NCBI RefSeq assembly: GCF_028728065.1
Contig: NZ_CP117811.1
Coordinates: forward strand, 1,116,001-1,180,000
Direction of reading: 5' to 3'
DNA length: 64,000 bases
Source: Lentisphaera profundi
GTDB lineage: Bacteria > Verrucomicrobiota > Lentisphaeria > Lentisphaerales > Lentisphaeraceae
A program made the translations under genes and the position numbers. Each line of letters opens with the position of its first letter. Positions within the stretch are counted from its first letter, which is position 1. The notes below the pieces were generated by a model. That model made no database searches. It was not told where the DNA came from and worked only from the letters and a program-made list of their open reading frames with translations. Shown here piece after piece: positions 1 to 64,000 of this stretch.

Positions 1-951
1 AAATATGCCGACCATTTACCTCTTTATCGTATCGAAGAGCAATTCAAACGAGATGGACTTACTATTGCGCGACAAACGCTTTCCAACTGGGTTCTCCAGT
101 TAGGAAAAACTCTCCAACCTTTAGGTGATTTATTACGAGATCAAATTTTAAACTCATCAAGAGTTTTTACAGATGACAGCCCTGTTAAGCTTCAAACAAA
201 AGGTAAAGGTAAGCTTCAAGAAGGTCGGATTTGGGTTTATGTCGGCGGCGATGGTCCAGACCCTCCTCTCGTTTGGTTCGAATTCACCAAAGACCGTTCA
301 CACTCCCATACATTAGATCGAATGAAAGACTTTCAAGGAGTTTTTCATGCCGATGCTTTTGCTGCGTATGAAAAAATGGATAAGCTTGATGGTATCGATT
401 GGCAGGCTTGCTGGGCTCATGCCAGGCGTAAGTTTTTTGACACACCCAATCCAAACGAATTCTGTAAACAAGTGCTTATTTTGATGGATAAGCTCTTTGA
501 ACTCGAACAGGATGCTTGGGCGCTTGGTACTTCGGCAAAGCGACAGAGCTTTCGCAATAGGAAAACAAAGCCTTTTGTTGAAGCTCTATTAAAGACGATT
601 CAAGATCATTACTACAAAGCATGTGAGCCCAAAGGCAAACTTAAAACGGCAATGGAGTACCTACTTAAACGGCAAGAAGCATTTAAAGCTTTTCTTGCTT
701 ATCCGGATGCTCGCATAGATAACAATGTGAGTGAACGCGCTATTCGTCCGCTTACTATTGGTAGAAAAAACTGGCTTTTCTTCGGCAGTGAAAAAGGCGG
801 CCAAGCGGCTGCCAATATCATCTCCTTAATCCAGACTTGTCGTAAGCTGGGTATCAATCCAAAAGAATACTTAGAGGATGTGCTCAGGAGAATCATTGAT
901 CACCCAAAAGAAAATTTAATGGAACTCCTACCACAAAACTGGAAGAAATAG
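1..951 (+). CDS. tnpC: IS66-family transposase TnpC, 5'-truncated by the window edge
   Basis: Reading frame 1 is open from the first base and corresponds to residues 180-495 of the complete transposase at 51855-53342. The two nucleotide sequences agree almost perfectly over 951 bases; I see one C/T difference near position 43 (52434 in the other copy). It contains the DDE_Tnp_IS66 catalytic region and ends in the same NWKK residues. The near-identity means recent transposition or duplication within this genome. The first internal ATG (322) is not a real start. The upstream part lies outside the window. Confidence 0.95.
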   Translation, partial: KYADHLPLYRIEEQFKRDGLTIARQTLSNWVLQLGKTLQPLGDLLRDQILNSSRVFTDDSPVKLQTKGKGKLQEGRIWVYVGGDGPDPPLVWFEFTKDRSHSHTLDRMKDFQGVFHADAFAAYEKMDKLDGIDWQACWAHARRKFFDTPNPNEFCKQVLILMDKLFELEQDAWALGTSAKRQSFRNRKTKPFVEALLKTIQDHYYKACEPKGKLKTAMEYLLKRQEAFKAFLAYPDARIDNNVSERAIRPLTIGRKNWLFFGSEKGGQAAANIISLIQTCRKLGINPKEYLEDVLRRIIDHPKENLMELLPQNWKK

Positions 952-1000
952 ACTTTTTTTCGAAATAGGCATTCAAATATTCAGCTCAATTGACGCTTAC
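1..1000 (+). mobile_element. Right part of an IS66-family insertion sequence
   Basis: The element continues past the tnpC stop to a right terminal end finishing TTGACGCTTAC at 1000. The same end occurs at 53391 in the complete copy, where it abuts an 8-bp target duplication. The left end and its target duplication lie upstream of the window. After position 1000 the similarity to the other copy stops abruptly. Confidence 0.9.
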
Positions 1001-1071
1001 CTTGTACCCCAGCTGCCACAGGTTCAAAAAACACTAAAATAATCCCTATATACCACACGATAAAAGCCGTG

Positions 1072-1095
1072 AAAGTCATAAGGCGCTATGACTTT
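1072..1095. repeat. Small hairpin between IS66 pieces
   Basis: AAAGTCATA and TATGACTTT form a perfect 9-bp inverted repeat around the 6-base loop AGGCGC, in the short non-IS stretch between the two IS66 fragments. It has no T-run, so it is not an obvious terminator. Its function is unknown. Confidence 0.5.
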
Positions 1096-1148
1096 TATTG
1101 TGGGTCAAGATCGAGTTTCCAAAAATGAAATAGGATATTAATACGATA

Positions 1149-1370
1149 TCTTCGGCAGTGAACAAGGAGGCCAGGCGGCCGCCAATATCATCTCCTTAAT
1201 CCAGACTTGTCGTAAGCTGGGTATCAATCCAAAAGAATACTTAGAGGATGTACTCAGGAAAATTATTGATCACCCAAAAGAAAATTTAATGGAACTCCTC
1301 CTGCAAAACTGGAAAAAATAGACTTTTTTTCGAAATAGACATTCAAATATTCAGCTCAATTGACGCTTAC
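1149..1370 (+). mobile_element. Older remnant of the same IS66 element (3' end only)
   Basis: This stretch repeats the last ~170 bases of tnpC plus the right terminal end (finishing TTGACGCTTAC at 1370). It carries several substitutions not shared by the two near-identical copies, for example GAACAAGGAGGCCAGG where they read GAAAAAGGCGGCCAAG. It is therefore a diverged, decayed insertion lying about 150 bp downstream of a recent one. It starts abruptly inside the coding region and encodes nothing functional. Confidence 0.9.
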
Positions 1371-1494
1371 TTTTTGTGAGCTATTGATCGAGTATATACA
1401 ATAGATTACAGGGCAGTCTTTAGGTGGAGTGAACCCCCTAAGTTATGGCTAATAATAAGCTAGAGTTATATGTAGTTGTATGAGATCTAGGCAT

Positions 1495-1521
1495 AAAAAA
1501 ACCGGTGAAGATCACCGGTTT
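1495..1521 (-). terminator. Rho-independent terminator of hisD
   Basis: AAACCGGTGA and TCACCGGTTT pair perfectly around a 3-base loop. On the minus strand the stem is followed by a U-run (the A-run at 1495-1501). It lies about 30 bases beyond the hisD stop. Confidence 0.9.
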
Positions 1522-1552
1522 ATGATAAAGGTATTTACCCGTCCGGTAGGAC

Positions 1553-2839
1553 TTATTCGAAGCGAATAGTTCCGCTTCTACCGTGAGCGTCGAGTCCTTC
1601 AGCTTTTGCGAAGGCCGCAACAGCGCCGACTTCTCTTTGTAGAGCTTCTTTACTGTATTTAATAAGACTCGTTCTACGAAAGAATTGATCAACAGTTAGG
1701 CCCGAGAAGTGATGACCCGCTCCGCCAGTAGGAAGAACATGGCTTGGGCCGGCAACGAAATCACCAACGGGTTCAGGTGTCCATGGGCCGAGGAAGATAG
1801 CGCCAGCATTAGTAATTAAATTGGCTATATCTTCTGCGTTTTCACAAATGATTTCCAAATGTTCGGGTGCATAAAGATCGGCAACTTCAGCAGCTGCTTG
1901 CATGTCATTTACTTTGATAAAGAAGATCCCATTATCCAAAACTTTGTCGACACATTCAGAGCGACTGAGCAGTTCTTTTTGAATGAGGACTTCTTTTTCA
2001 ACTTCGAGGATAAGTTCAGCACAATCACTGACCATAACGGCTTGTTCAAAACCTGAACCATGTTCAGCTTGTGAGAGCAGATCAGCAGCAATGAATTTTG
2101 CAGGTGCAGTTTTATCAGCAATGACCATAACTTCAGAGGGTCCAGCGACTAAGTCTAAAGAGCAATAACCATAAACTTGGCGTTTTGCCGCGGTGACGTA
2201 AGCATTGCCAGGTCCGCAAATTTTGCGAGCGCGTTTAATGCTTTCTGTTCCGTAGGCAAGGGCGCCAATAGCGTAAACACCACCAAGTTTTAAAACTTCA
2301 GTTGCACCAGCTTTTTTCGCAGCATAGAGAATGGCGGGATTTACTGAGCCATCCTTTTGTGGAGGTGTAGTGATGACAATTTCAGGGACGCCTGCAGCTT
2401 TAGCAATGGCAGCGGTATGTAAAACAGTGGAAACCAGTGGGGCGGTTCCGCCAGGGACATAACAGGCTATGCGAGAGAGTGGGGCATATTTTTCTCCAAG
2501 CTGAACACCTTCACGAGGAGAGTAATTCCAGGCCTTCGGGAGTTTTTGGCTAGAGAAGTCAATGATGTTGGCTGCGGCAAGATCAATGGCATCTTTGATG
2601 TCTTGATCCACTTTGTCGTCAGCCGCATCGAGTTCTTCTTGACTCACATGGAATTCACCTGCAGATAGATCTACACCATCAAACTTTTTGGCGTAATGAC
2701 AAATAGCTTCATCACCACGTTTGCGAATATCGCAAAGTATTTCATTTACGCTAGCAGCAATATCTTCAGGAAAGGCATTGCGTTCAAAAAGGGGGTCAAA
2801 TGCCGCTGTACAGCGACCGGTAAATTCCAAATGTATCAT
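1553..2839 (-). CDS. hisD: Histidinol dehydrogenase
   Basis: 428 residues, the usual family length. It catalyses the last two steps of histidine synthesis: NAD-dependent, zinc-dependent oxidation of L-histidinol to L-histidine in the cytoplasm. Family signatures visible include PGGTAPLVSTVLHTA, ICGPGNAYVTAAKR, AGPSEVMV, LSQAEHGSG with the catalytic histidine, APEHLEI, and the C-terminal AEGLDAHGRS. The ATG at 2839 follows the purO stop by two bases and its AAGGA ribosome-binding site lies in the end of purO, so the two genes are probably co-transcribed and translationally coupled. A terminator follows at 1495-1521. Confidence 0.96.
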   Translation of the reverse strand: MIHLEFTGRCTAAFDPLFERNAFPEDIAASVNEILCDIRKRGDEAICHYAKKFDGVDLSAGEFHVSQEELDAADDKVDQDIKDAIDLAAANIIDFSSQKLPKAWNYSPREGVQLGEKYAPLSRIACYVPGGTAPLVSTVLHTAAIAKAAGVPEIVITTPPQKDGSVNPAILYAAKKAGATEVLKLGGVYAIGALAYGTESIKRARKICGPGNAYVTAAKRQVYGYCSLDLVAGPSEVMVIADKTAPAKFIAADLLSQAEHGSGFEQAVMVSDCAELILEVEKEVLIQKELLSRSECVDKVLDNGIFFIKVNDMQAAAEVADLYAPEHLEIICENAEDIANLITNAGAIFLGPWTPEPVGDFVAGPSHVLPTGGAGHHFSGLTVDQFFRRTSLIKYSKEALQREVGAVAAFAKAEGLDAHGRSGTIRFE

Positions 2840-2841
2840 TT

Positions 2842-3483
2842 TTATTTATCCTTAAAAGCAACCTGAAATTTGTCGCCATCAGCAATTGCACAAACTGCAG
2901 AGATTGGTTTTTCTAAGTCAGCAAATACGCCTTTTCCAAGGATGTAATCACAAGCTTCTTCAGCGGATTCAACATGGAAGTCCGAATCTTTGAGGTGAAT
3001 ACTCGGGGTATTGTGATTATAGGTGGCTACATAAAAAGCTTGACCAGGTTCGAGCGTGATACGAGAAACATGTAGTGCATCTTCACGAACAGTACCAAGA
3101 GCAGCTTCGCCAGTTTTGAGGTTCACAATCGAGGCAATACGTGGAGTATTTAGGTGGTCGTGCTCATAATCCATACCAAAAAGACCACTTACAAGAGCGT
3201 CACGCATATTCATGCCAGCATCGATCTTTTCGGTGATGGGGTCAGTGTGAGATCCATTAGTAGCGATAGCATATTGACCATCTTGGCTAATGCGTAGGCA
3301 GTTGTAGGCGATGTAAGGGTTTTTCATGATGTCATCTTCATGACCTGGCTTGGGTATAATGGCAATACCGCGCTCAACTTCAACAGCGTGACGATTTGGG
3401 AACGAGTTAGAAGATACGCGATACATGGCACAGATTTTGCCATCTTTTGTTTTTGCAACGGACACGATACGGCCTACGTACAT
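2842..3483 (-). CDS. purO: Archaeal-type IMP cyclohydrolase (PurO family)
   Basis: 213 residues. The sequence closely follows the PurO fold family (IMP_cyclohyd) known mainly from archaea: MYVGRIVSV, YRVSSNSFPNR, NPYIAYNCLRI, NGSHTDPI, MDYEHDHLNTPRIA and HVSRI all match the archaeal pattern I remember. PurO closes the purine ring, turning FAICAR into IMP; most bacteria use the C-terminal part of PurH for this. It sits directly upstream of hisD. That is chemically apt, because histidine synthesis releases AICAR, the precursor of FAICAR. The ATG at 3483 is preceded by AAGGA. Family assignment is strong; the exact reaction is inferred from the family. Confidence 0.88.
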   Translation of the reverse strand: MYVGRIVSVAKTKDGKICAMYRVSSNSFPNRHAVEVERGIAIIPKPGHEDDIMKNPYIAYNCLRISQDGQYAIATNGSHTDPITEKIDAGMNMRDALVSGLFGMDYEHDHLNTPRIASIVNLKTGEAALGTVREDALHVSRITLEPGQAFYVATYNHNTPSIHLKDSDFHVESAEEACDYILGKGVFADLEKPISAVCAIADGDKFQVAFKDK

Positions 3484-3531
3484 GAGAAATCCTTATGGTT
3501 TTATATAATTTAGTTTAAAGTCGTAATAAAC

Positions 3532-3595
3532 TCCAAAGATATATTTTTTCAAAGCTTAAATTGTGATAAAATAAGCTCTGAATAATATCTTTGGA
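3532..3595. repeat. Nested inverted repeat between rhlE and purO
   Basis: TCCAAAGATAT (3532-3542) and ATATCTTTGGA (3585-3595) are perfect 11-bp complements. Inside them AGCTTA and TAAGCT form a second 6-bp arm. The structure fills the leader ahead of purO and downstream of the helicase gene. There is no U-run after the stem, so a simple terminator is doubtful; a regulatory leader or an mRNA-stabilising structure is possible. Confidence 0.5.
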
Positions 3596-3604
3596 CTGAG
3601 CAGA

Positions 3605-4918
3605 TTATTTATCTGGATTATTTTTTCTAGGACGACGTTTTTGATTAAACTTTTTATCATTAGCACCGTCTTTTTTTCTTGGTGCATTAGAGCTCTGCTT
3701 AGGGCTTCTACTACGATTTTGGCGATTATCATTACGACGTTTCTTTGATTCTTTACCAGCTTGTTTCGCTTGCTCGTGAGTTGGCGTTTTTTCAGTGATG
3801 CCAGGAACGTTTTTAACAGTAATGCTTTTTTTGATTAATTTTTCAATGTTAAAAAGGAAGCTTGCTTCATCAACTGATACAAGTGAAATGGCTTCGCCAG
3901 AACATCCTGCACGGCCAGTACGACCAATACGGTGGACATAATCTTCTGGTATTTCAGGGAGTTCATAGTTGACTACGTGAGGGAGTTTATCAATATCAAT
4001 ACCACGAGCGGCAATATCTGTAGCGACGAGAACACGTACTTTGCTATCTTTAAAGTCGGCAAGGGCACGGGTACGAGCATTTTGACTTTTATTGCCGTGG
4101 ATAGCCGCTGAGCTGATACCATCAGTAATGAGCATGTCTGATAGTTTATTAGCCCCATGCTTGGTTCGAGTAAAGACTAGGACCTGATTCCAATTACCAT
4201 TTTTAATTAAATTGGAGAGTAGGTGGCGTTTTTTAGTTTTTGCGAGGTGATAAACGGCTTGGTCTACTGTTTCTGCCGACGTGTTTTCGCGGGCAACTTC
4301 TACTAAGCTGGGATTGCGAAGGATACTTTCGGAAAGGATTTTTATGTCCTTAGAGTAAGTAGCAGAGAAAAAGAGTGTTTGTCTTTTTTGTGGAACTAAT
4401 TTAATGATTTTTCTGATGTCATGAATGAAACCCATGTCAAGCATACGGTCAGCTTCATCGAGGATGAGGTATTCAATTCTTGAGAGATCTAGGGCTTTTT
4501 GTCCAGCTAGGTCGAGTAAGCGTCCTGGCGTACCAACAACAATGTCAACACCTCTACGCAATTTTTGGATTTGTGGATTAATGCCCACACCGCCAAAAAT
4601 AACTGTAGAACGAATATCTAGGCCTTTGCCATAGAGTTCAACACTTTCTGCTACTTGAGCAGCAAGTTCTCTTGTGGGAGTTAAAACCAAAGCTCTAGGG
4701 CGATGTCCGCCACGCTCTTTACCAGTACTTAAAAGGTGTAATATAGGGAGTGTGAAAGCGGCTGTTTTTCCTGTGCCCGTTTGAGCGCCAGCTAGAATGT
4801 CACCACCCTTAAGGATGATAGGGATAGCCTGTTCTTGAATAGGAGTAGGTTGAGTATAACCCTGGAATTTAATTCCAGTTAAAATTTCGGTCCTTAGACC
4901 AAGGTTTTCGAAAGACAT
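3605..4918 (-). CDS. rhlE: DEAD-box ATP-dependent RNA helicase, RhlE-like
   Basis: 437 residues. All superfamily 2 motifs are present in order: Q-motif region (GYTQPTPIQ), [10 protein letters not shown] (Walker A), PTREL, GTPGR, DEAD (Walker B), SAT, then in the second RecA domain [20 protein letters not shown] and HRIGRTGR. From about residue 375 a basic, disordered tail rich in K, R, N and Q is typical of the RhlE/CsdA group and probably binds RNA. The likely role is RNA unwinding in ribosome assembly or mRNA turnover. The start at 4918 precedes the conserved aromatic of the Q-motif (SFENLGL), as expected. Confidence 0.93.
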
Positions 4919-5085
4919 ATGAATCCTGAGTTGGTTTCCGGAAAAATCATAAACAATCGATTCCTTTTTACGGAGTTATTTAAAGGGGGATGGGATACAG
5001 AATCGTTGTATATCCATATTAAAACACCAGTCTAATGCCTCAAAAAAATAATTCTTATATATACGGCTATTATAAGTGATAAAAA

Positions 5086-5115
5086 AAAGGCGCATTACTT
5101 AAAGTATGCGCCTTT
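5086..5115 (-). terminator. Terminator behind the small membrane protein gene
   Basis: AAAGGCGCAT pairs with ATGCGCCTTT, with an inner ACTT/AAGT extension. An A-run at 5081-5088 supplies the U-run for minus-strand transcripts. It lies 24 bases past the stop of the gene at 5139-5546. Confidence 0.8.
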
Positions 5116-5138
5116 GGGATTTGATGGTGATTGAATGC

Positions 5139-5546
5139 TTATTCAAATTTTCTTGTGTAAATACTCGTATTTTTTTTACTGTAATTTGACTGGACTTCAA
5201 TTGTCTTCCAATCAATATATTTGACTGTGTATGCAGCGCTGCCATTAAAAGATCGAATCTGGTATTCGGAGTCGCTGATTTTTTCGTAAGGGAGTTCAAA
5301 ATTAAGTGTTTCGCAAAAACCATTGGGCTGAAAAGATAGTTTGTTAAAGACTTTATCTTGATTGGTCCATTCGCCTATGATATTTTCATTTAAATAGATG
5401 ACAGACTGTTCTTCAGCTTTTTGAGTATTCCATGATATTAAGGAAAATTGAATGACTAAAACTAAGAGAATGCTCAGGAGTGTAAAACGGCGGGCTTCTT
5501 TTTTTTGAGGCATTATCGGTAAGTTGGCGATAGTTTTTCTTTTCAC
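5139..5546 (-). CDS. Small membrane-anchored protein of unknown function
   Basis: 135 residues; I do not recognise a family. The start is a GTG at 5546 with GGAG eight bases upstream. A basic N-terminus (KKEARR) precedes one transmembrane segment (about residues 20-40). The rest (about 95 residues, probably outside the membrane) has alternating beta-type sequence with GEWTNQDKVFNKLSF and aromatic-rich strands, loosely like small lipocalin-type domains. It has its own terminator. A 13-bp palindrome (5603-5615) lies 57 bases upstream, identical to the one ahead of lexA, so damage-response regulation is possible but unproven. Confidence 0.7.
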   Translation of the reverse strand: MKRKTIANLPIMPQKKEARRFTLLSILLVLVIQFSLISWNTQKAEEQSVIYLNENIIGEWTNQDKVFNKLSFQPNGFCETLNFELPYEKISDSEYQIRSFNGSAAYTVKYIDWKTIEVQSNYSKKNTSIYTRKFE

Positions 5547-5602
5547 AATAAAGGCTCCATTTGTTAAATTTGAGTCAAGGTGTTCTAGATTCGTAAAAAA
5601 TC

Positions 5603-5615
5603 AAGTTATTAACTT
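5603..5615. promoter_or_regulatory. Palindrome shared with the lexA upstream region
   Basis: AAGTTATTAACTT is a perfect 6+1+6 palindrome and recurs exactly at 17394-17406, 32 bases ahead of lexA; the match extends to 15 bases. Here it lies 57 bases ahead of the small membrane protein gene, in the same orientation. It is a candidate operator, LexA being one possible regulator. Confidence 0.4.
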
Positions 5616-5672
5616 TTATTACAGATATTTACGTAAGTCCCTGTTCTTATCTTACAGAGCAAAACGCATTTA

Positions 5673-6410
5673 TTACTTTTTTATTGTGAGCTCACCGGTA
5701 AAAAAAGTTAAAATGTTATTATTTGATTGGATCATAATGGCACCTTCGTTGCTAAAGCCGTGGACAGTTCCTAAGTAGGACTCCTTGCGGTCATTAGTGA
5801 AAAGGACTGTTTTGTTTTTCAATTGAGCGGCGTTCATCCATAGTTCACTGATTGCGCTTGCTTGGTCATAGTATTCTGTATAAAGTTTTTTGAATTGATC
5901 GAGAATTTCATTTTTCAGTGATTCGCGATTCCAGGGTATAGCAGTCTCTAAAAGGAGCGAGGTCGCAGGTCGGCCGAGGTTTTTTAATTCAGAGAAAGTC
6001 ATGTTTACGTTAATACCCATGCCGATTATAAGAGAAGTCATTTTGCTTTGTTCAAAAATACCTTCACATAAAATCCCCGCAATTTTTGCTTGGTCCACCA
6101 AGAGATCATTGGGCCATTTTATTCTTAACTCATCTAAGCTTTTTTGGTTTAAACTATTATAAATAGCCAGTGAAGCGAGTTGGACATAAGAATTGACACA
6201 GTTTGCGGATAGGTCATCATTTTTAATGACTAAGCTCATATAAATATTTTTATCTGGAGGAGATGACCACTGTCTACCTAAGCGGCCTTTACCTGAAGTT
6301 TGTGTATTGGTGTACAATACTGAGCCGTGGGGGTAATTGGCGATATTCCGTTTAGCTTCTTCGTTGGTTGAATCAATAGAGTCAAAATAAAAGTTCGTGT
6401 AGTCAATCAT
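5673..6410 (-). CDS. birA: Biotin-protein ligase, monofunctional (BirA catalytic type)
   Basis: 245 residues. It activates biotin with ATP and transfers it to the lysine of biotin carboxyl carrier proteins. Signatures: DSIDSTNEEAKR, the biotinyl-AMP loop SGKGRLGRQW (about 40-49), KWPNDLLVDQAKIAGIL and GMGINVNM, followed by the small C-terminal SH3-like domain. The N-terminal DNA-binding domain of bifunctional BirA is missing, so this enzyme should not act as the biotin repressor. Its ATG at 6410 overlaps the end of the preceding membrane protein gene, and it ends the run that also carries bioH and bioC. Confidence 0.93.
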   Translation of the reverse strand: MIDYTNFYFDSIDSTNEEAKRNIANYPHGSVLYTNTQTSGKGRLGRQWSSPPDKNIYMSLVIKNDDLSANCVNSYVQLASLAIYNSLNQKSLDELRIKWPNDLLVDQAKIAGILCEGIFEQSKMTSLIIGMGINVNMTFSELKNLGRPATSLLLETAIPWNRESLKNEILDQFKKLYTEYYDQASAISELWMNAAQLKNKTVLFTNDRKESYLGTVHGFSNEGAIMIQSNNNILTFFTGELTIKK

Positions 6411-7735
6411 TATTTTTCTTTGAGGAGACTATATAAATTAGTTTTACTCAATTCATTTTTATACTTTTCAAAATTAATATTTTTCTCCTTGAGGCCGAGC
6501 TTACTATCCGTATTTTCAACAAAGGATTTTAATCCATCACCCATGACGGCATTATGAATATCTAGTAAATTGATATGGTGTAAATCACGTCCCGCTTTAA
6601 AGAGTTCATTGCGAGATCCGACAGTAATAATCAGTCCAGAGTCAGCTAATTGGTTAAGGATCTTCTGACCAAGAAGGACGGGGATTTTAAGTTCTTGCAA
6701 GCGTATGTGAGCTTCCCAGCTTTCACCAGTAAGAAATTTTCTTGAGATGGATATACAGATAATGATGGCGGCATTATAAAGGTCTTCACCCTTCAGTTTT
6801 AAGTATTCATCTTCTTCTTCGTAAGTTGCGTGGTTTTGCAGAGCAAAGCACAGTTGCGCACCTAATAGGATAATTAACCAAGCAATAAAGAGCCAAACCA
6901 TGAAAAATGGAATAACGGCAAAGGTTCCGTAAAGGGGGTATGAGGAGACGCCTATTTGTAAGTTGACGTAAATGTATTGAGTAATTGACCAGCCAATTGT
7001 GACGAGGAAGCTAGCAATGAAAGCAGGGCGAAATTTTACTTTGGTATTAGGTAAAAAACGGTAGAGGAAGGTGAAGCCAAAGGCAATAATTAATGGGCTG
7101 ATGATTTTTACAAGTAAGCTGTAAAATTCAAAAATGCCTTCGCCAAGATAGAGGTTGGAAGTTAAGTACTGCTGTACTTTATCGCTAGCAAGGAAGGCGT
7201 TGGCAGAAGCCGTGGCAATGAGAATTGGTGGAAGTGTGACGAATATGAAAAGGTATTCTTTAACTTTGGTCATCAGGTCACGATTTTTTTTGATGCCCCA
7301 GATCATATTGAACGAATGCTCAATTTTGCTCATCATGCTAATGGCCGTAAATAGAGAAATAGAGATGCCTACTAATCCTACAGCTTTCAGGTTAGCTTGA
7401 TCAATGAGAGTGAATATCTGTGTTAAAATTTCACGTATTTGCTCCGGGAGTTCGCCGAAGAAAAAATCTTGCTGATCTCGGATCATGTCGGCTAAACCCA
7501 TGGCTTTTGAAAAGGCAAAGACAAAAGCGAGAGTCGGCAACATAGATAAGACAGTAATGTTGGTTAAAGCAGAGGCTTGGAGGGTGAGGTTGTTTTTATT
7601 GAAATCATTAATAAGCACTCTTATGCACCTGAGAGTAATTATTCTAAGCTTATGTAGGTAGTTAAGTTCGTCGACTTCCGCTTCCCATATGCCGGCAAAA
7701 ATTTTATCGTGGGTGTTTTTTAAAATTTTAATCAT
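6410..7735 (-). CDS. YihY/BrkB-family inner membrane protein with C-terminal winged-helix-like domain
   Basis: 441 residues. The first ~300 carry about six hydrophobic segments and the YihY/virulence-factor BrkB pattern: ASALTNITVLSMLPTLAFVFA near the start, then the conserved GTFAVIPFFMVWLFIAWLIILLG region split over two segments. This family was once misnamed ribonuclease BN; its true role is unknown, perhaps transport. Residues ~315-400 are soluble and resemble a winged helix (KIPVLLGQKILNQLADSGLI), a feature of longer members. It overlaps bioC by 8 bp and birA by 1 base, so it is translated within the biotin operon, though no biotin role is known. Confidence 0.85.
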   Translation of the reverse strand: MIKILKNTHDKIFAGIWEAEVDELNYLHKLRIITLRCIRVLINDFNKNNLTLQASALTNITVLSMLPTLAFVFAFSKAMGLADMIRDQQDFFFGELPEQIREILTQIFTLIDQANLKAVGLVGISISLFTAISMMSKIEHSFNMIWGIKKNRDLMTKVKEYLFIFVTLPPILIATASANAFLASDKVQQYLTSNLYLGEGIFEFYSLLVKIISPLIIAFGFTFLYRFLPNTKVKFRPAFIASFLVTIGWSITQYIYVNLQIGVSSYPLYGTFAVIPFFMVWLFIAWLIILLGAQLCFALQNHATYEEEDEYLKLKGEDLYNAAIIICISISRKFLTGESWEAHIRLQELKIPVLLGQKILNQLADSGLIITVGSRNELFKAGRDLHHINLLDIHNAVMGDGLKSFVENTDSKLGLKEKNINFEKYKNELSKTNLYSLLKEK

Positions 7736-8462
7736 AGTTTTGTGCTTGTAGAAAGGTTACCTGGTATCGGGCGTTTAATATATTGTGCGTTTTAAGTTTT
7801 TCACATTCTTTAATCAATTTTCTAAGTTGGCCGGGGCTTAATTTTTCTTCAACATTTGCCCCTATACGGTGGATTTTTTTAAAAAATTCAATCGAGGAAT
7901 TGAAATTTTCACAAAAGTCATGAGTCGAATGATTCACTTGAGAGAGGCATTGTTCTGCTGATTTTTGTAAGTCTTCCGCCATGCGGTAGAGCAAGCCTTT
8001 GTATTCAATTTGAGCTTTTTTGAAAGCTTGAGGCAAGAATTCTAGTGTGCCTGCAGTAGGGGTGGCGACTAGGATGATGGCTTTATTATTTGCGAGATTC
8101 GCAATGTCTTTCATCCACGAATCCCAGTCCCTGACCCACTGGATGGCCATGCTCGAAATGATGATGTCAAATTTATGGCTAGTCTTAGGGAGTTCACATA
8201 CCTGGAAATCGAATTCAGTTCCTAGTTTCTCTGAGGCTACTTTAATCATCTCAGGTGCAGGGTCACATACTAATATACTTGCCTTAGGGAAGCGTTGTTT
8301 GAGTTCTTGACTAATGAAGCCAGTGCCAGCGCCTATTTCTAGGATTCGCAGGGCTTTGAAATTATGAGGTATCTTTTCGATGAGAGCACTAGCAATGCGC
8401 CTTTGTATCTGTGCGTATTTATCATAGTTCTGAGCGTGAGAATTGAAATTGCCCTTAATCAT
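7728..8462 (-). CDS. bioC: Malonyl-ACP O-methyltransferase (biotin synthesis)
   Basis: 244 residues from the start chosen here. The open frame extends to 8495, but the ATG at 8462 overlaps the bioH stop in the usual coupled manner and begins where the family does (NFNSHAQNYDKYAQIQRRIA, matching the BioC N-terminal pattern). It methylates the free carboxyl of malonyl-ACP so that the fatty acid machinery can build pimeloyl-ACP methyl ester. The SAM-binding loop is LEIGAGTGFIS; IISSMAIQWVRDW fits the family. The neighbour BioH would remove the same methyl group later. It is followed by the overlapping BrkB-family gene. Confidence 0.87.
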   Translation of the reverse strand: MIKGNFNSHAQNYDKYAQIQRRIASALIEKIPHNFKALRILEIGAGTGFISQELKQRFPKASILVCDPAPEMIKVASEKLGTEFDFQVCELPKTSHKFDIIISSMAIQWVRDWDSWMKDIANLANNKAIILVATPTAGTLEFLPQAFKKAQIEYKGLLYRMAEDLQKSAEQCLSQVNHSTHDFCENFNSSIEFFKKIHRIGANVEEKLSPGQLRKLIKECEKLKTHNILNARYQVTFLQAQNYD

Positions 8463-9090
8463 GACATTTCCCAATGAAAGTTTCAATGAGTTCAAGCGCT
8501 GCTACTGATTGGCTTAAATCATGTGCTTCCTCAGTTAGTACATGGATCTCGGCATTTGGGAAGTTTTTGGATAATTGTAGAGAAACTTTAGGGTGCAAGA
8601 CACGATCCTTTCGTCCGCGGAGTAAAAGGACTTTGGTATCTGAATGGGTAGGGGCCAATATTTTAGTTTTTAGCAGATCAAGACCTTTAGATAATGCAGT
8701 GACGTTATAGAATTCTTTTTCGTGGCTAACACTACCCGCCAATTGTTGGAAATTTTTAATGAGCTTGTGGGGGTTTTCTTTGAGGCCTAATTGCATTTGA
8801 TCAATTTTTTCAATGAGTTTAGGGTCGGCATTATGGTTGCCACAGAAAGCATTAAACCCACTCAGGCAAATAATGCCTTTGCAGAGAGGTGATTCGAGGG
8901 CCTTATCAATATATAAGCTCCCAAGAGAGTAGGCGATAAAAATAAATTCTTGATTTGCTTCTGCAATTAAGAAGTCTTCGGGGCTCGTCTTGGCATGAGC
9001 ATAAAAACTCCAATCAAAGCAGGTGACTTGGCCAAGGAAATCGAAATATGAGTGATCGCAGGCCCAGCCAGGGATAGCTATTAGTTTCAT
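8455..9090 (-). CDS. bioH: Pimeloyl-ACP methyl ester carboxylesterase (alpha/beta hydrolase)
   Basis: 211 residues from ATG 9090, which overlaps the stop of the prepilin peptidase gene as ATGA; the longer frame to 9159 runs through that gene and is unlikely. The fold starts MKLIAIPGWACDHSYF (oxyanion region). The nucleophile serine lies in AYSLG, with Ala instead of the first Gly of GxSxG. The acid is in LRGRKDRVLHP and the histidine in EEAHDLS. Lying next to bioC, it most likely cleaves the methyl ester to end pimelate synthesis. It could belong to the BioG/BioV-like functional equivalents rather than true BioH. Confidence 0.82.
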   Translation of the reverse strand: MKLIAIPGWACDHSYFDFLGQVTCFDWSFYAHAKTSPEDFLIAEANQEFIFIAYSLGSLYIDKALESPLCKGIICLSGFNAFCGNHNADPKLIEKIDQMQLGLKENPHKLIKNFQQLAGSVSHEKEFYNVTALSKGLDLLKTKILAPTHSDTKVLLLRGRKDRVLHPKVSLQLSKNFPNAEIHVLTEEAHDLSQSVAALELIETFIGKCHD

Positions 9091-10241
9091 GATTTTAATA
9101 ATGCGACAAGATAACGGATTTGTTCTATATAAAGTGGCCATAGGAGAATCCATGACCAAGCAAAAATTGCAATAAAGGGAGCAAATGGAATGGCTCTTTG
9201 AGTCATTTTGGCTTCTTTTTTACTAATGATTAAATAGATCATGCCTAGCAGGCTGGCAAATCCAAGTGATACGAGGGCGCCTTGGATTCCAATAAATGCA
9301 GCGCAGAGAGTGATAAGACTTAAATCGCCACCACCAATGACCGCACTAGGGAAAGTGAGCTTGTTGATGAATATTTTTTGTTCGGGGTCAATTTTGTAGT
9401 CAAGTCCATCTTTGGTAGATTTTCCCTGGCGATTGACTTCAACTACTTGTTTGTCGCAAGTATGAAAACGAATTTTCTCATCTTTTTCACTTAAGATTTC
9501 TTTCCAAGCGAGGGGGTCATCACCTTCGGCTTGGCAATTGTCTTTGCGGAGGATGACTTGTACGGGGGGCTCGCATTCTATTGTGTGAGAGCCAAATACC
9601 TTACGTCCTAATTTTGCACATAAATACATAAAGGAATAAGCGATACTAACATTAAAGAGGCAATGAAATAGTGACCTAAGGCGAGGAGGGAAGCCATCTA
9701 AGATTGAATAGTTAGCTTGGATCTCGAAGAGGGAGTGCTGGGAACTTAGTAGTTGGCTATTGGGAAAGGCGAGTGCGAGGATGAAGGCGCAGGCAATACC
9801 AAAATAAATGAGTTGAATGGGAATGGTGCGAGTTTCAATATCAGTTAAACTAGCCGCAATGAGTATCGAGCTTGCGATTAGCGCAAGTAAAACCTGACTT
9901 AAGGGAAGCTGATAATGGCGACCCGCAAACATGACGCATAGCCACATTATACCAGTAATCGTTTCAATGACTAAGTAGCGTGGCGATATTGAGGTTTTAC
10001 AGGCACGGCATTTCCCTCGGAGAACAAGCCAGCCAATGATAGGGATGTTATCATAAAGCTTGATCTCGGTTGAGCATTTGGGACAATGAGATCCAGGGAC
10101 ACTTAAACTCATACCTAATGGGAGTCGCCAGATGACGACATTGAGGAAGCTCCCAATACAGCAACCTAGCATGAAGGTGAAGAGGCCTCCCACAGAGAAA
10201 AAATGATTGTAGAAAAAGTTAATTAATTGTGCTTCAGTCAT
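9087..10241 (-). CDS. pilD: Prepilin peptidase / N-methyltransferase (A24 family) with internal insertion
   Basis: 384 residues, about 100 longer than usual. The N-terminal domain has the cytoplasmic zinc tetracysteine, CPKCSTEI...GKCRACKTSISPRYLVIE, and LGCCIGSFLNVVIWRLP; then come several membrane helices. The first aspartate is in ASLTDIETRTIP and the second in GGGDLSLI. Between them an extra hydrophilic stretch (about residues 215-290) is inserted, which I do not recognise. It processes type IV pilins or pseudopilins such as the prepilin-like protein at 59015. It overlaps aroE upstream by 8 bp and bioH downstream by 3 bases. Confidence 0.9.
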   Translation of the reverse strand: MTEAQLINFFYNHFFSVGGLFTFMLGCCIGSFLNVVIWRLPLGMSLSVPGSHCPKCSTEIKLYDNIPIIGWLVLRGKCRACKTSISPRYLVIETITGIMWLCVMFAGRHYQLPLSQVLLALIASSILIAASLTDIETRTIPIQLIYFGIACAFILALAFPNSQLLSSQHSLFEIQANYSILDGFPPRLRSLFHCLFNVSIAYSFMYLCAKLGRKVFGSHTIECEPPVQVILRKDNCQAEGDDPLAWKEILSEKDEKIRFHTCDKQVVEVNRQGKSTKDGLDYKIDPEQKIFINKLTFPSAVIGGGDLSLITLCAAFIGIQGALVSLGFASLLGMIYLIISKKEAKMTQRAIPFAPFIAIFAWSWILLWPLYIEQIRYLVALLKS

Positions 10242-11082
10242 GAGGATAGGCTGCTTCGATTAGATTTTTTCGCATGATTTCTACAGGTGCTTTCATGTCC
10301 GTCCACATTTCCCAGGATTTAACACCTTGATGTAGTAGCATGCCTAAGCCTCCTGCTGTTTTACAGCCTGCTTCTTTGGCGGCAATTTGAAAGGGGGTCT
10401 CTTTATAAATCATATCCATCACTAAAATAGAAGAATGAAGTAAAGAGCTAGGGAAGGGTTGGGCATCTCCGTCCTTGAGTCCGAGGCTAGTGCATTGAAT
10501 AAGGATATCGTATTCTTGACAGATCTTTGTGTGCTTGGATAGATCACTGGAGGCAATGAATTGTGTTTCGCAGCCTGGATTCATTAGTTTGGCAGTATCT
10601 AATAAGAGTTGTGCATTAGCTTCGCTTCTATTAATGACGGTGATGGCTGTAGCGCCTGATTTAGCAATTCTCGCCGCAGCTGCTCTCGCGGCTCCGCCTG
10701 CGCCTACAAACAAAACTCTTTTGTTGTTGAGTGATATACCAAACTCTTCTTTGATGGCGGTTTCGATGCCATAACCATCAGTACTATAGCCATGGAGTTT
10801 TCCGTCTTTTTGGACAATGACAGTATTGACGCTTTGGCAAGCGAGAGCTTCTTTATCTACCCAATCTAATAAAGGGATAATATCTGCTTTTAGTGGGACG
10901 GTGCAATTCCAACCTTTATATGACTCAGCCTTTAGTCCATCGATAATACTATTGATGTCATCGGGGGGGCATTCGATTAAGTTATAATTGGCGTTCAAAT
11001 TCATTTCCTTAAAAGCAGGGTTATGAATACTGGGGGATAAAGAATGATTAACCGGCCATCCGATCAGTCCATATTTAAGCAT
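10234..11082 (-). CDS. aroE: Shikimate dehydrogenase (NADP+)
   Basis: 282 residues. It reduces 3-dehydroshikimate to shikimate in the aromatic amino acid pathway. Substrate-binding N-terminal domain: GLIGWPVNHSLSPSIHN and NCTVPLK with the catalytic lysine, then DWVDKEA and GYSTDGYG. Rossmann domain: VLFVGAGGAARAAAARI and NRS. C-terminal GLGMLLHQGVKSWEMWTD matches the family. It is the first gene of the overlapping run aroE-pilD-bioH-bioC-brkB-birA. The DAHP synthase of the same pathway lies at 26480. Confidence 0.95.
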   Translation of the reverse strand: MLKYGLIGWPVNHSLSPSIHNPAFKEMNLNANYNLIECPPDDINSIIDGLKAESYKGWNCTVPLKADIIPLLDWVDKEALACQSVNTVIVQKDGKLHGYSTDGYGIETAIKEEFGISLNNKRVLFVGAGGAARAAAARIAKSGATAITVINRSEANAQLLLDTAKLMNPGCETQFIASSDLSKHTKICQEYDILIQCTSLGLKDGDAQPFPSSLLHSSILVMDMIYKETPFQIAAKEAGCKTAGGLGMLLHQGVKSWEMWTDMKAPVEIMRKNLIEAAYPHD

Positions 11083-11168
11083 GAAGGTTTTTCCTGTGTT
11101 AAAATAATCATAATAGATTAACGAAGTTACATTCTAATTCAATCATTCTGCTTAACTATTATAAAGTA

Positions 11169-11396
11169 GTTTTATTACTTTCTGTCGAAGCTTTGCTTGT
11201 GTTGGCACTTGGTGTATGGGCTATCTCTAGTAAAAAGTTAGTACGGATGGATGCTTTTTGATATTTTGTAGTTCTGAGTTTTTTTGGTCTAAGTATTTGG
11301 CTTATAAGCTATACGTATATTTATGCTAGGCAGCAAAGAAAAGAGATTGTTAAAAAAGTTAAGAAAATTTTCAAAAGAGATTTGCGGAAAAAGTAA
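11169..11396 (+). pseudogene. Possible broken small membrane protein gene
   Basis: Seventy-five codons in one frame, interrupted by a single TGA at 11259-11261, encode two hydrophobic segments (SVEALLVLALGVWAIS and YFVVLSFFGLSIWLISY) followed by a strongly basic tail (RKEIVKKVKKIFKRDLRKK) and TAA. This is a plausible two-helix membrane protein with TGG changed to TGA. I see no convincing ATG and ribosome-binding site at the front. A chance open stretch cannot be excluded. Confidence 0.35.
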
Positions 11397-11490
11397 GTGG
11401 GGATATCCTAAGGGCCTTGTCAGAAACGACAGGCAAACAACAGAGCCGAAAGTGAGCGAGTTGACTGAGAAAGACGCAGATGTTTGATAG

Positions 11491-11513
11491 TTGAATTATA
11501 TGATAGTAACGGG
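11491..11513 (+). other. 5' arm of the 16S rRNA processing stem
   Basis: These 23 bases are perfectly complementary to 13203-13225 beyond the 3' end of the 16S gene. The long perfect duplex is the expected RNase III substrate for releasing pre-16S rRNA. Because both arms lie close to the gene, the transcription unit is self-contained. The rRNA promoter must lie upstream, between the aroE start and here; I could not fix it. Confidence 0.85.
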
Positions 11514-11609
11514 CTCCTAAATCATTTATGATTTAAGAGTTAATTTTTTCGAGAGAGAAAACTCAATAGAATAAAAAAAGTAATAAGTCAGAATCAAACA
11601 CAATCAAAT

Positions 11610-13125
<1,516 letters not shown>

Positions 13126-13155
13126 TTAAGGAATGAAAAAAGACTAACCTCTATT

Positions 13156-13171
13156 TAGAACTTCGGTTCTA
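13156..13171 (+). other. UUCG-tetraloop hairpin in the 16S trailer
   Basis: TAGAAC and GTTCTA form a 6-bp stem closed by a TTCG tetraloop within the 3' trailer of the 16S precursor, inside the large processing duplex. Confidence 0.6.
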
Positions 13172-13202
13172 TAACATGAGTGCTTTTTACATGACTTATT
13201 AC

Positions 13203-13225
13203 CCCGTTACTATCATATAATTCAA
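13203..13225 (+). other. 3' arm of the 16S rRNA processing stem
   Basis: Perfect 23-base complement of 11491-11513. It lies about 80 bases past the mature 3' end of 16S and directly ahead of a terminator, so transcription appears to stop after 16S alone. Confidence 0.85.
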
Positions 13226-13237
13226 ATATTGAGCATG

Positions 13238-13264
13238 AAGCGTCCATTAGGACGCTTTTTTTTT
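13238..13264 (+). terminator. Terminator of the 16S rRNA unit
   Basis: AAGCGTCC and GGACGCTT pair around ATTA, followed by a run of nine to ten T. It closes the stand-alone 16S transcript. From here to trkH (13457) I see no further gene. Confidence 0.92.
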
Positions 13265-13456
13265 GCCCAAATTAGTCGCGAACAGTAAATAGACTGACTG
13301 TGAATCATTTAATAGTGAGGTCTCAGTCAGTGCTTTATTCGAAAAATAAATAGCTATGCTAATAATGCTCTTTAAAGAGCAAGTCAGAAGAGGCGTAAAT
13401 ACTAGTTTATTGACGGAGAGGAAGTATATTCATGGCTAAATTTTAAGGAAGTGTGA

Positions 13457-14905
13457 ATGAAAGTTAAAGCAATTATCAGTGTGGTTTCGGTATTGATCAT
13501 GGTGATGGGTGCCGCGGTATCTTTGGCGGCGGTAGCATCTTGGATTATGCAAGATAGCTTAGCGGATACACAGGGCATTTTGAAATGCTCAGCCTTTTCC
13601 ATTTTAGGTGGATTAATTTTACATCTTAAGACAAGAGATAGAAACCACGAAGTGAATCCTCGAGAAGTCTATGCAATTGTTACAGTGGGTTGGTTATCGG
13701 TCTGCTTAATTGCAGCGATACCTTTTGTAGCCTTAACGGATATGAGTTTTACTGATAGTTACTTTGAAGTAATGAGTGGTTTGACCACGACGGGAGCGAC
13801 TGTTTTAACAGATATTGAGTCATTGCCGAAAGGCTTGTTATTTTGGCGTTGCTTTTGTAACTGGTTGGGTGGCTTAGGTATAGTGATTTTATCGATGGCG
13901 ATACTCCCTTTTTTGGGCTCCGGAGCGTATCAATTATTTAAAGCTGAAGCAACCGGTCCACAATCCGAGCAAATCACTTCAAGGGCAATTGATACGGCGA
14001 AAATTTTATGGGCTATTTATGTGGTTTTAACTTTAGTTTGTATAGGTATTTATCATTACTTAGATATGCCAATATTTGAAGCAGTTTGCCATGGTTTAAG
14101 TACTTTGTCTACAGGAGGGTATTCACCTTTAGCTTCAAGTTTTGGGAACTATGGTTATGCGGTTCTTTATGTGAGTACCTTTTTTATGATGGTGGCTGCA
14201 ACTAACTTTACACTTCACATAAAAGCTTTGAAGGGAGATATATTTTGTTATTTTCGCGATGAAGAGTTTCGTTGGTACTTAGCCACATTTCTCTTTGCGT
14301 TGACTTTGATAGCGTTCTTTTTAAATAGCGATTCAGGTTATGACCTTGCCGCGAGTTTTGCTCACTCAACCTTTCAAGTGGCGAGCTTAGAGACTTCCTG
14401 TGGCTTTGCTTCCGATGATTTTGATAAGTGGTCAACTCCTTCAAAAATCGTCCTCTTTTTGATTATGTTTATGGGAGGTTGCGGTGGATCAACTACGGGT
14501 GGTTTAAAAGTAGCCAGGATCGTACTTTTAGTTAAGTATACCTTTATTAAAGTTAAACAGATGATTTTGCCCCATAGTTTAATTAACCTTCACTTCAATG
14601 GGCGCCGCGTTAATGATGATATGATTCAGCGCTCACTGGCCTTCTTTTTTGCCTTTATTTTTCTCTATGCAATAACCGCTTTTTCACTGAGTTTTGCTCC
14701 GGGTATAGATATTACGACTGCACTCAGTGGATCGATTGCTTGCGTGGGCAATATGGGGCCTGGCTTCGCACTTTTGGGACCAGCGGAAACCTTTGCGTGG
14801 TTACCCGATTGGAATAAATGGATTCTTTGCATGGCAATGTTTTTAGGCCGTTTAGAGATTTTCACTGTTGTTATTGTTTTTGTACCCAATTTTTGGAGAA
14901 GGTAA
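13457..14905 (+). CDS. trkH: TrkH/KtrB-family potassium uptake membrane subunit
   Basis: 482 residues with around ten hydrophobic segments arranged as four membrane-pore-membrane repeats. The selectivity loops are visible: SGLTTTGATVL, STLSTGGYS, ETSCGFAS and CVGNMGPGF, each giving the conserved filter glycine. It imports K+ with the help of a cytoplasmic TrkA-type regulator, which is not seen in this window. AAGGA stands just before the ATG. The DUF1294 gene follows after two bases. Confidence 0.94.
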   Translation: MKVKAIISVVSVLIMVMGAAVSLAAVASWIMQDSLADTQGILKCSAFSILGGLILHLKTRDRNHEVNPREVYAIVTVGWLSVCLIAAIPFVALTDMSFTDSYFEVMSGLTTTGATVLTDIESLPKGLLFWRCFCNWLGGLGIVILSMAILPFLGSGAYQLFKAEATGPQSEQITSRAIDTAKILWAIYVVLTLVCIGIYHYLDMPIFEAVCHGLSTLSTGGYSPLASSFGNYGYAVLYVSTFFMMVAATNFTLHIKALKGDIFCYFRDEEFRWYLATFLFALTLIAFFLNSDSGYDLAASFAHSTFQVASLETSCGFASDDFDKWSTPSKIVLFLIMFMGGCGGSTTGGLKVARIVLLVKYTFIKVKQMILPHSLINLHFNGRRVNDDMIQRSLAFFFAFIFLYAITAFSLSFAPGIDITTALSGSIACVGNMGPGFALLGPAETFAWLPDWNKWILCMAMFLGRLEIFTVVIVFVPNFWRR

Positions 14906-14907
14906 TT

Positions 14908-15185
14908 ATGCAGGTTCCCGCCTTTATTATTTATAATTATTTAGTGATGAGTTTAATCACTTTTTTACTCTATGGCATCGATAAATGGAAGGCAAAAAAA
15001 GACTTGTCTAGAATACCTGAAAAAGTTCTGCATATCACTGAACTCTTGGGGGATGGCCTGGTGCCATTCTCGGACAGCTTTTTTGGCGCCATAAAACAGC
15101 GAAGCTCTCGTATCAAATAGTCTTTTGGTCGATTGTTCTTATTCATTTGATTTTATGGTATCTTAAGTTTACGAACAAGATTTAA
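14908..15185 (+). pseudogene. DUF1294 membrane protein, frameshifted
   Basis: The ATG at 14908 opens a short membrane protein (MQVPAFIIYNYLVMSLITF, then LLYGIDKWKAKKD..RIPE, the DUF1294 signature). In frame it would end at 15120 with a non-family tail. Restoring one G in the GGGGG run at 15048-15052 gives GGWPGAILGQLFWRHKTAKLSYQ and a second hydrophobic segment, exactly the family's second half, stopping at 15185. So this is a one-base deletion, an assembly error or, less likely, programmed slippage. Function of DUF1294 is unknown. Confidence 0.85.
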
Positions 15186-15372
15186 TTAACTTAAGTTTTA
15201 ACATGTAAAAGCTTCTTCGCTATTTAAAAAAGGCGCTTTTATCAGGTCATAAATCGCCATTCTGAAGAGGATTGATTTAACTAAGTCTTGATTTATTCCT
15301 CCCTTGATTTAGTCTGAATCACGAAAATTGCGCAAGGCGCAAATAATTATTATAAGGCAGGAGAAAATAAAG

Positions 15373-16599
15373 ATGTCTATTAAAAAAGTTGGAATATTAA
15401 CTGCGGGTGGTTTAGCACCATGTTTATCAACGGCGATTGGTCGTTTACTTGAGCGTTACACTGAAATCGCTCCAGAAATTGAAATCATTTGTTACACGAG
15501 TGGCTACAAAGGTCTTTTACTTGGTGATAAAATCACTGTAGATGCTGATATGCGTGCCAATGCAGCCGTACTCTATGAGCATGGCGGAAGTCCCATCGGA
15601 AATAGCCGGGTAAAACTTACTAATATTGCAGATTGTGAAAAACGTGGCTTAGTGAAGCCAGGTGAAAATCCTTTAGCGGTAGCAGCCAATCAACTCGTGA
15701 AAGATAAGGTTGATGTCCTTCACACCATCGGTGGTGATGATACCAATACTACAGCGGCAGACTTAGCTGCATATCTTGCAGATAATGATTATAAACTCAT
15801 TGTTGTGGGTCTTCCTAAGACTATTGATAATGATGTATTCCCAATTAAGCAATCTCTCGGTGCTTTTACAGCAGCAGAAGAGGGTGCGAAGTATTTTGAG
15901 AATGTTGTATCTGAACACAATGCGAATCCACGTATGCTTATCGTTCATGAAGTGATGGGTCGTAGTTGTGGTTGGTTAACAGCTTACACGGCCAAAATCT
16001 ACCGTGAGCGTTTAGCTAAACGCAATTTACTCCCTGCACTTGGTCTCAATAAAGAGCGTTTAGATGTGCATGCAATCTTCATCCCAGAAATGGCGATTGA
16101 TATTAAAGCTGAAGCAGCACGCCTTAGCCAAGTGATGGACGAACAAGATAACGTCAATATCTTTATTTCTGAAGGTGCAGGCCTCGAAGCTATTATTGCT
16201 GAGATGGAAGCTGCGGGTGAAGAAGTGCCACGCGATGCTTTTGGTCATGCAAAATTAGATGCAGTGAATCCTGGTAAATGGTTTGGCAGTCAGTTTGCTA
16301 AGCTTTTAAATGCAGAAAAAGTTTTGATTCAAAAATCAGGCTACTATGCAAGAGCAGCGGCTTCTAATAAAGAAGACTTGGCATTGATTAAGCTTTGTGC
16401 TGATAAAGCAGTTGAAGCAGCACTCGCAGGTATTGGCGGAGTCGTTGGTCATGATGATGATCAAAATGATGAACTTCGTGCTATTGAATTTCCTCGTATT
16501 GCTGGTGGTAAGCCATTCAATATTGATGAGTCTTGGTTTGATGATCTCTTAGCGGGTATTGGTCAAGCTAAGGGTGCTAAAGTCGAGTGCGCTCACTAA
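15373..16599 (+). CDS. pfp: Pyrophosphate-dependent 6-phosphofructokinase
   Basis: 408 residues from ATG 15373, which has AGGAG upstream (15358-15363); the longer frame to 15328 is not needed. It phosphorylates fructose 6-phosphate to the 1,6-bisphosphate. Signatures: GILTAGGLAPCLSTAI (nucleotide/PPi loop), GGDDTNTTA, where Asp replaces the Gly of ATP enzymes and marks PPi use, PKTIDNDV, MGRSCGWLTAY and PEMAID. PPi-type enzymes work reversibly, so it may serve glycolysis and gluconeogenesis. Phosphoglucose isomerase is at 35280. Donor specificity is inferred from the motif. Confidence 0.9.
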   Translation: MSIKKVGILTAGGLAPCLSTAIGRLLERYTEIAPEIEIICYTSGYKGLLLGDKITVDADMRANAAVLYEHGGSPIGNSRVKLTNIADCEKRGLVKPGENPLAVAANQLVKDKVDVLHTIGGDDTNTTAADLAAYLADNDYKLIVVGLPKTIDNDVFPIKQSLGAFTAAEEGAKYFENVVSEHNANPRMLIVHEVMGRSCGWLTAYTAKIYRERLAKRNLLPALGLNKERLDVHAIFIPEMAIDIKAEAARLSQVMDEQDNVNIFISEGAGLEAIIAEMEAAGEEVPRDAFGHAKLDAVNPGKWFGSQFAKLLNAEKVLIQKSGYYARAAASNKEDLALIKLCADKAVEAALAGIGGVVGHDDDQNDELRAIEFPRIAGGKPFNIDESWFDDLLAGIGQAKGAKVECAH

Positions 16600-16621
16600 G
16601 CCCAAGGCTTTAGATCAAAAA

Positions 16622-16659
16622 AAGCCGTTTAAGTCATTGACTTGAACGGCTTTTTTTTT
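16622..16659 (+). terminator. Terminator behind the phosphofructokinase gene
   Basis: AAGCCGTTTAAGTC pairs with GACTTGAACGGCTT (one wobble) around ATT, followed by a T-run. Confidence 0.92.
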
Positions 16660-16738
16660 ATGATTTTCAGCTACTTATTAAGGAACTTATTCCCGAAAAT
16701 GTAAGCTGAGTCAAACAGGGCCTTAGCGACTTCTCAAA

Positions 16739-17362
16739 TTAGAGTGTGCGCTGCAAAGCAACAACTTTTCCTTGGATATACACTTCTGAGGGTTCATAGA
16801 ATTGTGTTTCAAATTCATTGTTACAGGGGCGTAATTCAATCTTGCCATCAGTAAAGTAGAGTTGTTTAACAGTTGTATCACCATTCACCATTGCCACAAC
16901 AATGTCTTCTGCGTTAGCATTATCTTGTTGCTTAACAATGATGGAGTCACCATCTAAAATACCTGCATCGCGCATACTTTCGCCATTCACTAAAAGAGCG
17001 AAAAGTCGACCATCAGCACGGAGTCCTTGGAAGGAAGCGGGATCAATTTGGATTTCACGTTCGACATTTTCTTCTGCCATCAAAGGCATGCCTGCAGAGA
17101 TGCGACCCAAGAGGGGGATGCTCAGCATAAAAGAAAGATTGCGTGGACGAGTTGTGGTATTAGTTAAAGTCATGCTTCGGGCTTTACTACTACGAGTTAA
17201 GTAGCCTTTGCGTTGAAGTGCACGAACATGAGCAAAACTAGTGGCTGACTTAATATTAAAGCGCTCTGCAATTTCATAAATTGTGGGAGCCATACCTTCA
17301 CGAGTGGTGAAGTCTTCGATAAAGTCAAGAGTTTCTTGTTGACGATCAGTTAAACCTTTCAT
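16739..17362 (-). CDS. lexA: LexA repressor
   Basis: 207 residues. N-terminal winged helix (1-65: LTDRQQETLDFI, PTIYEIAERFNIKSATSFAHVRALQRKGYL) and C-terminal S24 self-cleavage domain. The scissile Ala90-Gly91 lies in RISAGMP, the serine nucleophile is Ser129 in GESM, and the general-base lysine is Lys166 in GDTTVKQLY. It represses SOS genes and is cleaved when RecA filaments form on damaged DNA. It is monocistronic. A 13-bp palindrome 32 bases ahead of its start is a candidate autoregulatory operator. Confidence 0.96.
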   Translation of the reverse strand: MKGLTDRQQETLDFIEDFTTREGMAPTIYEIAERFNIKSATSFAHVRALQRKGYLTRSSKARSMTLTNTTTRPRNLSFMLSIPLLGRISAGMPLMAEENVEREIQIDPASFQGLRADGRLFALLVNGESMRDAGILDGDSIIVKQQDNANAEDIVVAMVNGDTTVKQLYFTDGKIELRPCNNEFETQFYEPSEVYIQGKVVALQRTL

Positions 17363-17393
17363 AAAGAAGTACCTTATATTAATTAGTTAGTTT

Positions 17394-17406
17394 AAGTTAT
17401 TAACTT
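17394..17406. promoter_or_regulatory. Candidate LexA operator (palindrome)
   Basis: AAGTTATTAACTT, a perfect palindrome with one central base, 32 bases ahead of lexA. LexA genes usually carry their own operator at about this distance. The same 15 bases recur at 5603. It differs from the Gram-negative CTG(N10)CAG and the Gram-positive GAAC-type boxes, so it would be a lineage-specific site if real. Confidence 0.4.
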
Positions 17407-17596
17407 TTGAAACAAAATACAAGCATAAAATAGCTATTTATCAAAAATAAAGACTTCTTTTTATTAGCTTATAGATTATTTATTAATTTCTCAGCCCTGA
17501 ATTGAGCTAATGATAAGTAGCTAATGATTCGAATGGATGAAAAAATTAGATGTATTATAATGTGAGCTAAAATTAATAGAAGAGAGTGAGTGGCAA

Positions 17597-18166
17597 GTGA
17601 GCGAGGGGAATAATAGAGCAAGACCTAAAGAATTAGCTTATGCCAAGACTTTAGGGATCGATGAGCCTGAATCATATACCAAATTAGTTTTGAGTGATTT
17701 GATTGCGATTGCAAAAGGATCAGGATTAAAAGAAGTCCAAAGCTACCTCGCACTGAAAAAATATGCTGCTACGGCAGAGTCTTTTTCTTCAGTGCTTTAT
17801 ATGCAGGGACAGAGGCAAGCGAAAGCTATTGGCCGTGTGGAAGAAATTTACTTTGATCAAGAAAAAAAATGGGCAATGGTGCATTTTTCTTTAGCTAAAT
17901 ACGAGAGCTTCATGGGGCAGATCTGCATCGATTGGAATGAGCAGCTATTAATCCCATTACAAAAAATTTCTGATATGGTGTATTTATCAGAACTGAAAGC
18001 AGAGGAATTAGTGGGGCAATCGAAGGCTGAGTACGAGCAGGCTTTAGAGGCCTTAGTATTCACGAGTCAAAATGAAGCAAAAGTTAATGAAACTCCAAAA
18101 CCGAAAGTTAATCAAATCACGGATCAGATAAAGCGCGGCTTCAAGACTCTTTTTAATAAGAAATAA
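17597..18166 (+). CDS. Hypothetical cytoplasmic protein
   Basis: 189 residues from a GTG start; no family recognised. Charged, with no signal peptide or membrane segment. Residues ~60-130 look like a small mixed alpha/beta domain (GRVEEIYFDQEKKWAMVHFSLAKYE). The C-terminus is helical and basic and ends in KRGFKTLFNKK. It is divergent from lexA across a ~230-bp AT-rich spacer, so the two might share regulation. Codon use resembles the neighbours. Confidence 0.65.
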   Translation: MSEGNNRARPKELAYAKTLGIDEPESYTKLVLSDLIAIAKGSGLKEVQSYLALKKYAATAESFSSVLYMQGQRQAKAIGRVEEIYFDQEKKWAMVHFSLAKYESFMGQICIDWNEQLLIPLQKISDMVYLSELKAEELVGQSKAEYEQALEALVFTSQNEAKVNETPKPKVNQITDQIKRGFKTLFNKK

Positions 18167-18199
18167 ATATCTCCAAAGGAGGATAATTTAATATTTTAA

Positions 18200-18535
18200 T
18201 TTTAAATCATCCCCGTAGGGATATCCACCAGTCGATGGGTGGCAACCCTCGCAGGGAAGGGGACTCAGACGCTTAATAGCGGATTGAGGCTGCCGCCGCA
18301 GGCAGAGAAAATAATATTTTCACCCGCCTCTCAAGGTGGGCACACCTTGCAGGGAAGGGGACGGAGTCCCGAGACTACTATCAAATAAAATATAAAGGGG
18401 GATTATACCGCCTCACTCCAGCGGGGACGGAGTCCCGAGACTACTATCAAATAAAATATAAAGGGGGATTATACCGCCTCACTCCAGCGGGGAGGTGCTG
18501 CCAAACGGGCCCGGTTGCCACCGGGGGCGGATAAA
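18200..18535. repeat. Cluster of structured repeats (GGCA-loop hairpins and a 66-bp tandem duplication)
   Basis: This gene-free region holds hairpins GGGT-GGCA-ACCC (18237-18248) and AAGGTG-GGCA-CACCTT (18333-18348), and an inverted version CCGGT-TGCC-ACCGG (18511-18524). It also holds GGGAC-GGA-GTCCC (18358-18370) and CTGCC-GCCGC-AGGCAG-like arms. A 66-bp unit is tandemly duplicated exactly (18357-18422 and 18423-18488). The same motifs occur at 42.5 and 45.6 kb. GC content is higher than in the surroundings. No coding frame. Confidence 0.8.
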
Positions 18536-18789
18536 AAATCATAGAATTTTCACCACCTTGAAAGGCAATTAAAGCTAAATCCATTGAAAAGAAAACTAAT
18601 AATGATGAGGTCTTAAAAGAAGTTTTTATTTCCTTAAGTTCTTGATAGGAAAGAGAGTAAAACGATTAGGGAGAGCTCATTAAAGATCTTCTTGATTTCA
18701 CTCAAAAAATTATTGAATATTTTTTACGTTTTATACAGAAAACATATTTGAATTCGTGCTCACAGGTGGCATAGTTCAGTTCGTTTTTC

Positions 18790-18863
18790 GGGCTCTTAGC
18801 TCAGTTGGTTAGAGCATCCGACTCATAATCGGACGGTCCCGGGTTCAAGTCCCTGAGGGCCCA
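18790..18863 (+). tRNA. tRNA with CAT anticodon (elongator Met or lysidine Ile2)
   Basis: A complete cloverleaf: acceptor GGGCTCT/AGGGCCC, D arm GCTC...GAGC, anticodon stem TCCGA/TCGGA with loop CTCATAA, and TTCAAGT in the T loop; discriminator A, no encoded CCA. The anticodon CAT could be elongator Met or the Ile2 tRNA modified by TilS. C4:G69 in the acceptor leans to Ile2, but this cannot be settled here. It is not initiator-like, since it has a normal first base pair and lacks the GGG/CCC anticodon stem run. Confidence 0.93.
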
Positions 18864-18874
18864 CTCGAAAACAG

Positions 18875-18907
18875 AAGCACTTACAGTAATGTAGGTGCTT
18901 TTTTTTG
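18875..18907 (+). terminator. Terminator of the tRNA gene
   Basis: AAGCACTTACA pairs with TGTAGGTGCTT (one wobble) around GTAA, followed by an eight-base T-run, 12 bases behind the tRNA. Confidence 0.9.
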
Positions 18908-18955
18908 TCCAGAAAATATTGTTTTGTAGAGCTTAGCCCTCGATATAATATGTTT

Positions 18956-19690
18956 TTACTTCTTCTTTTGGGCGTAGATAATGCGGTTCATGGGGGTGAT
19001 TTCGCGGGGGATTTCGGCCCAGCGTACGCGGTAGTCAGCGGCTTCGAGTGCGTAGGTGCGGTGAATATCGAAAGCAGTGGTGAGACCAAGAGCTGTTTGT
19101 AAGCTAAGTGGAGCAGCACAGGCTGAACGGGGATAGCAGCAGGGAAGGATTGCGAGTGGACCACCACTTTTGATTGCAATTGAAATACAGAGATCGGAGA
19201 GTGAGCCACAGGCATGGGCTGATACGATAGAGGCGCCTGGCTCGATCCAATCATCATCGATGGTTATTTTGGCCATGCGATTATCTATTTTTGATTCTAT
19301 CCATGGAGCGACTGAAATTGCAATTTTTATAAGTTTTTGACGACTCTCGGGTTCTTTTTTATCTATGAGGATAACGCGTTCCACTTTTCGTTCAAAGATG
19401 GCAAAGAGCAGGCCTAATAAACCGTGACCACAGCAGAGATCTGCGACGAGTAGAGCCTTACTTGATTTTCGTATACGTTCAAAAAACTCAAAGGTCTCGA
19501 AGACTTCTTTTATGGGAAGAAAGCTCTCTTTGGCAATGGCCTGAAGAAAAGTGTCTTGTAGATTCTCTGAATTAAAATGTTTATCAGTGACATTCAAAAA
19601 GAATGAAGAAGTTGAACTCAGCCATTTCGTATTCTCGAGATTATTGAGCTGAGGAAAAAATTTAAAGCGAGAATTGGGTGCTTGGTTCAC
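18956..19690 (-). CDS. SAM-dependent methyltransferase, Methyltransf_32-like
   Basis: 244 residues. A Rossmann methyltransferase core begins at about residue 78: LLVADLCCGHGLLGLLFA (SAM loop, with CCGHG instead of the usual GCGxG), VILIDKKEPESRQKL (acidic end of strand 2), VSAHACGSLSDLCI, and the LPCCYPRSAC motif. HACG followed by PCCY is typical of the Methyltransf_32 group, whose members include tRNA and protein methyltransferases. The substrate is unknown. It is monocistronic and convergent with the tRNA gene. Confidence 0.78.
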   Translation of the reverse strand: MNQAPNSRFKFFPQLNNLENTKWLSSTSSFFLNVTDKHFNSENLQDTFLQAIAKESFLPIKEVFETFEFFERIRKSSKALLVADLCCGHGLLGLLFAIFERKVERVILIDKKEPESRQKLIKIAISVAPWIESKIDNRMAKITIDDDWIEPGASIVSAHACGSLSDLCISIAIKSGGPLAILPCCYPRSACAAPLSLQTALGLTTAFDIHRTYALEAADYRVRWAEIPREITPMNRIIYAQKKK

Positions 19691-19842
19691 AGTAGCTTTC
19701 CTATTGTTTAACTTAATCCACGCTAATCTCTCTAAGAATCTTCGCCATACGAGAGAAGGATTTTATTATTAAGCACATTGCTTAAAGTTTTTGGTTTGTT
19801 ATGTCGATCATGAAAATTTTGTGTTTTATGTCGAACAATTTA

Positions 19843-19868
19843 AAAGCCGCAGTGAAATCACTGCGGCT
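19843..19868 (-). terminator. Terminator of ppc
   Basis: AAGCCGCAGTGA and TCACTGCGGCTT pair perfectly around AA; the minus-strand transcript then meets a short U-run. It lies 27 bases past the ppc stop. Confidence 0.85.
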
Positions 19869-19894
19869 TCTTGATTTGTTATTGAAGGGGGAGT

Positions 19895-22543
19895 TTAGCC
19901 CGTGTTTTTCATGGCAGCAGCAATACCGGCAATAGTAGCCATAACCGCATCTTCTAAGACAGGGTCGCCATCTTGATTTTCTTTGTAGAGACGACGCATG
20001 ACTTCACCCTGGAGGTAATTCAGCGTGTCGGCATAAGGGTTGCGGACTTTGATTGAAGCGCGTAAAGCAATACGATCTTCTTGGGCACTGAGGCCCGCCA
20101 CAACATCTTCGGAAACGGCGATAGTTTGTTTGAGCTTATCACGTAATTCAATACCAAGGTCTTTAACATCATCATCGGCAAGTAGTTCTTCGTAATAAGC
20201 CGATACACGGTAATCAGTTTTCACTAAAACCATATCAAGCATATCCATAATGAAGTAGAAGAAAGGCCATTCCTGAATCATTTCTTGAATGAGGTCGTAA
20301 TGACCTTCTTTCAGTGCTTCGTCTAAGGCTTCGCCAATGCCGAGCCAAGCAGGAAGCATTGAGCGAGTTTGAGTCCATGCAAAAATCCAAGGAATCGCAC
20401 GAAGTGATTCAATGCCGCCAGATTTTTTGCGCTTGGCAGGACGACTCCCAATATGGAGACGACCGAGTTCTTGCTCTGGCGTCACTTGACGAAAGTATTT
20501 CACAAAGTTTTCACGACCGCGAACAATGTCACGATAAGCATCACAGGATGTCTTGGACATGCTGTCCATAATATCGCGCCACTCTTGTTTAGGAAGAGGT
20601 GGCTTAGCTAGGGTAGCTTGCAATACTGCAGCAATGTAGAGATGAAGGTTATAGCAGGCGGCATCAGCAGTGGAATACTTTTGCTGAATAACTTCACCTT
20701 GCTCAGTAACACGCATACGGCCAGCAACAGTACCAGGAGGCTGTGACATAAGTGCATGTTCAACAGGTCCGCCACCGCGACCGACAGAGCCACCGCGACC
20801 ATGGAAAAGTGTGAGTTTCACATTATGATTTTTAGAGACTGTATGAAGAGCTTCCTGGGCAGTGTATTGGGCCCAGCTCGCAGCTAGTTTACCAGCATCT
20901 TTACCTGAGTCGGAGTAACCAATCATCACTTCTTGAGCACCATCAATATTGTTTTTGTACCAATCAATACTGAAGAGTTGCTCCATGATGTCGCCAGAGT
21001 TCTCTAAATCTTCAAGAGTTTCAAAGAGCGGAGCGACACGTAGAGGATTTTGAACACCGCATTCTTTTTGGAGGAGGTGAACGGCGAGAACATCTGAAGC
21101 GGTCCTAGCCATAGAGATGACATAAGCACCAAGAGCTTCAGGAGGCTGTTGGGCGATAGTTTTTACCGTATCAACAACTTCTTGGCATTCTTCATCAAAA
21201 GCCATGTTACTTGGCATGAGAGGGCGTTTGTTTTGAAGTTCACGAACAAGGAATTCTTGCTTTTTATCTTCAGGCCAGTCAGCGTAAGAACCTTCGCCGA
21301 GATATTCGGTAATGGCATTGATGACATTCATGTGACGTGTAGATTCTTGGCGAATATCCAAATTAAGGATATTGAGTCCAAAGCAACTCAAACGACGCAT
21401 AAGATCAAGAAGACTCGCATCAGCTAAGCGCTTACCGCTTGTTTCCGCAAGAGATCTGTGGCAGATATTGAGAGCTTCACGCAGTTCTTCAATATCTTCC
21501 ATGAGTGGGAGAGAGGACTTATAGACTTCGCCTTCGAGTTGAGCTTGAGCCCATTTTTTAGTTTCTAGAAAACGCGCACGGAAGGGACGTAAAAAAGCAC
21601 GGTAGGGTTCATGTGCATCACCAACGATTGCTCTAAGTTCATCTGAACATGAAGTTGAGGAAATACACTGAATGGCATTGTTGATTGATTGATAGTAGAG
21701 TTCGGCAGCGGTCCAGCGATTTAATAAGCAGACACGCTCAGTGGTCTCAAATGTGACATTTGGATTTCCATCACGGTCTCCGCCCATCCATGAAGCAAAT
21801 TTTATTGGTGAAGCCCAATTAGGAAGTTTTTGGCCGGTATATTTCTCGAGGATATTATCGAGTTCACGCATGAAACGCGGGATCGCATCCCAAACAGTAT
21901 CTTCGATAATCGCTAGACCCCATTTAGCTTCTTCAAAAGGAGTGGGGCGAATACGACGAATTTCATCTGATTCCCAGAGAGATGTAATCAGGATAGAGAG
22001 ACTATCATTCACTTCTCTGATTTCCGAAGGAGTGAGGTGGTGATGATCTTTGTTGTCGAGCAGCTGACTGATTTTAGCATGTTTATGAAGAAGAGTACGA
22101 CGCTTAACCTCAGTTGGGTGAGCAGTCATAACCAATTCGATATTCATGTTGGCAATGGTGTTATTGACTTCTTCTTTAGTACGACCATCAGCGAGAAGCT
22201 GAGGAATGATTTGAGTCAGTTGCGTCAAATGCTTAGTTAAAGAATCTTCATCATAGAGCTTGAGCTCATTCATGCTGTGATGACCTTCAGTAATATTCGC
22301 CAAATTGAGGAATTGACCGAAAGCACGAGTCATGTTTTTGATTTCTTCGTTTGAGAGGGTGCGAATAAGTTCTTTGAGTTCTTTATCAGCCGCTTCGTCG
22401 TTTTTTTTGCGTGCACGCTTTGAGAGTAGTCGAATTTGCTCGAGTTTAACAAAGAATTCTTCGCCAACTTGCTCTTTAATCGTTTCGCCTAAAAGCGCAC
22501 CGAGCATTTTGATATCTTGTTTGAGGGGGGATTTTTTGCTCAA
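19895..22543 (-). CDS. ppc: Phosphoenolpyruvate carboxylase
   Basis: 882 residues, full length. It carboxylates PEP with bicarbonate to oxaloacetate to refill the TCA cycle. Signatures: MTAHPTEVKRRTLLHKH with the catalytic histidine, SWMGGDRDGNPNVT, LDIRQES, MIGYSDSGKDAG, LFHGRGGSVGRGGGP and the invariant C-terminal KNTG (here MKNTG). Single gene with its own terminator. Confidence 0.97.
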   Translation of the reverse strand: MSKKSPLKQDIKMLGALLGETIKEQVGEEFFVKLEQIRLLSKRARKKNDEAADKELKELIRTLSNEEIKNMTRAFGQFLNLANITEGHHSMNELKLYDEDSLTKHLTQLTQIIPQLLADGRTKEEVNNTIANMNIELVMTAHPTEVKRRTLLHKHAKISQLLDNKDHHHLTPSEIREVNDSLSILITSLWESDEIRRIRPTPFEEAKWGLAIIEDTVWDAIPRFMRELDNILEKYTGQKLPNWASPIKFASWMGGDRDGNPNVTFETTERVCLLNRWTAAELYYQSINNAIQCISSTSCSDELRAIVGDAHEPYRAFLRPFRARFLETKKWAQAQLEGEVYKSSLPLMEDIEELREALNICHRSLAETSGKRLADASLLDLMRRLSCFGLNILNLDIRQESTRHMNVINAITEYLGEGSYADWPEDKKQEFLVRELQNKRPLMPSNMAFDEECQEVVDTVKTIAQQPPEALGAYVISMARTASDVLAVHLLQKECGVQNPLRVAPLFETLEDLENSGDIMEQLFSIDWYKNNIDGAQEVMIGYSDSGKDAGKLAASWAQYTAQEALHTVSKNHNVKLTLFHGRGGSVGRGGGPVEHALMSQPPGTVAGRMRVTEQGEVIQQKYSTADAACYNLHLYIAAVLQATLAKPPLPKQEWRDIMDSMSKTSCDAYRDIVRGRENFVKYFRQVTPEQELGRLHIGSRPAKRKKSGGIESLRAIPWIFAWTQTRSMLPAWLGIGEALDEALKEGHYDLIQEMIQEWPFFYFIMDMLDMVLVKTDYRVSAYYEELLADDDVKDLGIELRDKLKQTIAVSEDVVAGLSAQEDRIALRASIKVRNPYADTLNYLQGEVMRRLYKENQDGDPVLEDAVMATIAGIAAAMKNTG

Positions 22544-22659
22544 AATGATGATCCTGATTTATATTTTATTAATTTCTAGCGTATGTATAGACGGATTTTA
22601 ACTTATGTCACCTGTTGTGACAGACTTAAGCCCTATTATGTGCCGGGAGTGAAGCAATA

Positions 22660-22692
22660 AAAAGGCTTATGCCATAGAAGTATAAGCCTTTT
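22660..22692 (-). terminator. Terminator of the polyamine operon
   Basis: AAAAGGCTTAT and ATAAGCCTTTT form an 11-bp stem; the A-run on its left gives a U-run to minus-strand transcripts from the gene ending at 22697. Confidence 0.85.
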
Positions 22693-22696
22693 GAAA

Positions 22697-23872
22697 CTAG
22701 AGTTCTTTCACTGTCCAGGGAAGACCAAATTCTACGAGCATATCCATGAAAGGATCTGGATCGAGTTCTTCCATGTTAAAGACGCCTTCGCCATTCCAAA
22801 TACCTTTAGCTAGTAAGGCTGTGCCAATAGCGGCAGGCACGCCTGTGGTGTATGAGATGGCTTGGGAACCAAGTTCCTCGAAACAGGCTTCGTGCTTACA
22901 GATGTTATAGATATAGATAGATTTTTCTTTACCATCTTTAGTGCCTTTGATGATATTGCCTATGCAAGTTCTACCCTGACTAGATTTGCCTAAGTCACCG
23001 GGGTTGGGTAAGACTGCTTTCAGGAATTGCAAAGGAACAATTTTCTGTCCTTGGTATTCAATTTCATCGATACGGGTCATGCCGACGTTTTGCAAGACTT
23101 CTAAATGCTTGAGGTAGTTATCTGAAAAACTCATCCAAAACTGAGCTTTTTTAATGGTCGGGATATGCTTGGTTAAAGATTCCAATTCTTCGTGATACAT
23201 CCGATAAATATTAAAAGTGCCGACGCCCTCAGGACAAGTGTACTCTTGTTTTAGGGACATAGCGAGAGTTTCTACAAATTGTCCATTTTCCCAATGACGG
23301 CATTCTGCTGTAACTTCACGGATGTTGATTTCGGGATTAAAGTTTGTTGCAAAAGCTTGGCCATGATCACCGCCATTAACATCTATAATATCGAGTTCAG
23401 TGATTTCATCAAAGTGATGTTTAAGTGCCCAAGAAGTGAAGATATTGGTCACGCCAGGATCGAAACCAGAGCCGAGCAGGGCAAAAAGTCCCGCTTTTTT
23501 AAAGCGTTCTTGATAATCCCATTGCCATTTATATTCGAATCTTGCAGTGTCAAGGGGCTCGTAGTTTGCGGTGTCAACATAGTGAACGCCACATTCTAGA
23601 CAAGCATCCATGATGGTTAAGTCTTGATAAGGCAGGGCCACGTTAAGGACGATGTCGGGCTTGAAGTCTTTCATGAGGGTGACTAATTCAGGGACTTTAT
23701 CAGCATCCACTTGGGCAGTATCGATGGATTCTTTTGCGAGTGCCGCAATCGCATCGCATTTTGATAAAGTGCGCGAAGCCAGCATAATCTCGGAGAATGC
23801 TCCTGTTTGGATACATTTTAAGGTGGCAACTTGGCTGACGCCACCGGCGCCAATGATAAGTAATCTAGACAT
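22697..23872 (-). CDS. Carboxynorspermidine/carboxyspermidine synthase (saccharopine dehydrogenase-like)
   Basis: 391 residues. Rossmann start LLIIGAGGVSQVATLKCIQ, then VNVALPYQDLTIMDACLECGVHYVDTANYE, GSGFDPGVTNIF and YTTGVPAAIGTALLA, matching the Lys9-like family members that join aspartate semialdehyde to a diamine. In the alternative spermidine route carboxyspermidine is formed here and decarboxylated by NspC/CANSDC. Its place 10 bases behind speA supports a polyamine role rather than lysine metabolism. NspC is not in the window. Confidence 0.85.
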   Translation of the reverse strand: MSRLLIIGAGGVSQVATLKCIQTGAFSEIMLASRTLSKCDAIAALAKESIDTAQVDADKVPELVTLMKDFKPDIVLNVALPYQDLTIMDACLECGVHYVDTANYEPLDTARFEYKWQWDYQERFKKAGLFALLGSGFDPGVTNIFTSWALKHHFDEITELDIIDVNGGDHGQAFATNFNPEINIREVTAECRHWENGQFVETLAMSLKQEYTCPEGVGTFNIYRMYHEELESLTKHIPTIKKAQFWMSFSDNYLKHLEVLQNVGMTRIDEIEYQGQKIVPLQFLKAVLPNPGDLGKSSQGRTCIGNIIKGTKDGKEKSIYIYNICKHEACFEELGSQAISYTTGVPAAIGTALLAKGIWNGEGVFNMEELDPDPFMDMLVEFGLPWTVKEL

Positions 23873-23882
23873 AATAAATTCC

Positions 23883-25784
23883 TTAGTTTTGAGTGTCGAG
23901 ATAAGTGTATTGCTTTAAACAATTTTCGTAAAAATCTATGTGTTTCACTCCCATGCGGGATTGAATTAGGCCGGCTTTTATGTTTTTGTCGATCTCTTTT
24001 TTGATAGTTTGAGCCATCACAGCGGGGTTGTATTGCATGGTACTGAGTACGTCGCCACAAGCACCACCATGGATGACTTCATCAATGTAGAAACCACTGT
24101 CATCATCTTTATCGGCATAAACGTGGACTTCGTGTAAACGGCCAAATAAATTATGCATAACTCCCATGACATCTTGGTAAGCACCGGTGAGGAAAATCCC
24201 GATGTGGTAGGATTCCTCAGCTTTTATTTTGTGAAGTTTAATGGTTTCGGAGAGTCCCTCTGGACCTAAGAATTGCTTGATTTGACCATCGGAATCACAA
24301 GTGATATCACAGAGCTTACAATCTTCTTCAGGGACTTCATTGAGGCGTTGTAGAGGCATGATGGGCAATATTTGGTCGATGGCCCAAACGTCGGCAGCTG
24401 ATTGGAAAACGGAGAAATTACAGAGGTATTGTTTAGCGCGACTCTTTTCGAGTTCTTGTAAATCTTCGGGGATGAAATCTTTTTGTTTAAGTAGAAGACT
24501 GATTTGATCCATGACTTGCCAGTAAATATTTTCAATTGCGGCCATTTGTTCTAGTTCTAAAATGCCCAGCTTGAATGCCTGCATCGATTCAGCTTTAATT
24601 TGCTTGGCATCATTGAGCATTTCCTGGCAATTATCTATGCTGAGTTCATCTAGAGTCGAACGCATATTTTGCAAGAGGTAATGATCTTTGTCAGTGGCTT
24701 CAAGAACAAAATCTTCGTGGTGTTTCTTTTTGATGTCAATGACATTGGTGACGACACAGGAATGATGTGCAGTAATAGCGCGACCACTCTCAGTCACAAT
24801 GGTGGGGTGCGGGACATGTTCATCATCACAGATTTGTTTAATGGAAAGAACTAAATCCATGGCGTATTCATCTAAGCGATAATTGCGTGATGAATCCGTG
24901 CTCGAGCGACTACCATCATAATCAATAGCTAGGCCGCCACCGGCATCGATGTATTCTATATTGACACCCATTTTTGCGATCTTCGCATAAACTCGTGAAC
25001 CTTCGATGATGGCTTCTTTGATAGTTTTGATGTCTGCAATCTGACTGCCCATGTGAAAATGAAGAAGTTTTACACAATCAAGCATAGCTTCATCTTCGAG
25101 GATATTAAGAGATTTAATAATTTCTAAAATGGATAAGCCAAATTTTGCTTTGTCGCCAGTGGAAGAAGCCCATTTACCACGACTCTCAGATGAAAGTTTT
25201 AAGCGCAAGCCAATGAGGGGGCGTATATTTTGCTCTCTGGAGACTTCGAGCAGTAATTTGAGTTCACTGAAATTCTCTATGACAATAAAGCATTTACGTC
25301 CCATTTTTACACCGAGTAAGCCCAGCCGCATAAAGTCGCGATCTTTATAACCATTCAGTATGGTGAGGCTATTGCTATTGGTGTTATAGGCGAGGACCGC
25401 AAGGATTTCAGGTTTGGATCCAGCCTCTAAGCCGAAATCAAATTCTTGACCTGCTTCGACGATTTCTTCGACGACTTCGCGCATCTGATTAACTTTGATG
25501 GGATAAACACCACGGTATTCACCTTGGTAATCAAGTTCTTTAATGGCCTGCTGAAACGCGAGGTTTAAGTTGCGGACTTGAGCACGGAGTACATCGTGAA
25601 AACGAATAACTAAGGGGAGGCTTAAGCCTTGAGATTTGACTTCATCAATAACATTGTTGAGTGGGATTTGTAAGCCACTTTCATCTTGAAATGGAAGTAC
25701 GCAGACTTCACCCCGTTCGTTAATGTGAAAAAATGAATCAGACCAACGTTGGATATTGTACTGTTGTTGAGGATCCCAAGGCAT
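23883..25784 (-). CDS. speA: Biosynthetic arginine decarboxylase (PLP)
   Basis: 633 residues from ATG 25784. The frame extends to 25835, but that would overlap efpL by 41 bases, and the family core (YNIQRWSDSFFHINERGEVCV) begins right after 25784. It converts arginine to agmatine, the first step of the plant/bacterial putrescine route. The PLP lysine is in GVYPIKVNQ, followed by GLEAGSKPE, LHFHMGSQI, DAGGGLAIDY, ESGRAITAHHS and GACGDVLSTMQY. It is the middle gene of efpL-speA-carboxynorspermidine synthase, with gaps of only 10 bases. Confidence 0.95.
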   Translation of the reverse strand: MPWDPQQQYNIQRWSDSFFHINERGEVCVLPFQDESGLQIPLNNVIDEVKSQGLSLPLVIRFHDVLRAQVRNLNLAFQQAIKELDYQGEYRGVYPIKVNQMREVVEEIVEAGQEFDFGLEAGSKPEILAVLAYNTNSNSLTILNGYKDRDFMRLGLLGVKMGRKCFIVIENFSELKLLLEVSREQNIRPLIGLRLKLSSESRGKWASSTGDKAKFGLSILEIIKSLNILEDEAMLDCVKLLHFHMGSQIADIKTIKEAIIEGSRVYAKIAKMGVNIEYIDAGGGLAIDYDGSRSSTDSSRNYRLDEYAMDLVLSIKQICDDEHVPHPTIVTESGRAITAHHSCVVTNVIDIKKKHHEDFVLEATDKDHYLLQNMRSTLDELSIDNCQEMLNDAKQIKAESMQAFKLGILELEQMAAIENIYWQVMDQISLLLKQKDFIPEDLQELEKSRAKQYLCNFSVFQSAADVWAIDQILPIMPLQRLNEVPEEDCKLCDITCDSDGQIKQFLGPEGLSETIKLHKIKAEESYHIGIFLTGAYQDVMGVMHNLFGRLHEVHVYADKDDDSGFYIDEVIHGGACGDVLSTMQYNPAVMAQTIKKEIDKNIKAGLIQSRMGVKHIDFYENCLKQYTYLDTQN

Positions 25785-25794
25785 AGAGTGATAC

Positions 25795-26361
25795 TTATTT
25801 TGCGCGTGAAAGAAACTCGCCTGTACGCGTGTCAACTTTGATGGCTTCGCCAGATTCTAAGTATTCAGGAACTTGAATATGGAAGCCCGTTTCTAATACT
25901 GCATTTTTCGTTCTCGCCGTGGCGGAAGCTGATTTAATACAGGGATCACATTCAGTAACAGTAAGTTGAACTGTGTCGGGAAGTGTAACAGTTTTTACAA
26001 TGCCGTCGATGAGTAAGGCCGTAAGTTCCATGCCTTCAACAAGGAAGTTTTTATCATCAGCAAGGAAATCTAAGTTAAGGCCGAACTGATCGTAAGTTTC
26101 CAAATCCATGAAGATATAGTTCTCGCCTTCGATGTAAGAGAATTCTACTGGGCGTTTTTCGTATTCGCCTTCTTTAAGCATTTCATCACTTTTAAAGCTA
26201 TGATCAGTTTTCTGGCCAGTGATTAAATCGCGAGTACGGATTTTATAAAGAGTGCTACCACCACGAGCGGAAGGACTTTGGCAAGTAATTGTATCTACCA
26301 TATGGAGTTTTCCATTGATATCTAAAACGGAATTTTTCTTGATTTTTGAAGCTTGGATCAT
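25795..26361 (-). CDS. efpL: Elongation factor P-like protein EfpL (YeiP type)
   Basis: 188 residues with the three beta-barrel domains of EF-P. The tip of the first-domain loop reads QSPSARGGSTLYK, with Arg33 where canonical EF-P has the modified lysine. QSPSARG and the ending KGASASARTK-like segment (IKSASATARTKNAVLETG) are hallmarks of the EfpL/YeiP subfamily, which relieves ribosome stalling without lysine modification. It leads the polyamine operon. Polyamine-linked control of EF-P type factors is known elsewhere, so the pairing is suggestive. Confidence 0.9.
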   Translation of the reverse strand: MIQASKIKKNSVLDINGKLHMVDTITCQSPSARGGSTLYKIRTRDLITGQKTDHSFKSDEMLKEGEYEKRPVEFSYIEGENYIFMDLETYDQFGLNLDFLADDKNFLVEGMELTALLIDGIVKTVTLPDTVQLTVTECDPCIKSASATARTKNAVLETGFHIQVPEYLESGEAIKVDTRTGEFLSRAK

Positions 26362-26436
26362 GGCTATCTCATTTTTTGTGTTATTTAAGCTTTGATTAAC
26401 TTAGCTCATCTATAGAGTTCCTAAAAGGTCAAAAAA

Positions 26437-26463
26437 AAAGCCCAGGTAAGAACCTAGGCTTTT
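26437..26463 (-). terminator. Terminator of the DAHP synthase gene
   Basis: AAAGCCCAGGT and ACCTAGGCTTT form an 11-position stem with one mismatch around AAGA; the A-run at 26431-26439 supplies the minus-strand U-run. Confidence 0.82.
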
Positions 26464-26479
26464 AGATCTTCGAGAAGAT

Positions 26480-27523
26480 TTATGCGAGCTCAGCAGCAGC
26501 CGTTCTAAGAAGTTCTGCAGTTCGGTCCCAATCTAAACATTTATCAGTGATTGAAACGCCGTATTTGAGGTCGCGTAAATTTGGAGGTATGGATTGGTTG
26601 CCTTCGCCGATGTTACTCTCGAGCATTACACCTTTGATTTTGCCAGGTGTTTCATTGATTTGAGCAATGATATCTTTGAGTACAGGGATTTGCTTGTTGT
26701 GATCTTTTGATGAGTTGGCATGTGAGCAGTCAACGACAATAGCAGCGTCAATTCCACGGTCTTTAATAGCGTCGACACATTGAGCAATGGATGCAGCATC
26801 GTAGTTTGGTCCATCATGTCCACCGCGTAAAACGAGGTGTCCGTGTGGATTACCAGTAGTTGAAACAACAGATGAACGACCATTTGCATCGATACCTAGA
26901 AAATGTTGTGGGAGGCGACTTGATTGAATTGCGTTGAGCGCAACTTCGAAGCTACCATCAGTACTATTCTTGAAGCCTACAGGCATGGAAAGACCACTGG
27001 CCATTTCACGGTGAGTTTGTGATTCAGTGGTACGTGCGCCAATGGCGGCCCATGAAACGAGGTCAGAGAGGTACTGAGGAACAATTGGGTCGAGAAACTC
27101 AGTAGCTGTTGCTAAACCTAGAGTAGCAATTTCGCGAAGAATCTCACGACCAAGGACTACGCCTTCTTCAATAGCATAAGAATTATTGATATGAGGATCA
27201 TTGATTAAGCCTTTCCAGCCACCAATAGTTCTTGGCTTTTCGAAATAAACTCGCATAACGATAAAAATTTTATCATTGAGTTCTTTTTGGAGCTCAGTGA
27301 GACGTGTAGCGTAATCCAAAGCAATTTCTTTGCTATGAATTGAGCATGGGCCAGTGATGACCATGAGGCGTTTATCTTCGCCATTGAGGATTTTTACGAT
27401 TGTATCGCGGCCGTTTTGAATTGCTTTTGCAGCTTCATCAGTTACGGGTACAGTCTCACGAATAACTGCAGGAGCAGATAAAGGTGTGATTTTAGCTATG
27501 TGTATATTATTTAAGTCGCTCAT
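26480..27523 (-). CDS. aroG: 3-deoxy-7-phosphoheptulonate (DAHP) synthase, type I
   Basis: 347 residues. It condenses PEP and erythrose 4-phosphate, the entry step of aromatic amino acid synthesis. Signatures of the AroF/G/H class: VITGPCSIHS, MRVYFEKPRTIGGWKGLINDP, GARTTESQTHREMASGLSMPVGFKN, TTGNPHGHLVLRGG, VVDCSHANSSKDH and GVMLESNIGEGNQ. The regulatory amino acid cannot be told from sequence. It is divergent from purF across ~160 bp. Confidence 0.96.
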   Translation of the reverse strand: MSDLNNIHIAKITPLSAPAVIRETVPVTDEAAKAIQNGRDTIVKILNGEDKRLMVITGPCSIHSKEIALDYATRLTELQKELNDKIFIVMRVYFEKPRTIGGWKGLINDPHINNSYAIEEGVVLGREILREIATLGLATATEFLDPIVPQYLSDLVSWAAIGARTTESQTHREMASGLSMPVGFKNSTDGSFEVALNAIQSSRLPQHFLGIDANGRSSVVSTTGNPHGHLVLRGGHDGPNYDAASIAQCVDAIKDRGIDAAIVVDCSHANSSKDHNKQIPVLKDIIAQINETPGKIKGVMLESNIGEGNQSIPPNLRDLKYGVSITDKCLDWDRTAELLRTAAAELA

Positions 27524-27681
27524 TATTTTCTCTATATAATGTTAAAAAAATTCATGCTCCTATAAAAAACCTTTTATGAGATTCGTCAAGCTCTTTGCAT
27601 ACAGTCTTGACAAAAGCATTGTCATTTCTATATTCACTAACTTTAAATTAACTTAGCATAATTCAGGTATAGACATAATTT

Positions 27682-29226
27682 ATGAAGCCCAAAGACGAAT
27701 GCGGTATTGCCGCAGTATATGCCCTCAAAGGCGGATTGCCCGATACAGAGACTGACCTAGGTTCCTATATCCCCCTCATGTTGCAAGACATGCAGAACCG
27801 TGGCGAGCTCTCAGCAGGCATAACAAGCTATGATCCCAATCGCAATTATTTATTAAAAACTTACAAAGCATTGGGCCAAGTCAAAGAAGCTTTTAAAATG
27901 AAACCCGCTAATGCAAGTGAAATTGAAGCTGCGACAAGCGGTTGTGCTGCCATTGGCCACGTTCGTTATGCAACTTGTGGTAAAGATGACGTTAATTATG
28001 CTCAGCCCTTTGAGCGTGAACATGGTCGCTTACATAAATGGTTTTCTTTTTGCTTCAATGGTAATATTGCCAATCATGTAGAGCTTAAAAACTATCTAGT
28101 TGAAAATAAAATGTATCATATCAATCTTGAATCAGATACTGAGATTTTGATGCATTACCTCGCACGTGAGATTGCTCAATTCGAAGATGGTGATGTTGAC
28201 TACGTTCAAATCTTTAAACGTCTTGCGCACAGTTTTGATGGCGCATGGTGTTTATCAATGATTGATGCTCAGGGTGATTTAGTCGTCGCTCGTGACCCAA
28301 TGGGCTTTAAGCCTCTTAGTTATGCAATCACTGATGATAAAGTTTTAGTCGCGTCTGAATCAGTAGCAATTTGGAATCGTGGTGTGGGTGATATTAAAAC
28401 TCTTGAGCCAGGTTGCTTATTGCGCGTGACAAAAGATGGTGTCAAAATTGAGCGCTTTGCAGAGTCTACTCGCAAAGCTCATTGCTTCTTTGAATGGATT
28501 TACTTTTCTAACGTGGCTTCAGATATTGATGGCGTCAATGTTTATGAATCACGTGTTCGTGCAGGTGAAATGCTCGCAAAGAAAGAAACTTTAGTGATAG
28601 ATGATGACACAATTGTAGTTTCGGTCCCCGACACGGCCAAGGCATCTGGTGATGCCATGGGCTTTGAGCTCGGAGCCAAAGTAGTTGAAGGTTTATTTCG
28701 TAATCGCTATGTCGGTCGTTCTTTTATTAAGTCCGGCGATAGTCGTAACAAAGTTGTTCAGCAAAAGTTCACTCCTTTACCTTCTGTGCTAAAAGGAAAG
28801 AAAGTGATTTTAGTAGAAGATTCACTCGTTCGAGGAACAACTTTAAAACATATTATTAAAGATATGAAAGAACGTGGTCAAGTTGCCGAAATTCATTTAC
28901 GTATTGCTTGTCCTCCGATCTTATCTCCTTGTTTCTATGGTATTGATATGTCGACACTCAAAGAATTGTTTGCGCGTCAGTATACAGATGTTGATGCAAC
29001 TGAGTCTGATTTATCTGAAGAAGTTCGTACTAAGATGGCAAATGACTTAGGTGCAGATTCATTGACTTATTTATCGCATACTGATATGGCAGAAGTTATT
29101 GATCTACCTTATGAAGATCTTTGTATTGCTTGTGTGAATAGTGATTACCCAACAGCTCAGGGTAAGAAGCTTATCGTAAAAGCTCGTGAAAATGCCGTTA
29201 AAGGCATAGAAGGACGCTCTTACTAA
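27682..29226 (+). CDS. purF: Amidophosphoribosyltransferase
   Basis: 514 residues. It makes phosphoribosylamine from PRPP and glutamine, committing flux to purines. The glutaminase nucleophile is Cys7 after a short propeptide (MKPKDE), followed by CGIAAVYAL; other class II amidotransferase marks are GHVRYATCG and FCFNGNIANH. The PRPP loop is VILVEDSLVRGTTLKHII in the C-terminal phosphoribosyltransferase half. The sequence is divergent from the E. coli and Bacillus forms, and the exact propeptide cut is inferred. With PurO at 2842 it gives two purine steps in this window. Confidence 0.93.
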   Translation: MKPKDECGIAAVYALKGGLPDTETDLGSYIPLMLQDMQNRGELSAGITSYDPNRNYLLKTYKALGQVKEAFKMKPANASEIEAATSGCAAIGHVRYATCGKDDVNYAQPFEREHGRLHKWFSFCFNGNIANHVELKNYLVENKMYHINLESDTEILMHYLAREIAQFEDGDVDYVQIFKRLAHSFDGAWCLSMIDAQGDLVVARDPMGFKPLSYAITDDKVLVASESVAIWNRGVGDIKTLEPGCLLRVTKDGVKIERFAESTRKAHCFFEWIYFSNVASDIDGVNVYESRVRAGEMLAKKETLVIDDDTIVVSVPDTAKASGDAMGFELGAKVVEGLFRNRYVGRSFIKSGDSRNKVVQQKFTPLPSVLKGKKVILVEDSLVRGTTLKHIIKDMKERGQVAEIHLRIACPPILSPCFYGIDMSTLKELFARQYTDVDATESDLSEEVRTKMANDLGADSLTYLSHTDMAEVIDLPYEDLCIACVNSDYPTAQGKKLIVKARENAVKGIEGRSY

Positions 29227-29255
29227 GAAAAAACATCTACCTATACATTTTAAAA

Positions 29256-29285
29256 AAAAGGACCTCTTTCGAGGTCCTTTTTTTG
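29256..29285 (+). terminator. Terminator of purF
   Basis: AAAAGGACCTC and GAGGTCCTTTT pair around TTTC, followed by a T-run. Beyond it, 29286-29621 is AT-rich with no gene, repeat or RNA that I can recognise. Confidence 0.92.
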
Positions 29286-29621
29286 TTTGAGCGTATTTGA
29301 CTTAGCAAAAACATTTCAAAAACTTTGTTGTTTTATGATAAAATTATCAGTTTAGATGTAGCGCAAGGCTATTTATCTTGTTTCCCATCATGATGAGAAG
29401 AGAAATTATTGTTTTAGATGATTTTAAAACTGGGTTACTATTTGTAATTTCTAAATAATCATATGATGGGAAGTTGTTTTATGTTTTATGTTAAATCAAG
29501 GTATAAATATACATGGTTTTTTATTGCGAGTTAGAAATAAATGTTCTATAACATTTGTTTATGAAGGGAAATGTCGTTTATTTAGTATGTAAAGTAAAGT
29601 AAATTAAAGAGTTATAAAAAT

Positions 29622-30044
29622 TTGAAAAAAATAATCACATCATTAATGCTAATTATCGTTATGTTTGCGCCTGTAGATACACAAGCGCAAGGTAATAGCA
29701 ATGTGGAGAGAAAAAGTAAAATCACTGTGAATCCAGATGGGTCCAAGACGATTATTATTTATAGTGTTAATGAAAGGGGCGAAGAGATTAAAACTGTTAC
29801 CATTATAAAAGTAACAGAGTTTTTGGATGGCTCAAAGTTCATAAGTAAATCGGTTAAAATTTTCACTTTAGTCAAAACAGGTGAAATTTTAAGTAAATCA
29901 TTTATAGAAAATTCTATCATACGTCCAAGAGTTAGTCGGTATAGACAGCTAAAAAAAACCGATGGTATCTATGTAAAAACAGATAATGGTTTAATAAATA
30001 TAACTGATGGAGGAGGAGGTCCAGCAAGTCCCGACGGTCGTTAA
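29622..30044 (+). CDS. Small secreted protein of unknown function
   Basis: 140 residues from a TTG start preceded by a weak AAGAG. The N-terminus is a signal peptide (KKIITSLMLIIVMFAPVDTQAQ, cut after AQA or AQ). The mature part is rich in short beta-strand repeats with Lys, Ile and Thr (SKITVNPDGSKTIIIYS, KTVTIIKVTEFLDGSKFIS), then a basic segment and a GGGGPASPDGR tail. No family recognised. Isolated gene with AT-rich flanks. Confidence 0.65.
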   Translation: MKKIITSLMLIIVMFAPVDTQAQGNSNVERKSKITVNPDGSKTIIIYSVNERGEEIKTVTIIKVTEFLDGSKFISKSVKIFTLVKTGEILSKSFIENSIIRPRVSRYRQLKKTDGIYVKTDNGLINITDGGGGPASPDGR

Positions 30045-30171
30045 TAATTATATGTTGCCAAGCGGATCCAAACTCTACATACTAAGCGTAGCTTAAAAGA
30101 CTCCAGTACTTATTACTTTTGAGTCGGGGCAGTGTTGCTAATAACCTTGGCCTTGGTGGCTCTTAGTATTC

Positions 30172-31443
30172 TTATTTTACAAAACGTATCCATACATACC
30201 AAATACTAAAAGTAAATAGGCAGATAATGCTTAATATGCTCCAGGTCTTCATGAGTTTTGAGGGTTTATTTTCAGCGTCAATAGTTTTACCATTGATAAC
30301 TAGGTAGTTAATCAAAGCTAAAATAGGCGCAGAAACAAATGCTACCACGGTCGCTAAGGTGACGAGTTGCCCCATGTTTTTCATAAAAAAGAGAAAGATA
30401 ATAATGGTTCCGGCGACTGTAATTGACAAAAAGAGGCGATAAATATTTTTAGAGTCAACTTTTCTTTCCGAGCCTTCTTTTTCATTTTTTAAGATTAAGA
30501 CTGATTCATCTAGAGTACGGGGATAAGCGTCTAGGCAAGTTAAAGTCGTACTAATCATTGTGGCTAAAGCCGCAACACCAATGACGGGATAAGCCCAGCT
30601 GCCAAGTGAATCAGTGTATAGCTCGATAAGTTGACCTGCAAAGACGGTGCCTTTGGGTGAAGGTGTTTCACCGCTGCCATACATGACTAGGGCTCCTAGA
30701 GCCAAAAAGCACATGGCTAAACAAGCCGTGCCAATAAAGCCGATTTTGAAATCAAACATAGCTTGTTTTACATTAGCTTTTTTGCCTGAGCTTCTATCGG
30801 CTTCTTCGGCCCAGACAGAGTGCCATACGGTGATATCCATAGGTGCGGGCATCCATCCTAAGAAAGCGGCCAAGAATAGGGCATCACTGAGATTGCCAAA
30901 CTGGAATACAGGAGCAGCAACTTCCTGTGCGTCATTAGTTCCTTTGAATAAAATAGCGAGAAGTGCAAAAATAGTGGTTACAGTCAAAGTCAAAATGACG
31001 ATTTTCATCAGCTTGTCTAAAAGGCTGTATTTACCAAAAAATAAAACACTTGCGGCAATAAGTAGGACAATGATAGCTGCGTAATTGGTCGGTATGCTAG
31101 AACCAAAGATTTTGAGTGCTAGCGAGGCGGTTACAATGGTTACGGCTGATTGGATCAAGCACATAGTGATAATAGTCATGCCCATATAGGTGAAGAGGGC
31201 CCATTTTCCGAGGGCACGGTAACCATGAAGAATATTTTTGCCTGTGATAGCTGTGTATTGGGGACCAAATTTATAAAAGGGATATTTTATAATATGTATA
31301 AGAGGGATGAAAATTAATAGTAGAAAACCGTAAACGGCTCCAGCTTTAGTGGCCGAGACTAAATGAGATACCCCAACGGCTGCACCAGCATACATGAGTC
31401 CTGGCCCGAGGTTTTTAAGGATTTGATTGAATTTTGTGAACAT
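30172..31443 (-). CDS. Nramp-family membrane transporter, non-canonical
   Basis: 423 residues with about eleven hydrophobic segments. The overall LeuT-fold pattern is that of Nramp/MntH (LGPGLMYAGAAVG at the first helix, FKIGFIGTACLAM, ISTTLTCLDAYPRTL). However the metal-binding DPGN of helix 1 is replaced by GVSHL, and the helix 6 motif reads WMPAPMD instead of MPH. The substrate is therefore unlikely to be Mn2+/Fe2+ handled in the usual way; Mg2+-type or other Nramp-related transport is possible. Confidence 0.82.
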   Translation of the reverse strand: MFTKFNQILKNLGPGLMYAGAAVGVSHLVSATKAGAVYGFLLLIFIPLIHIIKYPFYKFGPQYTAITGKNILHGYRALGKWALFTYMGMTIITMCLIQSAVTIVTASLALKIFGSSIPTNYAAIIVLLIAASVLFFGKYSLLDKLMKIVILTLTVTTIFALLAILFKGTNDAQEVAAPVFQFGNLSDALFLAAFLGWMPAPMDITVWHSVWAEEADRSSGKKANVKQAMFDFKIGFIGTACLAMCFLALGALVMYGSGETPSPKGTVFAGQLIELYTDSLGSWAYPVIGVAALATMISTTLTCLDAYPRTLDESVLILKNEKEGSERKVDSKNIYRLFLSITVAGTIIIFLFFMKNMGQLVTLATVVAFVSAPILALINYLVINGKTIDAENKPSKLMKTWSILSIICLFTFSIWYVWIRFVK

Positions 31444-31615
31444 TATAATTGTGCTTAAGGTTAAAGGATTAAAATTTTAATTACCATAATGAGTTGTTGT
31501 GAAAGAGAATATTCTTACTCGGAAACCGAAAAAACTCATTTATTTTAAAATGAAGAAGATATTTTTACTTATCTATAAAGAGTCATTGTCATGAAGTTCA
31601 TTCTTGACACATGCT

Positions 31616-32638
31616 TTACAGCGCTTTCATGGCTTCGACTTGTTTGCGTATGTATTGCGCGGCATTTCTACAGGTAGACATACTGCCAGGGCCAGTGCCG
31701 ATGCGAGGCGCAACTTCCATAAGGTCGGAAGCAATGATTGAAATACCTTGCTTCGGCAGTTCTTCAATTAAAGTATTGATATGATGGGGATAGAGACCAT
31801 TTGGGATTGTGTGACCACAGGCAGGTGCTAAAGAGCTATCACTAGCTGATATATCATTTGAGAGGTACACCTGATTAATTCCTAGCGCTAAGAGTTTTTT
31901 ACAGCAGTCCAATGCGTAGGCTTTAGGGGCACTTTGTAATGTCTCGCGACCGGTCAAGGTTTTTTGGCCATAGTTTAAATTTTTATTATCGCGTACACCT
32001 ATTTGGATTACATGCTCTGGGCTAATGAAATGATTCATTAAATTGTAGAGCCAGGTACTATTGGTGATATCGATACCACAAAAATGTTTATCCGTATCAC
32101 TATGAGCATCAAAATGTATGAGGCCGATTTTTTCATTAGTTTTAATTTGAACTAAACTTTTTGCCATTGCCCATGAACCACTTTGGTCCCCGCCAATCAT
32201 GAGAAATTTCATGCTTGGTTTGATGAGTAAAATGTGGCGGATTAATTCGCAGCACATTTCAATTGGTGAGACGGGCATTTGTTTACGTGAATCGGGTTCC
32301 ATTTCGGGGTATAAGGCTGCTTGAGAGAGGGTAATCTGTTGATCATTTAAAAGCTCATCAGATAAAAATTGAGGTATGACATTGAGGTTACCTAGATCAA
32401 AAGCAGGAGCAGAAAAGAGCGCTTTTCTTATGGCATCAGGCGCTTCTGATGCACCACGAGTCGTGGAAGACCCCGCATCTGACGGGAAGCCAAACATACA
32501 TATGTCGTGATTGATGATGTCGTTTAAGTGTTCATTCCAGGACGTCTGAAGGTTTGGCATCCATGACTTGAGCATATGTGGATCGTTGTCACCTGGAGAA
32601 CGAAGCAATTGTTTAATGATATCTAAAGACTTTTCCAT
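31616..32638 (-). CDS. Ureohydrolase (arginase/agmatinase superfamily), altered metal site
   Basis: 340 residues. The fold and order of motifs are those of arginase, agmatinase and formimidoylglutamase: GFPSDAGSSTTRGASEAPDAIRKAL, MIGGDQSGSWA, IHFDAHSDTD, then SNDISASDSSLAPACG. Two metal ligands differ from the standard: GGDH is GGDQ, and the second Asp of SxDIDxxDP is Ser. It could still bind one metal or act on an unusual substrate. Agmatinase for the speA pathway is the tempting reading, but the gene is not in that operon and the site is atypical. Confidence 0.8.
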   Translation of the reverse strand: MEKSLDIIKQLLRSPGDNDPHMLKSWMPNLQTSWNEHLNDIINHDICMFGFPSDAGSSTTRGASEAPDAIRKALFSAPAFDLGNLNVIPQFLSDELLNDQQITLSQAALYPEMEPDSRKQMPVSPIEMCCELIRHILLIKPSMKFLMIGGDQSGSWAMAKSLVQIKTNEKIGLIHFDAHSDTDKHFCGIDITNSTWLYNLMNHFISPEHVIQIGVRDNKNLNYGQKTLTGRETLQSAPKAYALDCCKKLLALGINQVYLSNDISASDSSLAPACGHTIPNGLYPHHINTLIEELPKQGISIIASDLMEVAPRIGTGPGSMSTCRNAAQYIRKQVEAMKAL

Positions 32639-32825
32639 GATGCTTCGCTCAAAATTAAAAAATAAATATAGATGTTTTTTATTGAGCTACTAGCTGAGGA
32701 GAAGCTATTAGGAAATAGTTTAAGGCTGATTTGTGTGAAATTTTTATAAAAAAGTGATTGAAGCTTTTTTAGTTTGTCAGTATTGGTTTATGTTTATGAT
32801 AATTTAAAGAGTTACTACTAAGGAT

Positions 32826-32916
32826 AGATATAATTTCAGAAGCTAGCAAAATAGAGCTTTTTGGAAAGCACCAAAAATACGGTGGGCCTATTGCTGATTT
32901 TACTGCGGGCGATTAG
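32826..32916 (+). other. Short coding-like stretch in the gap before cysH
   Basis: The 370-bp gap 32639-33009 holds an open stretch reading ...ISEASKIELFGKHQKY then GGPIADFTAGD and a TAG at about 32914. It has protein-like composition but no start codon or ribosome-binding site. It may be the tail of a decayed gene; I recognise nothing else in the gap. Confidence 0.25.
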
Positions 32917-33009
32917 CTGTATGATTCTATTATCCTTAGTACATCTGCAAGTAGAGCTCTGTAGTCGTGGTTTTGTTTAAGTTTATAATAATAATTAATT
33001 TGGTTTAAA

Positions 33010-33645
33010 ATGAATATAGATATAGAGAAGTTGAATGCAGAGATGCGTCATGCCCATCCTTCAGAAATCATAAAAAAAGCAATTGAGATTGGCGGTGACC
33101 GTCCCATGGTTTCGACTAATTTCCGTCCTTTGGAAGCAGTCGTATTGGATATGGCAACAAAAGTGAAAAATGATATATCTATTGTATGGGTTGACTCAGG
33201 CTTTATGATGCCTCAGACCTACGCATTTGCAGAGAAAACAATTCAAGAACTAAAACTCAATATCAATGTTTTTGTTCCAAAAATGACTGCGGCTCGCTTT
33301 GGTGGAGATGCAGCGATTCCAAGTGCAGAGCAAGAAGAAGAACTTGCGGCGTTCGCAGATATCTTCAAATTAGAGCCTTTTCGTAGGGCCTTAACAGAAG
33401 TGAACCCTAGCTTATGGTTTACAAGTTTGCGTCAGGAGCAGAATCAGAATCGCGCGGCTATGGATATTTTTGATATGGACTCAAGTGGCATGTTAAAGTG
33501 TAATCCAGTATTCTACTGGAGTGAATCCGATATGGAAACATATATAGAAGAACAGGCTTTGCCCGATGAGCAGCGTTACTTTGACCCCACTAAGCCTTCA
33601 CTCAATCATGAGTGTGGACTTCACAAAAGCGGTTTTTTAAAGTAG
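33010..33645 (+). CDS. cysH: Phosphoadenylyl-sulfate reductase family (CysH-like)
   Basis: 211 residues. PAPS reductases cut 3'-phosphoadenylyl sulfate to sulfite with thioredoxin. The PP-loop variant MVSTNFRPLEAVVLDM stands in the nucleotide-binding position, IVWVDSGFMMPQTY follows the family's W-x-D-T-G-Y/F pattern, and the catalytic cysteine is in ECGLHKSGF close to the C-terminus. No Cys-Cys pairs for an iron-sulfur cluster are present, which points to PAPS rather than APS as substrate. No other sulfate-assimilation genes are adjacent. Confidence 0.85.
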   Translation: MNIDIEKLNAEMRHAHPSEIIKKAIEIGGDRPMVSTNFRPLEAVVLDMATKVKNDISIVWVDSGFMMPQTYAFAEKTIQELKLNINVFVPKMTAARFGGDAAIPSAEQEEELAAFADIFKLEPFRRALTEVNPSLWFTSLRQEQNQNRAAMDIFDMDSSGMLKCNPVFYWSESDMETYIEEQALPDEQRYFDPTKPSLNHECGLHKSGFLK

Positions 33646-33666
33646 TTAGTAGCTAAATAGACAATA

Positions 33667-33697
33667 AAAAAGCTCCGTGTATAAACGGAGCTTTTTT
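33667..33697. terminator. Bidirectional terminator between cysH and the lipoprotein gene
   Basis: AAAAAGCTCCGT and ACGGAGCTTTTTT pair around TATA-type loop bases; A- and T-runs on both sides let it serve both convergent genes. Confidence 0.9.
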
Positions 33698-33713
33698 GTG
33701 GCCACTGAACTTT

Positions 33714-34259
33714 TTATTCGCCTTCTAAAATTTTATCTAAGCGAAAAATTTCACTCTGCGTTTGAGTGATTTTAATTTCAATTTCTTGACGTTGAGCCGC
33801 AATGCCTTCAAAGTTTTTACGTACAGCTAAACCTGTTGAAGTACGTTCGAGTAATTCTGTTTCAAGTTCTTTGATATAAACTTTTGTTTTGTCGACAACT
33901 TTTTGGATATATTCGCCTATATCTTTATTTACTTCGATTGTACTGGCGTCGACTTCTCGAGCTTCTTGGTCTTCAATATTCTTGTCGAGTTTTACTTTTT
34001 GATTAGAGAAGCGGATATAACGTTTCTTTTCTCGTACTAAACGACGAATTAAGAAACCTTCACGCTGCATGATTTTAGTTAAATCTTCTTTTATATCAAA
34101 ATAAGTACCTTCAAGTTTGTCTGATTGTTTTTCGAGAACGCGTAAAAAAGCTCTTTGTTCTTTAAGTTGAGCTTTGGCGTCGAGTTGTTCGGGTGTATAC
34201 GATTGACAAGAAAAGAGGAATACTAGCACAAAAATAGGCAATATTGACTTGAGCGACAT
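33714..34259 (-). CDS. Predicted lipoprotein with coiled coil
   Basis: 181 residues. Lipoprotein signal peptide with lipobox LFSC (cysteine about residue 18), then almost wholly helical, charged sequence with heptad character (KAQLKEQRAFLRVLEKQ, KTKVYIKELETELLERT, EIEIKITQTQSEIFRLDKIL). It probably forms a coiled-coil rod anchored in the outer or inner membrane. No family is recognised. It could act in envelope spacing or assembly. Confidence 0.7.
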   Translation of the reverse strand: MSLKSILPIFVLVFLFSCQSYTPEQLDAKAQLKEQRAFLRVLEKQSDKLEGTYFDIKEDLTKIMQREGFLIRRLVREKKRYIRFSNQKVKLDKNIEDQEAREVDASTIEVNKDIGEYIQKVVDKTKVYIKELETELLERTSTGLAVRKNFEGIAAQRQEIEIKITQTQSEIFRLDKILEGE

Positions 34260-34318
34260 GGGGTTAAACCTTAATATGAAATTTTATTTGGCCTACAATA
34301 GTTGATTGCTTGCTTACG

Positions 34319-35164
34319 TCAACTACAGAAGTCGTAGACCTTGCATACTTGCGCCATTTGCTTCACATCATGAACACGCATTATGTGCGCACCATGCTGT
34401 ATTCCTACGCAAAGACTAGCAGCGGTTCCCCAGACTCTTTCTTGGGCATCTGTTTCATCAAGGATGTGGCCAATAAAAGATTTTCTCGAAGTGCCCAAGA
34501 GCATAGGGTAGCCTAGTGAATGAAAATCAGAGAGTCTTTTCATGATTTCAATATTTTGTTCAGCGGTCTTGCTAAAGCCAATGCCAGGATCTAAAACCAG
34601 CTGATTTTTATTGAGTCCTAAATCTAAGAGTTGAGTCATACTTTGATTTAATTCGTCTTTTACGTCATCAATCAAATCTTTGTATTTACACAAATTTTGC
34701 ATATTATCAGGAGTACCTCGCATGTGCATCACGGCACAGCCAGCATCCAATGCTTTGGCTACATTAGCCATTTCAGGATCTAATTGAAATCCACTGACAT
34801 CATTGATGATATTAGCGCCCGCCAATAAAGCTTGTTTAGCCACTTCAGCTTTTGTTGTATCAATACTGATGGCCACCGTATTCTTTGCTCTTAAGGCCTG
34901 AATCAATGGGATTGTACGTTTTAATTCTTCATTCAGGTTTACTCGTTCTGATCCGGGTCGAGTTGATTCGCCACCAATATCAATGATATCGGCGCCATCT
35001 TCTGCCATCTTTAATGAGTGCTCTAAGGCTTTTTCTAAAGAGTAGAATTGGCCGCCATCAGAGAAAGAATCAGGAGTTGAATTTAGAATCCCCATGATTA
35101 AAGTTCTCTCGCCAAGGAGGAGTTTTTTATTTCGGCAGTGCCATGTAAATGTTTTTCTTTTCAT
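34319..35164 (-). CDS. folP: Dihydropteroate synthase
   Basis: 281 residues from ATG 35164; a longer frame to 35209 adds an unneeded extension. It joins p-aminobenzoate to the pterin diphosphate in folate synthesis. Signatures: LIMGILNSTPDSFSDGG, DIIDIGGESTRPGS, ISIDTTKAEVA, IINDVSGF, VMHMRG, LDPGIGFSKT, LGTSRKSFIG and the final AHIMRVHDV. It is the target family of sulfonamides. It stands alone, without folK or glmM next to it. Confidence 0.95.
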   Translation of the reverse strand: MKRKTFTWHCRNKKLLLGERTLIMGILNSTPDSFSDGGQFYSLEKALEHSLKMAEDGADIIDIGGESTRPGSERVNLNEELKRTIPLIQALRAKNTVAISIDTTKAEVAKQALLAGANIINDVSGFQLDPEMANVAKALDAGCAVMHMRGTPDNMQNLCKYKDLIDDVKDELNQSMTQLLDLGLNKNQLVLDPGIGFSKTAEQNIEIMKRLSDFHSLGYPMLLGTSRKSFIGHILDETDAQERVWGTAASLCVGIQHGAHIMRVHDVKQMAQVCKVYDFCS

Positions 35165-35279
35165 AAAATTCAATATTTTGCTCCTTAATAGGAGTATAAG
35201 CTGTGTCACCTAGGTTGTAAATAAAATCAGATTTATTAAGTTCAATCTAATTTATAAATACAAAAAACAAGGAAGATCG

Positions 35280-36860
35280 ATGAAAAATAGTAAATCTTAC
35301 TCATTGTTAGAAGAATTGGCCGCGAATCCCTATGACTTAACTCAAGCAAAAGCACTAGAAGGACGTTTTGCGTCTATGAAAGCGAGTGTTATGGGAATCG
35401 ATTATGTCTATGCCTGCCAAAGAGTGAATGATGACGTCGTCGATGCACTTCAAAAATTAGCAGATGAAACAGCTGCAGTTTCACAATTTTCGCGTATGAT
35501 GGGTGGCGAAAAGATGAATAAGATTGATGGTTTTGAATGCGAAGATCGTCAAGTACTCCATACGGCAATGCGCGACGTCTTTGATGACTTGCCAGAAGGC
35601 TTTCTTTCCGATACTGAAGCGGTAGCAGGTGCAAAGACTGAGATTGCCAAGTTAAAAGTTTTTTGTGATGAAATCGAAAATGGTGCAATCACCAATGCCA
35701 AGGGTGAAAAATTCAAAGAAATGATCCTCGTTGGTATCGGTGGATCTGACCTCGGACCTCGTGCCGTTTATTTGGCTTTAAAAGCTTTTGCAGTAGAAGG
35801 ACGTAAAGTTCACTTTATCTCTAATGTTGATCCCGATGATGCCGCTGCGGTTCTAAAAGATGCCGATCTTGAGCGCAGCCTTGTCTGTGTCATTTCTAAG
35901 TCTGGTTCAACTTTAGAGACTTTAACCAATGAAACACTCGTGGCTTCCAACTTTGAAGCGGCAGGCTTAAATACTAAAGATCACTTTGTTTGTGTGACGG
36001 GCAAAGACAGTCCCATGGATAATCCTGCTAAGTATCTTCGTTCATTCTATATGTTTGACTATGTTGGCGGACGTTACAGTGTGACTTCCATGGTCGGTGC
36101 CGTAATGCTTTCTTTTGGTATTGGTTTTGATAACTTCATGGGCTTTCTTCGCGGAGCTCGCAAAATCGACCTCAATTCACAGGAGCGCGACGTTCGCAAA
36201 AATGTTTCTTTGTTGATGGCTCTTATTGGAATTTGGAATAGAAACCTACTCGATCACGAAACTTTAGCAGTATTACCTTATTCGCAGGCTTTAAGTCGTT
36301 TTGCGGCTCATTTACAGCAATGTGACATGGAGAGTAATGGTAAGCGCATTAACCGTCAGGGTGAAGCGGTTGATTTTGCCACGGGTCCGATTGTTTGGGG
36401 TGAGCCAGGAACAAATGGTCAGCATGCTTTCTATCAACTTATTCACCAAAGTGAAACTGTGGTACCTTGTGATTTTATTGGTTTTGCTAAATCGCAATAT
36501 CAAAAAGACCTAGATGTCAAAGGTACAAGCTCACAGCAGAAACTATTAGCTAACCTAATTGCACAATCTATTGGCTTAGCCACGGGTAAGACTTCTGAAA
36601 ACCCAAATCAAGTCTTCCCAGGTAATCGTCCAAATTCAATGCTTTTTGCTGAACAGCTTACGCCTGAAGTTATGGGGGCATTACTCGCGCTTTACGAAAA
36701 TAAAATTGCCTTCCAGGGCTTTATTTGGAATATCAATTCCTTTGATCAAGAGGGTGTTCAATTGGGTAAAGTCTTAGCTAATGAGATCATCGATATCTTT
36801 ACTGGAAAAGATGTCGAAGCGATTAATGCTAAAGAGTATTTGAAAACTTTAGGACTCTAA
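35280..36860 (+). CDS. pgi: Glucose-6-phosphate isomerase
   Basis: 526 residues. It interconverts glucose 6-phosphate and fructose 6-phosphate. The SIS-fold motifs are clear: ILVGIGGSDLGPRAVY, VCVISKSGSTLETLTNE, DYVGGRYSVTSMVGAV, and the catalytic Glu/His region WGEPGTNGQHAFYQLIHQ, then the C-terminal FDQEGVQLGK with the catalytic lysine. AAGGAAG precedes the ATG. It feeds the PPi-phosphofructokinase encoded at 15373. Confidence 0.96.
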   Translation: MKNSKSYSLLEELAANPYDLTQAKALEGRFASMKASVMGIDYVYACQRVNDDVVDALQKLADETAAVSQFSRMMGGEKMNKIDGFECEDRQVLHTAMRDVFDDLPEGFLSDTEAVAGAKTEIAKLKVFCDEIENGAITNAKGEKFKEMILVGIGGSDLGPRAVYLALKAFAVEGRKVHFISNVDPDDAAAVLKDADLERSLVCVISKSGSTLETLTNETLVASNFEAAGLNTKDHFVCVTGKDSPMDNPAKYLRSFYMFDYVGGRYSVTSMVGAVMLSFGIGFDNFMGFLRGARKIDLNSQERDVRKNVSLLMALIGIWNRNLLDHETLAVLPYSQALSRFAAHLQQCDMESNGKRINRQGEAVDFATGPIVWGEPGTNGQHAFYQLIHQSETVVPCDFIGFAKSQYQKDLDVKGTSSQQKLLANLIAQSIGLATGKTSENPNQVFPGNRPNSMLFAEQLTPEVMGALLALYENKIAFQGFIWNINSFDQEGVQLGKVLANEIIDIFTGKDVEAINAKEYLKTLGL

Positions 36861-36914
36861 GATTTAAGAGTACTTATAAAGTAGAGCTTGATTGAAGCTC
36901 TGCTCGTTTTTGAG

Positions 36915-36941
36915 AAAGTCCTCCCTATGGAGGACTTTTTT
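36915..36941 (+). terminator. Terminator of pgi
   Basis: AAAGTCCTCC and GGAGGACTTT pair around CTAT, followed by a T-run. Confidence 0.92.
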
Positions 36942-37066
36942 CTTGCTGTGAGGCGATAGCCCGGCATGTAAATAGAGGGGTGATTGAGTATGAAAAGACT
37001 AAGGCTAATACGAAAATGAATGGCTTGAGCTGATGCCGAGCTAGTACCCAGCTTATTATTGCTATT

Positions 37067-37816
37067 TTATTTGTGATTTTTCGTGTTTTTAAGTTTAAAT
37101 TGGCGTGGGGTCATGTTCATGACGCGCTTGAATTCCTTGGTGAAATAACTCTGGTCACAGAAGCCGCATTCCAGGGCTATATCGGATAAGTCATAATTTA
37201 AATCGAGTAATTCACAAGCGTGATCAATGCGCAGTTTTTTGATGAATTGAGTGGGGCTACAGCCAAAATATTTTTTAAATTTACGTTCAAAAGTACTGAC
37301 ACTCATAGCACTTTGGTAGGCTATATCTTGGATGTTAAGTGATTTTTTGAAATTTTTCTGAAGGAAAGAGACTGTGTTCTTGAATTCATTATAAGGTTCA
37401 ATACTCTCTTTAGTCATTTTTATATCTCGACTCAAGCCTTCGATACCTACTATTTCGCCAGTATTATTACGGAGTGGAGCTTTTGTGGTCTGAAACCATT
37501 TTACGTTGCCTTGGCCATCACCGACAAGCTCAATTTTACTCGGTACAGATAAGCCACTACTTAAAATATTTAGGTCATCAATACGATGTTTTTCGGCTAA
37601 GTCTTGGCGTTGAATATCGAAGTCACTTTTACCTAGGATGTCGCTGCTGTTATTCATGTGAAAATGCTTCAATAAAGTGTTGTCCACACAGACAAAAATC
37701 CCTTTCGTATCTTTGGCAAAATAAAAGGAATCAATTTGTTCAGTGAGTAGATTGCTTGGTAGCGGGCAGTTGTTTTCCTTATAAAAACTTTTCAAGTAAG
37801 CAAGATCTTTATTCAT
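37067..37816 (-). CDS. AraC-family transcription regulator with PAS sensor domain
   Basis: 249 residues. The N-terminal half (about 25-130) is a PAS/PAC domain: DTKGIFVCVDNTLLKHF, ILGKSDFDI, WFQTTKAPLRNNTGEIVGIEGLSRDI. The C-terminal half (about 145-245) is the double helix-turn-helix of AraC proteins, with IQDIAYQSAMSVSTFERKFKKYF, LSDIALECGFCDQSYFTKEFKR and NMTPRQFK. AraC proteins more often carry cupin sensors; a PAS domain suggests that a small ligand or cofactor is sensed. It is divergent from the catabolic operon starting at 37992 and is probably its activator. Confidence 0.92.
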   Translation of the reverse strand: MNKDLAYLKSFYKENNCPLPSNLLTEQIDSFYFAKDTKGIFVCVDNTLLKHFHMNNSSDILGKSDFDIQRQDLAEKHRIDDLNILSSGLSVPSKIELVGDGQGNVKWFQTTKAPLRNNTGEIVGIEGLSRDIKMTKESIEPYNEFKNTVSFLQKNFKKSLNIQDIAYQSAMSVSTFERKFKKYFGCSPTQFIKKLRIDHACELLDLNYDLSDIALECGFCDQSYFTKEFKRVMNMTPRQFKLKNTKNHK

Positions 37817-37830
37817 TAGCTATCTCTCTT

Positions 37831-37879
37831 TATTTATGCTTCATAATAAATAGCTTGTAGTCTCTATTTATGCAATCAT
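37831..37879. promoter_or_regulatory. Candidate AraC-type direct-repeat operator
   Basis: TATTTATGC followed by TTCAT (37831-37844) and TATTTATGC followed by AATCAT (37865-37879) form direct repeats exactly 34 bp apart, about three helical turns. They lie in the 175-bp divergent promoter region between the regulator and its likely target operon. AraC proteins typically bind such direct repeats. Confidence 0.5.
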
Positions 37880-37991
37880 TTTTTTTAAAGATTGCTTAAA
37901 TTATTATAAAAATTGAAAATCCTGTTATATCACTTTCCCTAAAAGTGTCTTAAACTTAATCAACTTAAAGAAATCCGGAGATAGATCTTAG

Positions 37992-38789
37992 ATGAAGCAA
38001 GATGTAAAAATAGCATACGAAATTCGCGGTGAAGGTGAGCCTTTAATTTTAATTATGGGTTTAAGTGCTCGTGGAGCTTTTTGGGAAGATCATATTTTAG
38101 AGTATGAGAAACATTTTAAATGTATTATCATCGATAATCGCGGCGCAGGAGACTCGGATAAACCGGAAGGCCCTTACACGAGTAGAATGATGGCCGACGA
38201 TACTGCAGGTCTCATTAAAGAATTAAACTTAGGCAAATGCCATGTCGCAGGAATCTCCATGGGTGGAATCATTGCTCAAGAACTTGCGATCAATTATCCA
38301 GAGATGATTCAGTCTTTAGTGATTATTAGTAGCTGGGCAAAATGTGATGCTTATGCGCTACAGGTATTTGATCATTTCAAGGACATGAGAAAAATTGCGA
38401 CTCCCGCAGATTTCATGAAGTTGCTTCAGTTATGGATTTTTGCACCACCATTTTTCGCAAATCCTGATTGCGCGGAAGCCATTATTGAAGGGCAGGAGAC
38501 CGCTCACGAAAACCATATGGAACTTCACGCTTTCTCAGCACAGGCAGATGCCTGCATGGCTCACGATTCTATTTCACGAGTTTCCGCGCTAAGTCAGTTT
38601 CCGACACTAATCACGGTGGGAGAGCAAGATATTTTCACCCCAGTTAAGTTTTCACAAGAGCTCAATCAGCTTATCGAGGGTTCAGAATTAAAGATCTACC
38701 CAGGAACGGGACATGCGCATCACTGGGAAGTCCTCGAAGACTTCAATCGTGATACGACAGAATTTATGTTAAAACATTCAAAGAAATAA
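37992..38789 (+). CDS. Alpha/beta hydrolase (lactonase/esterase-like)
   Basis: 265 residues. Classic fold start GEPLILIMGLSARGAFW (oxyanion loop), DNRGAGDSDKP, nucleophile serine in GISMGGIIAQ, acid in VGEQDIFTPV and histidine in GTGHAHHWE. It resembles enol-lactonase/esterase members. First gene of the catabolic operon with CCGGAG upstream, so it may open a lactone or remove an ester group from the sugar substrate. The real substrate is unknown. Confidence 0.82.
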   Translation: MKQDVKIAYEIRGEGEPLILIMGLSARGAFWEDHILEYEKHFKCIIIDNRGAGDSDKPEGPYTSRMMADDTAGLIKELNLGKCHVAGISMGGIIAQELAINYPEMIQSLVIISSWAKCDAYALQVFDHFKDMRKIATPADFMKLLQLWIFAPPFFANPDCAEAIIEGQETAHENHMELHAFSAQADACMAHDSISRVSALSQFPTLITVGEQDIFTPVKFSQELNQLIEGSELKIYPGTGHAHHWEVLEDFNRDTTEFMLKHSKK

Positions 38790-38798
38790 GGATATAAA

Positions 38799-39638
38799 AT
38801 GACTAAAATTAAAATTGCAAGTGAGCACTACGCATGGGTAATGGCGGGATGTATTAATCCAGACGAACCCTACACAGATAAAATTGGTCACATGGCAAAA
38901 ATTTGTGGTGAAGCAGGCTTCGAAGGTTTCGAGCCGATTGATAAATTTATGTATAGTTCTTATGATGGAAAAGTTCTTCAGGCAGAAATGAAAGAAGCTG
39001 GTATTGAACTTTCTTCAGTTGTACTTCTCGATGATTGGCTCAATCCACAAGAAACGGACGCGGAACGTATCGCATCAGATAAATTGATCGACTTCTTGGC
39101 GACTTATTTCCCCGATGCAGTAATGATGCTCTGCCAGATGCCGACCACTCGTGAAGATGATACTCTCATTGAGCGTCAAGATAATCTCATCTCCTGTATC
39201 AATGAAATTTCTCGTCGTGCAGTAGCTAAGGGCATTAAGTGCTCCTACCACCCGAACTCTCCTGAGTCATCTATTTGGCGTACACAATCAGATTATGATC
39301 GCTTATTACCGATGCTCGATTCAAAAGTAATTGGTTGGACTCCGGATGTAGGTCACATGGCGTACACGGATATGAATCCAGTACAAATGATGCGCGATCA
39401 TCGTGCCCTCGTTAATCATGTTCATTACAAAGATATGCATAAAGACAAGTCTTGGGCACTTATGGGCGAAGGTACTGTCGACTTCAAAACTCTTACACAA
39501 GACCTTGTAGACACTAATTTCGAAGGCTGGATTATCGTTGAAGACGAGTGTGAGCGTTCGGTTAATGAACCTGATCAAGTAACAATCGAATGTGGAGAGT
39601 ACACAAAAAATGTACTTGTACCCATTATCCAAGGATAA
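38799..39638 (+). CDS. Sugar phosphate isomerase/epimerase family (xylose-isomerase-like TIM barrel)
   Basis: 279 residues of the AP-endonuclease-2/IolE-IolI type TIM barrel. Metal ligands fit the pattern: CSYHPNSPE, the DVGHMAY segment, HVHYKDMH and a late IIVEDECE. Such enzymes epimerise or isomerise keto-sugars and inosose-like compounds with a divalent metal. It lies 9 bases behind the hydrolase gene. A second member of the same superfamily closes the operon at 44642, so each probably acts on a different intermediate. Confidence 0.83.
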   Translation: MTKIKIASEHYAWVMAGCINPDEPYTDKIGHMAKICGEAGFEGFEPIDKFMYSSYDGKVLQAEMKEAGIELSSVVLLDDWLNPQETDAERIASDKLIDFLATYFPDAVMMLCQMPTTREDDTLIERQDNLISCINEISRRAVAKGIKCSYHPNSPESSIWRTQSDYDRLLPMLDSKVIGWTPDVGHMAYTDMNPVQMMRDHRALVNHVHYKDMHKDKSWALMGEGTVDFKTLTQDLVDTNFEGWIIVEDECERSVNEPDQVTIECGEYTKNVLVPIIQG

Positions 39639-39640
39639 AT

Positions 39641-41605
39641 ATGAAAAGTCTTTGGAATGATGCTGAAGCATCAAAATATGCAGATGATGATCTTGGGATG
39701 CGAGTCTATACTTCGCGATTGCTCGGACAAAGTGAGGACCTCGTTTTACACGGCGGCGGCAATACTTCGGTAAAATCAAGTCAAGAAGATATCTTTGGCA
39801 ATGAAATTGAAGTGCTCTATATCAAGGGCAGTGGCTGGGATTTAAAAACAATTGAGAAAGCCGGCTTCTCTCCTGAGCGTCAAAAAGAATGCCTCTTATT
39901 AGCAGGTATGGATGAACTCAGCGATGTAGAGATGGTCAAGCAATTGCGCTTAGCCTTACTCGACCCCGCCGCGCCTAATGGTTCAATCGAAACTCTCGTT
40001 CACGCTTGTATCCCTTTTAAGTATGTCGATCATAGTCACGCCGACGCGATTGTGGTTATTTCTAATAGCGAGACGTATAAAGGTCAATTAGATTCTTTAT
40101 TCCCAGAACTTTTAATTCTTCCTTACGTGATGCCAGGTTTTGATCTTGCTAAGCAATTCGATACTGCCGTTAAAGAAGGTTTGCTCAACGGCAAAAAAGG
40201 CGTCATCCTCTGTGGTCACGGACTCTTTACTTTTGCGGATGACGCGAAAGAGAGTTATGAACTGCATATTGAAGCAGTTAATAAAGCGGAAGAATTGATT
40301 TCAGATAAACGTTTGCAGGCACGCCAAGAAGCTCAGGCAGAAAATCTCGATTTACTCGCACTCGCAACAATCAGAAAAGAAGTCTCACAGCTTCGTGGTT
40401 CAGCAGTTACCATCAAAGTTGATCAATCAAAAGAAGCAGTGGGTTTTTCTAAACGCTCCGATGTCGCCAGTATTGCGACGCGTGGAACACTGACCCCCGA
40501 TCATAGTATTAGAACTAAGCGTACTCCCGTAATTATTGGCGATGATTCAGCCAAGTCCTTAGCTGATTTTCAGCAGGATCACGAAGCCTATTTTGCTCGC
40601 AATGCGGGGCCTGAGCACACTATCCTTGATCCAGCACCACGCTGGGCCGTTTGGAAAGATGCGGGGATTTTAAGCTTTGGCGTCAATCGCAAAGAAGCTG
40701 GCCAGATTAGTGATATTGCTCGTCATACTGCCAATGGTATTCAAGATGCTGAAGCTCTAGGCGGATGGTGCCCCGTTGGCGAAAAAGATCTTTTCGAAAT
40801 TGAGTACTGGGAACTCGAGCAACGCAAGCTCAATAAAGGTGGTTCTAAGCCCATGCTTCAAGGACAGATTGCGATTGTTACCGGCGCAGCAGCTGGAATT
40901 GGCCGCAAATGTGCCGAAGATCTCATGAGTCATGGTGCTTTAGTTGTTGGTATCGATATCTCACCGAGTATTGAGTCATTCACTGGTCCAAACTCACTTG
41001 GCCTTATTTGTGACATTGGCAATGAAGATCAACTCAAAAACGTTGTCGAACAGACCGTAGCAACTTTCGGTGGACTCGATCTCATTATTTGTAATGCGGG
41101 AATTTTCACCGCAGGTGAATACGTCGAAGAACTCGATAGCAATAAATGGGATTTAACTCTAAGAATCAATCTCACTGCGAACCAACTTCTCGTTAAACAC
41201 GCAACGCCTTACCTCAAGCAGGGCATTGAACCGGCCATACTATTTGTCGGCTCAAGAAATGTTGGTGCTCCAGGTCCTGGTGCCGCCGCTTACTCGGTTT
41301 CAAAAGCCGGCTTAACTCAGCTCGCTCGTGTATTAGCAATGGAATTAGCACCAAGTGGTATTCGCGTCAACGTCATCCATCCCGATGCTGTTTTCGATAC
41401 GGATCTTTGGACTCCAGAAGCCTTAGCGCGATCCGCTGAACGTTATGGTATGACGATTGAACAGTACAAGACAAGAAATCTTCTTAGCACCGAAATCAAA
41501 TCTACTGATATCGCCGAAATGTGTACGGCTTTAGTGGGTCCCTTATTCAACAAAACTACCGGCGCGCAGATTCCTGTTGACGGTGGTAATGACCGCATTA
41601 TCTAA
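39641..41605 (+). CDS. Bifunctional class II aldolase / short-chain dehydrogenase fusion
   Basis: 654 residues from ATG 39641, two bases after the previous stop. Residues 1-~400 form a class II (zinc) aldolase: VLHGGGNTSVK, VDHSHADAIVVI and CGHGLFTF with the zinc histidines. Residues ~405-654 form an SDR dehydrogenase: IVTGAAAGIGRK, CNAGIFTAG and the catalytic AAYSVSKAG. The architecture is that of rhamnulose-1-phosphate aldolase/alcohol dehydrogenase proteins. It would cut a ketose phosphate to DHAP plus an aldehyde and oxidise or reduce one product. Sugar specificity cannot be read from sequence. Confidence 0.9.
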   Translation: MKSLWNDAEASKYADDDLGMRVYTSRLLGQSEDLVLHGGGNTSVKSSQEDIFGNEIEVLYIKGSGWDLKTIEKAGFSPERQKECLLLAGMDELSDVEMVKQLRLALLDPAAPNGSIETLVHACIPFKYVDHSHADAIVVISNSETYKGQLDSLFPELLILPYVMPGFDLAKQFDTAVKEGLLNGKKGVILCGHGLFTFADDAKESYELHIEAVNKAEELISDKRLQARQEAQAENLDLLALATIRKEVSQLRGSAVTIKVDQSKEAVGFSKRSDVASIATRGTLTPDHSIRTKRTPVIIGDDSAKSLADFQQDHEAYFARNAGPEHTILDPAPRWAVWKDAGILSFGVNRKEAGQISDIARHTANGIQDAEALGGWCPVGEKDLFEIEYWELEQRKLNKGGSKPMLQGQIAIVTGAAAGIGRKCAEDLMSHGALVVGIDISPSIESFTGPNSLGLICDIGNEDQLKNVVEQTVATFGGLDLIICNAGIFTAGEYVEELDSNKWDLTLRINLTANQLLVKHATPYLKQGIEPAILFVGSRNVGAPGPGAAAYSVSKAGLTQLARVLAMELAPSGIRVNVIHPDAVFDTDLWTPEALARSAERYGMTIEQYKTRNLLSTEIKSTDIAEMCTALVGPLFNKTTGAQIPVDGGNDRII

Positions 41606-41650
41606 ACTTTAAGTTCAAAATATAATTAAATAAAAAACAAGGAAAATAAA

Positions 41651-42523
41651 ATGGCAGATCTAGACGACATCAGAGACGGAAATAACTTTGGAATTGGCAT
41701 TGCAGCTAAAACTGACGGCTTTCACCTCAAAGGTTTAAACAATACTGACTGGGGCCTCAAAAACCGTCTCTCACGTATTTTTAATAGAAAATCTGGCCGT
41801 ACGGTCATGCTTGCATTCGATCACGGTTTCCTCATGGGACCAACTTCTGGTCTTGAGCGTATCGACATCAACATTGCTCCACTTGCTGAGCATGCTGACT
41901 GTCTAATGGGAACTCGCGGTATGATCCGTAGTTCTATCCCTGCAGATTGCGAAACACCAGTTTGTTTGCGTACTGATACGGGTACGACGATTTTAACAGA
42001 AATGAACCACAATGTACTAATTGCTGAAGAAGAAGCCATTCGCATGAATGTTTCTGCAATGGCTGCTATGCTCGCAATCGGAGACAAAGATACTGAGGCG
42101 ATTACTATTGCCAACTTCAGTCGCCTTGTTGACATCGGTATGAAATACGGCATTCCAGTGATGGGTGTGACCGCAGTCGGTAAAGACATGGCTCGCGATG
42201 CTCGTTACTTCGGTATGGCTGCACGTGTTTGTGCCGAAAATGGTGCCAGCATTGTAAAAACTTACTACACTGAAGGTTTCGAAAAAGTTGTGGCAGCTTG
42301 CCCAGTACCAGTCGTTATTGCCGGTGGCAAGAAACTTCCTGAACTCGACGCTCTCGACCTTTGTTACAAAGCTATTCAGTGCGGCGCCGCGGGTGTTGAT
42401 ATGGGACGTAATGTCTTCCAGTCAGAAGCACCTTTAGCGATGATGCAAGCTGTTAAATCAGTTGTTCATGATGACAGCACACCTGCTGAAGCTTTCGAAC
42501 TTTATCAGGACCTCGCAAACTAA
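41651..42523 (+). CDS. lsrF: LsrF-type class I aldolase/thiolase
   Basis: 290 residues, co-linear with E. coli LsrF as I recall it: MADLDDIRDG, LSRIFNRKSGRTVMLAFDHG, GPTSGLERIDINIAPL, the Schiff-base lysine in SIVKTYYTEGFE, VIAGGKKLPE and GVDMGRNVFQSEAP. LsrF transfers the acetyl group of 3-hydroxy-5-phosphonooxypentane-2,4-dione to CoA, giving acetyl-CoA and DHAP in AI-2 breakdown. Here no Lsr transporter or LsrK is present, but an LsrG-like gene is three genes on. The substrate may thus be a related phosphorylated diketone from a sugar. Confidence 0.88.
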   Translation: MADLDDIRDGNNFGIGIAAKTDGFHLKGLNNTDWGLKNRLSRIFNRKSGRTVMLAFDHGFLMGPTSGLERIDINIAPLAEHADCLMGTRGMIRSSIPADCETPVCLRTDTGTTILTEMNHNVLIAEEEAIRMNVSAMAAMLAIGDKDTEAITIANFSRLVDIGMKYGIPVMGVTAVGKDMARDARYFGMAARVCAENGASIVKTYYTEGFEKVVAACPVPVVIAGGKKLPELDALDLCYKAIQCGAAGVDMGRNVFQSEAPLAMMQAVKSVVHDDSTPAEAFELYQDLAN

Positions 42524-42541
42524 TTTAGGTTTAACTACATA

Positions 42542-42668
42542 AGGCCGTAAAATGTGTACGAAGCACACTATTCGCCTGGTCCAGGACTGGCAAGTCCTTG
42601 CTGGGGAGTTCGAGGGGACAGCGTCCCTTCGTGTGCGAAGCACCAATGAAAATATCTTACGGCGTAAC
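42542..42668 (+). repeat. Structured repeat, copy 1 (GGCA-loop family)
   Basis: Intergenic between lsrF and dhaL. GCCGTAAAAT near the left end pairs with ATCTTACGGC near the right end. Inside are GTGT/ACAC arms around ACGAAGC, AGGACT-GGCA-AGTCCT (42583-42598), and GGGAC-AGC-GTCCC (42615-42627). It shares core and orientation with the copy at 45561-45697. Confidence 0.8.
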
Positions 42669-42707
42669 CTGGTTAATAGAAAAAACTCGAATAATTAAGG
42701 AGAGATT

Positions 42708-43358
42708 ATGGAAAATTTAAAACTCAATGATGTCTATGCCATTCTTGGCAATGTGACTGAAATCATTTGCGAAAATGCGATACATCTCTGTGAACTTGAT
42801 TCCGTCGTTGGTGATGGTGATCATGGGACCACAATTCGTCGTGGTGTTAAAGCTGCACAGATAAAAATTGATACTGAAAAACCTCAGCAATTAGATAAAC
42901 TTTTTGCGGCCTACGCAATGGGCATGGTTTCTACCATGGGTGGCGCTTCGGGACCTATCTTTTCCAGTCTCTTTTTGGGCATGGGCATGACGGTTCATGG
43001 TTCTGAAGAAATGAACTTAGCTCACCTCATTGAATCCTTTGAGAGTGGTTTAGCACGCGTTCAAAAAATCGGTAAATCAGCTGAAGGGGATAAGACACTC
43101 ATTGATGCCTTAGCACCTGGAATTCGAGCCCTTAAAAAAGCTCAAGAACAAAATCTCGATTTAGCTTCAGCCTTAGGAATGATGCATGAAGCTGCACTTG
43201 CAGGACTCGCACACACCAAAGAACTCGTGGCCAAAAAAGGCCGTTCGCGTTATGCCGGTGAGCGTGGTTTAGGCCATGCCGATGCTGGAGCGACTTCGGT
43301 TTGTCTCATTATCGACTGCTTTGCGAAGCAGGCAAATAAGGAACTCAATCATGCGTAA
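42708..43358 (+). CDS. dhaL: Dihydroxyacetone-kinase-type subunit DhaL (nucleotide-binding)
   Basis: 216 residues. The phosphate donor half of DhaK-type kinases: GDGDHGTTIRRG (metal and phosphate binding aspartates), MGMVSTMGGASGPIFSSLF, KSAEGDKTLIDALAP and the C-terminal GERGLGHADAGATS. Paired with DhaK just downstream (8-bp overlap), it forms an ATP- or PTS-dependent kinase of DHA, erythrulose or another short ketose. A good AAGGAGAG site precedes the ATG. No DhaM phosphotransferase is seen, which favours ATP. Confidence 0.9.
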   Translation: MENLKLNDVYAILGNVTEIICENAIHLCELDSVVGDGDHGTTIRRGVKAAQIKIDTEKPQQLDKLFAAYAMGMVSTMGGASGPIFSSLFLGMGMTVHGSEEMNLAHLIESFESGLARVQKIGKSAEGDKTLIDALAPGIRALKKAQEQNLDLASALGMMHEAALAGLAHTKELVAKKGRSRYAGERGLGHADAGATSVCLIIDCFAKQANKELNHA

Positions 43359-44346
43359 ACTCATAAATGATCCCGAAAATTTAGCTCTTGAACTCATCGA
43401 TGGCTTCTGTCTGACCAATAAGAAAAAAGTTAAACGCATGGCGCCGCATGTTTGTGCTCGTGTCGACGCCCCCATCAAAGGGAAAGTCGGTATTGTCATT
43501 GGTGGTGGAGCAGGGCACGAACCCTTGTTTCTTGAGTTTATCGGCCAAGGTATGGCGGATGCCTCAGTTCATGGTCAAGTCTTTACGGCTCCAACTCCTG
43601 ACAAAGTATTAGACGCAATCAAAGCGGCTGATTCAGGCGAAGGCGTTATCTTGCTTTACAATAACTATGCTGGTGATGTCATGAACTTCGATATGGGCCA
43701 AGATTTTGCCCGCCTCGAAGGACACAAAGTTGAAACTGTGCTCATCAATGATGAAATTTCAGCCTTTCCACCCGATCAAGCCGAAGAACGTCGTGGTACC
43801 ACCGCGGATCACTTGGTGATTCATGTTGCGGGAGCCGCAGCTGAAGCAGGCATGGGCTTTGATGATCTCAAAAAATTGCTCGAAAGAGCGGTGTTTAATT
43901 GCCGTTCACTCGGGGTATCTACTTCTGAATGTACCTTGCCAGAAACCGGCCTCAAAACTTTTGAGCTTGCCGAAGGACGCATGGAATTTGGTATGGGTAT
44001 TCACGGTGAAGCGGGTATTGAACAAGTGGATCTCATGACTGCAGATGAAACTGCCGAACGTTTGATCGATGGTATTATTGCTGATCTGCCCTTCAAATCG
44101 GGTGATGACGTGATTGCACTCGTCAATGGCTACGGAGCTACAACGCGTATGGAGATGTTTATTGTTATGCGTCACATGCACAAATATATTGAGTCTAAAG
44201 GCATGACCATTCACGAAACTGAGCTCGGTGAATTCTGTACTGCTCAAGAAATGGCAGGAGTTTCAGTTACACTGATGAAACTTGATGATGAACTCAAAAA
44301 ATATTATGATATGCCCGCAGACAGCCCGGGTTACGTGAAGGTATAA
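43351..44346 (+). CDS. dhaK: Dihydroxyacetone-kinase-type subunit DhaK (substrate-binding)
   Basis: 331 residues from ATG 43351, which overlaps the dhaL stop. The substrate half: GGGAGHEPLFLEFIGQGMADASVHGQVF, NYAGDVMNFDMG, the covalent-substrate histidine in GMGIHGEAGIEQ, and GVSVTLMKLD near the end. It binds the keto group of short ketoses through a hemiaminal. In this operon the substrate could be dihydroxyacetone, erythrulose or a deoxy-ketose; sequence alone does not say. Confidence 0.9.
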   Translation: MRKLINDPENLALELIDGFCLTNKKKVKRMAPHVCARVDAPIKGKVGIVIGGGAGHEPLFLEFIGQGMADASVHGQVFTAPTPDKVLDAIKAADSGEGVILLYNNYAGDVMNFDMGQDFARLEGHKVETVLINDEISAFPPDQAEERRGTTADHLVIHVAGAAAEAGMGFDDLKKLLERAVFNCRSLGVSTSECTLPETGLKTFELAEGRMEFGMGIHGEAGIEQVDLMTADETAERLIDGIIADLPFKSGDDVIALVNGYGATTRMEMFIVMRHMHKYIESKGMTIHETELGEFCTAQEMAGVSVTLMKLDDELKKYYDMPADSPGYVKV

Positions 44347-44640
44347 ATGATTACTAAATGGATAGAGTTTACTGTCGAAGAAAATGACGTAAATGCTTTT
44401 TCACTAGCTATGACCAAACTTGAACTCGAATCAAGTCAAGAGCAAGGCTGTGCCCATTATAGCGTTTACCAAAGCAAAGATGAGGCCGCATTATTCACGG
44501 TCTTAGAGAGCTGGGAAACGTCAGAGGCTTTTGAAGCTCATCGTGTAGCACCACATATCGCAGAGTTTAAGACTCAATGCGCAAAAATGATTTTAAATAA
44601 AAGAGCCCTAGAGCTCAATGCAATAAGAAAGGAGAACTAA
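44347..44640 (+). CDS. Antibiotic-biosynthesis-monooxygenase-fold protein, LsrG-like
   Basis: 97 residues of the dimeric ABM alpha+beta barrel (TKWIEFTVEENDVNAF, LELESSQEQGCAHYSVYQSKD, VLESWETSEAFEAHRVAPHIAEF). LsrG belongs to this fold and isomerises phospho-AI-2 to the substrate of LsrF. Co-occurrence with an LsrF homologue in one operon makes an LsrG-type isomerase the best guess. Other ABM proteins are oxygenases, so this is inference. Its start directly abuts the dhaK stop. Confidence 0.75.
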   Translation: MITKWIEFTVEENDVNAFSLAMTKLELESSQEQGCAHYSVYQSKDEAALFTVLESWETSEAFEAHRVAPHIAEFKTQCAKMILNKRALELNAIRKEN

Positions 44641-44641
44641 G

Positions 44642-45550
44642 ATGAAAACCTCAATCGGAACATGGGCCTACACAATTGGCCCCTACGAAACTAAACCCGT
44701 TGATTTTGATACCGTATGCCAAAAACTTTCAGACTTGGGTTATGATGGCCTCGAGTTGGGTTCTTTTCCTCCTCACCCCAATCCAGATGACTTGCCCACA
44801 AAAGAATCTCGCCAGGCAGTGGTCGAAAAAATTAAATCTTATGGTCTCCAGATTAGTGGTATCGCCGCCAATCTCTGGGGCGAAAACCTTGTTGATGCAG
44901 AAGACAACTCAAAATACGTCGCTGAATTCAAAAAGAACTGCGAATTCTCAGTAGATATGGGCATCAAAACCATTCGTGTTGATACCGTTCAACCACCAAC
45001 AATTTTTGAGACTGTGGATTACGCAACAGCCAAAAAACGTGTTGTTGATACTTGGAATGAGTGCTGCGATATCGCTGCTGAGTACGATCTTGCAGTGACT
45101 TGGGAAGCTGAGCCCGGCTTTGCTTTCAATAAGCCTTCTGAGATCATGGAAATTCTTGATGCCATTCAAAAACCAAATTTTGGTTTCCTCTACGATACTT
45201 GTCATGCACAGATCATGACTGTTATGGGTACACGTCAGAATGGTGAGAAAGAAGTTTTTGAATGCCAGACTGAGTTCCTCAAAATGGTAGGCCCACGCAT
45301 CAATCACGTTCACTTGATTGACTCAAATAATAAGTGTCACCAAGATGCTAATGGTGAAGACGAAACATCCGCTCACCCACCTTTCGGACTCGGCATCCTC
45401 GATTTCGACAAGATCGTTCCGGCCATCCTTGAGTATCACCCTGCAGATGCTTGGTGGACAAATGATCTTTGTTTCTGGGACGACGCCTGGGGTGCCACTG
45501 AAACATGTATCAAATTCATGGATAAGCTCAACGAAAAATACTCAGCGTAA
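44642..45550 (+). CDS. Second sugar phosphate isomerase/epimerase (TIM barrel)
   Basis: 302 residues of the xylose-isomerase-like TIM-barrel family: KLSDLGYDGLELGSFPPHPNPDD, the metal-binding glutamate in VTWEAEPGFAFN, LYDTCHAQIM, RINHVHLIDSN and a final ELYH-type WTNDLCFWDD. It differs clearly from the member at 38799. The start follows the ABM gene by one base, with AAGGAGAA inside the end of that gene. It is the last gene of the operon, followed by a structured repeat and a terminator. Confidence 0.83.
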   Translation: MKTSIGTWAYTIGPYETKPVDFDTVCQKLSDLGYDGLELGSFPPHPNPDDLPTKESRQAVVEKIKSYGLQISGIAANLWGENLVDAEDNSKYVAEFKKNCEFSVDMGIKTIRVDTVQPPTIFETVDYATAKKRVVDTWNECCDIAAEYDLAVTWEAEPGFAFNKPSEIMEILDAIQKPNFGFLYDTCHAQIMTVMGTRQNGEKEVFECQTEFLKMVGPRINHVHLIDSNNKCHQDANGEDETSAHPPFGLGILDFDKIVPAILEYHPADAWWTNDLCFWDDAWGATETCIKFMDKLNEKYSA

Positions 45551-45560
45551 AGATTAATTT

Positions 45561-45697
45561 ATCACGAGGAAGCATAAAGTGGGGCAAAGCCCCTAATCGC
45601 CTGGTTAAGGAATGGCAATTCCTTACTGGGAGAGCTCGAGAGGGACAGCGTCCATCTCGTATGCGAAGCATCATGCCCTTTATTCTGACGAATCGTG
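45561..45697 (+). repeat. Structured repeat, copy 2 (GGCA-loop family)
   Basis: It shares the TCGCCTGGT...TGCGAAGCA core with the copy at 42542-42668. The hairpins are conserved while stem bases change in pairs: AAGGAAT-GGCA-ATTCCTT (45607-45624) against AGGACT-GGCA-AGTCCT, and GGGGC-AAA-GCCCC in the first arm. GGAC-AGC-GTCC (45643-45653) is kept. The ends (ATCACGA / TCGTGT) are again roughly complementary. Confidence 0.8.
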
Positions 45698-45715
45698 TAA
45701 TTTATTAAATTAATC

Positions 45716-45751
45716 AAAAAGCCGGAGTCCTTTAGTCCTCTGGTTTTTTTG
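45716..45751 (+). terminator. Terminator behind the catabolic operon
   Basis: AAAAAGCCGGAG and CTCTGGTTTTTTT form an imperfect stem ending in a T-run. Confidence 0.7.
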
Positions 45752-45770
45752 TCTAAATCATGGAGCTTGC

Positions 45771-45794
45771 TGGGAGCCCCGCATTCTAATGCGG
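45771..45794 (+). repeat. REP-like palindrome 1
   Basis: TGGGAGC followed by CCGCATT-CT-AATGCGG. A GGAG tetranucleotide directly 5' of a hairpin is the hallmark of REP sequences handled by RAYT transposases. Confidence 0.6.
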
Positions 45795-45846
45795 AAACTT
45801 CAGATCATATCCAAAATATAGAAGGTATTCGCTCCAGTTTTACTTT

Positions 45847-45873
45847 TGGGAGCGCTGGCGACCCGCCGGCATA
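45847..45873 (+). repeat. REP-like palindrome 2
   Basis: TGGGAGC followed by GCTGGCG-ACC-CGCCGGC (one wobble), the same layout as the units at 45771, 51242 and 51287. Confidence 0.55.
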
Positions 45874-45917
45874 AATATAATTTTGGGTTTAACCTTAGAT
45901 AAACCGCAAAGGATAAA

Positions 45918-46685
45918 ATGAGAATTCAACAAATACTGATCTTTATCACGTTTTTCATATCCGTGCAAATGATGGCCAATGAAAAACCTGTGCGCATCAT
46001 GCCCCTTGGAGATTCCATTACTGCGGGTTATACCGATAATTCTGCTTGGAATCATCCCTTTGAACAGGGTTATCGCGCACCCTTGTATACGCTTTTGACG
46101 AAGGCTAGCATACCCTTCAAATTTGTCGGCCAATCTGCTGAGCCCATGAATAAAAAATTTGGTGACCCCACCCATGGTGGAACAATCTTTCCAAAGCTCG
46201 ATCTCAAAGCCTTAGGCCAAGATGGGCATCGCGGCTACGGAGGGTGGTCAATCCCAAAAATTCAGAAAAACATCAGCCAGTGGCTGAAAGAAGATAAACC
46301 CGATATAATTCTTTTACTGATTGGAATTAATGGCATTAATCCCAAAAGCCCTCAGCAATTAGAAAAATTACTCAATACGATTTATCAAACTGATCATAAA
46401 GTCAAAGTCATTGTGGCACAAATCACTCCTTACTCGACGTATAAAAAAGTTCTTTTTGACTACAATACTTTTATCCGTGAGAACTTAGTTCCTAAATTCA
46501 AAAAACAGGGGCGAACTATTTCCACTGTCGACCTCTATCAACACTTTTTAATCACTCCCAAAGATCCAAAATCTATCGATAAAAAACGCTTATCCAATGG
46601 CATCAACCATCCCACTAATGCGCTCTATGAAAAAATGGCTCAATCCTGGCTTGAGGGCATTCAAGCAATCATAAAAAAGAACTGA
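45918..46685 (+). CDS. Secreted SGNH/GDSL hydrolase (esterase)
   Basis: 255 residues with a signal peptide (QQILIFITFFISVQMMA). SGNH blocks: MPLGDSITAG with the nucleophile serine, HRGYGGWSI with the block II glycine, LLIGINGINP in block III (Asn kept as GIN rather than GxND), and block V INHPTNALY with the histidine, where the usual DxxH aspartate is Asn. It probably removes acyl groups from polysaccharide in the periplasm or outside. AAAGGA precedes the ATG. It leads the secreted trio esterase-sulfatase-fucosidase. Confidence 0.82.
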   Translation: MRIQQILIFITFFISVQMMANEKPVRIMPLGDSITAGYTDNSAWNHPFEQGYRAPLYTLLTKASIPFKFVGQSAEPMNKKFGDPTHGGTIFPKLDLKALGQDGHRGYGGWSIPKIQKNISQWLKEDKPDIILLLIGINGINPKSPQQLEKLLNTIYQTDHKVKVIVAQITPYSTYKKVLFDYNTFIRENLVPKFKKQGRTISTVDLYQHFLITPKDPKSIDKKRLSNGINHPTNALYEKMAQSWLEGIQAIIKKN

Positions 46686-46789
46686 ATTGTACTTAGATTT
46701 ACTTATTTTACAAAAATAAGACTTTAATAAAAATACTCACAGATCTCGCTAATAGCATAGAGAGAAAATAAATGGAAAGGAATTTAGAA

Positions 46790-48193
46790 ATGAAATTATA
46801 TACAGGTTTTTTAGTTTTAATAATGAGCCTCAGCTCACTCTTCGCTCAAGAAAAGCCCAATGTCCTACTCATTGCGGTCGATGACCTCAATGATTGGATA
46901 GGTGTATTGGGTGGTCATCCGCAAGCAAAAACACCCAATATGGATCGCCTCGCCAAGCGTGGTGTACTTTTTGCCAATACCCAATGCCAATCACCTGTAT
47001 GCAATCCCTCTAGGGCCAGTATGATGACTTCGCTTTATCCTAGTACAACGGGAATTTATTTTCTAAATCCAAGTTTAGATAAATCACCGCAAGCGCGTAA
47101 AAACACGGTTTTGCCTAAGCGTTTTGAGAAAGAGGGTTACCAAGTCAGTGCCGCCGGCAAGCTTTTTCACGGGAATACTAACAAGAAGTACTTCAAAGAG
47201 TATGGCGGAAACTTCGGTGGCTTTGGACCAATCCCTAAAAAGAAAATCACTTCTTTCCCTGGCCATCCACTTTGGGATTGGGGGGCCTACCCAGAGCGAG
47301 ACGAGCAAATGCCCGATGCTAAAATAGCCGCCTGGGGAATAAATAAATTAGCTCAAAAGCATGAGGCTCCTTTTTTTATGGCCGTGGGTTTCTACCGCCC
47401 TCACGTCCCGCAATTCGCACCGCAGAAATGGTTTGATATGTATCCTTTAGAAGATGTGCAAATGCCCAAAATGAGAAAAAATGATATCGCAGGAATTCCT
47501 CAGTATGGCATTGACTTAACACGCGAGAAACACGTCGCACCTACTTATGAATGGGTGATAAAAAATAAAGAAGAAAAGAAGCTGGTACAATCCTACCTCG
47601 CCTGTGTTTCTTTTGTCGATGCTCAAGTAGGCAAAGTTCTCGATGCGCTCGATGCCAGCCCCCATAAAGATAATACTTATGTGGTGCTCTACAGTGACCA
47701 TGGTTTTCACTTAGGAGAAAAAGAACGCTATGCCAAGCGTAGCCTCTGGGAAGATGGCGCCCGCGTCCCCATGATGATCTCCGGCCCGGGAATTAAACCA
47801 GGCGTGACAACAAAGCCCACTCAACTCCTTGATATTTACCCAACACTGCTTGAGCTCACGAGCCTAAAAGCCGATGCCAAACTTGAAGGTAACTCCCTTG
47901 TCCCACTTTTGCGCAATCCGCAAAGTGATTGGCCTCATTATGCCCGCACGAGCTTTGGCCCCGGTAATTACGCTATTGTCTCGGAACGCTACCGCTTCAT
48001 TCAGTATAATGATGGCTCGGAAGAATTTTATGATCGTAGTAAAGACCCACAGGAATGGCATAACCAAGCCAAAAACCCCGAATACGCCTCCATCATTGCT
48101 AAGCACCGTAAGCAAGTTCCCCAAGAACGCGCCCCCATTCTCGGCAAAAATTCAACGGGTCACAAGGCTTATAAAGCCGCTGAAGAGAGATAG
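46790..48193 (+). CDS. Secreted sulfatase, S1 family (iduronate-2-sulfatase-like)
   Basis: 467 residues from ATG 46790, chosen because AAAGGA stands 8 bases upstream and the signal peptide (MKLYTGFLVLIMSLSSLFAQ) starts there; 46772 is an alternative. The formylglycine motif is Cys71 in CNPSRASMMTSLYPS. Metal ligands: AVDDLNDW (two Asp) and the late YSDHGFHLGE. KSFERS-like KRSLWEDGARVPMMI also fits the family. It hydrolyses sulfate esters on a polysaccharide. It needs a maturase such as anSME or FGE, not seen here. Confidence 0.92.
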   Translation: MKLYTGFLVLIMSLSSLFAQEKPNVLLIAVDDLNDWIGVLGGHPQAKTPNMDRLAKRGVLFANTQCQSPVCNPSRASMMTSLYPSTTGIYFLNPSLDKSPQARKNTVLPKRFEKEGYQVSAAGKLFHGNTNKKYFKEYGGNFGGFGPIPKKKITSFPGHPLWDWGAYPERDEQMPDAKIAAWGINKLAQKHEAPFFMAVGFYRPHVPQFAPQKWFDMYPLEDVQMPKMRKNDIAGIPQYGIDLTREKHVAPTYEWVIKNKEEKKLVQSYLACVSFVDAQVGKVLDALDASPHKDNTYVVLYSDHGFHLGEKERYAKRSLWEDGARVPMMISGPGIKPGVTTKPTQLLDIYPTLLELTSLKADAKLEGNSLVPLLRNPQSDWPHYARTSFGPGNYAIVSERYRFIQYNDGSEEFYDRSKDPQEWHNQAKNPEYASIIAKHRKQVPQERAPILGKNSTGHKAYKAAEER

Positions 48194-48231
48194 TTTACGG
48201 AAAAAGCTTTTTGAATCGCCCCTGTGGCAAT
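48192..48231 (+). repeat. Direct repeat flanking the GH95 gene, left copy
   Basis: AGTTTACGG followed by CTTTTTGAATCGCCC and TGTGGCA within 40 bases; nearly the same 40 bases recur at 51199-51238. The two copies bracket the fucosidase gene in the same orientation. Confidence 0.7.
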
Positions 48232-48440
48232 CCTGATTTTACAGTTAGACTCGACTGACACGCGTAAACAAGATTTTATGAGTACTTCGTCAGGGGTGAA
48301 ACTTCATTAGGTTTTTTTAAGCAAAATGACCGACAAGATTAAGGTGTACATCTAAGTTGACTCCGAGATACAATAAACAAGATGCTCCGTATTTAGCGGT
48401 CAATTGTAATAGATTAATGTCCAATTAAAGGAAACCTGAT

Positions 48441-51098
48441 ATGAATAGATTTTTGTTGTGCTTTATCGTCTGCTTTAGTAGCAGTCTACTAAGAGCTGAA
48501 AGTTCCCCGAAAGAACAGCAACTTTGGTATAAACAGCCGGCGAATAACTGGCAAACGACAGCTTTGCCGATTGGCAATGGCCGTCTCGGAGCGATGATTT
48601 TCGGAGGAGTCGACCGTGAACGTCTTATGCTCAATGAAGATAGTATGTGGATCGGTGACGAACAAGATACGGGTTCTTATCAGGCTTTTGGTGACCTTTT
48701 TGTACAAATGCATCCAGAGCAATTTTCCTTAAATGCGACTTGCCCGAGTCATGGGGGTGATGGCGGAGAGGGTGTTTCTCAGGCTTTTAACAATAATGTT
48801 AAATCTAAGTGGTGTCTCGAGCACAATAATAAAGAAGTCCTTGCTTTGATTAAGTATATGGGTAAGACAAGTCCATTGACTTCCTACACTTTGACTTCAG
48901 CCAATGATATCCCCAGCCGCGACCCAAAATCTTGGGAGCTTGAGGCTTCCAAGGATGGAGAAGAATGGATCACCCTCGATTCTCAGCGCGATGTGGCGAT
49001 ATGGGAAAAACGTTATCAAGCTAAAACATTTAGCATCAAAAATAATAAATCTTACAATTTCTACCGTTTGAAATTCAAGTCTCATAACGCAACACACTTT
49101 CAGTTGGCGGGTATCAAGTTCAATGTTAAAGGGCTTGGATCAGCTCCCATAAGCGAATATAAGCGCTCTCTCGACATCTCAAAAGCAGTTCATCAACTCT
49201 CTTATAAGTATGGTGAAACTAAGTATAGTCGTGAAATATTTTCTAGTGCTCCAGCAGGAGTTATTGTGCTTCGCCTCGAGGCCGACAAAAAATCCGCTCA
49301 CACAGGTTACATCCAACTGACCGACAAGCACGAGGCAAAAATTATTGCCAAGGGCGATAGCCTTCAGGCAAGGGGTAACCTCTTTGGATACAAATATGAT
49401 GAAAGAAATGAGACTCGACGTAAAACCGCCCAGTACCAATTTCACCTCGATTATGAGTCCCAAGTAAAGGTTCTTCATGAAGGTGGTGAGATATCGGTTA
49501 AAGATGGAAAAATTCACTTCAATAAGTGTGATAAGCTGACAATTATCGTCGCGGGTGGAACAAACTTCCTCAACCGTCGTGACAAAGGATGGAAAGGGGA
49601 TCACCCACATCAGCGCCTCAGTCAACTTATTGCATCCGCATCGAAAACGCCTTATAAAGAATTGCGTCGTCAGCATATAGAAAACTACCAATCTTTGTAC
49701 AATCGTTTCTCTCTAGAATTGAAAGGCAGTGAAAATAGTAAATTGCCGACTGACAAGCGCCTCGAAGCTTACGCAAAGGACGGTAGCGACAAAGCCCTGG
49801 AAGCCTTACTCGTTCAGTATGCGCGTTATCTGATGATCTCTTGTTCCCGCCCGGGTAGCTTACCCGCTAATCTACAGGGTATGTGGAACGATAGTAATAA
49901 TCCGCCTTGGCGCAGTGACTATCACTCCGACGTTAATGTTCAGATGAACTACTGGTTTGTCGACCAATGCAATATCTCAGAGTGCTTCACTCCTTATGCC
50001 GATTGGATTTATTCTACCCGTAGTGTTCGCATCGACAAAACAAAGAAAAAGTACGGAGTTCGCGGTTGGGCTGCGAGATCAGAAAATGGTATCTTCGGTG
50101 GTTCTTCTTATCTTTGGGTCCCAGGCGATGCCGCTTGGTTGGCGCAGAATCTCTGGGATCACTACGCTTATACTAAGGATAAAAAATACTTGCGCGAAAA
50201 AGCCTTCCCATTGATTAAAGATATTTGTCTTTTTTGGGAAGACTCACTTATTAAATTGCCGAATGGTAAGTTGGTAAGTCCAAAAAGTGTTTCGCCAGAG
50301 CATGGTCCGGCCTTACGTGGTAACTCTTATGAGCAACAGCTAATTTACGATCTTTTTACCAACTACATCGAAGCAGCAAAAGATCTTGGTGTTGATCAAA
50401 AATATAGTAAAAAAATAGCTTCATTAAGAAGCCAACTTCTGATGCCACAAATCGGCCGTTGGGGACAACTTCAAGAATGGATGGAAGATCGTGATGATCC
50501 CAAAAACCAACACCGCCACCTATCCCATTTGATCGCGGTATATCCAGGTCGTCAAATCTCTCCGATGAAGACACCTGAGCTTGCCAAAGCAGCGGCAGTT
50601 TCACTCAATGCACGTGGGGACTCTGGTACTGGTTGGTCGATCGGTTGGAAAATTTCCCTTTGGGCTCGTTTGCTGGATGGCAATCGTGCACATAGCATAA
50701 TTCGCAATGCTCTGAAGCCTTGTAAAACGACGCGTATTGTGATGAATTATGCTGGCGGGATCTACCCGAATCTCTTGATGGCTCATCCACCCTTTCAAAT
50801 CGAAGCCAACTTTGGTTTTGCCGCTGGTGTTTGTGAAATGCTTATGCAATCTCATCTCGACTCCATTATTCTTTTACCATCCTTACCAGATACTTGGCAA
50901 GCTGGCGAGATTAGAGGTGTTCGTGCTCGTGGCGATATGACTCTTGATATCAAGTGGACTGCGGGTAAGCTTATTTCGGCTAAAATCAAAGCTGGTAAAG
51001 TTCCTGTTAACTTGCCGCTTATCTACCAAGGCAAGAAAATTCAACTGAAGCTCAAAGCAGGAGAAAGACGTCAGTTCAGCGCGGCAAACTTCCAGTAA
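48441..51098 (+). CDS. GH95 alpha-L-fucosidase with inserted F5/8 type C-like domain
   Basis: 885 residues, signal peptide to about residue 19. GH95 N-terminal sandwich (LWYKQPANNWQTTALPIGNGRLGAM) is interrupted at about residues 95-232 by a discoidin-like stretch (WELEASKDGEEWITLDSQ, YNFYRLKFKSH). The (alpha/alpha)6 barrel follows with LPANLQGMWNDSNNPPWRSDYH, VNVQMNYW (catalytic asparagines) and VSPEHGP (catalytic Glu near 618). GH95 enzymes release terminal fucose (or galactose) by inversion. With the neighbouring sulfatase and esterase it points to sulfated fucan or fucosylated glycans. The inserted domain may bind carbohydrate. Confidence 0.92.
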   Translation: MNRFLLCFIVCFSSSLLRAESSPKEQQLWYKQPANNWQTTALPIGNGRLGAMIFGGVDRERLMLNEDSMWIGDEQDTGSYQAFGDLFVQMHPEQFSLNATCPSHGGDGGEGVSQAFNNNVKSKWCLEHNNKEVLALIKYMGKTSPLTSYTLTSANDIPSRDPKSWELEASKDGEEWITLDSQRDVAIWEKRYQAKTFSIKNNKSYNFYRLKFKSHNATHFQLAGIKFNVKGLGSAPISEYKRSLDISKAVHQLSYKYGETKYSREIFSSAPAGVIVLRLEADKKSAHTGYIQLTDKHEAKIIAKGDSLQARGNLFGYKYDERNETRRKTAQYQFHLDYESQVKVLHEGGEISVKDGKIHFNKCDKLTIIVAGGTNFLNRRDKGWKGDHPHQRLSQLIASASKTPYKELRRQHIENYQSLYNRFSLELKGSENSKLPTDKRLEAYAKDGSDKALEALLVQYARYLMISCSRPGSLPANLQGMWNDSNNPPWRSDYHSDVNVQMNYWFVDQCNISECFTPYADWIYSTRSVRIDKTKKKYGVRGWAARSENGIFGGSSYLWVPGDAAWLAQNLWDHYAYTKDKKYLREKAFPLIKDICLFWEDSLIKLPNGKLVSPKSVSPEHGPALRGNSYEQQLIYDLFTNYIEAAKDLGVDQKYSKKIASLRSQLLMPQIGRWGQLQEWMEDRDDPKNQHRHLSHLIAVYPGRQISPMKTPELAKAAAVSLNARGDSGTGWSIGWKISLWARLLDGNRAHSIIRNALKPCKTTRIVMNYAGGIYPNLLMAHPPFQIEANFGFAAGVCEMLMQSHLDSIILLPSLPDTWQAGEIRGVRARGDMTLDIKWTAGKLISAKIKAGKVPVNLPLIYQGKKIQLKLKAGERRQFSAANFQ

Positions 51099-51119
51099 CA
51101 AACTGACTTGAACGACTGA

Positions 51120-51195
51120 GCCTTTTAGGCCGTGGGCGATTATGTATACGGCTTTCAGCCTGAGATAACGGCCTTCGGCCTGGGATAACGCTACG
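51120..51195 (+). repeat. Short tandem hairpin units behind GH95
   Basis: Consecutive ~20-base units, ACGGCTTTCAGCCTGAGATA and ACGGCCTTCGGCCTGGGATA, each fold as GGC(T/C)TTC(A/G)GCC hairpins with a compensating change; a partial unit (GAGCCTTTTAGGCCGTGGG) precedes them. No gene lies in 51099-51438; the gap consists of this, a direct repeat and REP-like palindromes. Confidence 0.6.
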
Positions 51196-51198
51196 CTG

Positions 51199-51238
51199 AG
51201 TTTACGGTGAAAACTTTTTGAATCGCCCTTGTGGCAGC
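51199..51238 (+). repeat. Direct repeat flanking the GH95 gene, right copy
   Basis: About 90% identical to 48192-48231 over 40 bases, same orientation. Confidence 0.7.
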
Positions 51239-51241
51239 AGC

Positions 51242-51264
51242 TGGGAGCACCGCATTCCATGCGG
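51242..51264 (+). repeat. REP-like palindrome 3
   Basis: TGGGAGCA followed by CCGCAT-TCC-ATGCGG, nearly the same as the unit at 45771 but with a changed loop. Confidence 0.6.
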
Positions 51265-51286
51265 AACTTGTAAGCATATAGGCATG

Positions 51287-51312
51287 CCGGGAGCGCCGAT
51301 TTTTAATCGGCA
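51287..51312 (+). repeat. REP-like palindrome 4
   Basis: CCGGGAGC followed by GCCGATT-TTT-AATCGGC; same GGGAGC head with a different but intact stem. Confidence 0.6.
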
Positions 51313-51430
51313 TTAAATGGGAGATTCGCAAAAATTTAATCATCAGAAGATAGATTTCTAGATGAACTTTCGTATATGAGTACTCATGTTCATTTGTCAT
51401 TCGGAAAGATCGTGAATCTAAACTTACTTT

Positions 51431-51438
51431 AAAGCAAG
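51431..51438 (+). repeat. Left target-site duplication of the IS66 element
   Basis: AAAGCAAG, repeated directly at 53392-53399 beyond the right end. Eight bases is the usual IS66 duplication length. Confidence 0.9.
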
Positions 51439-51511
51439 GTAAAGGGCAATTTGAACCATATCCCGAGGGAGAGTAGTTGAATTAGAGTCTGGGCTTACCC
51501 CAGGAGATACA

Positions 51512-51823
51512 ATGTTAGAATATTTTAAAGATCGTAAGTTAAAACTACATCCCGAACCCGTGAACCTCCGCAAAGGCTTCAATGGCTTAACCGCGTTAAG
51601 TAATCTGGAAAATCTCTTTGCAGGAGATGTCTACCTTTTCATAAATCGCCGGCGTAATTTATTGAAAGGTCTCTACTGGGATGAAGGTGGTTTTTGTATT
51701 TTCAATAAACAGTTGGAGCGCGGAACTTTTAGCGACATGTCCGAAGCTAAAACTGAGCTTATTTTTCGGGAATTTCTGCTAATGATCCACTGCTGTAAAG
51801 GGGCCTATTTTAAGATCAAATAG
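51512..51823 (+). CDS. tnpB: IS66 accessory protein TnpB
   Basis: 103 residues of the IS66 Orf2/TnpB family: KLKLHPEPVNLRKGFNGLTALSN, DVYLFINRRRNLLKGLYWDEGGFCIFNKQLERG matches the family's pattern of F-x-N-R-R-R-x-x-x-K-x-L-x-W-D. Required with TnpC for IS66 transposition, mechanism unclear. AGGAGA lies ahead of the ATG. Confidence 0.95.
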   Translation: MLEYFKDRKLKLHPEPVNLRKGFNGLTALSNLENLFAGDVYLFINRRRNLLKGLYWDEGGFCIFNKQLERGTFSDMSEAKTELIFREFLLMIHCCKGAYFKIK

Positions 51824-51854
51824 CCTGGTTTTATAGCTGAAAAATCATGGGGTT

Positions 51855-53342
51855 ATGCTATATTATTTCATGACTAAAACTATCTCAGACCTCACCAAAA
51901 AAGTTGTGTTTTTAGAAGAGGAAAACACCTATCTAAAAGCCCAGCTGTATGGTCGTAAAAAAGAGACTGTAGTCTTTGATAACTCAGATACTTTTCCTGA
52001 GTGGACTGAATACCTTAAGGATCTGGGCGATTCAAATTCACCAGAAAGAGATGAAGAACCCAAAGTAAATACCCTAAAAAAGAAGAAGAAACGCAAGCCC
52101 TTTACGCATTTCAATTTCCCTGAGAATGCTGAACGCGAAATTAAAATCATTGATTTGCCCGAAGATGAAAAAGTTGATCCCATAACTGGTGTAGAACTGA
52201 AACTCATGGGATTCGATACATCAGAAAAACTTGTTTATGTTCATGGTCGTTACAAAGTCATAGAGACTCGTGTACGTAAATACAATATTCCAAATAAGCC
52301 CAAGGCAGGAGTTATCTCCGCTCTAGTTCCCAGCCATCCGATAACAGGCTGTCGTGCTGATGTGAGCTTGTTGTCACATATACTCATTTCAAAATATGCC
52401 GACCATTTACCTCTTTATCGTATCGAAGAGCAATTTAAACGAGATGGACTTACTATTGCGCGACAAACGCTTTCCAACTGGGTTCTCCAGTTAGGAAAAA
52501 CTCTCCAACCTTTAGGTGATTTATTACGAGATCAAATTTTAAACTCATCAAGAGTTTTTACAGATGACAGCCCTGTTAAGCTTCAAACAAAAGGTAAAGG
52601 TAAGCTTCAAGAAGGTCGGATTTGGGTTTATGTCGGCGGCGATGGTCCAGACCCTCCTCTCGTTTGGTTCGAATTCACCAAAGACCGTTCACACTCCCAT
52701 ACATTAGATCGAATGAAAGACTTTCAAGGAGTTTTTCATGCCGATGCTTTTGCTGCGTATGAAAAAATGGATAAGCTTGATGGTATCGATTGGCAGGCTT
52801 GCTGGGCTCATGCCAGGCGTAAGTTTTTTGACACACCCAATCCAAACGAATTCTGTAAACAAGTGCTTATTTTGATGGATAAGCTCTTTGAACTCGAACA
52901 GGATGCTTGGGCGCTTGGTACTTCGGCAAAGCGACAGAGCTTTCGCAATAGGAAAACAAAGCCTTTTGTTGAAGCTCTATTAAAGACGATTCAAGATCAT
53001 TACTACAAAGCATGTGAGCCCAAAGGCAAACTTAAAACGGCAATGGAGTACCTACTTAAACGGCAAGAAGCATTTAAAGCTTTTCTTGCTTATCCGGATG
53101 CTCGCATAGATAACAATGTGAGTGAACGCGCTATTCGTCCGCTTACTATTGGTAGAAAAAACTGGCTTTTCTTCGGCAGTGAAAAAGGCGGCCAAGCGGC
53201 TGCCAATATCATCTCCTTAATCCAGACTTGTCGTAAGCTGGGTATCAATCCAAAAGAATACTTAGAGGATGTGCTCAGGAGAATCATTGATCACCCAAAA
53301 GAAAATTTAATGGAACTCCTACCACAAAACTGGAAGAAATAG
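51855..53342 (+). CDS. tnpC: IS66-family transposase TnpC
   Basis: 495 residues, full length. An N-terminal coiled coil (KKVVFLEEENTYLKAQL) precedes a basic stretch (KKKKKRKPFTHF), a helix-turn-helix region and the DDE domain: SRVFTDDSPVKL (first Asp), FHADAFAAYEKM (second Asp), WAHARRKFFD and NNVSERAIRPLTIGRKNWLFFGS (catalytic Glu region). The ending KLGINPKEYLEDVLRRI matches other IS66 transposases. It cuts and joins the element ends. Confidence 0.96.
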   Translation: MLYYFMTKTISDLTKKVVFLEEENTYLKAQLYGRKKETVVFDNSDTFPEWTEYLKDLGDSNSPERDEEPKVNTLKKKKKRKPFTHFNFPENAEREIKIIDLPEDEKVDPITGVELKLMGFDTSEKLVYVHGRYKVIETRVRKYNIPNKPKAGVISALVPSHPITGCRADVSLLSHILISKYADHLPLYRIEEQFKRDGLTIARQTLSNWVLQLGKTLQPLGDLLRDQILNSSRVFTDDSPVKLQTKGKGKLQEGRIWVYVGGDGPDPPLVWFEFTKDRSHSHTLDRMKDFQGVFHADAFAAYEKMDKLDGIDWQACWAHARRKFFDTPNPNEFCKQVLILMDKLFELEQDAWALGTSAKRQSFRNRKTKPFVEALLKTIQDHYYKACEPKGKLKTAMEYLLKRQEAFKAFLAYPDARIDNNVSERAIRPLTIGRKNWLFFGSEKGGQAAANIISLIQTCRKLGINPKEYLEDVLRRIIDHPKENLMELLPQNWKK

Positions 53343-53391
53343 ACTTTTTTTCGAAATAGGCATTCAAATATTCAGCTCAATTGACGCTTAC

Positions 53392-53399
53392 AAAGCAAG
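53392..53399 (+). repeat. Right target-site duplication of the IS66 element
   Basis: AAAGCAAG, identical to 51431-51438. Confidence 0.9.
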
Positions 53400-53567
53400 T
53401 CGCGTATCGTTACAAGAAGTTCCCCTTGGCCGAACTTGCGAGCTACGCAAATTTGCCAAGCGTTTAAATACCTTGGCTGACTGTGATACCTAGATATCGA
53501 TTAGTATTTTATAATAAGTGTCATACATTATATTTTATATAGTACATAAGTTATAAAAAAGTGTGAT

Positions 53568-54155
53568 ATGAAAACAACAGATAAGATAGTGAAGTATTAT
53601 CAAGAGTTCCCTGGGGTGCACAGCCTGAAGGAACTTGAGGCTATTGGTGGGTATCCTAATTTGGTACGCAAACTGGTAGATAATGGTCAGCTGGAAGAAG
53701 TAGCTCGAGGGCTTTATCGGCTTTCGGCTCAGGAAGAAGCTGAGCATGCAGATCTCGAAGCTATTGCCATGGCAGTACCAGCGGGAGTCTTTTGTCTACT
53801 CAGTGCACTGAGTTATCATAATATAGGAACAGCGCAGGCCTTCGAGTATCACCTCGCTATTCCCAAAGGGAAACGATCACCACAGCGTCCTGAGTTCGCT
53901 ATACAGAGTTATCAGTTCGGTGGTCGTTCCTATGAGAGTGGGATAGAGCAATACGGTAAAATCAAGGTTTATAGTATTGCCAAGACTGTAGCTGACTGCT
54001 TTAGGTTTCGAAATCGGATAGGTCTAGATGTGGCCTTGGAAGCTCTAAAGGATGTTCTGCGCAATAAGCGCGCTTCGGTAGCGGAACTAGTGGATATGGC
54101 AGAAGCCTGTCGCATTAAGAGTGTGATGATGCCTTACCTGGAATCATTGATATGA
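53568..54155 (+). CDS. abiEi: AbiEi antitoxin / transcriptional regulator (type IV TA)
   Basis: 195 residues. N-terminal winged helix (GVHSLKELEAIGGYPNLVRKLVDNGQLEEVARGLYRL), then the AbiEi antitoxin core (FCLLSALSYHNIGTAQAFEYHLAIPKG, YSIAKTVADCFRFRNRIGLDVALEALKD). In AbiE systems it represses the operon and counters AbiEii without binding it. An AT-rich leader carries AAGTGTCATA and AAGTGTGATA direct repeats 44 bp apart, the second overlapping the start, as possible operators. It overlaps abiEii by 4 bases. Confidence 0.9.
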   Translation: MKTTDKIVKYYQEFPGVHSLKELEAIGGYPNLVRKLVDNGQLEEVARGLYRLSAQEEAEHADLEAIAMAVPAGVFCLLSALSYHNIGTAQAFEYHLAIPKGKRSPQRPEFAIQSYQFGGRSYESGIEQYGKIKVYSIAKTVADCFRFRNRIGLDVALEALKDVLRNKRASVAELVDMAEACRIKSVMMPYLESLI

Positions 54156-55006
54156 AAAATCATGCTGCTTCGATAAGAGCCCGGCTAAAGAATCTAATGA
54201 AGATCACGAATGAAGCTCTGAACTTTATCGAGTTACAGTACGTCCAGGAGCGCTTCCTTTATCGCTTATCTCAGTCGACACACAAGGAGCAATTTGTGCT
54301 TAAGGGTGGTACGCTCTTCTACGCTTGGGCTAAGATGAAGTACCGACCCACAAAGGATCTGGATTTTATGTTTTATGGCGACCTGGGGCGCGAAACCTTA
54401 CTTCAGCAGATTAAGGAGATTTGTGCAATATCCTACCCAGAGGACGGTATTGCCTTCCAGTGGGATAGCTTTTCATATGAAGAGATTAAAGAAAATCATG
54501 AGTATGATGGAGTGCGCATTCACTTTGAGGCCAAGATAGGATCATCGAGGATTACGATGAAGCTTGATGTCTGTACAGGAGATAAGATAACTCCTCAGCC
54601 GGAGGAGCATAGCTATCCGAACTTGCTGGGCGAGAGTCATGAGCTAAATCTGAAGATGTATCCTAAGGAAACGGTAATAGCTGAGAAGGTTCATGCGATG
54701 ATTAGTTTAGATATTGCGAATAGTCGAATGAAGGACTTCTTTGATGTCTATATTTTGTTGTCGGACTTTGAGGCTGATTTGGACGAGCAGTTGGTAGCAA
54801 AAGCCTTGGCAGTGACCTTCGAGCATAGAGCGACAAAAATCCCTAGCTTGCCCGCACGTGTATGGAAAAAATACTTTTATGCAGATGAGTCTAAGAATAT
54901 ACAATGGAATGCTTTTCTGAAGCGTAATAAGATCTTGAAGAATATCAGTCTAGAAGAGGTATGTAAGACGATTGGGGCGAGAGTGAATCCATTATTTAAA
55001 AGCTAA
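54152..55006 (+). CDS. abiEii: AbiEii nucleotidyltransferase toxin (type IV TA)
   Basis: 284 residues of the AbiEii/AbiGii/MenA toxin family. Nucleotidyltransferase motifs: FVLKGGTLFYAW, then RPTKDLDFMFYGD with the metal aspartates, ITMKLDVCTGD (third acidic), and KEVIAEKVHAMIS-like KETVIAEKVHAM with the conserved lysine, then RMKDFFDVYIL. Relatives add nucleotides to tRNA ends and stop growth, giving phage defence by abortive infection. The ATG overlaps abiEi as ATGA. Confidence 0.92.
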   Translation: MKNHAASIRARLKNLMKITNEALNFIELQYVQERFLYRLSQSTHKEQFVLKGGTLFYAWAKMKYRPTKDLDFMFYGDLGRETLLQQIKEICAISYPEDGIAFQWDSFSYEEIKENHEYDGVRIHFEAKIGSSRITMKLDVCTGDKITPQPEEHSYPNLLGESHELNLKMYPKETVIAEKVHAMISLDIANSRMKDFFDVYILLSDFEADLDEQLVAKALAVTFEHRATKIPSLPARVWKKYFYADESKNIQWNAFLKRNKILKNISLEEVCKTIGARVNPLFKS

Positions 55007-55026
55007 GCTTATCTGAAATAAGCTTA
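55004..55026 (+). terminator. Hairpin behind abiEii, weak terminator
   Basis: TAAGCTTAT and ATAAGCTTA pair perfectly around CTGAA, beginning at the abiEii stop. No T-run follows, so termination is uncertain. Confidence 0.4.
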
Positions 55027-55129
55027 AGTGGCATTCCCGATAATTTATTTCTTGCACGTTCGAAGTGCTAGCGCTAGCGTAGAAATTGAGCTGGATGTTT
55101 TGAATGAGTGAATACAAAAAGAATGGCAT

Positions 55130-57112
55130 TTACTTTTCAATGACTTGGCAGTCCTTGGGTAACTTTCTTCTCACGTTTTGAGCTAATGCGCCTTTTGTCA
55201 CGATCAGAGTCTTTAACTTTTTCAATGTCGTTAAGACTCCATAATTTCCAAAGGGGCTTTGATGGATATTTAAATATTGCACGGGTTTATTTTTTAGGAA
55301 GGGAGAGAAGTCATTTTGTGAACCTTCGGCATCGAGGTATTCATAAAAATGGTTAAAATTCTCCAGAGGTAATTTACCCGTATGACGTAGATGAAGATTG
55401 ATTATAGTTAAATTTTTAATTGAATAAAGAGATTTCACCTGAGTATGACTTAGGTCAAATTTTTTCACCACTGCGGGGCCAAACTTTGCCAAGACATTAA
55501 GGATTTTCAAATCTGGATTATTACTGAGATCAATGGTGTAGGCATCATCTTTAAACTCCAATACCGAGTTCATAGACGATAATTTATTGCGCATCATTAG
55601 CACACTGCGCAAGAGCTTGAGTTTACTCTGGGGCTCACTCTTAGCAAATTCTTGATATAAAATGTTGCGATAGATGTAGGCCTTGTCATTTTCCGGCTCA
55701 ACACCGACGGCTTTGAGGAGGGCGATGGTTTGATCAGGCGTTTGACTTTGTTGATTTTTGATTTGGGTACAAGTGAGGGCAATTGAGGCCATTTTTGGAT
55801 TGATATTTTTTAATATTTCGCTAGCATCAGCAAACTTTTGCATCGACATGAGTGCTTTGCCATATAGATCACAAACTTGCTTGTTCTGCGGATCAAAATT
55901 ATAACAGACTTGCGCAAGTGTAAGTGCGGTATCTGGCTGACCTTCAAGAAATGCCGTTTCAGCTTTTTGGAGATAATGAGGGATTAATTCGGCCTCGGCA
56001 TTTTGGCGTTTTAAATCAGATTCCTTTAGTTGATTTAACAGACTCAAGGCCTGTTTTTCTTTATGCTGCAGGGAAGTAATAAAACTGATGCCTAAGCTGA
56101 TAAGTACAAGCATAAAAAAGGCGGAGGTATTCATCACACGTTTATTGCGCTGATACAATAATTTTAATTGTGTCAAGGTACTTGCTTCTTCTGCTTTGGG
56201 CGCAAAGCCGTTGAGGTAGGCTCTTATATCCAAGACCATTTCATTGACAGATTGATAGCGAGCTTCTTTGTTGAGCTCGAGAGCCTTCGCACAAATAGCC
56301 TTTAAACTCTCTGCTATAGCTTTGTCCTCGTTATGAAAAATCACCAAGCTAGAATCATTCTTTTCTAAGCTGTGATCCTTCCCTGTTAGCAAGCTATAGA
56401 AAATGGAGCCCAGAGCATATACATCGCTTTGAAAAGAGTAGTCAGCGTCTTTTAAAATTTCTGGGGCAATAAAACCCGGTGTTCCTTTGATCACGCCTTT
56501 AAGGGAAACCTTTAAGTTGAGATCCTGTAAGTCCTGATCATCAAGCATTTTTTCATCACAATCTTCAAAGACTATATTCGCGAGGCCCCAGTCACAGAGC
56601 AAGACTTCACCGAACTGACCGATATAGATATTTTCTGGCTTGAGGTCACGATGTAAAATACCTTTTGAATGGGCATAAATAAGCGCCTCGCAGACTTTGA
56701 GAAAGAGGGCTAGAAGTTCCTGAAGAGGCATTTTTGACTGCGCAATAAGTAGATCCTGTAAAGTATCGCCGCGGCCCAGTTTCATGGTGAAGTAGGGGTG
56801 ACCCAAGTCATCTCTGCCAGTTTCGTAAATTGGCATGATATTGGGATGCTGCAGCAAAGCGGTGATTCGCGCTTCGCGCATGAATTGGGCTTTTTCTTCT
56901 TGTGATTCACCTTTCAGCACTGCTAAGGCTATTTCGCGACTGCAAGTCGTATCGTAAACTTGATAAATTTGTTTTTGGGAACCTTCACCAATAAGCTGCT
57001 TGCGCAGATACCGTTCATTGCCCACAGATAAACTATCAGTCTCAATTTTTTCCTGAACAAGCTTATACTGTGTTTGCAGGAAATCGCTAAAATTATTGTT
57101 GTCTGAGTCCAT
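55130..57112 (-). CDS. Membrane Ser/Thr protein kinase (Hanks type) with TPR- and LRR-like outer part
   Basis: 660 residues. Kinase domain about 36-310: GEGSQKQIYQVY, ATP lysine Lys67 in LAVLKG, HRDLKPENIYI, DWGLAN (DFG altered to DWG, common in this lineage), GTPGFIAPEIL and SDVYALGSIFYSLL. One membrane segment (about 333-355, FFMLVLISLGISFI) follows. The outside part begins with TPR-like helices (ALTLAQVCYNFDPQNKQ) and ends with leucine-rich, LRR-like strands (LKILNVLAKFGPAVVKKFDLSHTQ). It is divergent from the ECF sigma gene, a pairing frequent in Planctomycetes and Lentisphaerae. Confidence 0.9.
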   Translation of the reverse strand: MDSDNNNFSDFLQTQYKLVQEKIETDSLSVGNERYLRKQLIGEGSQKQIYQVYDTTCSREIALAVLKGESQEEKAQFMREARITALLQHPNIMPIYETGRDDLGHPYFTMKLGRGDTLQDLLIAQSKMPLQELLALFLKVCEALIYAHSKGILHRDLKPENIYIGQFGEVLLCDWGLANIVFEDCDEKMLDDQDLQDLNLKVSLKGVIKGTPGFIAPEILKDADYSFQSDVYALGSIFYSLLTGKDHSLEKNDSSLVIFHNEDKAIAESLKAICAKALELNKEARYQSVNEMVLDIRAYLNGFAPKAEEASTLTQLKLLYQRNKRVMNTSAFFMLVLISLGISFITSLQHKEKQALSLLNQLKESDLKRQNAEAELIPHYLQKAETAFLEGQPDTALTLAQVCYNFDPQNKQVCDLYGKALMSMQKFADASEILKNINPKMASIALTCTQIKNQQSQTPDQTIALLKAVGVEPENDKAYIYRNILYQEFAKSEPQSKLKLLRSVLMMRNKLSSMNSVLEFKDDAYTIDLSNNPDLKILNVLAKFGPAVVKKFDLSHTQVKSLYSIKNLTIINLHLRHTGKLPLENFNHFYEYLDAEGSQNDFSPFLKNKPVQYLNIHQSPFGNYGVLTTLKKLKTLIVTKGALAQNVRRKLPKDCQVIEK

Positions 57113-57287
57113 CTATTTTTATACTCGTTTATTACAAGATACTTGAGTTCAAATATAGCCCATGAGCGAAATTATACATCATTGCACCAGCTAAGTTATT
57201 GGCCTAGCGGAGTGACAAATAATTATTAAGCCATTACAATTAAAGCTAGATTTAGTAAAACACCTTATTCAAGAGTGATTTCACCTT

Positions 57288-57881
57288 ATGAGCCAAGCAA
57301 AAAATACACGTCAAACGCTTTTAATAAAAATTCGTGATCAATATAATGATGATGCTTGGGAAGAGTTTATTTCTTTTTATCGTCCCTACATTTATCGCGT
57401 GGTACAGAATTTAAATCAAATTCAGGCAGTTGATAGGGAAGACATCATTCAAGAAGTGATGCTGATTGCCTGGAAAAAACTGCCTGAGTTCGAGTACCAA
57501 GCTCAAAAGGGCCGTTTTCGTTCCTGGCTCAGTGTGATTACTCAAAGGACCGCCAATAGTTTTTACCATAAAAATAAAAAAGCGAGTTTCTTTGAAAGTG
57601 ATTTTGAAGCCGAAGAACTACAAAAAGGACTGCCACCGGAAATAGAGCAAATTTGTCAGCAGGAATGGGAGAAGCATGTGGCAGAGACTGCTTGGGCTAA
57701 TATTTCTTCTAAATTTGAAGAAAAAGTTTTACTGGCTTTTCAAAAATTGGCCTCCGGTGAAAAAGGTGAGCAGGTAGCCATCGAACTCGGCCTTTCACAA
57801 AACTCGGTGTATGTCTACAAGAAGCGAGTCATGGCGGCTCTGCAAAAAGAAATCGCCTACCTCGATGAGCCATTAAGGTAG
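57288..57881 (+). CDS. RNA polymerase ECF-type sigma factor
   Basis: 197 residues. Region 2 (AWEEFISFYRPYIYRVVQNLNQIQAVDREDIIQEVMLIAWKKL, with KGRFRSWLSVITQRTANSFYHK) and region 4 (ALQKLASGEKGEQVAIELGLSQNSVYVYKKRVMAALQKEI-like) are typical. No anti-sigma gene follows; the adjacent divergent kinase may control it by phosphorylation, as proposed for STK-linked ECF groups. A duplicate of its last ~90 bases lies at 59924. Confidence 0.92.
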   Translation: MSQAKNTRQTLLIKIRDQYNDDAWEEFISFYRPYIYRVVQNLNQIQAVDREDIIQEVMLIAWKKLPEFEYQAQKGRFRSWLSVITQRTANSFYHKNKKASFFESDFEAEELQKGLPPEIEQICQQEWEKHVAETAWANISSKFEEKVLLAFQKLASGEKGEQVAIELGLSQNSVYVYKKRVMAALQKEIAYLDEPLR

Positions 57882-57909
57882 ATAAATCTTTTATATTCCT
57901 GCTTTTAAC

Positions 57910-58026
57910 TTAAGCTTTGCTTAATTCGATATCGCCAAAGGGACGATCTTCTTTAAAACCTGCAACGCGGTTTGTTACGTGGTAATAGGAACCAACTGTG
58001 AGTTTAATCCTTGCTTTCCGTGCCAT
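57910..58026 (-). pseudogene. Truncated REP-associated tyrosine transposase (RAYT/Y1), N-terminus only
   Basis: ATG at 58026 with a strong AAGGAG site opens MARKARIKLTVGSYYHVTNRV, the start typical of Y1/IS200-like RAYT transposases, but the frame stops after 38 residues. The HUH and catalytic tyrosine parts are gone. It is a remnant that fits with the REP-like palindromes at 45.8 and 51.2 kb. Confidence 0.75.
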
Positions 58027-58181
58027 TTTATTTCTCCTTCTAGATTTTTATACCTAAAAGAACCTATATGCACTAATTTTTACTAGCAAGTTTTTACAGA
58101 GTTTTCCCTTTCAAAATTTAACCTGTCCCCGGTCTATCAGTCCCCGGTCTATCATCACGCTTCGTAATGAATTACTTCCTT

Positions 58182-58317
58182 TGTAAAGAAAAGCTGCCTT
58201 GGTTGATCATTAAGCATGAGGAAAGGCAGATATACTTCAATGCATTAGAGGAAGCTTAAGTGAATAACAATATCCTGCCATTCATGAACTACATTCAATC
58301 TATCCTTGATAGAGACG
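58182..58317 (+). pseudogene. Decayed tail of a Fic-like gene
   Basis: The frame reads KEKLPWLIIKHEERQIYFNAL then EEA, a TAA at about 58257, and continues in frame VNNNILPFMNYIQSIL. This resembles the end of Fic-domain proteins (P-x-x-I-x-x-E-x-R-x-x-Y-x-x-AL..., then PF..F...). It has no front part and an in-frame stop. The remainder of 58027-59014 shows a doubled TCCCCGGTCTATCA (about 58127-58154) and no intact gene. Confidence 0.4.
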
Positions 58318-59014
58318 CTGTTGTTGTCGCGTCTTCCTAATCCACTTATAAGTACAAAATGTTTGAGTTTATCAATTCCTGCCTTGGATGCACTAATGAT
58401 TGAATATCTAAGAGCTTAAACTTATTTGACCTCATTAAATAAAGGCATTTATCACCTAATGATATGTTTATTGCTTCGATGGCAGTGTAAGCATTGAACC
58501 CGGTGATTTCGATGCCGGAGATGATGCCTGGGACAAGTATTTCAAAGAGCTGAATTAAGTGGTTTTGCACTGATCTGACTTTTTTAAATGAAAAAATAAA
58601 CTTAAGAAAGGTTTCAATGTTTAATGAAACACCGCTCTTACAGGTTTATCCAAGTGTGTCTTGAACCTTGTTGATAGTCAACAAAATGATTGAGCTGCAG
58701 TGAATAGCCCATTTATTCCTTGTATATTTTACAGGAAAAATTTGATCATGTAAAATAAGTCCAAGTTGAGTTATTTGGGTGAAAAAGAGCCCAAAATAAA
58801 TGTCTAAGAGGGTAAAGCGAAATTAAAATTAAATTTTGCTGTAAGATTTTGTCAGCTGACGATAATACAGGTATTAAGAATTAAGTGCATAGCCTTATTT
58901 TAATGAAACTCAAAAAAAAATAAAAAAAGCACGGCAGGTTTTTTTTGACTGCAAATTAAGTATTGAAGAATCATCAAATCTTTCACTCAATGAAGCTTAA
59001 AGGAATATAAATAA

Positions 59015-59791
59015 ATGAAACAAAAATTCACGTTGATAGAACTTTTAGTTGTGATTGCGATCATTGGCATTCTTGCTTCCCTTTTACTACCGAATTTGAA
59101 GAAGTCTAGATATAAAGCTCGATTGGCAGTTTGTGCACAGAATATGCGCCAAAACGGTTTAGCTCTATACTCTTACACGAATGATAACAATGATTACTGG
59201 CCTCAACGCACGATGGCCCGTCTTGACAATCTGGAACCGAGCTCCAAGGGAAGATCTCTGTTGGTCGACTATATATCAATCAAAAGCTTATTTTGTCCCT
59301 TGAATCAGCCTAAAAGTTGGAATCCGGAAAGCGCTAGTGGCAAGCTTGCGGGAGCATACGAAATGTACTACGGCCAACAGTTGATCAGTGGTAATGGTTA
59401 TCGCAACACGGCTCTTTTAAAGGTGGGGGATCGTATTAGTTGGGGCTTTGAAGGCATAGATAATTCATTCAGTGTTTTACTTGCCGATAATGATCTATAT
59501 ATCCCCGGAGGTGATGGTCTTTGGGCAAGTTCGCACCCTGATAATGCTGGAGGCATGTCCAGTGAGGAAGTTGCTGGGGCTGATAAATCAGTTTTCTATA
59601 AGAGTTACGTTGCTCGCGGTACATTAGATCGTAATTTTCTCTATGAGGATGGATCAGTCAAGCGAGTAAACAATATTATGGCCCCTGGAGCACCAACATC
59701 TGCTCATGACCCAAGAATGGCTCGGCTACGAGCAATGAATAATCAGAGTTACGGTACAGTAGCAGTTTATCTGCCCGTGGAAATAGATTAG
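59015..59791 (+). CDS. Prepilin-like secreted protein (N-methylation motif)
   Basis: 258 residues. The leader MKQKFTLIELLVVIAIIGILASLLLPNLKKSRYKAR is a type III prepilin signal with Lys rather than Gly at -1, as is common in Lentisphaerae. It is cut by prepilin peptidase (gene at 9087), and the hydrophobic helix assembles into pseudopilus-like structures. The rest (AQNMRQNGLALYSYTNDNNDYWP, FLYEDGSVKRVNN) resembles the abundant DUF1559-like proteins with an H/Y-x-DGS motif. These occur in many copies; the role is unknown. Confidence 0.88.
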   Translation: MKQKFTLIELLVVIAIIGILASLLLPNLKKSRYKARLAVCAQNMRQNGLALYSYTNDNNDYWPQRTMARLDNLEPSSKGRSLLVDYISIKSLFCPLNQPKSWNPESASGKLAGAYEMYYGQQLISGNGYRNTALLKVGDRISWGFEGIDNSFSVLLADNDLYIPGGDGLWASSHPDNAGGMSSEEVAGADKSVFYKSYVARGTLDRNFLYEDGSVKRVNNIMAPGAPTSAHDPRMARLRAMNNQSYGTVAVYLPVEID

Positions 59792-59923
59792 CTGAAAGAC
59801 TTGTTAAGGTTTTATCGCTATGGACTCATGCGCTAAAGAAAAACGACTGGGCATGATGCCTTTGACGAGCCCAATACAGCGGGTAACATCATTAAGACTG
59901 CATGGAAATCTCCTCTTGAATAA

Positions 59924-60016
59924 GGTCTTTCACAAAACTCTGTGTATGTCTACAAGAAGCGAGTCATGGCGGCCTTACAAAAAGAAATCGCTTACTTGGG
60001 TGAGGAGTTGAGGTAA
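59924..60016 (+). pseudogene. Duplicated 3' end of the ECF sigma gene
   Basis: About 93 bases match the end of the sigma gene at 57787-57881 with few changes (TCTTTCACAAAACTC, GTGTATGTCTACAAGAAGCG, AGTCATGGCGGC, AAAGAAATCGC) and end in TAA. It starts abruptly and encodes only the last helix of region 4, so it is a remnant of a second sigma gene or a partial duplication. Confidence 0.85.
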
Positions 60017-60147
60017 ATCATTGTTCAACTCATTTCTTAATTTAAGCTAATTGAAATGAGTTGTTTTAAAATAGGATGATATTACAATCGTAAGGGGAAT
60101 TAATCTTAAAATCCCCCTTCAAATATTTACTGACATGCACAGATATA

Positions 60148-61302
60148 TTAATTGAATTTATAGCCTATTTCACTAAATAAAGCACCTTTAGATGAAGCTT
60201 CTTTTAAAGCAGGTAACAAACCTTTTACAACTAAGTGTTCATTGTTTTCAATCACAGTCTCGTATACGAGCTCAGGAGAAAATTCCCTAGAACTATTCTG
60301 TGAGTGAAGACGATTTATGAATAAAGTGTGTGAGCGAGCTATGGAGAGATCACAAATAAATGAATTGTGTCCATTAATTTTATCCACTACTGCAGGAATA
60401 ATATTATTTCTTCCAGTCCACGTGTCATTATGTTCTAGTTCAGTAATGAGATTATTTTCAAGATCGTAGACCTTATTAGAATCACATGCCAAAACTATTT
60501 TATATTTATCTGTTTTTATACTGACTATGGGCTCAAAGTTCTCGGCGCTGGCATGTGTTACAGTGTAGTGAAATTGAATTCCACTATTGGTTTTTGCACG
60601 ACAAATAAGTGTGTCGAATGTCTCTATTTGGTATGCCCTGAAAGACTCGGCGTCAATGGTGGCAATACTGGCGCTACTTTTAAAGTTTTCACCTACAAGA
60701 TATAAACCGAGGTTCATATAATGAGCAAGAGCATTATTGGCAGGAGAGTCAAAAATCATTGAATCACCGGACTTTAGGCGACCAGCCCAATTGTTCCTTC
60801 TATAATACATTTTTGGACGTGGCCAGCTTCCAAGTACAGAGACTGATTTAACCTCACCCCATTCCTTGGTGAGGAGTTTCTTTTTGATTTCCTGTATATC
60901 GTTTCGGTAAATATCCTGAAAGCCAACGGCTACAATTTTACCAGTTCTCTTGGAGGCTTCCATCATAGTATCTACTTCTTCGACTGTGCCGGCAGCTGGT
61001 TTTTCGACCATTACATGGGCTCCCGCTTCCATAGCGGCTATACTTAATGAGGCGTGTGTTTCTATCCCGGTTGGGATGCAGACTAAATCAAGTTGACCTT
61101 TCATGGATGAAAACATTGATTCGGCATCTGAAAAAACTTGTCCACCAGATTCTATGATTTCCTCATAAACATCCGGGCATTTAGATGGGGTTCTAATAAC
61201 TGCCGCAGTTACTTTTACATCTTTTGTTTTTTCTGAGTTTTTGCAAAGATCATAAATGATTTTACCGTACCCAGAAACACCTATTATTGCAATTTTCAAC
61301 AT
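60148..61302 (-). CDS. Gfo/Idh/MocA-family oxidoreductase 1
   Basis: 384 residues. Rossmann start KIAIIGVSGYGKIIYDL, VCIPTGIETHASLSIAAMEAGAHVMVEKPAAGTVEEVD with the conserved EKP lysine, AVGFQDIYR, then the C-terminal alpha/beta substrate domain. Such NAD(P)-dependent enzymes oxidise or reduce sugars, inositols or glycosides. It lies 92 bases downstream of a second family member, so both may act on one substrate along with the large protein further upstream. Confidence 0.88.
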   Translation of the reverse strand: MLKIAIIGVSGYGKIIYDLCKNSEKTKDVKVTAAVIRTPSKCPDVYEEIIESGGQVFSDAESMFSSMKGQLDLVCIPTGIETHASLSIAAMEAGAHVMVEKPAAGTVEEVDTMMEASKRTGKIVAVGFQDIYRNDIQEIKKKLLTKEWGEVKSVSVLGSWPRPKMYYRRNNWAGRLKSGDSMIFDSPANNALAHYMNLGLYLVGENFKSSASIATIDAESFRAYQIETFDTLICRAKTNSGIQFHYTVTHASAENFEPIVSIKTDKYKIVLACDSNKVYDLENNLITELEHNDTWTGRNNIIPAVVDKINGHNSFICDLSIARSHTLFINRLHSQNSSREFSPELVYETVIENNEHLVVKGLLPALKEASSKGALFSEIGYKFN

Positions 61303-61394
61303 CTGTAAATCCTTTGTTCTTTATTAAATTAGTTATTCGTCTTAGGTCGAAAAATTTTAGTTTTTTAAGTCCCGTACAAGCCTTCTTAAAGCCC

Positions 61395-62408
61395 TTATGT
61401 TTTGTCCCATGGAGCCTTATCTATTATCATTTTTTCCTCAGTATCTGCAGCATCCCGAGCAGATAGTCCTAAATGGCTAAGATGAAAACTACGTCGAGTT
61501 TCTGCTGTGATTTCTCCAGTTCCGGATTTTGGGAATGTTCTCATTAGGGGTGGGTAATAGGGCGATTTGTCATCAAAACTTGTGATTTTACTATGACCTG
61601 ATGAGTCGATAATAGTACATTCTCCACGGTCCATTGAGGCCTCGATAATTCCTGAAGTTCCGACAATGCGAATCCAGTCGTCACCGTGACCGTCTGCTGA
61701 TAATGGACGTAAGTAGTCAACGCTAGCCGTTGCGAGAGTTCCGTTTTTAAACTTGATTGATAGGGTACAAGAATCCTCTATCTCTGGGAATTGAGGATGA
61801 GCTAAATTTGCATGCATGGCGGAAAGACTTGAACAAGGTGAGTCGGACACAGAATTAATAAAATCTAATGCGTGGATTCCGATCCACGGGATGGTGCCAC
61901 CATAGCTTGAACGTTTACACAACCACTCATCGCGACTATGGCCAAATTTATAGGATTTCCTAGCATTTAACAAGCTTACATCACCAATTCTACCAGCCTC
62001 AATTTGCTGCTTGGCAAAGGCTAATACAGGGTGGTTGCGGTTTGGAAGCATGGCAATACATTGGGTACGATTTTTAATGATAGTTTCCCAAAGCTGTAGA
62101 AGATCATTATGTTCCAGAGCTAGGGGTTTTTCACAAATACTGTGACAATTTGCCTTGGAGGCATCGATGGCGAGCTGAGTGATTCTATCTAAACGTGTAC
62201 TGATTGTAACGACGTCGGGTTTTTCTTGCTCGAGCATTTTAAGGTGATCATCATATACTCTAGCTTTGCTATATTGGCTCGTCATAGTACTCAGGTCTTC
62301 ACCCTCAAAACCAGGAGCAATTGCCACAACTTCGAGGTCTTTCATTTCATCTGTTTCCTGGAGTACATGAACGTGGTGACCCCAGTTGCCAATTATTGCT
62401 AGTTTCAT
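61395..62408 (-). CDS. Gfo/Idh/MocA-family oxidoreductase 2
   Basis: 337 residues. It starts KLAIIGNWGHHVHVLQET, and has VVTISTRLDRITQLAIDASKANCHSICEKPLALEHNDL with the EKP motif, AMLPNRNHP, and GTIPWIGIHALDFINS with the conserved G-x-x-x-D-x-G-x-H-xxD type pattern. It differs clearly from its neighbour. Start ATG 62408 with AGAGAA nearby. It follows the large C-terminal fragment by 52 bases, suggesting one operon. Confidence 0.88.
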   Translation of the reverse strand: MKLAIIGNWGHHVHVLQETDEMKDLEVVAIAPGFEGEDLSTMTSQYSKARVYDDHLKMLEQEKPDVVTISTRLDRITQLAIDASKANCHSICEKPLALEHNDLLQLWETIIKNRTQCIAMLPNRNHPVLAFAKQQIEAGRIGDVSLLNARKSYKFGHSRDEWLCKRSSYGGTIPWIGIHALDFINSVSDSPCSSLSAMHANLAHPQFPEIEDSCTLSIKFKNGTLATASVDYLRPLSADGHGDDWIRIVGTSGIIEASMDRGECTIIDSSGHSKITSFDDKSPYYPPLMRTFPKSGTGEITAETRRSFHLSHLGLSARDAADTEEKMIIDKAPWDKT

Positions 62409-62460
62409 TTTAGTATTCTCTTTTAAGCTTGTTTTCGAAGTTATGGTATATCATCTTTAT

Positions 62461-63999
62461 TCAATGCGTGATTTGGGCCTTTCTAAAGTCGTAAGTTTGA
62501 TGAATGGGGCCAATGCTTACTTTGACTTGATCATCTTCAAATTTATTATTGAGGTAGGGACTCTTAAAGGTCCAAGAAGGACGTAAGTTAATGACCTGAC
62601 CATTGATCTTTGGAAGTTTAAAGTCCTTGTGTGCATGAGGATCGTAAAGAAAGCATTCCAGTAGATCGCTATTAGGACTGGATTGATAGACGATACGATC
62701 ATTTTCGATGGTCAATGGATTGGCTAAGACTACCGTTTGAAAGGCCTCGAATGAATCGTGACTATCTTTATCACCACTCTGTATTAAGTAGCGTGTACTG
62801 CTAGCGATGCCTGGCCCACTAAGAGGACTGGCCAGTTCACCACTTTCGTCCCAAGTATAGCCACCATTAATAAATTTAACGGCCGCATAAGCCTTTCCAT
62901 TACTTGCGAAGATCCAGCCATCTCGCTCGATTTTTTTTAGTTTTTTTCCATGGAAGCGCATGCTTACTGTATTGGTGTGGTAGGAGCCCATGCCTTTAGG
63001 CTGATCATCAATGCGTTGAATAAATAGTACATTTTCGTGTTGAAAGCTCCAGTGAGGGTGTTGCGGACGCCCTCCCTTCGGTATTTCTATCTCGGGAAAG
63101 ATAGCACAGATTTCATCGTCGGAACGCTTACTTAAGGACGGAATCAGAGCCTGGCGGGCGTCGGGATCATCGAATAAAATTCCATACCAACGGTTTTGAC
63201 GGCTAATGCCACTATATTTTTTTATGGCTTTACCACTATCAGGAGATGTCATGCTTAAGGCTGGGTTTTGCAATGTACACCCCATAATAAAATGAGCGGT
63301 GCGATAAGCATAATTAATCAAAGCAGAATCACTCGTGTAAGCTGTGAAATTATCTTTTTTGAGTGATTTTAATTCACCAAGAATGCGATTTTCAATAACA
63401 AAGGGTTCAGGCGCCGGCAATTCAGTTTTGCGTAATAAGATTGCCGCTGCTGGCAGTTGGTAGCTACTGGTTTCGATTACTTTCGAATGACTAGATCCAG
63501 CATATAGGCCTTCAGGAGCATAGAGAAGATTTTTATACGTTTCGAAACTGTTTTTTCCGTATCCCGCTCGGCTGCGACCACCCCCACGACGACCATTAAC
63601 GGAAATTTGAGATTCTTCGATAAAGGCTATATCCATGAGCATGCCAAAGCGTTTACGAACGAGTGGATCCAGTGAGAGATCTTGCATATTAAACAGGGAT
63701 GGCCAAGAATACTTTTGATAGGTGTCTGAACCAACTTCAAACCAGAGACCACTTTTAATGCGTTGCACAGGCCATTCTTGGAAAAAGCGATTGTAGGCAT
63801 CGTAATGTTCGAGTGCAGTGTACCCATCGTTATATTTTCGTTCTTTAAATTCGGGGTCGTTTTTTAGTAGGCCGGCTACTAGATAATATACTGGGCGAAG
63901 GGTTAGGTCATGATTTTCAGTGCCATAGAGCACAAGTAGATTATCTAAGGAAGCATCCTTTACTCGGCTCATTTCTTTTACCACTAACCAAAGTGCCTC
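62461..63999 (-). CDS. Large protein, probably carbohydrate-active, N-terminus beyond the window
   Basis: 513 residues visible; the frame stays open to the window edge (reading EALWLVVKEMSRVKD), so 63984 is not the real start. I do not recognise the family. The first part is helical with aromatic residues (HYDAYNRFFQEWPVQRIKSGLWFEVGSDTYQKYSW, DIAFIEESQISVNGRRGGGRSRAGYGK). The second is beta-rich (HENVLFIQRID, MRFHGKKLKKIERDGWIFASNGKAYAAVKF, YDFRKAQITH). A helical toroid followed by a beta sandwich is typical of polysaccharide lyases and heparinase-like enzymes. It is upstream of two oxidoreductase genes. Confidence 0.7.
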   Translation of the reverse strand, partial: EALWLVVKEMSRVKDASLDNLLVLYGTENHDLTLRPVYYLVAGLLKNDPEFKERKYNDGYTALEHYDAYNRFFQEWPVQRIKSGLWFEVGSDTYQKYSWPSLFNMQDLSLDPLVRKRFGMLMDIAFIEESQISVNGRRGGGRSRAGYGKNSFETYKNLLYAPEGLYAGSSHSKVIETSSYQLPAAAILLRKTELPAPEPFVIENRILGELKSLKKDNFTAYTSDSALINYAYRTAHFIMGCTLQNPALSMTSPDSGKAIKKYSGISRQNRWYGILFDDPDARQALIPSLSKRSDDEICAIFPEIEIPKGGRPQHPHWSFQHENVLFIQRIDDQPKGMGSYHTNTVSMRFHGKKLKKIERDGWIFASNGKAYAAVKFINGGYTWDESGELASPLSGPGIASSTRYLIQSGDKDSHDSFEAFQTVVLANPLTIENDRIVYQSSPNSDLLECFLYDPHAHKDFKLPKINGQVINLRPSWTFKSPYLNNKFEDDQVKVSIGPIHQTYDFRKAQITH

Positions 64000-64000
64000 T

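Follow-up and report, generated by a model that had tools for sequence, protein, structure and literature searches.

In most bacteria, bifunctional PurH (TIGR00355, NF002049) joins an N-terminal cyclohydrolase to an AICAR formyltransferase (AICARFT). The PurO-type IMP cyclohydrolase, known from M. thermautotrophicus (PDB 1kuu/2ntk) and T. kodakarensis (TK0430, PMC6797443), has been regarded as a signature of archaea or of euryarchaea, with PurO-like genes reported in 22 of 1266 bacteria (PMC6797443), and was described as exclusively archaeal in another survey (PMC4177761). In Halobacteria and Methanosaeta thermophila, PurH1 is an AICARFT without the cyclohydrolase half and PurO supplies the final step (PMC3261824). 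Two Chloroflexota genomes (G245 and G382) likewise use two proteins, PurO and a stand-alone AICARFT of the PRK07106 type (NF005492). Our literature search found no paper tying Lentisphaerae to an IMP cyclohydrolase.

The Lentisphaera PurO described here shares with the archaeal enzymes full-length homology, the catalytic residues and the expected reaction, but its host is a bacterium and its partner is a stand-alone, folate-dependent AICARFT in place of PurP. This partner is homologous to the AICARFT half of bifunctional PurH but lacks the N-terminal cyclohydrolase half and falls below the curated PurH cut-offs. It also belongs to a different subfamily from the PRK07106 enzymes, reaching 105 bits where the model requires 415 (G245, 598; G382, 614). 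While PurH1 is fused to PurN in Halobacteria, the Lentisphaeria AICARFT is free, and the pair is fixed throughout the class. The PurO family is known; the class-wide swap and the relatives with a split PurH are new. We conclude that PurO and the free AICARFT very probably replace PurH, an arrangement ancestral in Lentisphaeria that probably arose in two steps. The data show what the genes are, which residues they conserve, how they are distributed over the class, that the two cyclohydrolases exclude each other and how the formyltransferases group in a tree; enzyme activity, the order of the two steps and co-transcription are inferred.

The window, the whole 64,000-nucleotide stretch analyzed, comes from a Lentisphaera genome of 5.46 Mb in 2 contigs, estimated to be 96% complete. 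As the initial annotation had proposed, it encodes a full-length PurO (Table 1). The protein passes both curated NCBIfam cut-offs, matching NF003167 (IMP cyclohydrolase) over residues 1-212 with 224.9 bits (cut-off 150) and TIGR01922 (purO_arch) over residues 1-210 with 206 bits (cut-off 158.35). PF07826 from Pfam (193.2 bits, E 4.6e-57, full length) and the archaeal structures 1kuu/2ntk (residues 1-211, E ~1e-49) agree. The columns of M. thermautotrophicus residues 30, 54, 59 and 104 hold R, N, Y and E in the window protein, and the Arg, Tyr and Glu columns (30, 59 and 104) are invariant in an alignment of 65 homologues, including all 53 Lentisphaeria rows; we take these three numbers to be those of the catalytic residues proposed by Kang et al. 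2007. Catalytic Arg, Tyr and Glu are the residue types described for PurO, together with the substrate-contacting Asn54 (PMC6797443, PMC3261824). The window gene encodes a complete PurO-type IMP cyclohydrolase with predicted FAICAR-to-IMP activity, and from its 47.5% identity to the M. thermautotrophicus enzyme of solved structure an NTN-hydrolase fold without autoprocessing is predicted.

Table 1. Features of the purO-hisD locus, the distant AICARFT gene and mobile-element neighbors; positions are those of the window unless a contig is named
Feature	Position	Strand	Details
IS66 transposase gene, partial copy	1-951		window start
Duplicate of IS66 3' end	1149-1373		225 bases, 94%
Intrinsic terminator 3' of hisD	1499..1521	(-)	10-pair stem plus T run
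hisD, histidinol dehydrogenase	1553..2839	(-)	428 aa; TIGR00069, 474 bits
purO, IMP cyclohydrolase	2842..3483	(-)	213 aa; NF003167, TIGR01922, PF07826, PDB 1kuu/2ntk, catalytic Arg/Tyr/Glu columns
AAGGAT Shine-Dalgarno-like site of hisD	2848..2853	(-)	within the 3' end of purO
AAGGAT Shine-Dalgarno-like site of purO	3489..3494	(-)	direct reading; AAGGA core kept in three Lentisphaera species
DEAD-box helicase gene (RhlE-like)	3605..4918	(-)	upstream neighbor, 121 bases before purO
IS66 transposase gene, full copy	51855-53342
Two overlapping genes, AbiEi/AbiEii type by eye	53568-55006		beside the full IS66 copy
Stand-alone AICARFT	contig C1, 623514-624629		371-aa ORF (L001:1468-2583); PF01808 match G000:C1:623547-624407

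Only 2 bases separate the stop of purO (2842) from the start of hisD (2839), and hisD is present in a single copy in the genome (one PF00815 match). Except at the two gap bases, the junction, AAGGATAAATAA-NN-ATG, does not differ among three Lentisphaera species. In Lentisphaera marina, the closest named relative, PurO is 93% and HisD 92% identical and the gene order is the same. The genes had been described as fused by operon; they are adjacent but separate, and they likely form a short transcription unit in the genus. A search of the correct strand upstream of purO gave no sigma-70 type promoter, and the single Rfam match near the gene was a chance one, with no RNA family or riboswitch recognized. 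The DEAD-box helicase gene upstream probably lies outside the system.

A look through the rest of the genome for purH and purP, the check suggested at the outset, returned only a stand-alone AICARFT. PF01808 finds a single gene, 494 kb from purO, whose ORF covers positions 192-510 of the PurH model with 272.9 bits against a cut-off of 402 and is homologous to residues ~190-511 of PurH; because the alignment is partial and the score falls below the cut-off, this gene is the AICARFT half of PurH alone. It contains the motif KHVNPSG, and the Lys-His pair of AICARFT is catalytic. The cyclohydrolase of PurH uses the MGS fold, and the MGS domain in this genome is confined to one 1078-aa frame of CarB size. 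No bifunctional purH, with an N-terminal MGS-type cyclohydrolase fused to AICARFT, was found in the genome, a stand-alone PurH-type cyclohydrolase used as query gave no match there, and the C-terminal domain of PurP (PF06973) likewise had none. The window encodes a dihydropteroate synthase, which supports folate synthesis. The retained C-terminal half of PurH would thus convert AICAR to FAICAR with 10-formyl-tetrahydrofolate, and PurO would convert FAICAR to IMP, the two together substituting for bifunctional PurH. Lentisphaera would take the final purine step by PurO because its PurH is reduced to one half.

The same division of labor extends across the class. Among 241 genomes of the phylum, 82 of them class members, PurO is present in 83, comprising 81 of the 82 class members and two outsiders (G059 and G224). 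A PurH-type cyclohydrolase occurs in 156. Of these, 155 have no PurO, and the remaining one is a class member, G203, whose match is weak (E = 1e-5) and lies in a 1030-contig assembly. Subtraction leaves 82 genomes with PurO alone, 155 with the PurH type alone, one with both and three with neither. Fisher's test for this exclusion gives p = 1e-59, a value that merely describes the pattern because the genomes are related. The three with neither (G040, G048 and G234) also lack AICARFT. They include the only PurO-negative class member, G040, which at 96% completeness is missing hisD as well and is probably auxotrophic for both purines and histidine. Class members encode AICARFT as a free protein, most of the frames measuring 370-420 aa, while most genomes outside the class carry a fused PurH of 510-590 aa. 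Since PurO occurs in 81 of 82 sampled class genomes, the swap is ancestral to Lentisphaeria rather than recent, and the non-orthologous replacement put forward initially is supported by the exclusion across the phylum as well as by the gene content of this genome. An entire bacterial class relies on PurO after losing the PurH cyclohydrolase, which makes it a clear example of a fused enzyme with one half replaced by a non-orthologous protein, and pathway predictors that demand a complete PurH would miscall Lentisphaeria as purine auxotrophs.

A likely intermediate survives in relatives. Outside Lentisphaeria, some 38 genomes of the phylum, probably Kiritimatiellia, encode a free cyclohydrolase of ~225-250 aa, and most of these also a free AICARFT of ~440 aa; in the two genomes examined, the genes lie on different contigs (G077, L166:1045-1722 and L157; G133, L167:1039-1728 and L158). 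In the AICARFT tree, Lentisphaeria form one clade (100/99) joined to the split-PurH group (99/97), and the two together are separate from both fused PurH and the stand-alone Chloroflexota enzymes of the PRK07106 type. This topology suggests that PurH fission preceded the PurO takeover, an order we favor with moderate confidence, given one gene tree with long branches. The fission of PurH, giving two genes, would have come first, before Lentisphaeria and this group diverged, and the freed cyclohydrolase gene would then have been lost as PurO took over.

The outsiders G059 and G224 carry a divergent PF07826 subfamily of ~242-246 aa with an NPYPGRG start (L134:5059-5787 and L133:4715-5443, respectively), which falls below the curated PurO cut-offs and retains the catalytic Arg, Tyr and Glu. 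Further members of this divergent subfamily were seen at L150:4666-5406 (G268), L151 and L153. Since no PurH-type cyclohydrolase was found in G059 or G224, replacement may have occurred more than once. The phylum could on balance preserve a stepwise record of how a near-universal bifunctional enzyme was replaced domain by domain, from fused PurH to split PurH to a class-fixed exchange of the cyclohydrolase for PurO, with a second, independent exchange for a divergent PurO-like protein perhaps in the related group (G059).

The horizontal gain proposed in the initial annotation is plausible, but it would have to be ancient: PurO is class-wide, its tree mostly tracks families, and the GC content and codon usage of the window gene resemble those of its neighbors, giving no sign of recent arrival. 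Recent transfer was rejected on the class-wide distribution and codon usage. Class PurOs are 42-55.5% identical to the M. thermautotrophicus protein, and the most distant of them are merely 46-47% identical to the window PurO. In a tree that included one archaeal sequence, this sequence was placed among Lentisphaeria, but a single Lentisphaeria clade was not rejected (p-AU 0.139), so its placement is unsure and an archaeal origin unproven. T. kodakarensis PurO is only 32-35% identical to the PurOs characterized earlier (PMC6797443), which suggests that the Lentisphaeria proteins belong near the methanogen type. In Rhizobium, Agrobacterium and Neorhizobium, accessory plasmids also carry PurO as an orphan gene with no adjoining purine genes (L070-L073; CP140806, NZ_AP023285, CP090555 and CP140858), its product sharing 39-42% identity with the window protein. 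A search of a plasmid collection returned PurO from Rhizobiaceae only, and a phage search gave one weak unannotated match.

Comparison of gene places and fetched flanks, in which some contigs end too early to judge, identified purO and hisD as same-strand neighbors in 10 of the 95 sampled class genomes with hisD: G000 (the genome studied here), G209 and G448 of the genus Lentisphaera, and G126, G114, G462, G186, G453, G460 and G480. The order purO then hisD occurs in eight families (f1, f5, f7, f11, f12, f60, f62 and f63). The adjacency is therefore not conserved class-wide; it is far above chance and resembles an old arrangement lost on many occasions. The gap is 2-5 bases in Lentisphaera and G126 and often ~60-250 elsewhere. 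A PcrA/Rep/UvrD-like helicase gene lies 3' of purO in 20 of the 65 tree rows, a large group of other families, and a divergent family-B DNA polymerase of ~657 aa in several class members (L116:2523-4496, L119).

The pairing had been interpreted as a means of balancing AICAR derived from histidine synthesis, after horizontal gain of purO; a rival explanation along these lines has purO recently acquired from an archaeon by this genome and placed in the hisD operon. Archaeal PurO is indeed up to 55.5% identical to class members, the 2-base spacing is kept in three Lentisphaera species and the adjacency recurs in eight families, but the class-wide PurO and ordinary codon usage already contradict recency. 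AICAR is released by HisH/HisF, HisD carries out the last two oxidations, and PurO consumes FAICAR. Because of this, and because the AICARFT that would use AICAR lies so far from purO, the balancing idea finds no support; the fact that the genes are adjacent in no more than 10 of the 95 genomes also speaks against it, and the combined proposal is very improbable. A looser function, in which one promoter shared by both genes would coordinate the closing steps of two pathways that consume PRPP and selection would have kept the old order in some families, has an appreciable though minor chance of being correct. Same-strand pairing in eight families, far above random, and a terminator after hisD would fit it, but gaps outside the genus are often ~60-250 bases, most families have lost the pairing, many having the helicase gene instead, and no further histidine or purine gene was recognized beside the pair in the fetched flanks.

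It is likewise very improbable that PurO catalyzes another reaction here while an unknown cyclohydrolase makes IMP. Such a cyclohydrolase has been suspected in some archaea (PMC3261824) and the rhizobial orphans indicate that PurO can occur in unclear contexts, but the catalytic residues are kept in Lentisphaeria and the exclusion of the PurH cyclohydrolase is near-perfect. We favor the replacement of PurH by PurO and AICARFT, with the purO-hisD unit representing an old neighborhood of two housekeeping biosynthesis genes, without demonstrated regulatory purpose.

Two overlapping genes in the window resemble by eye an AbiEi/AbiEii type toxin-antitoxin pair, with no NCBIfam match at E 1e-10, and lie beside a full copy of an IS66 transposase gene. 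A partial copy of an IS66 transposase gene is found at the window start, and a duplicate of the IS66 3' end lies just beyond the hisD terminator.
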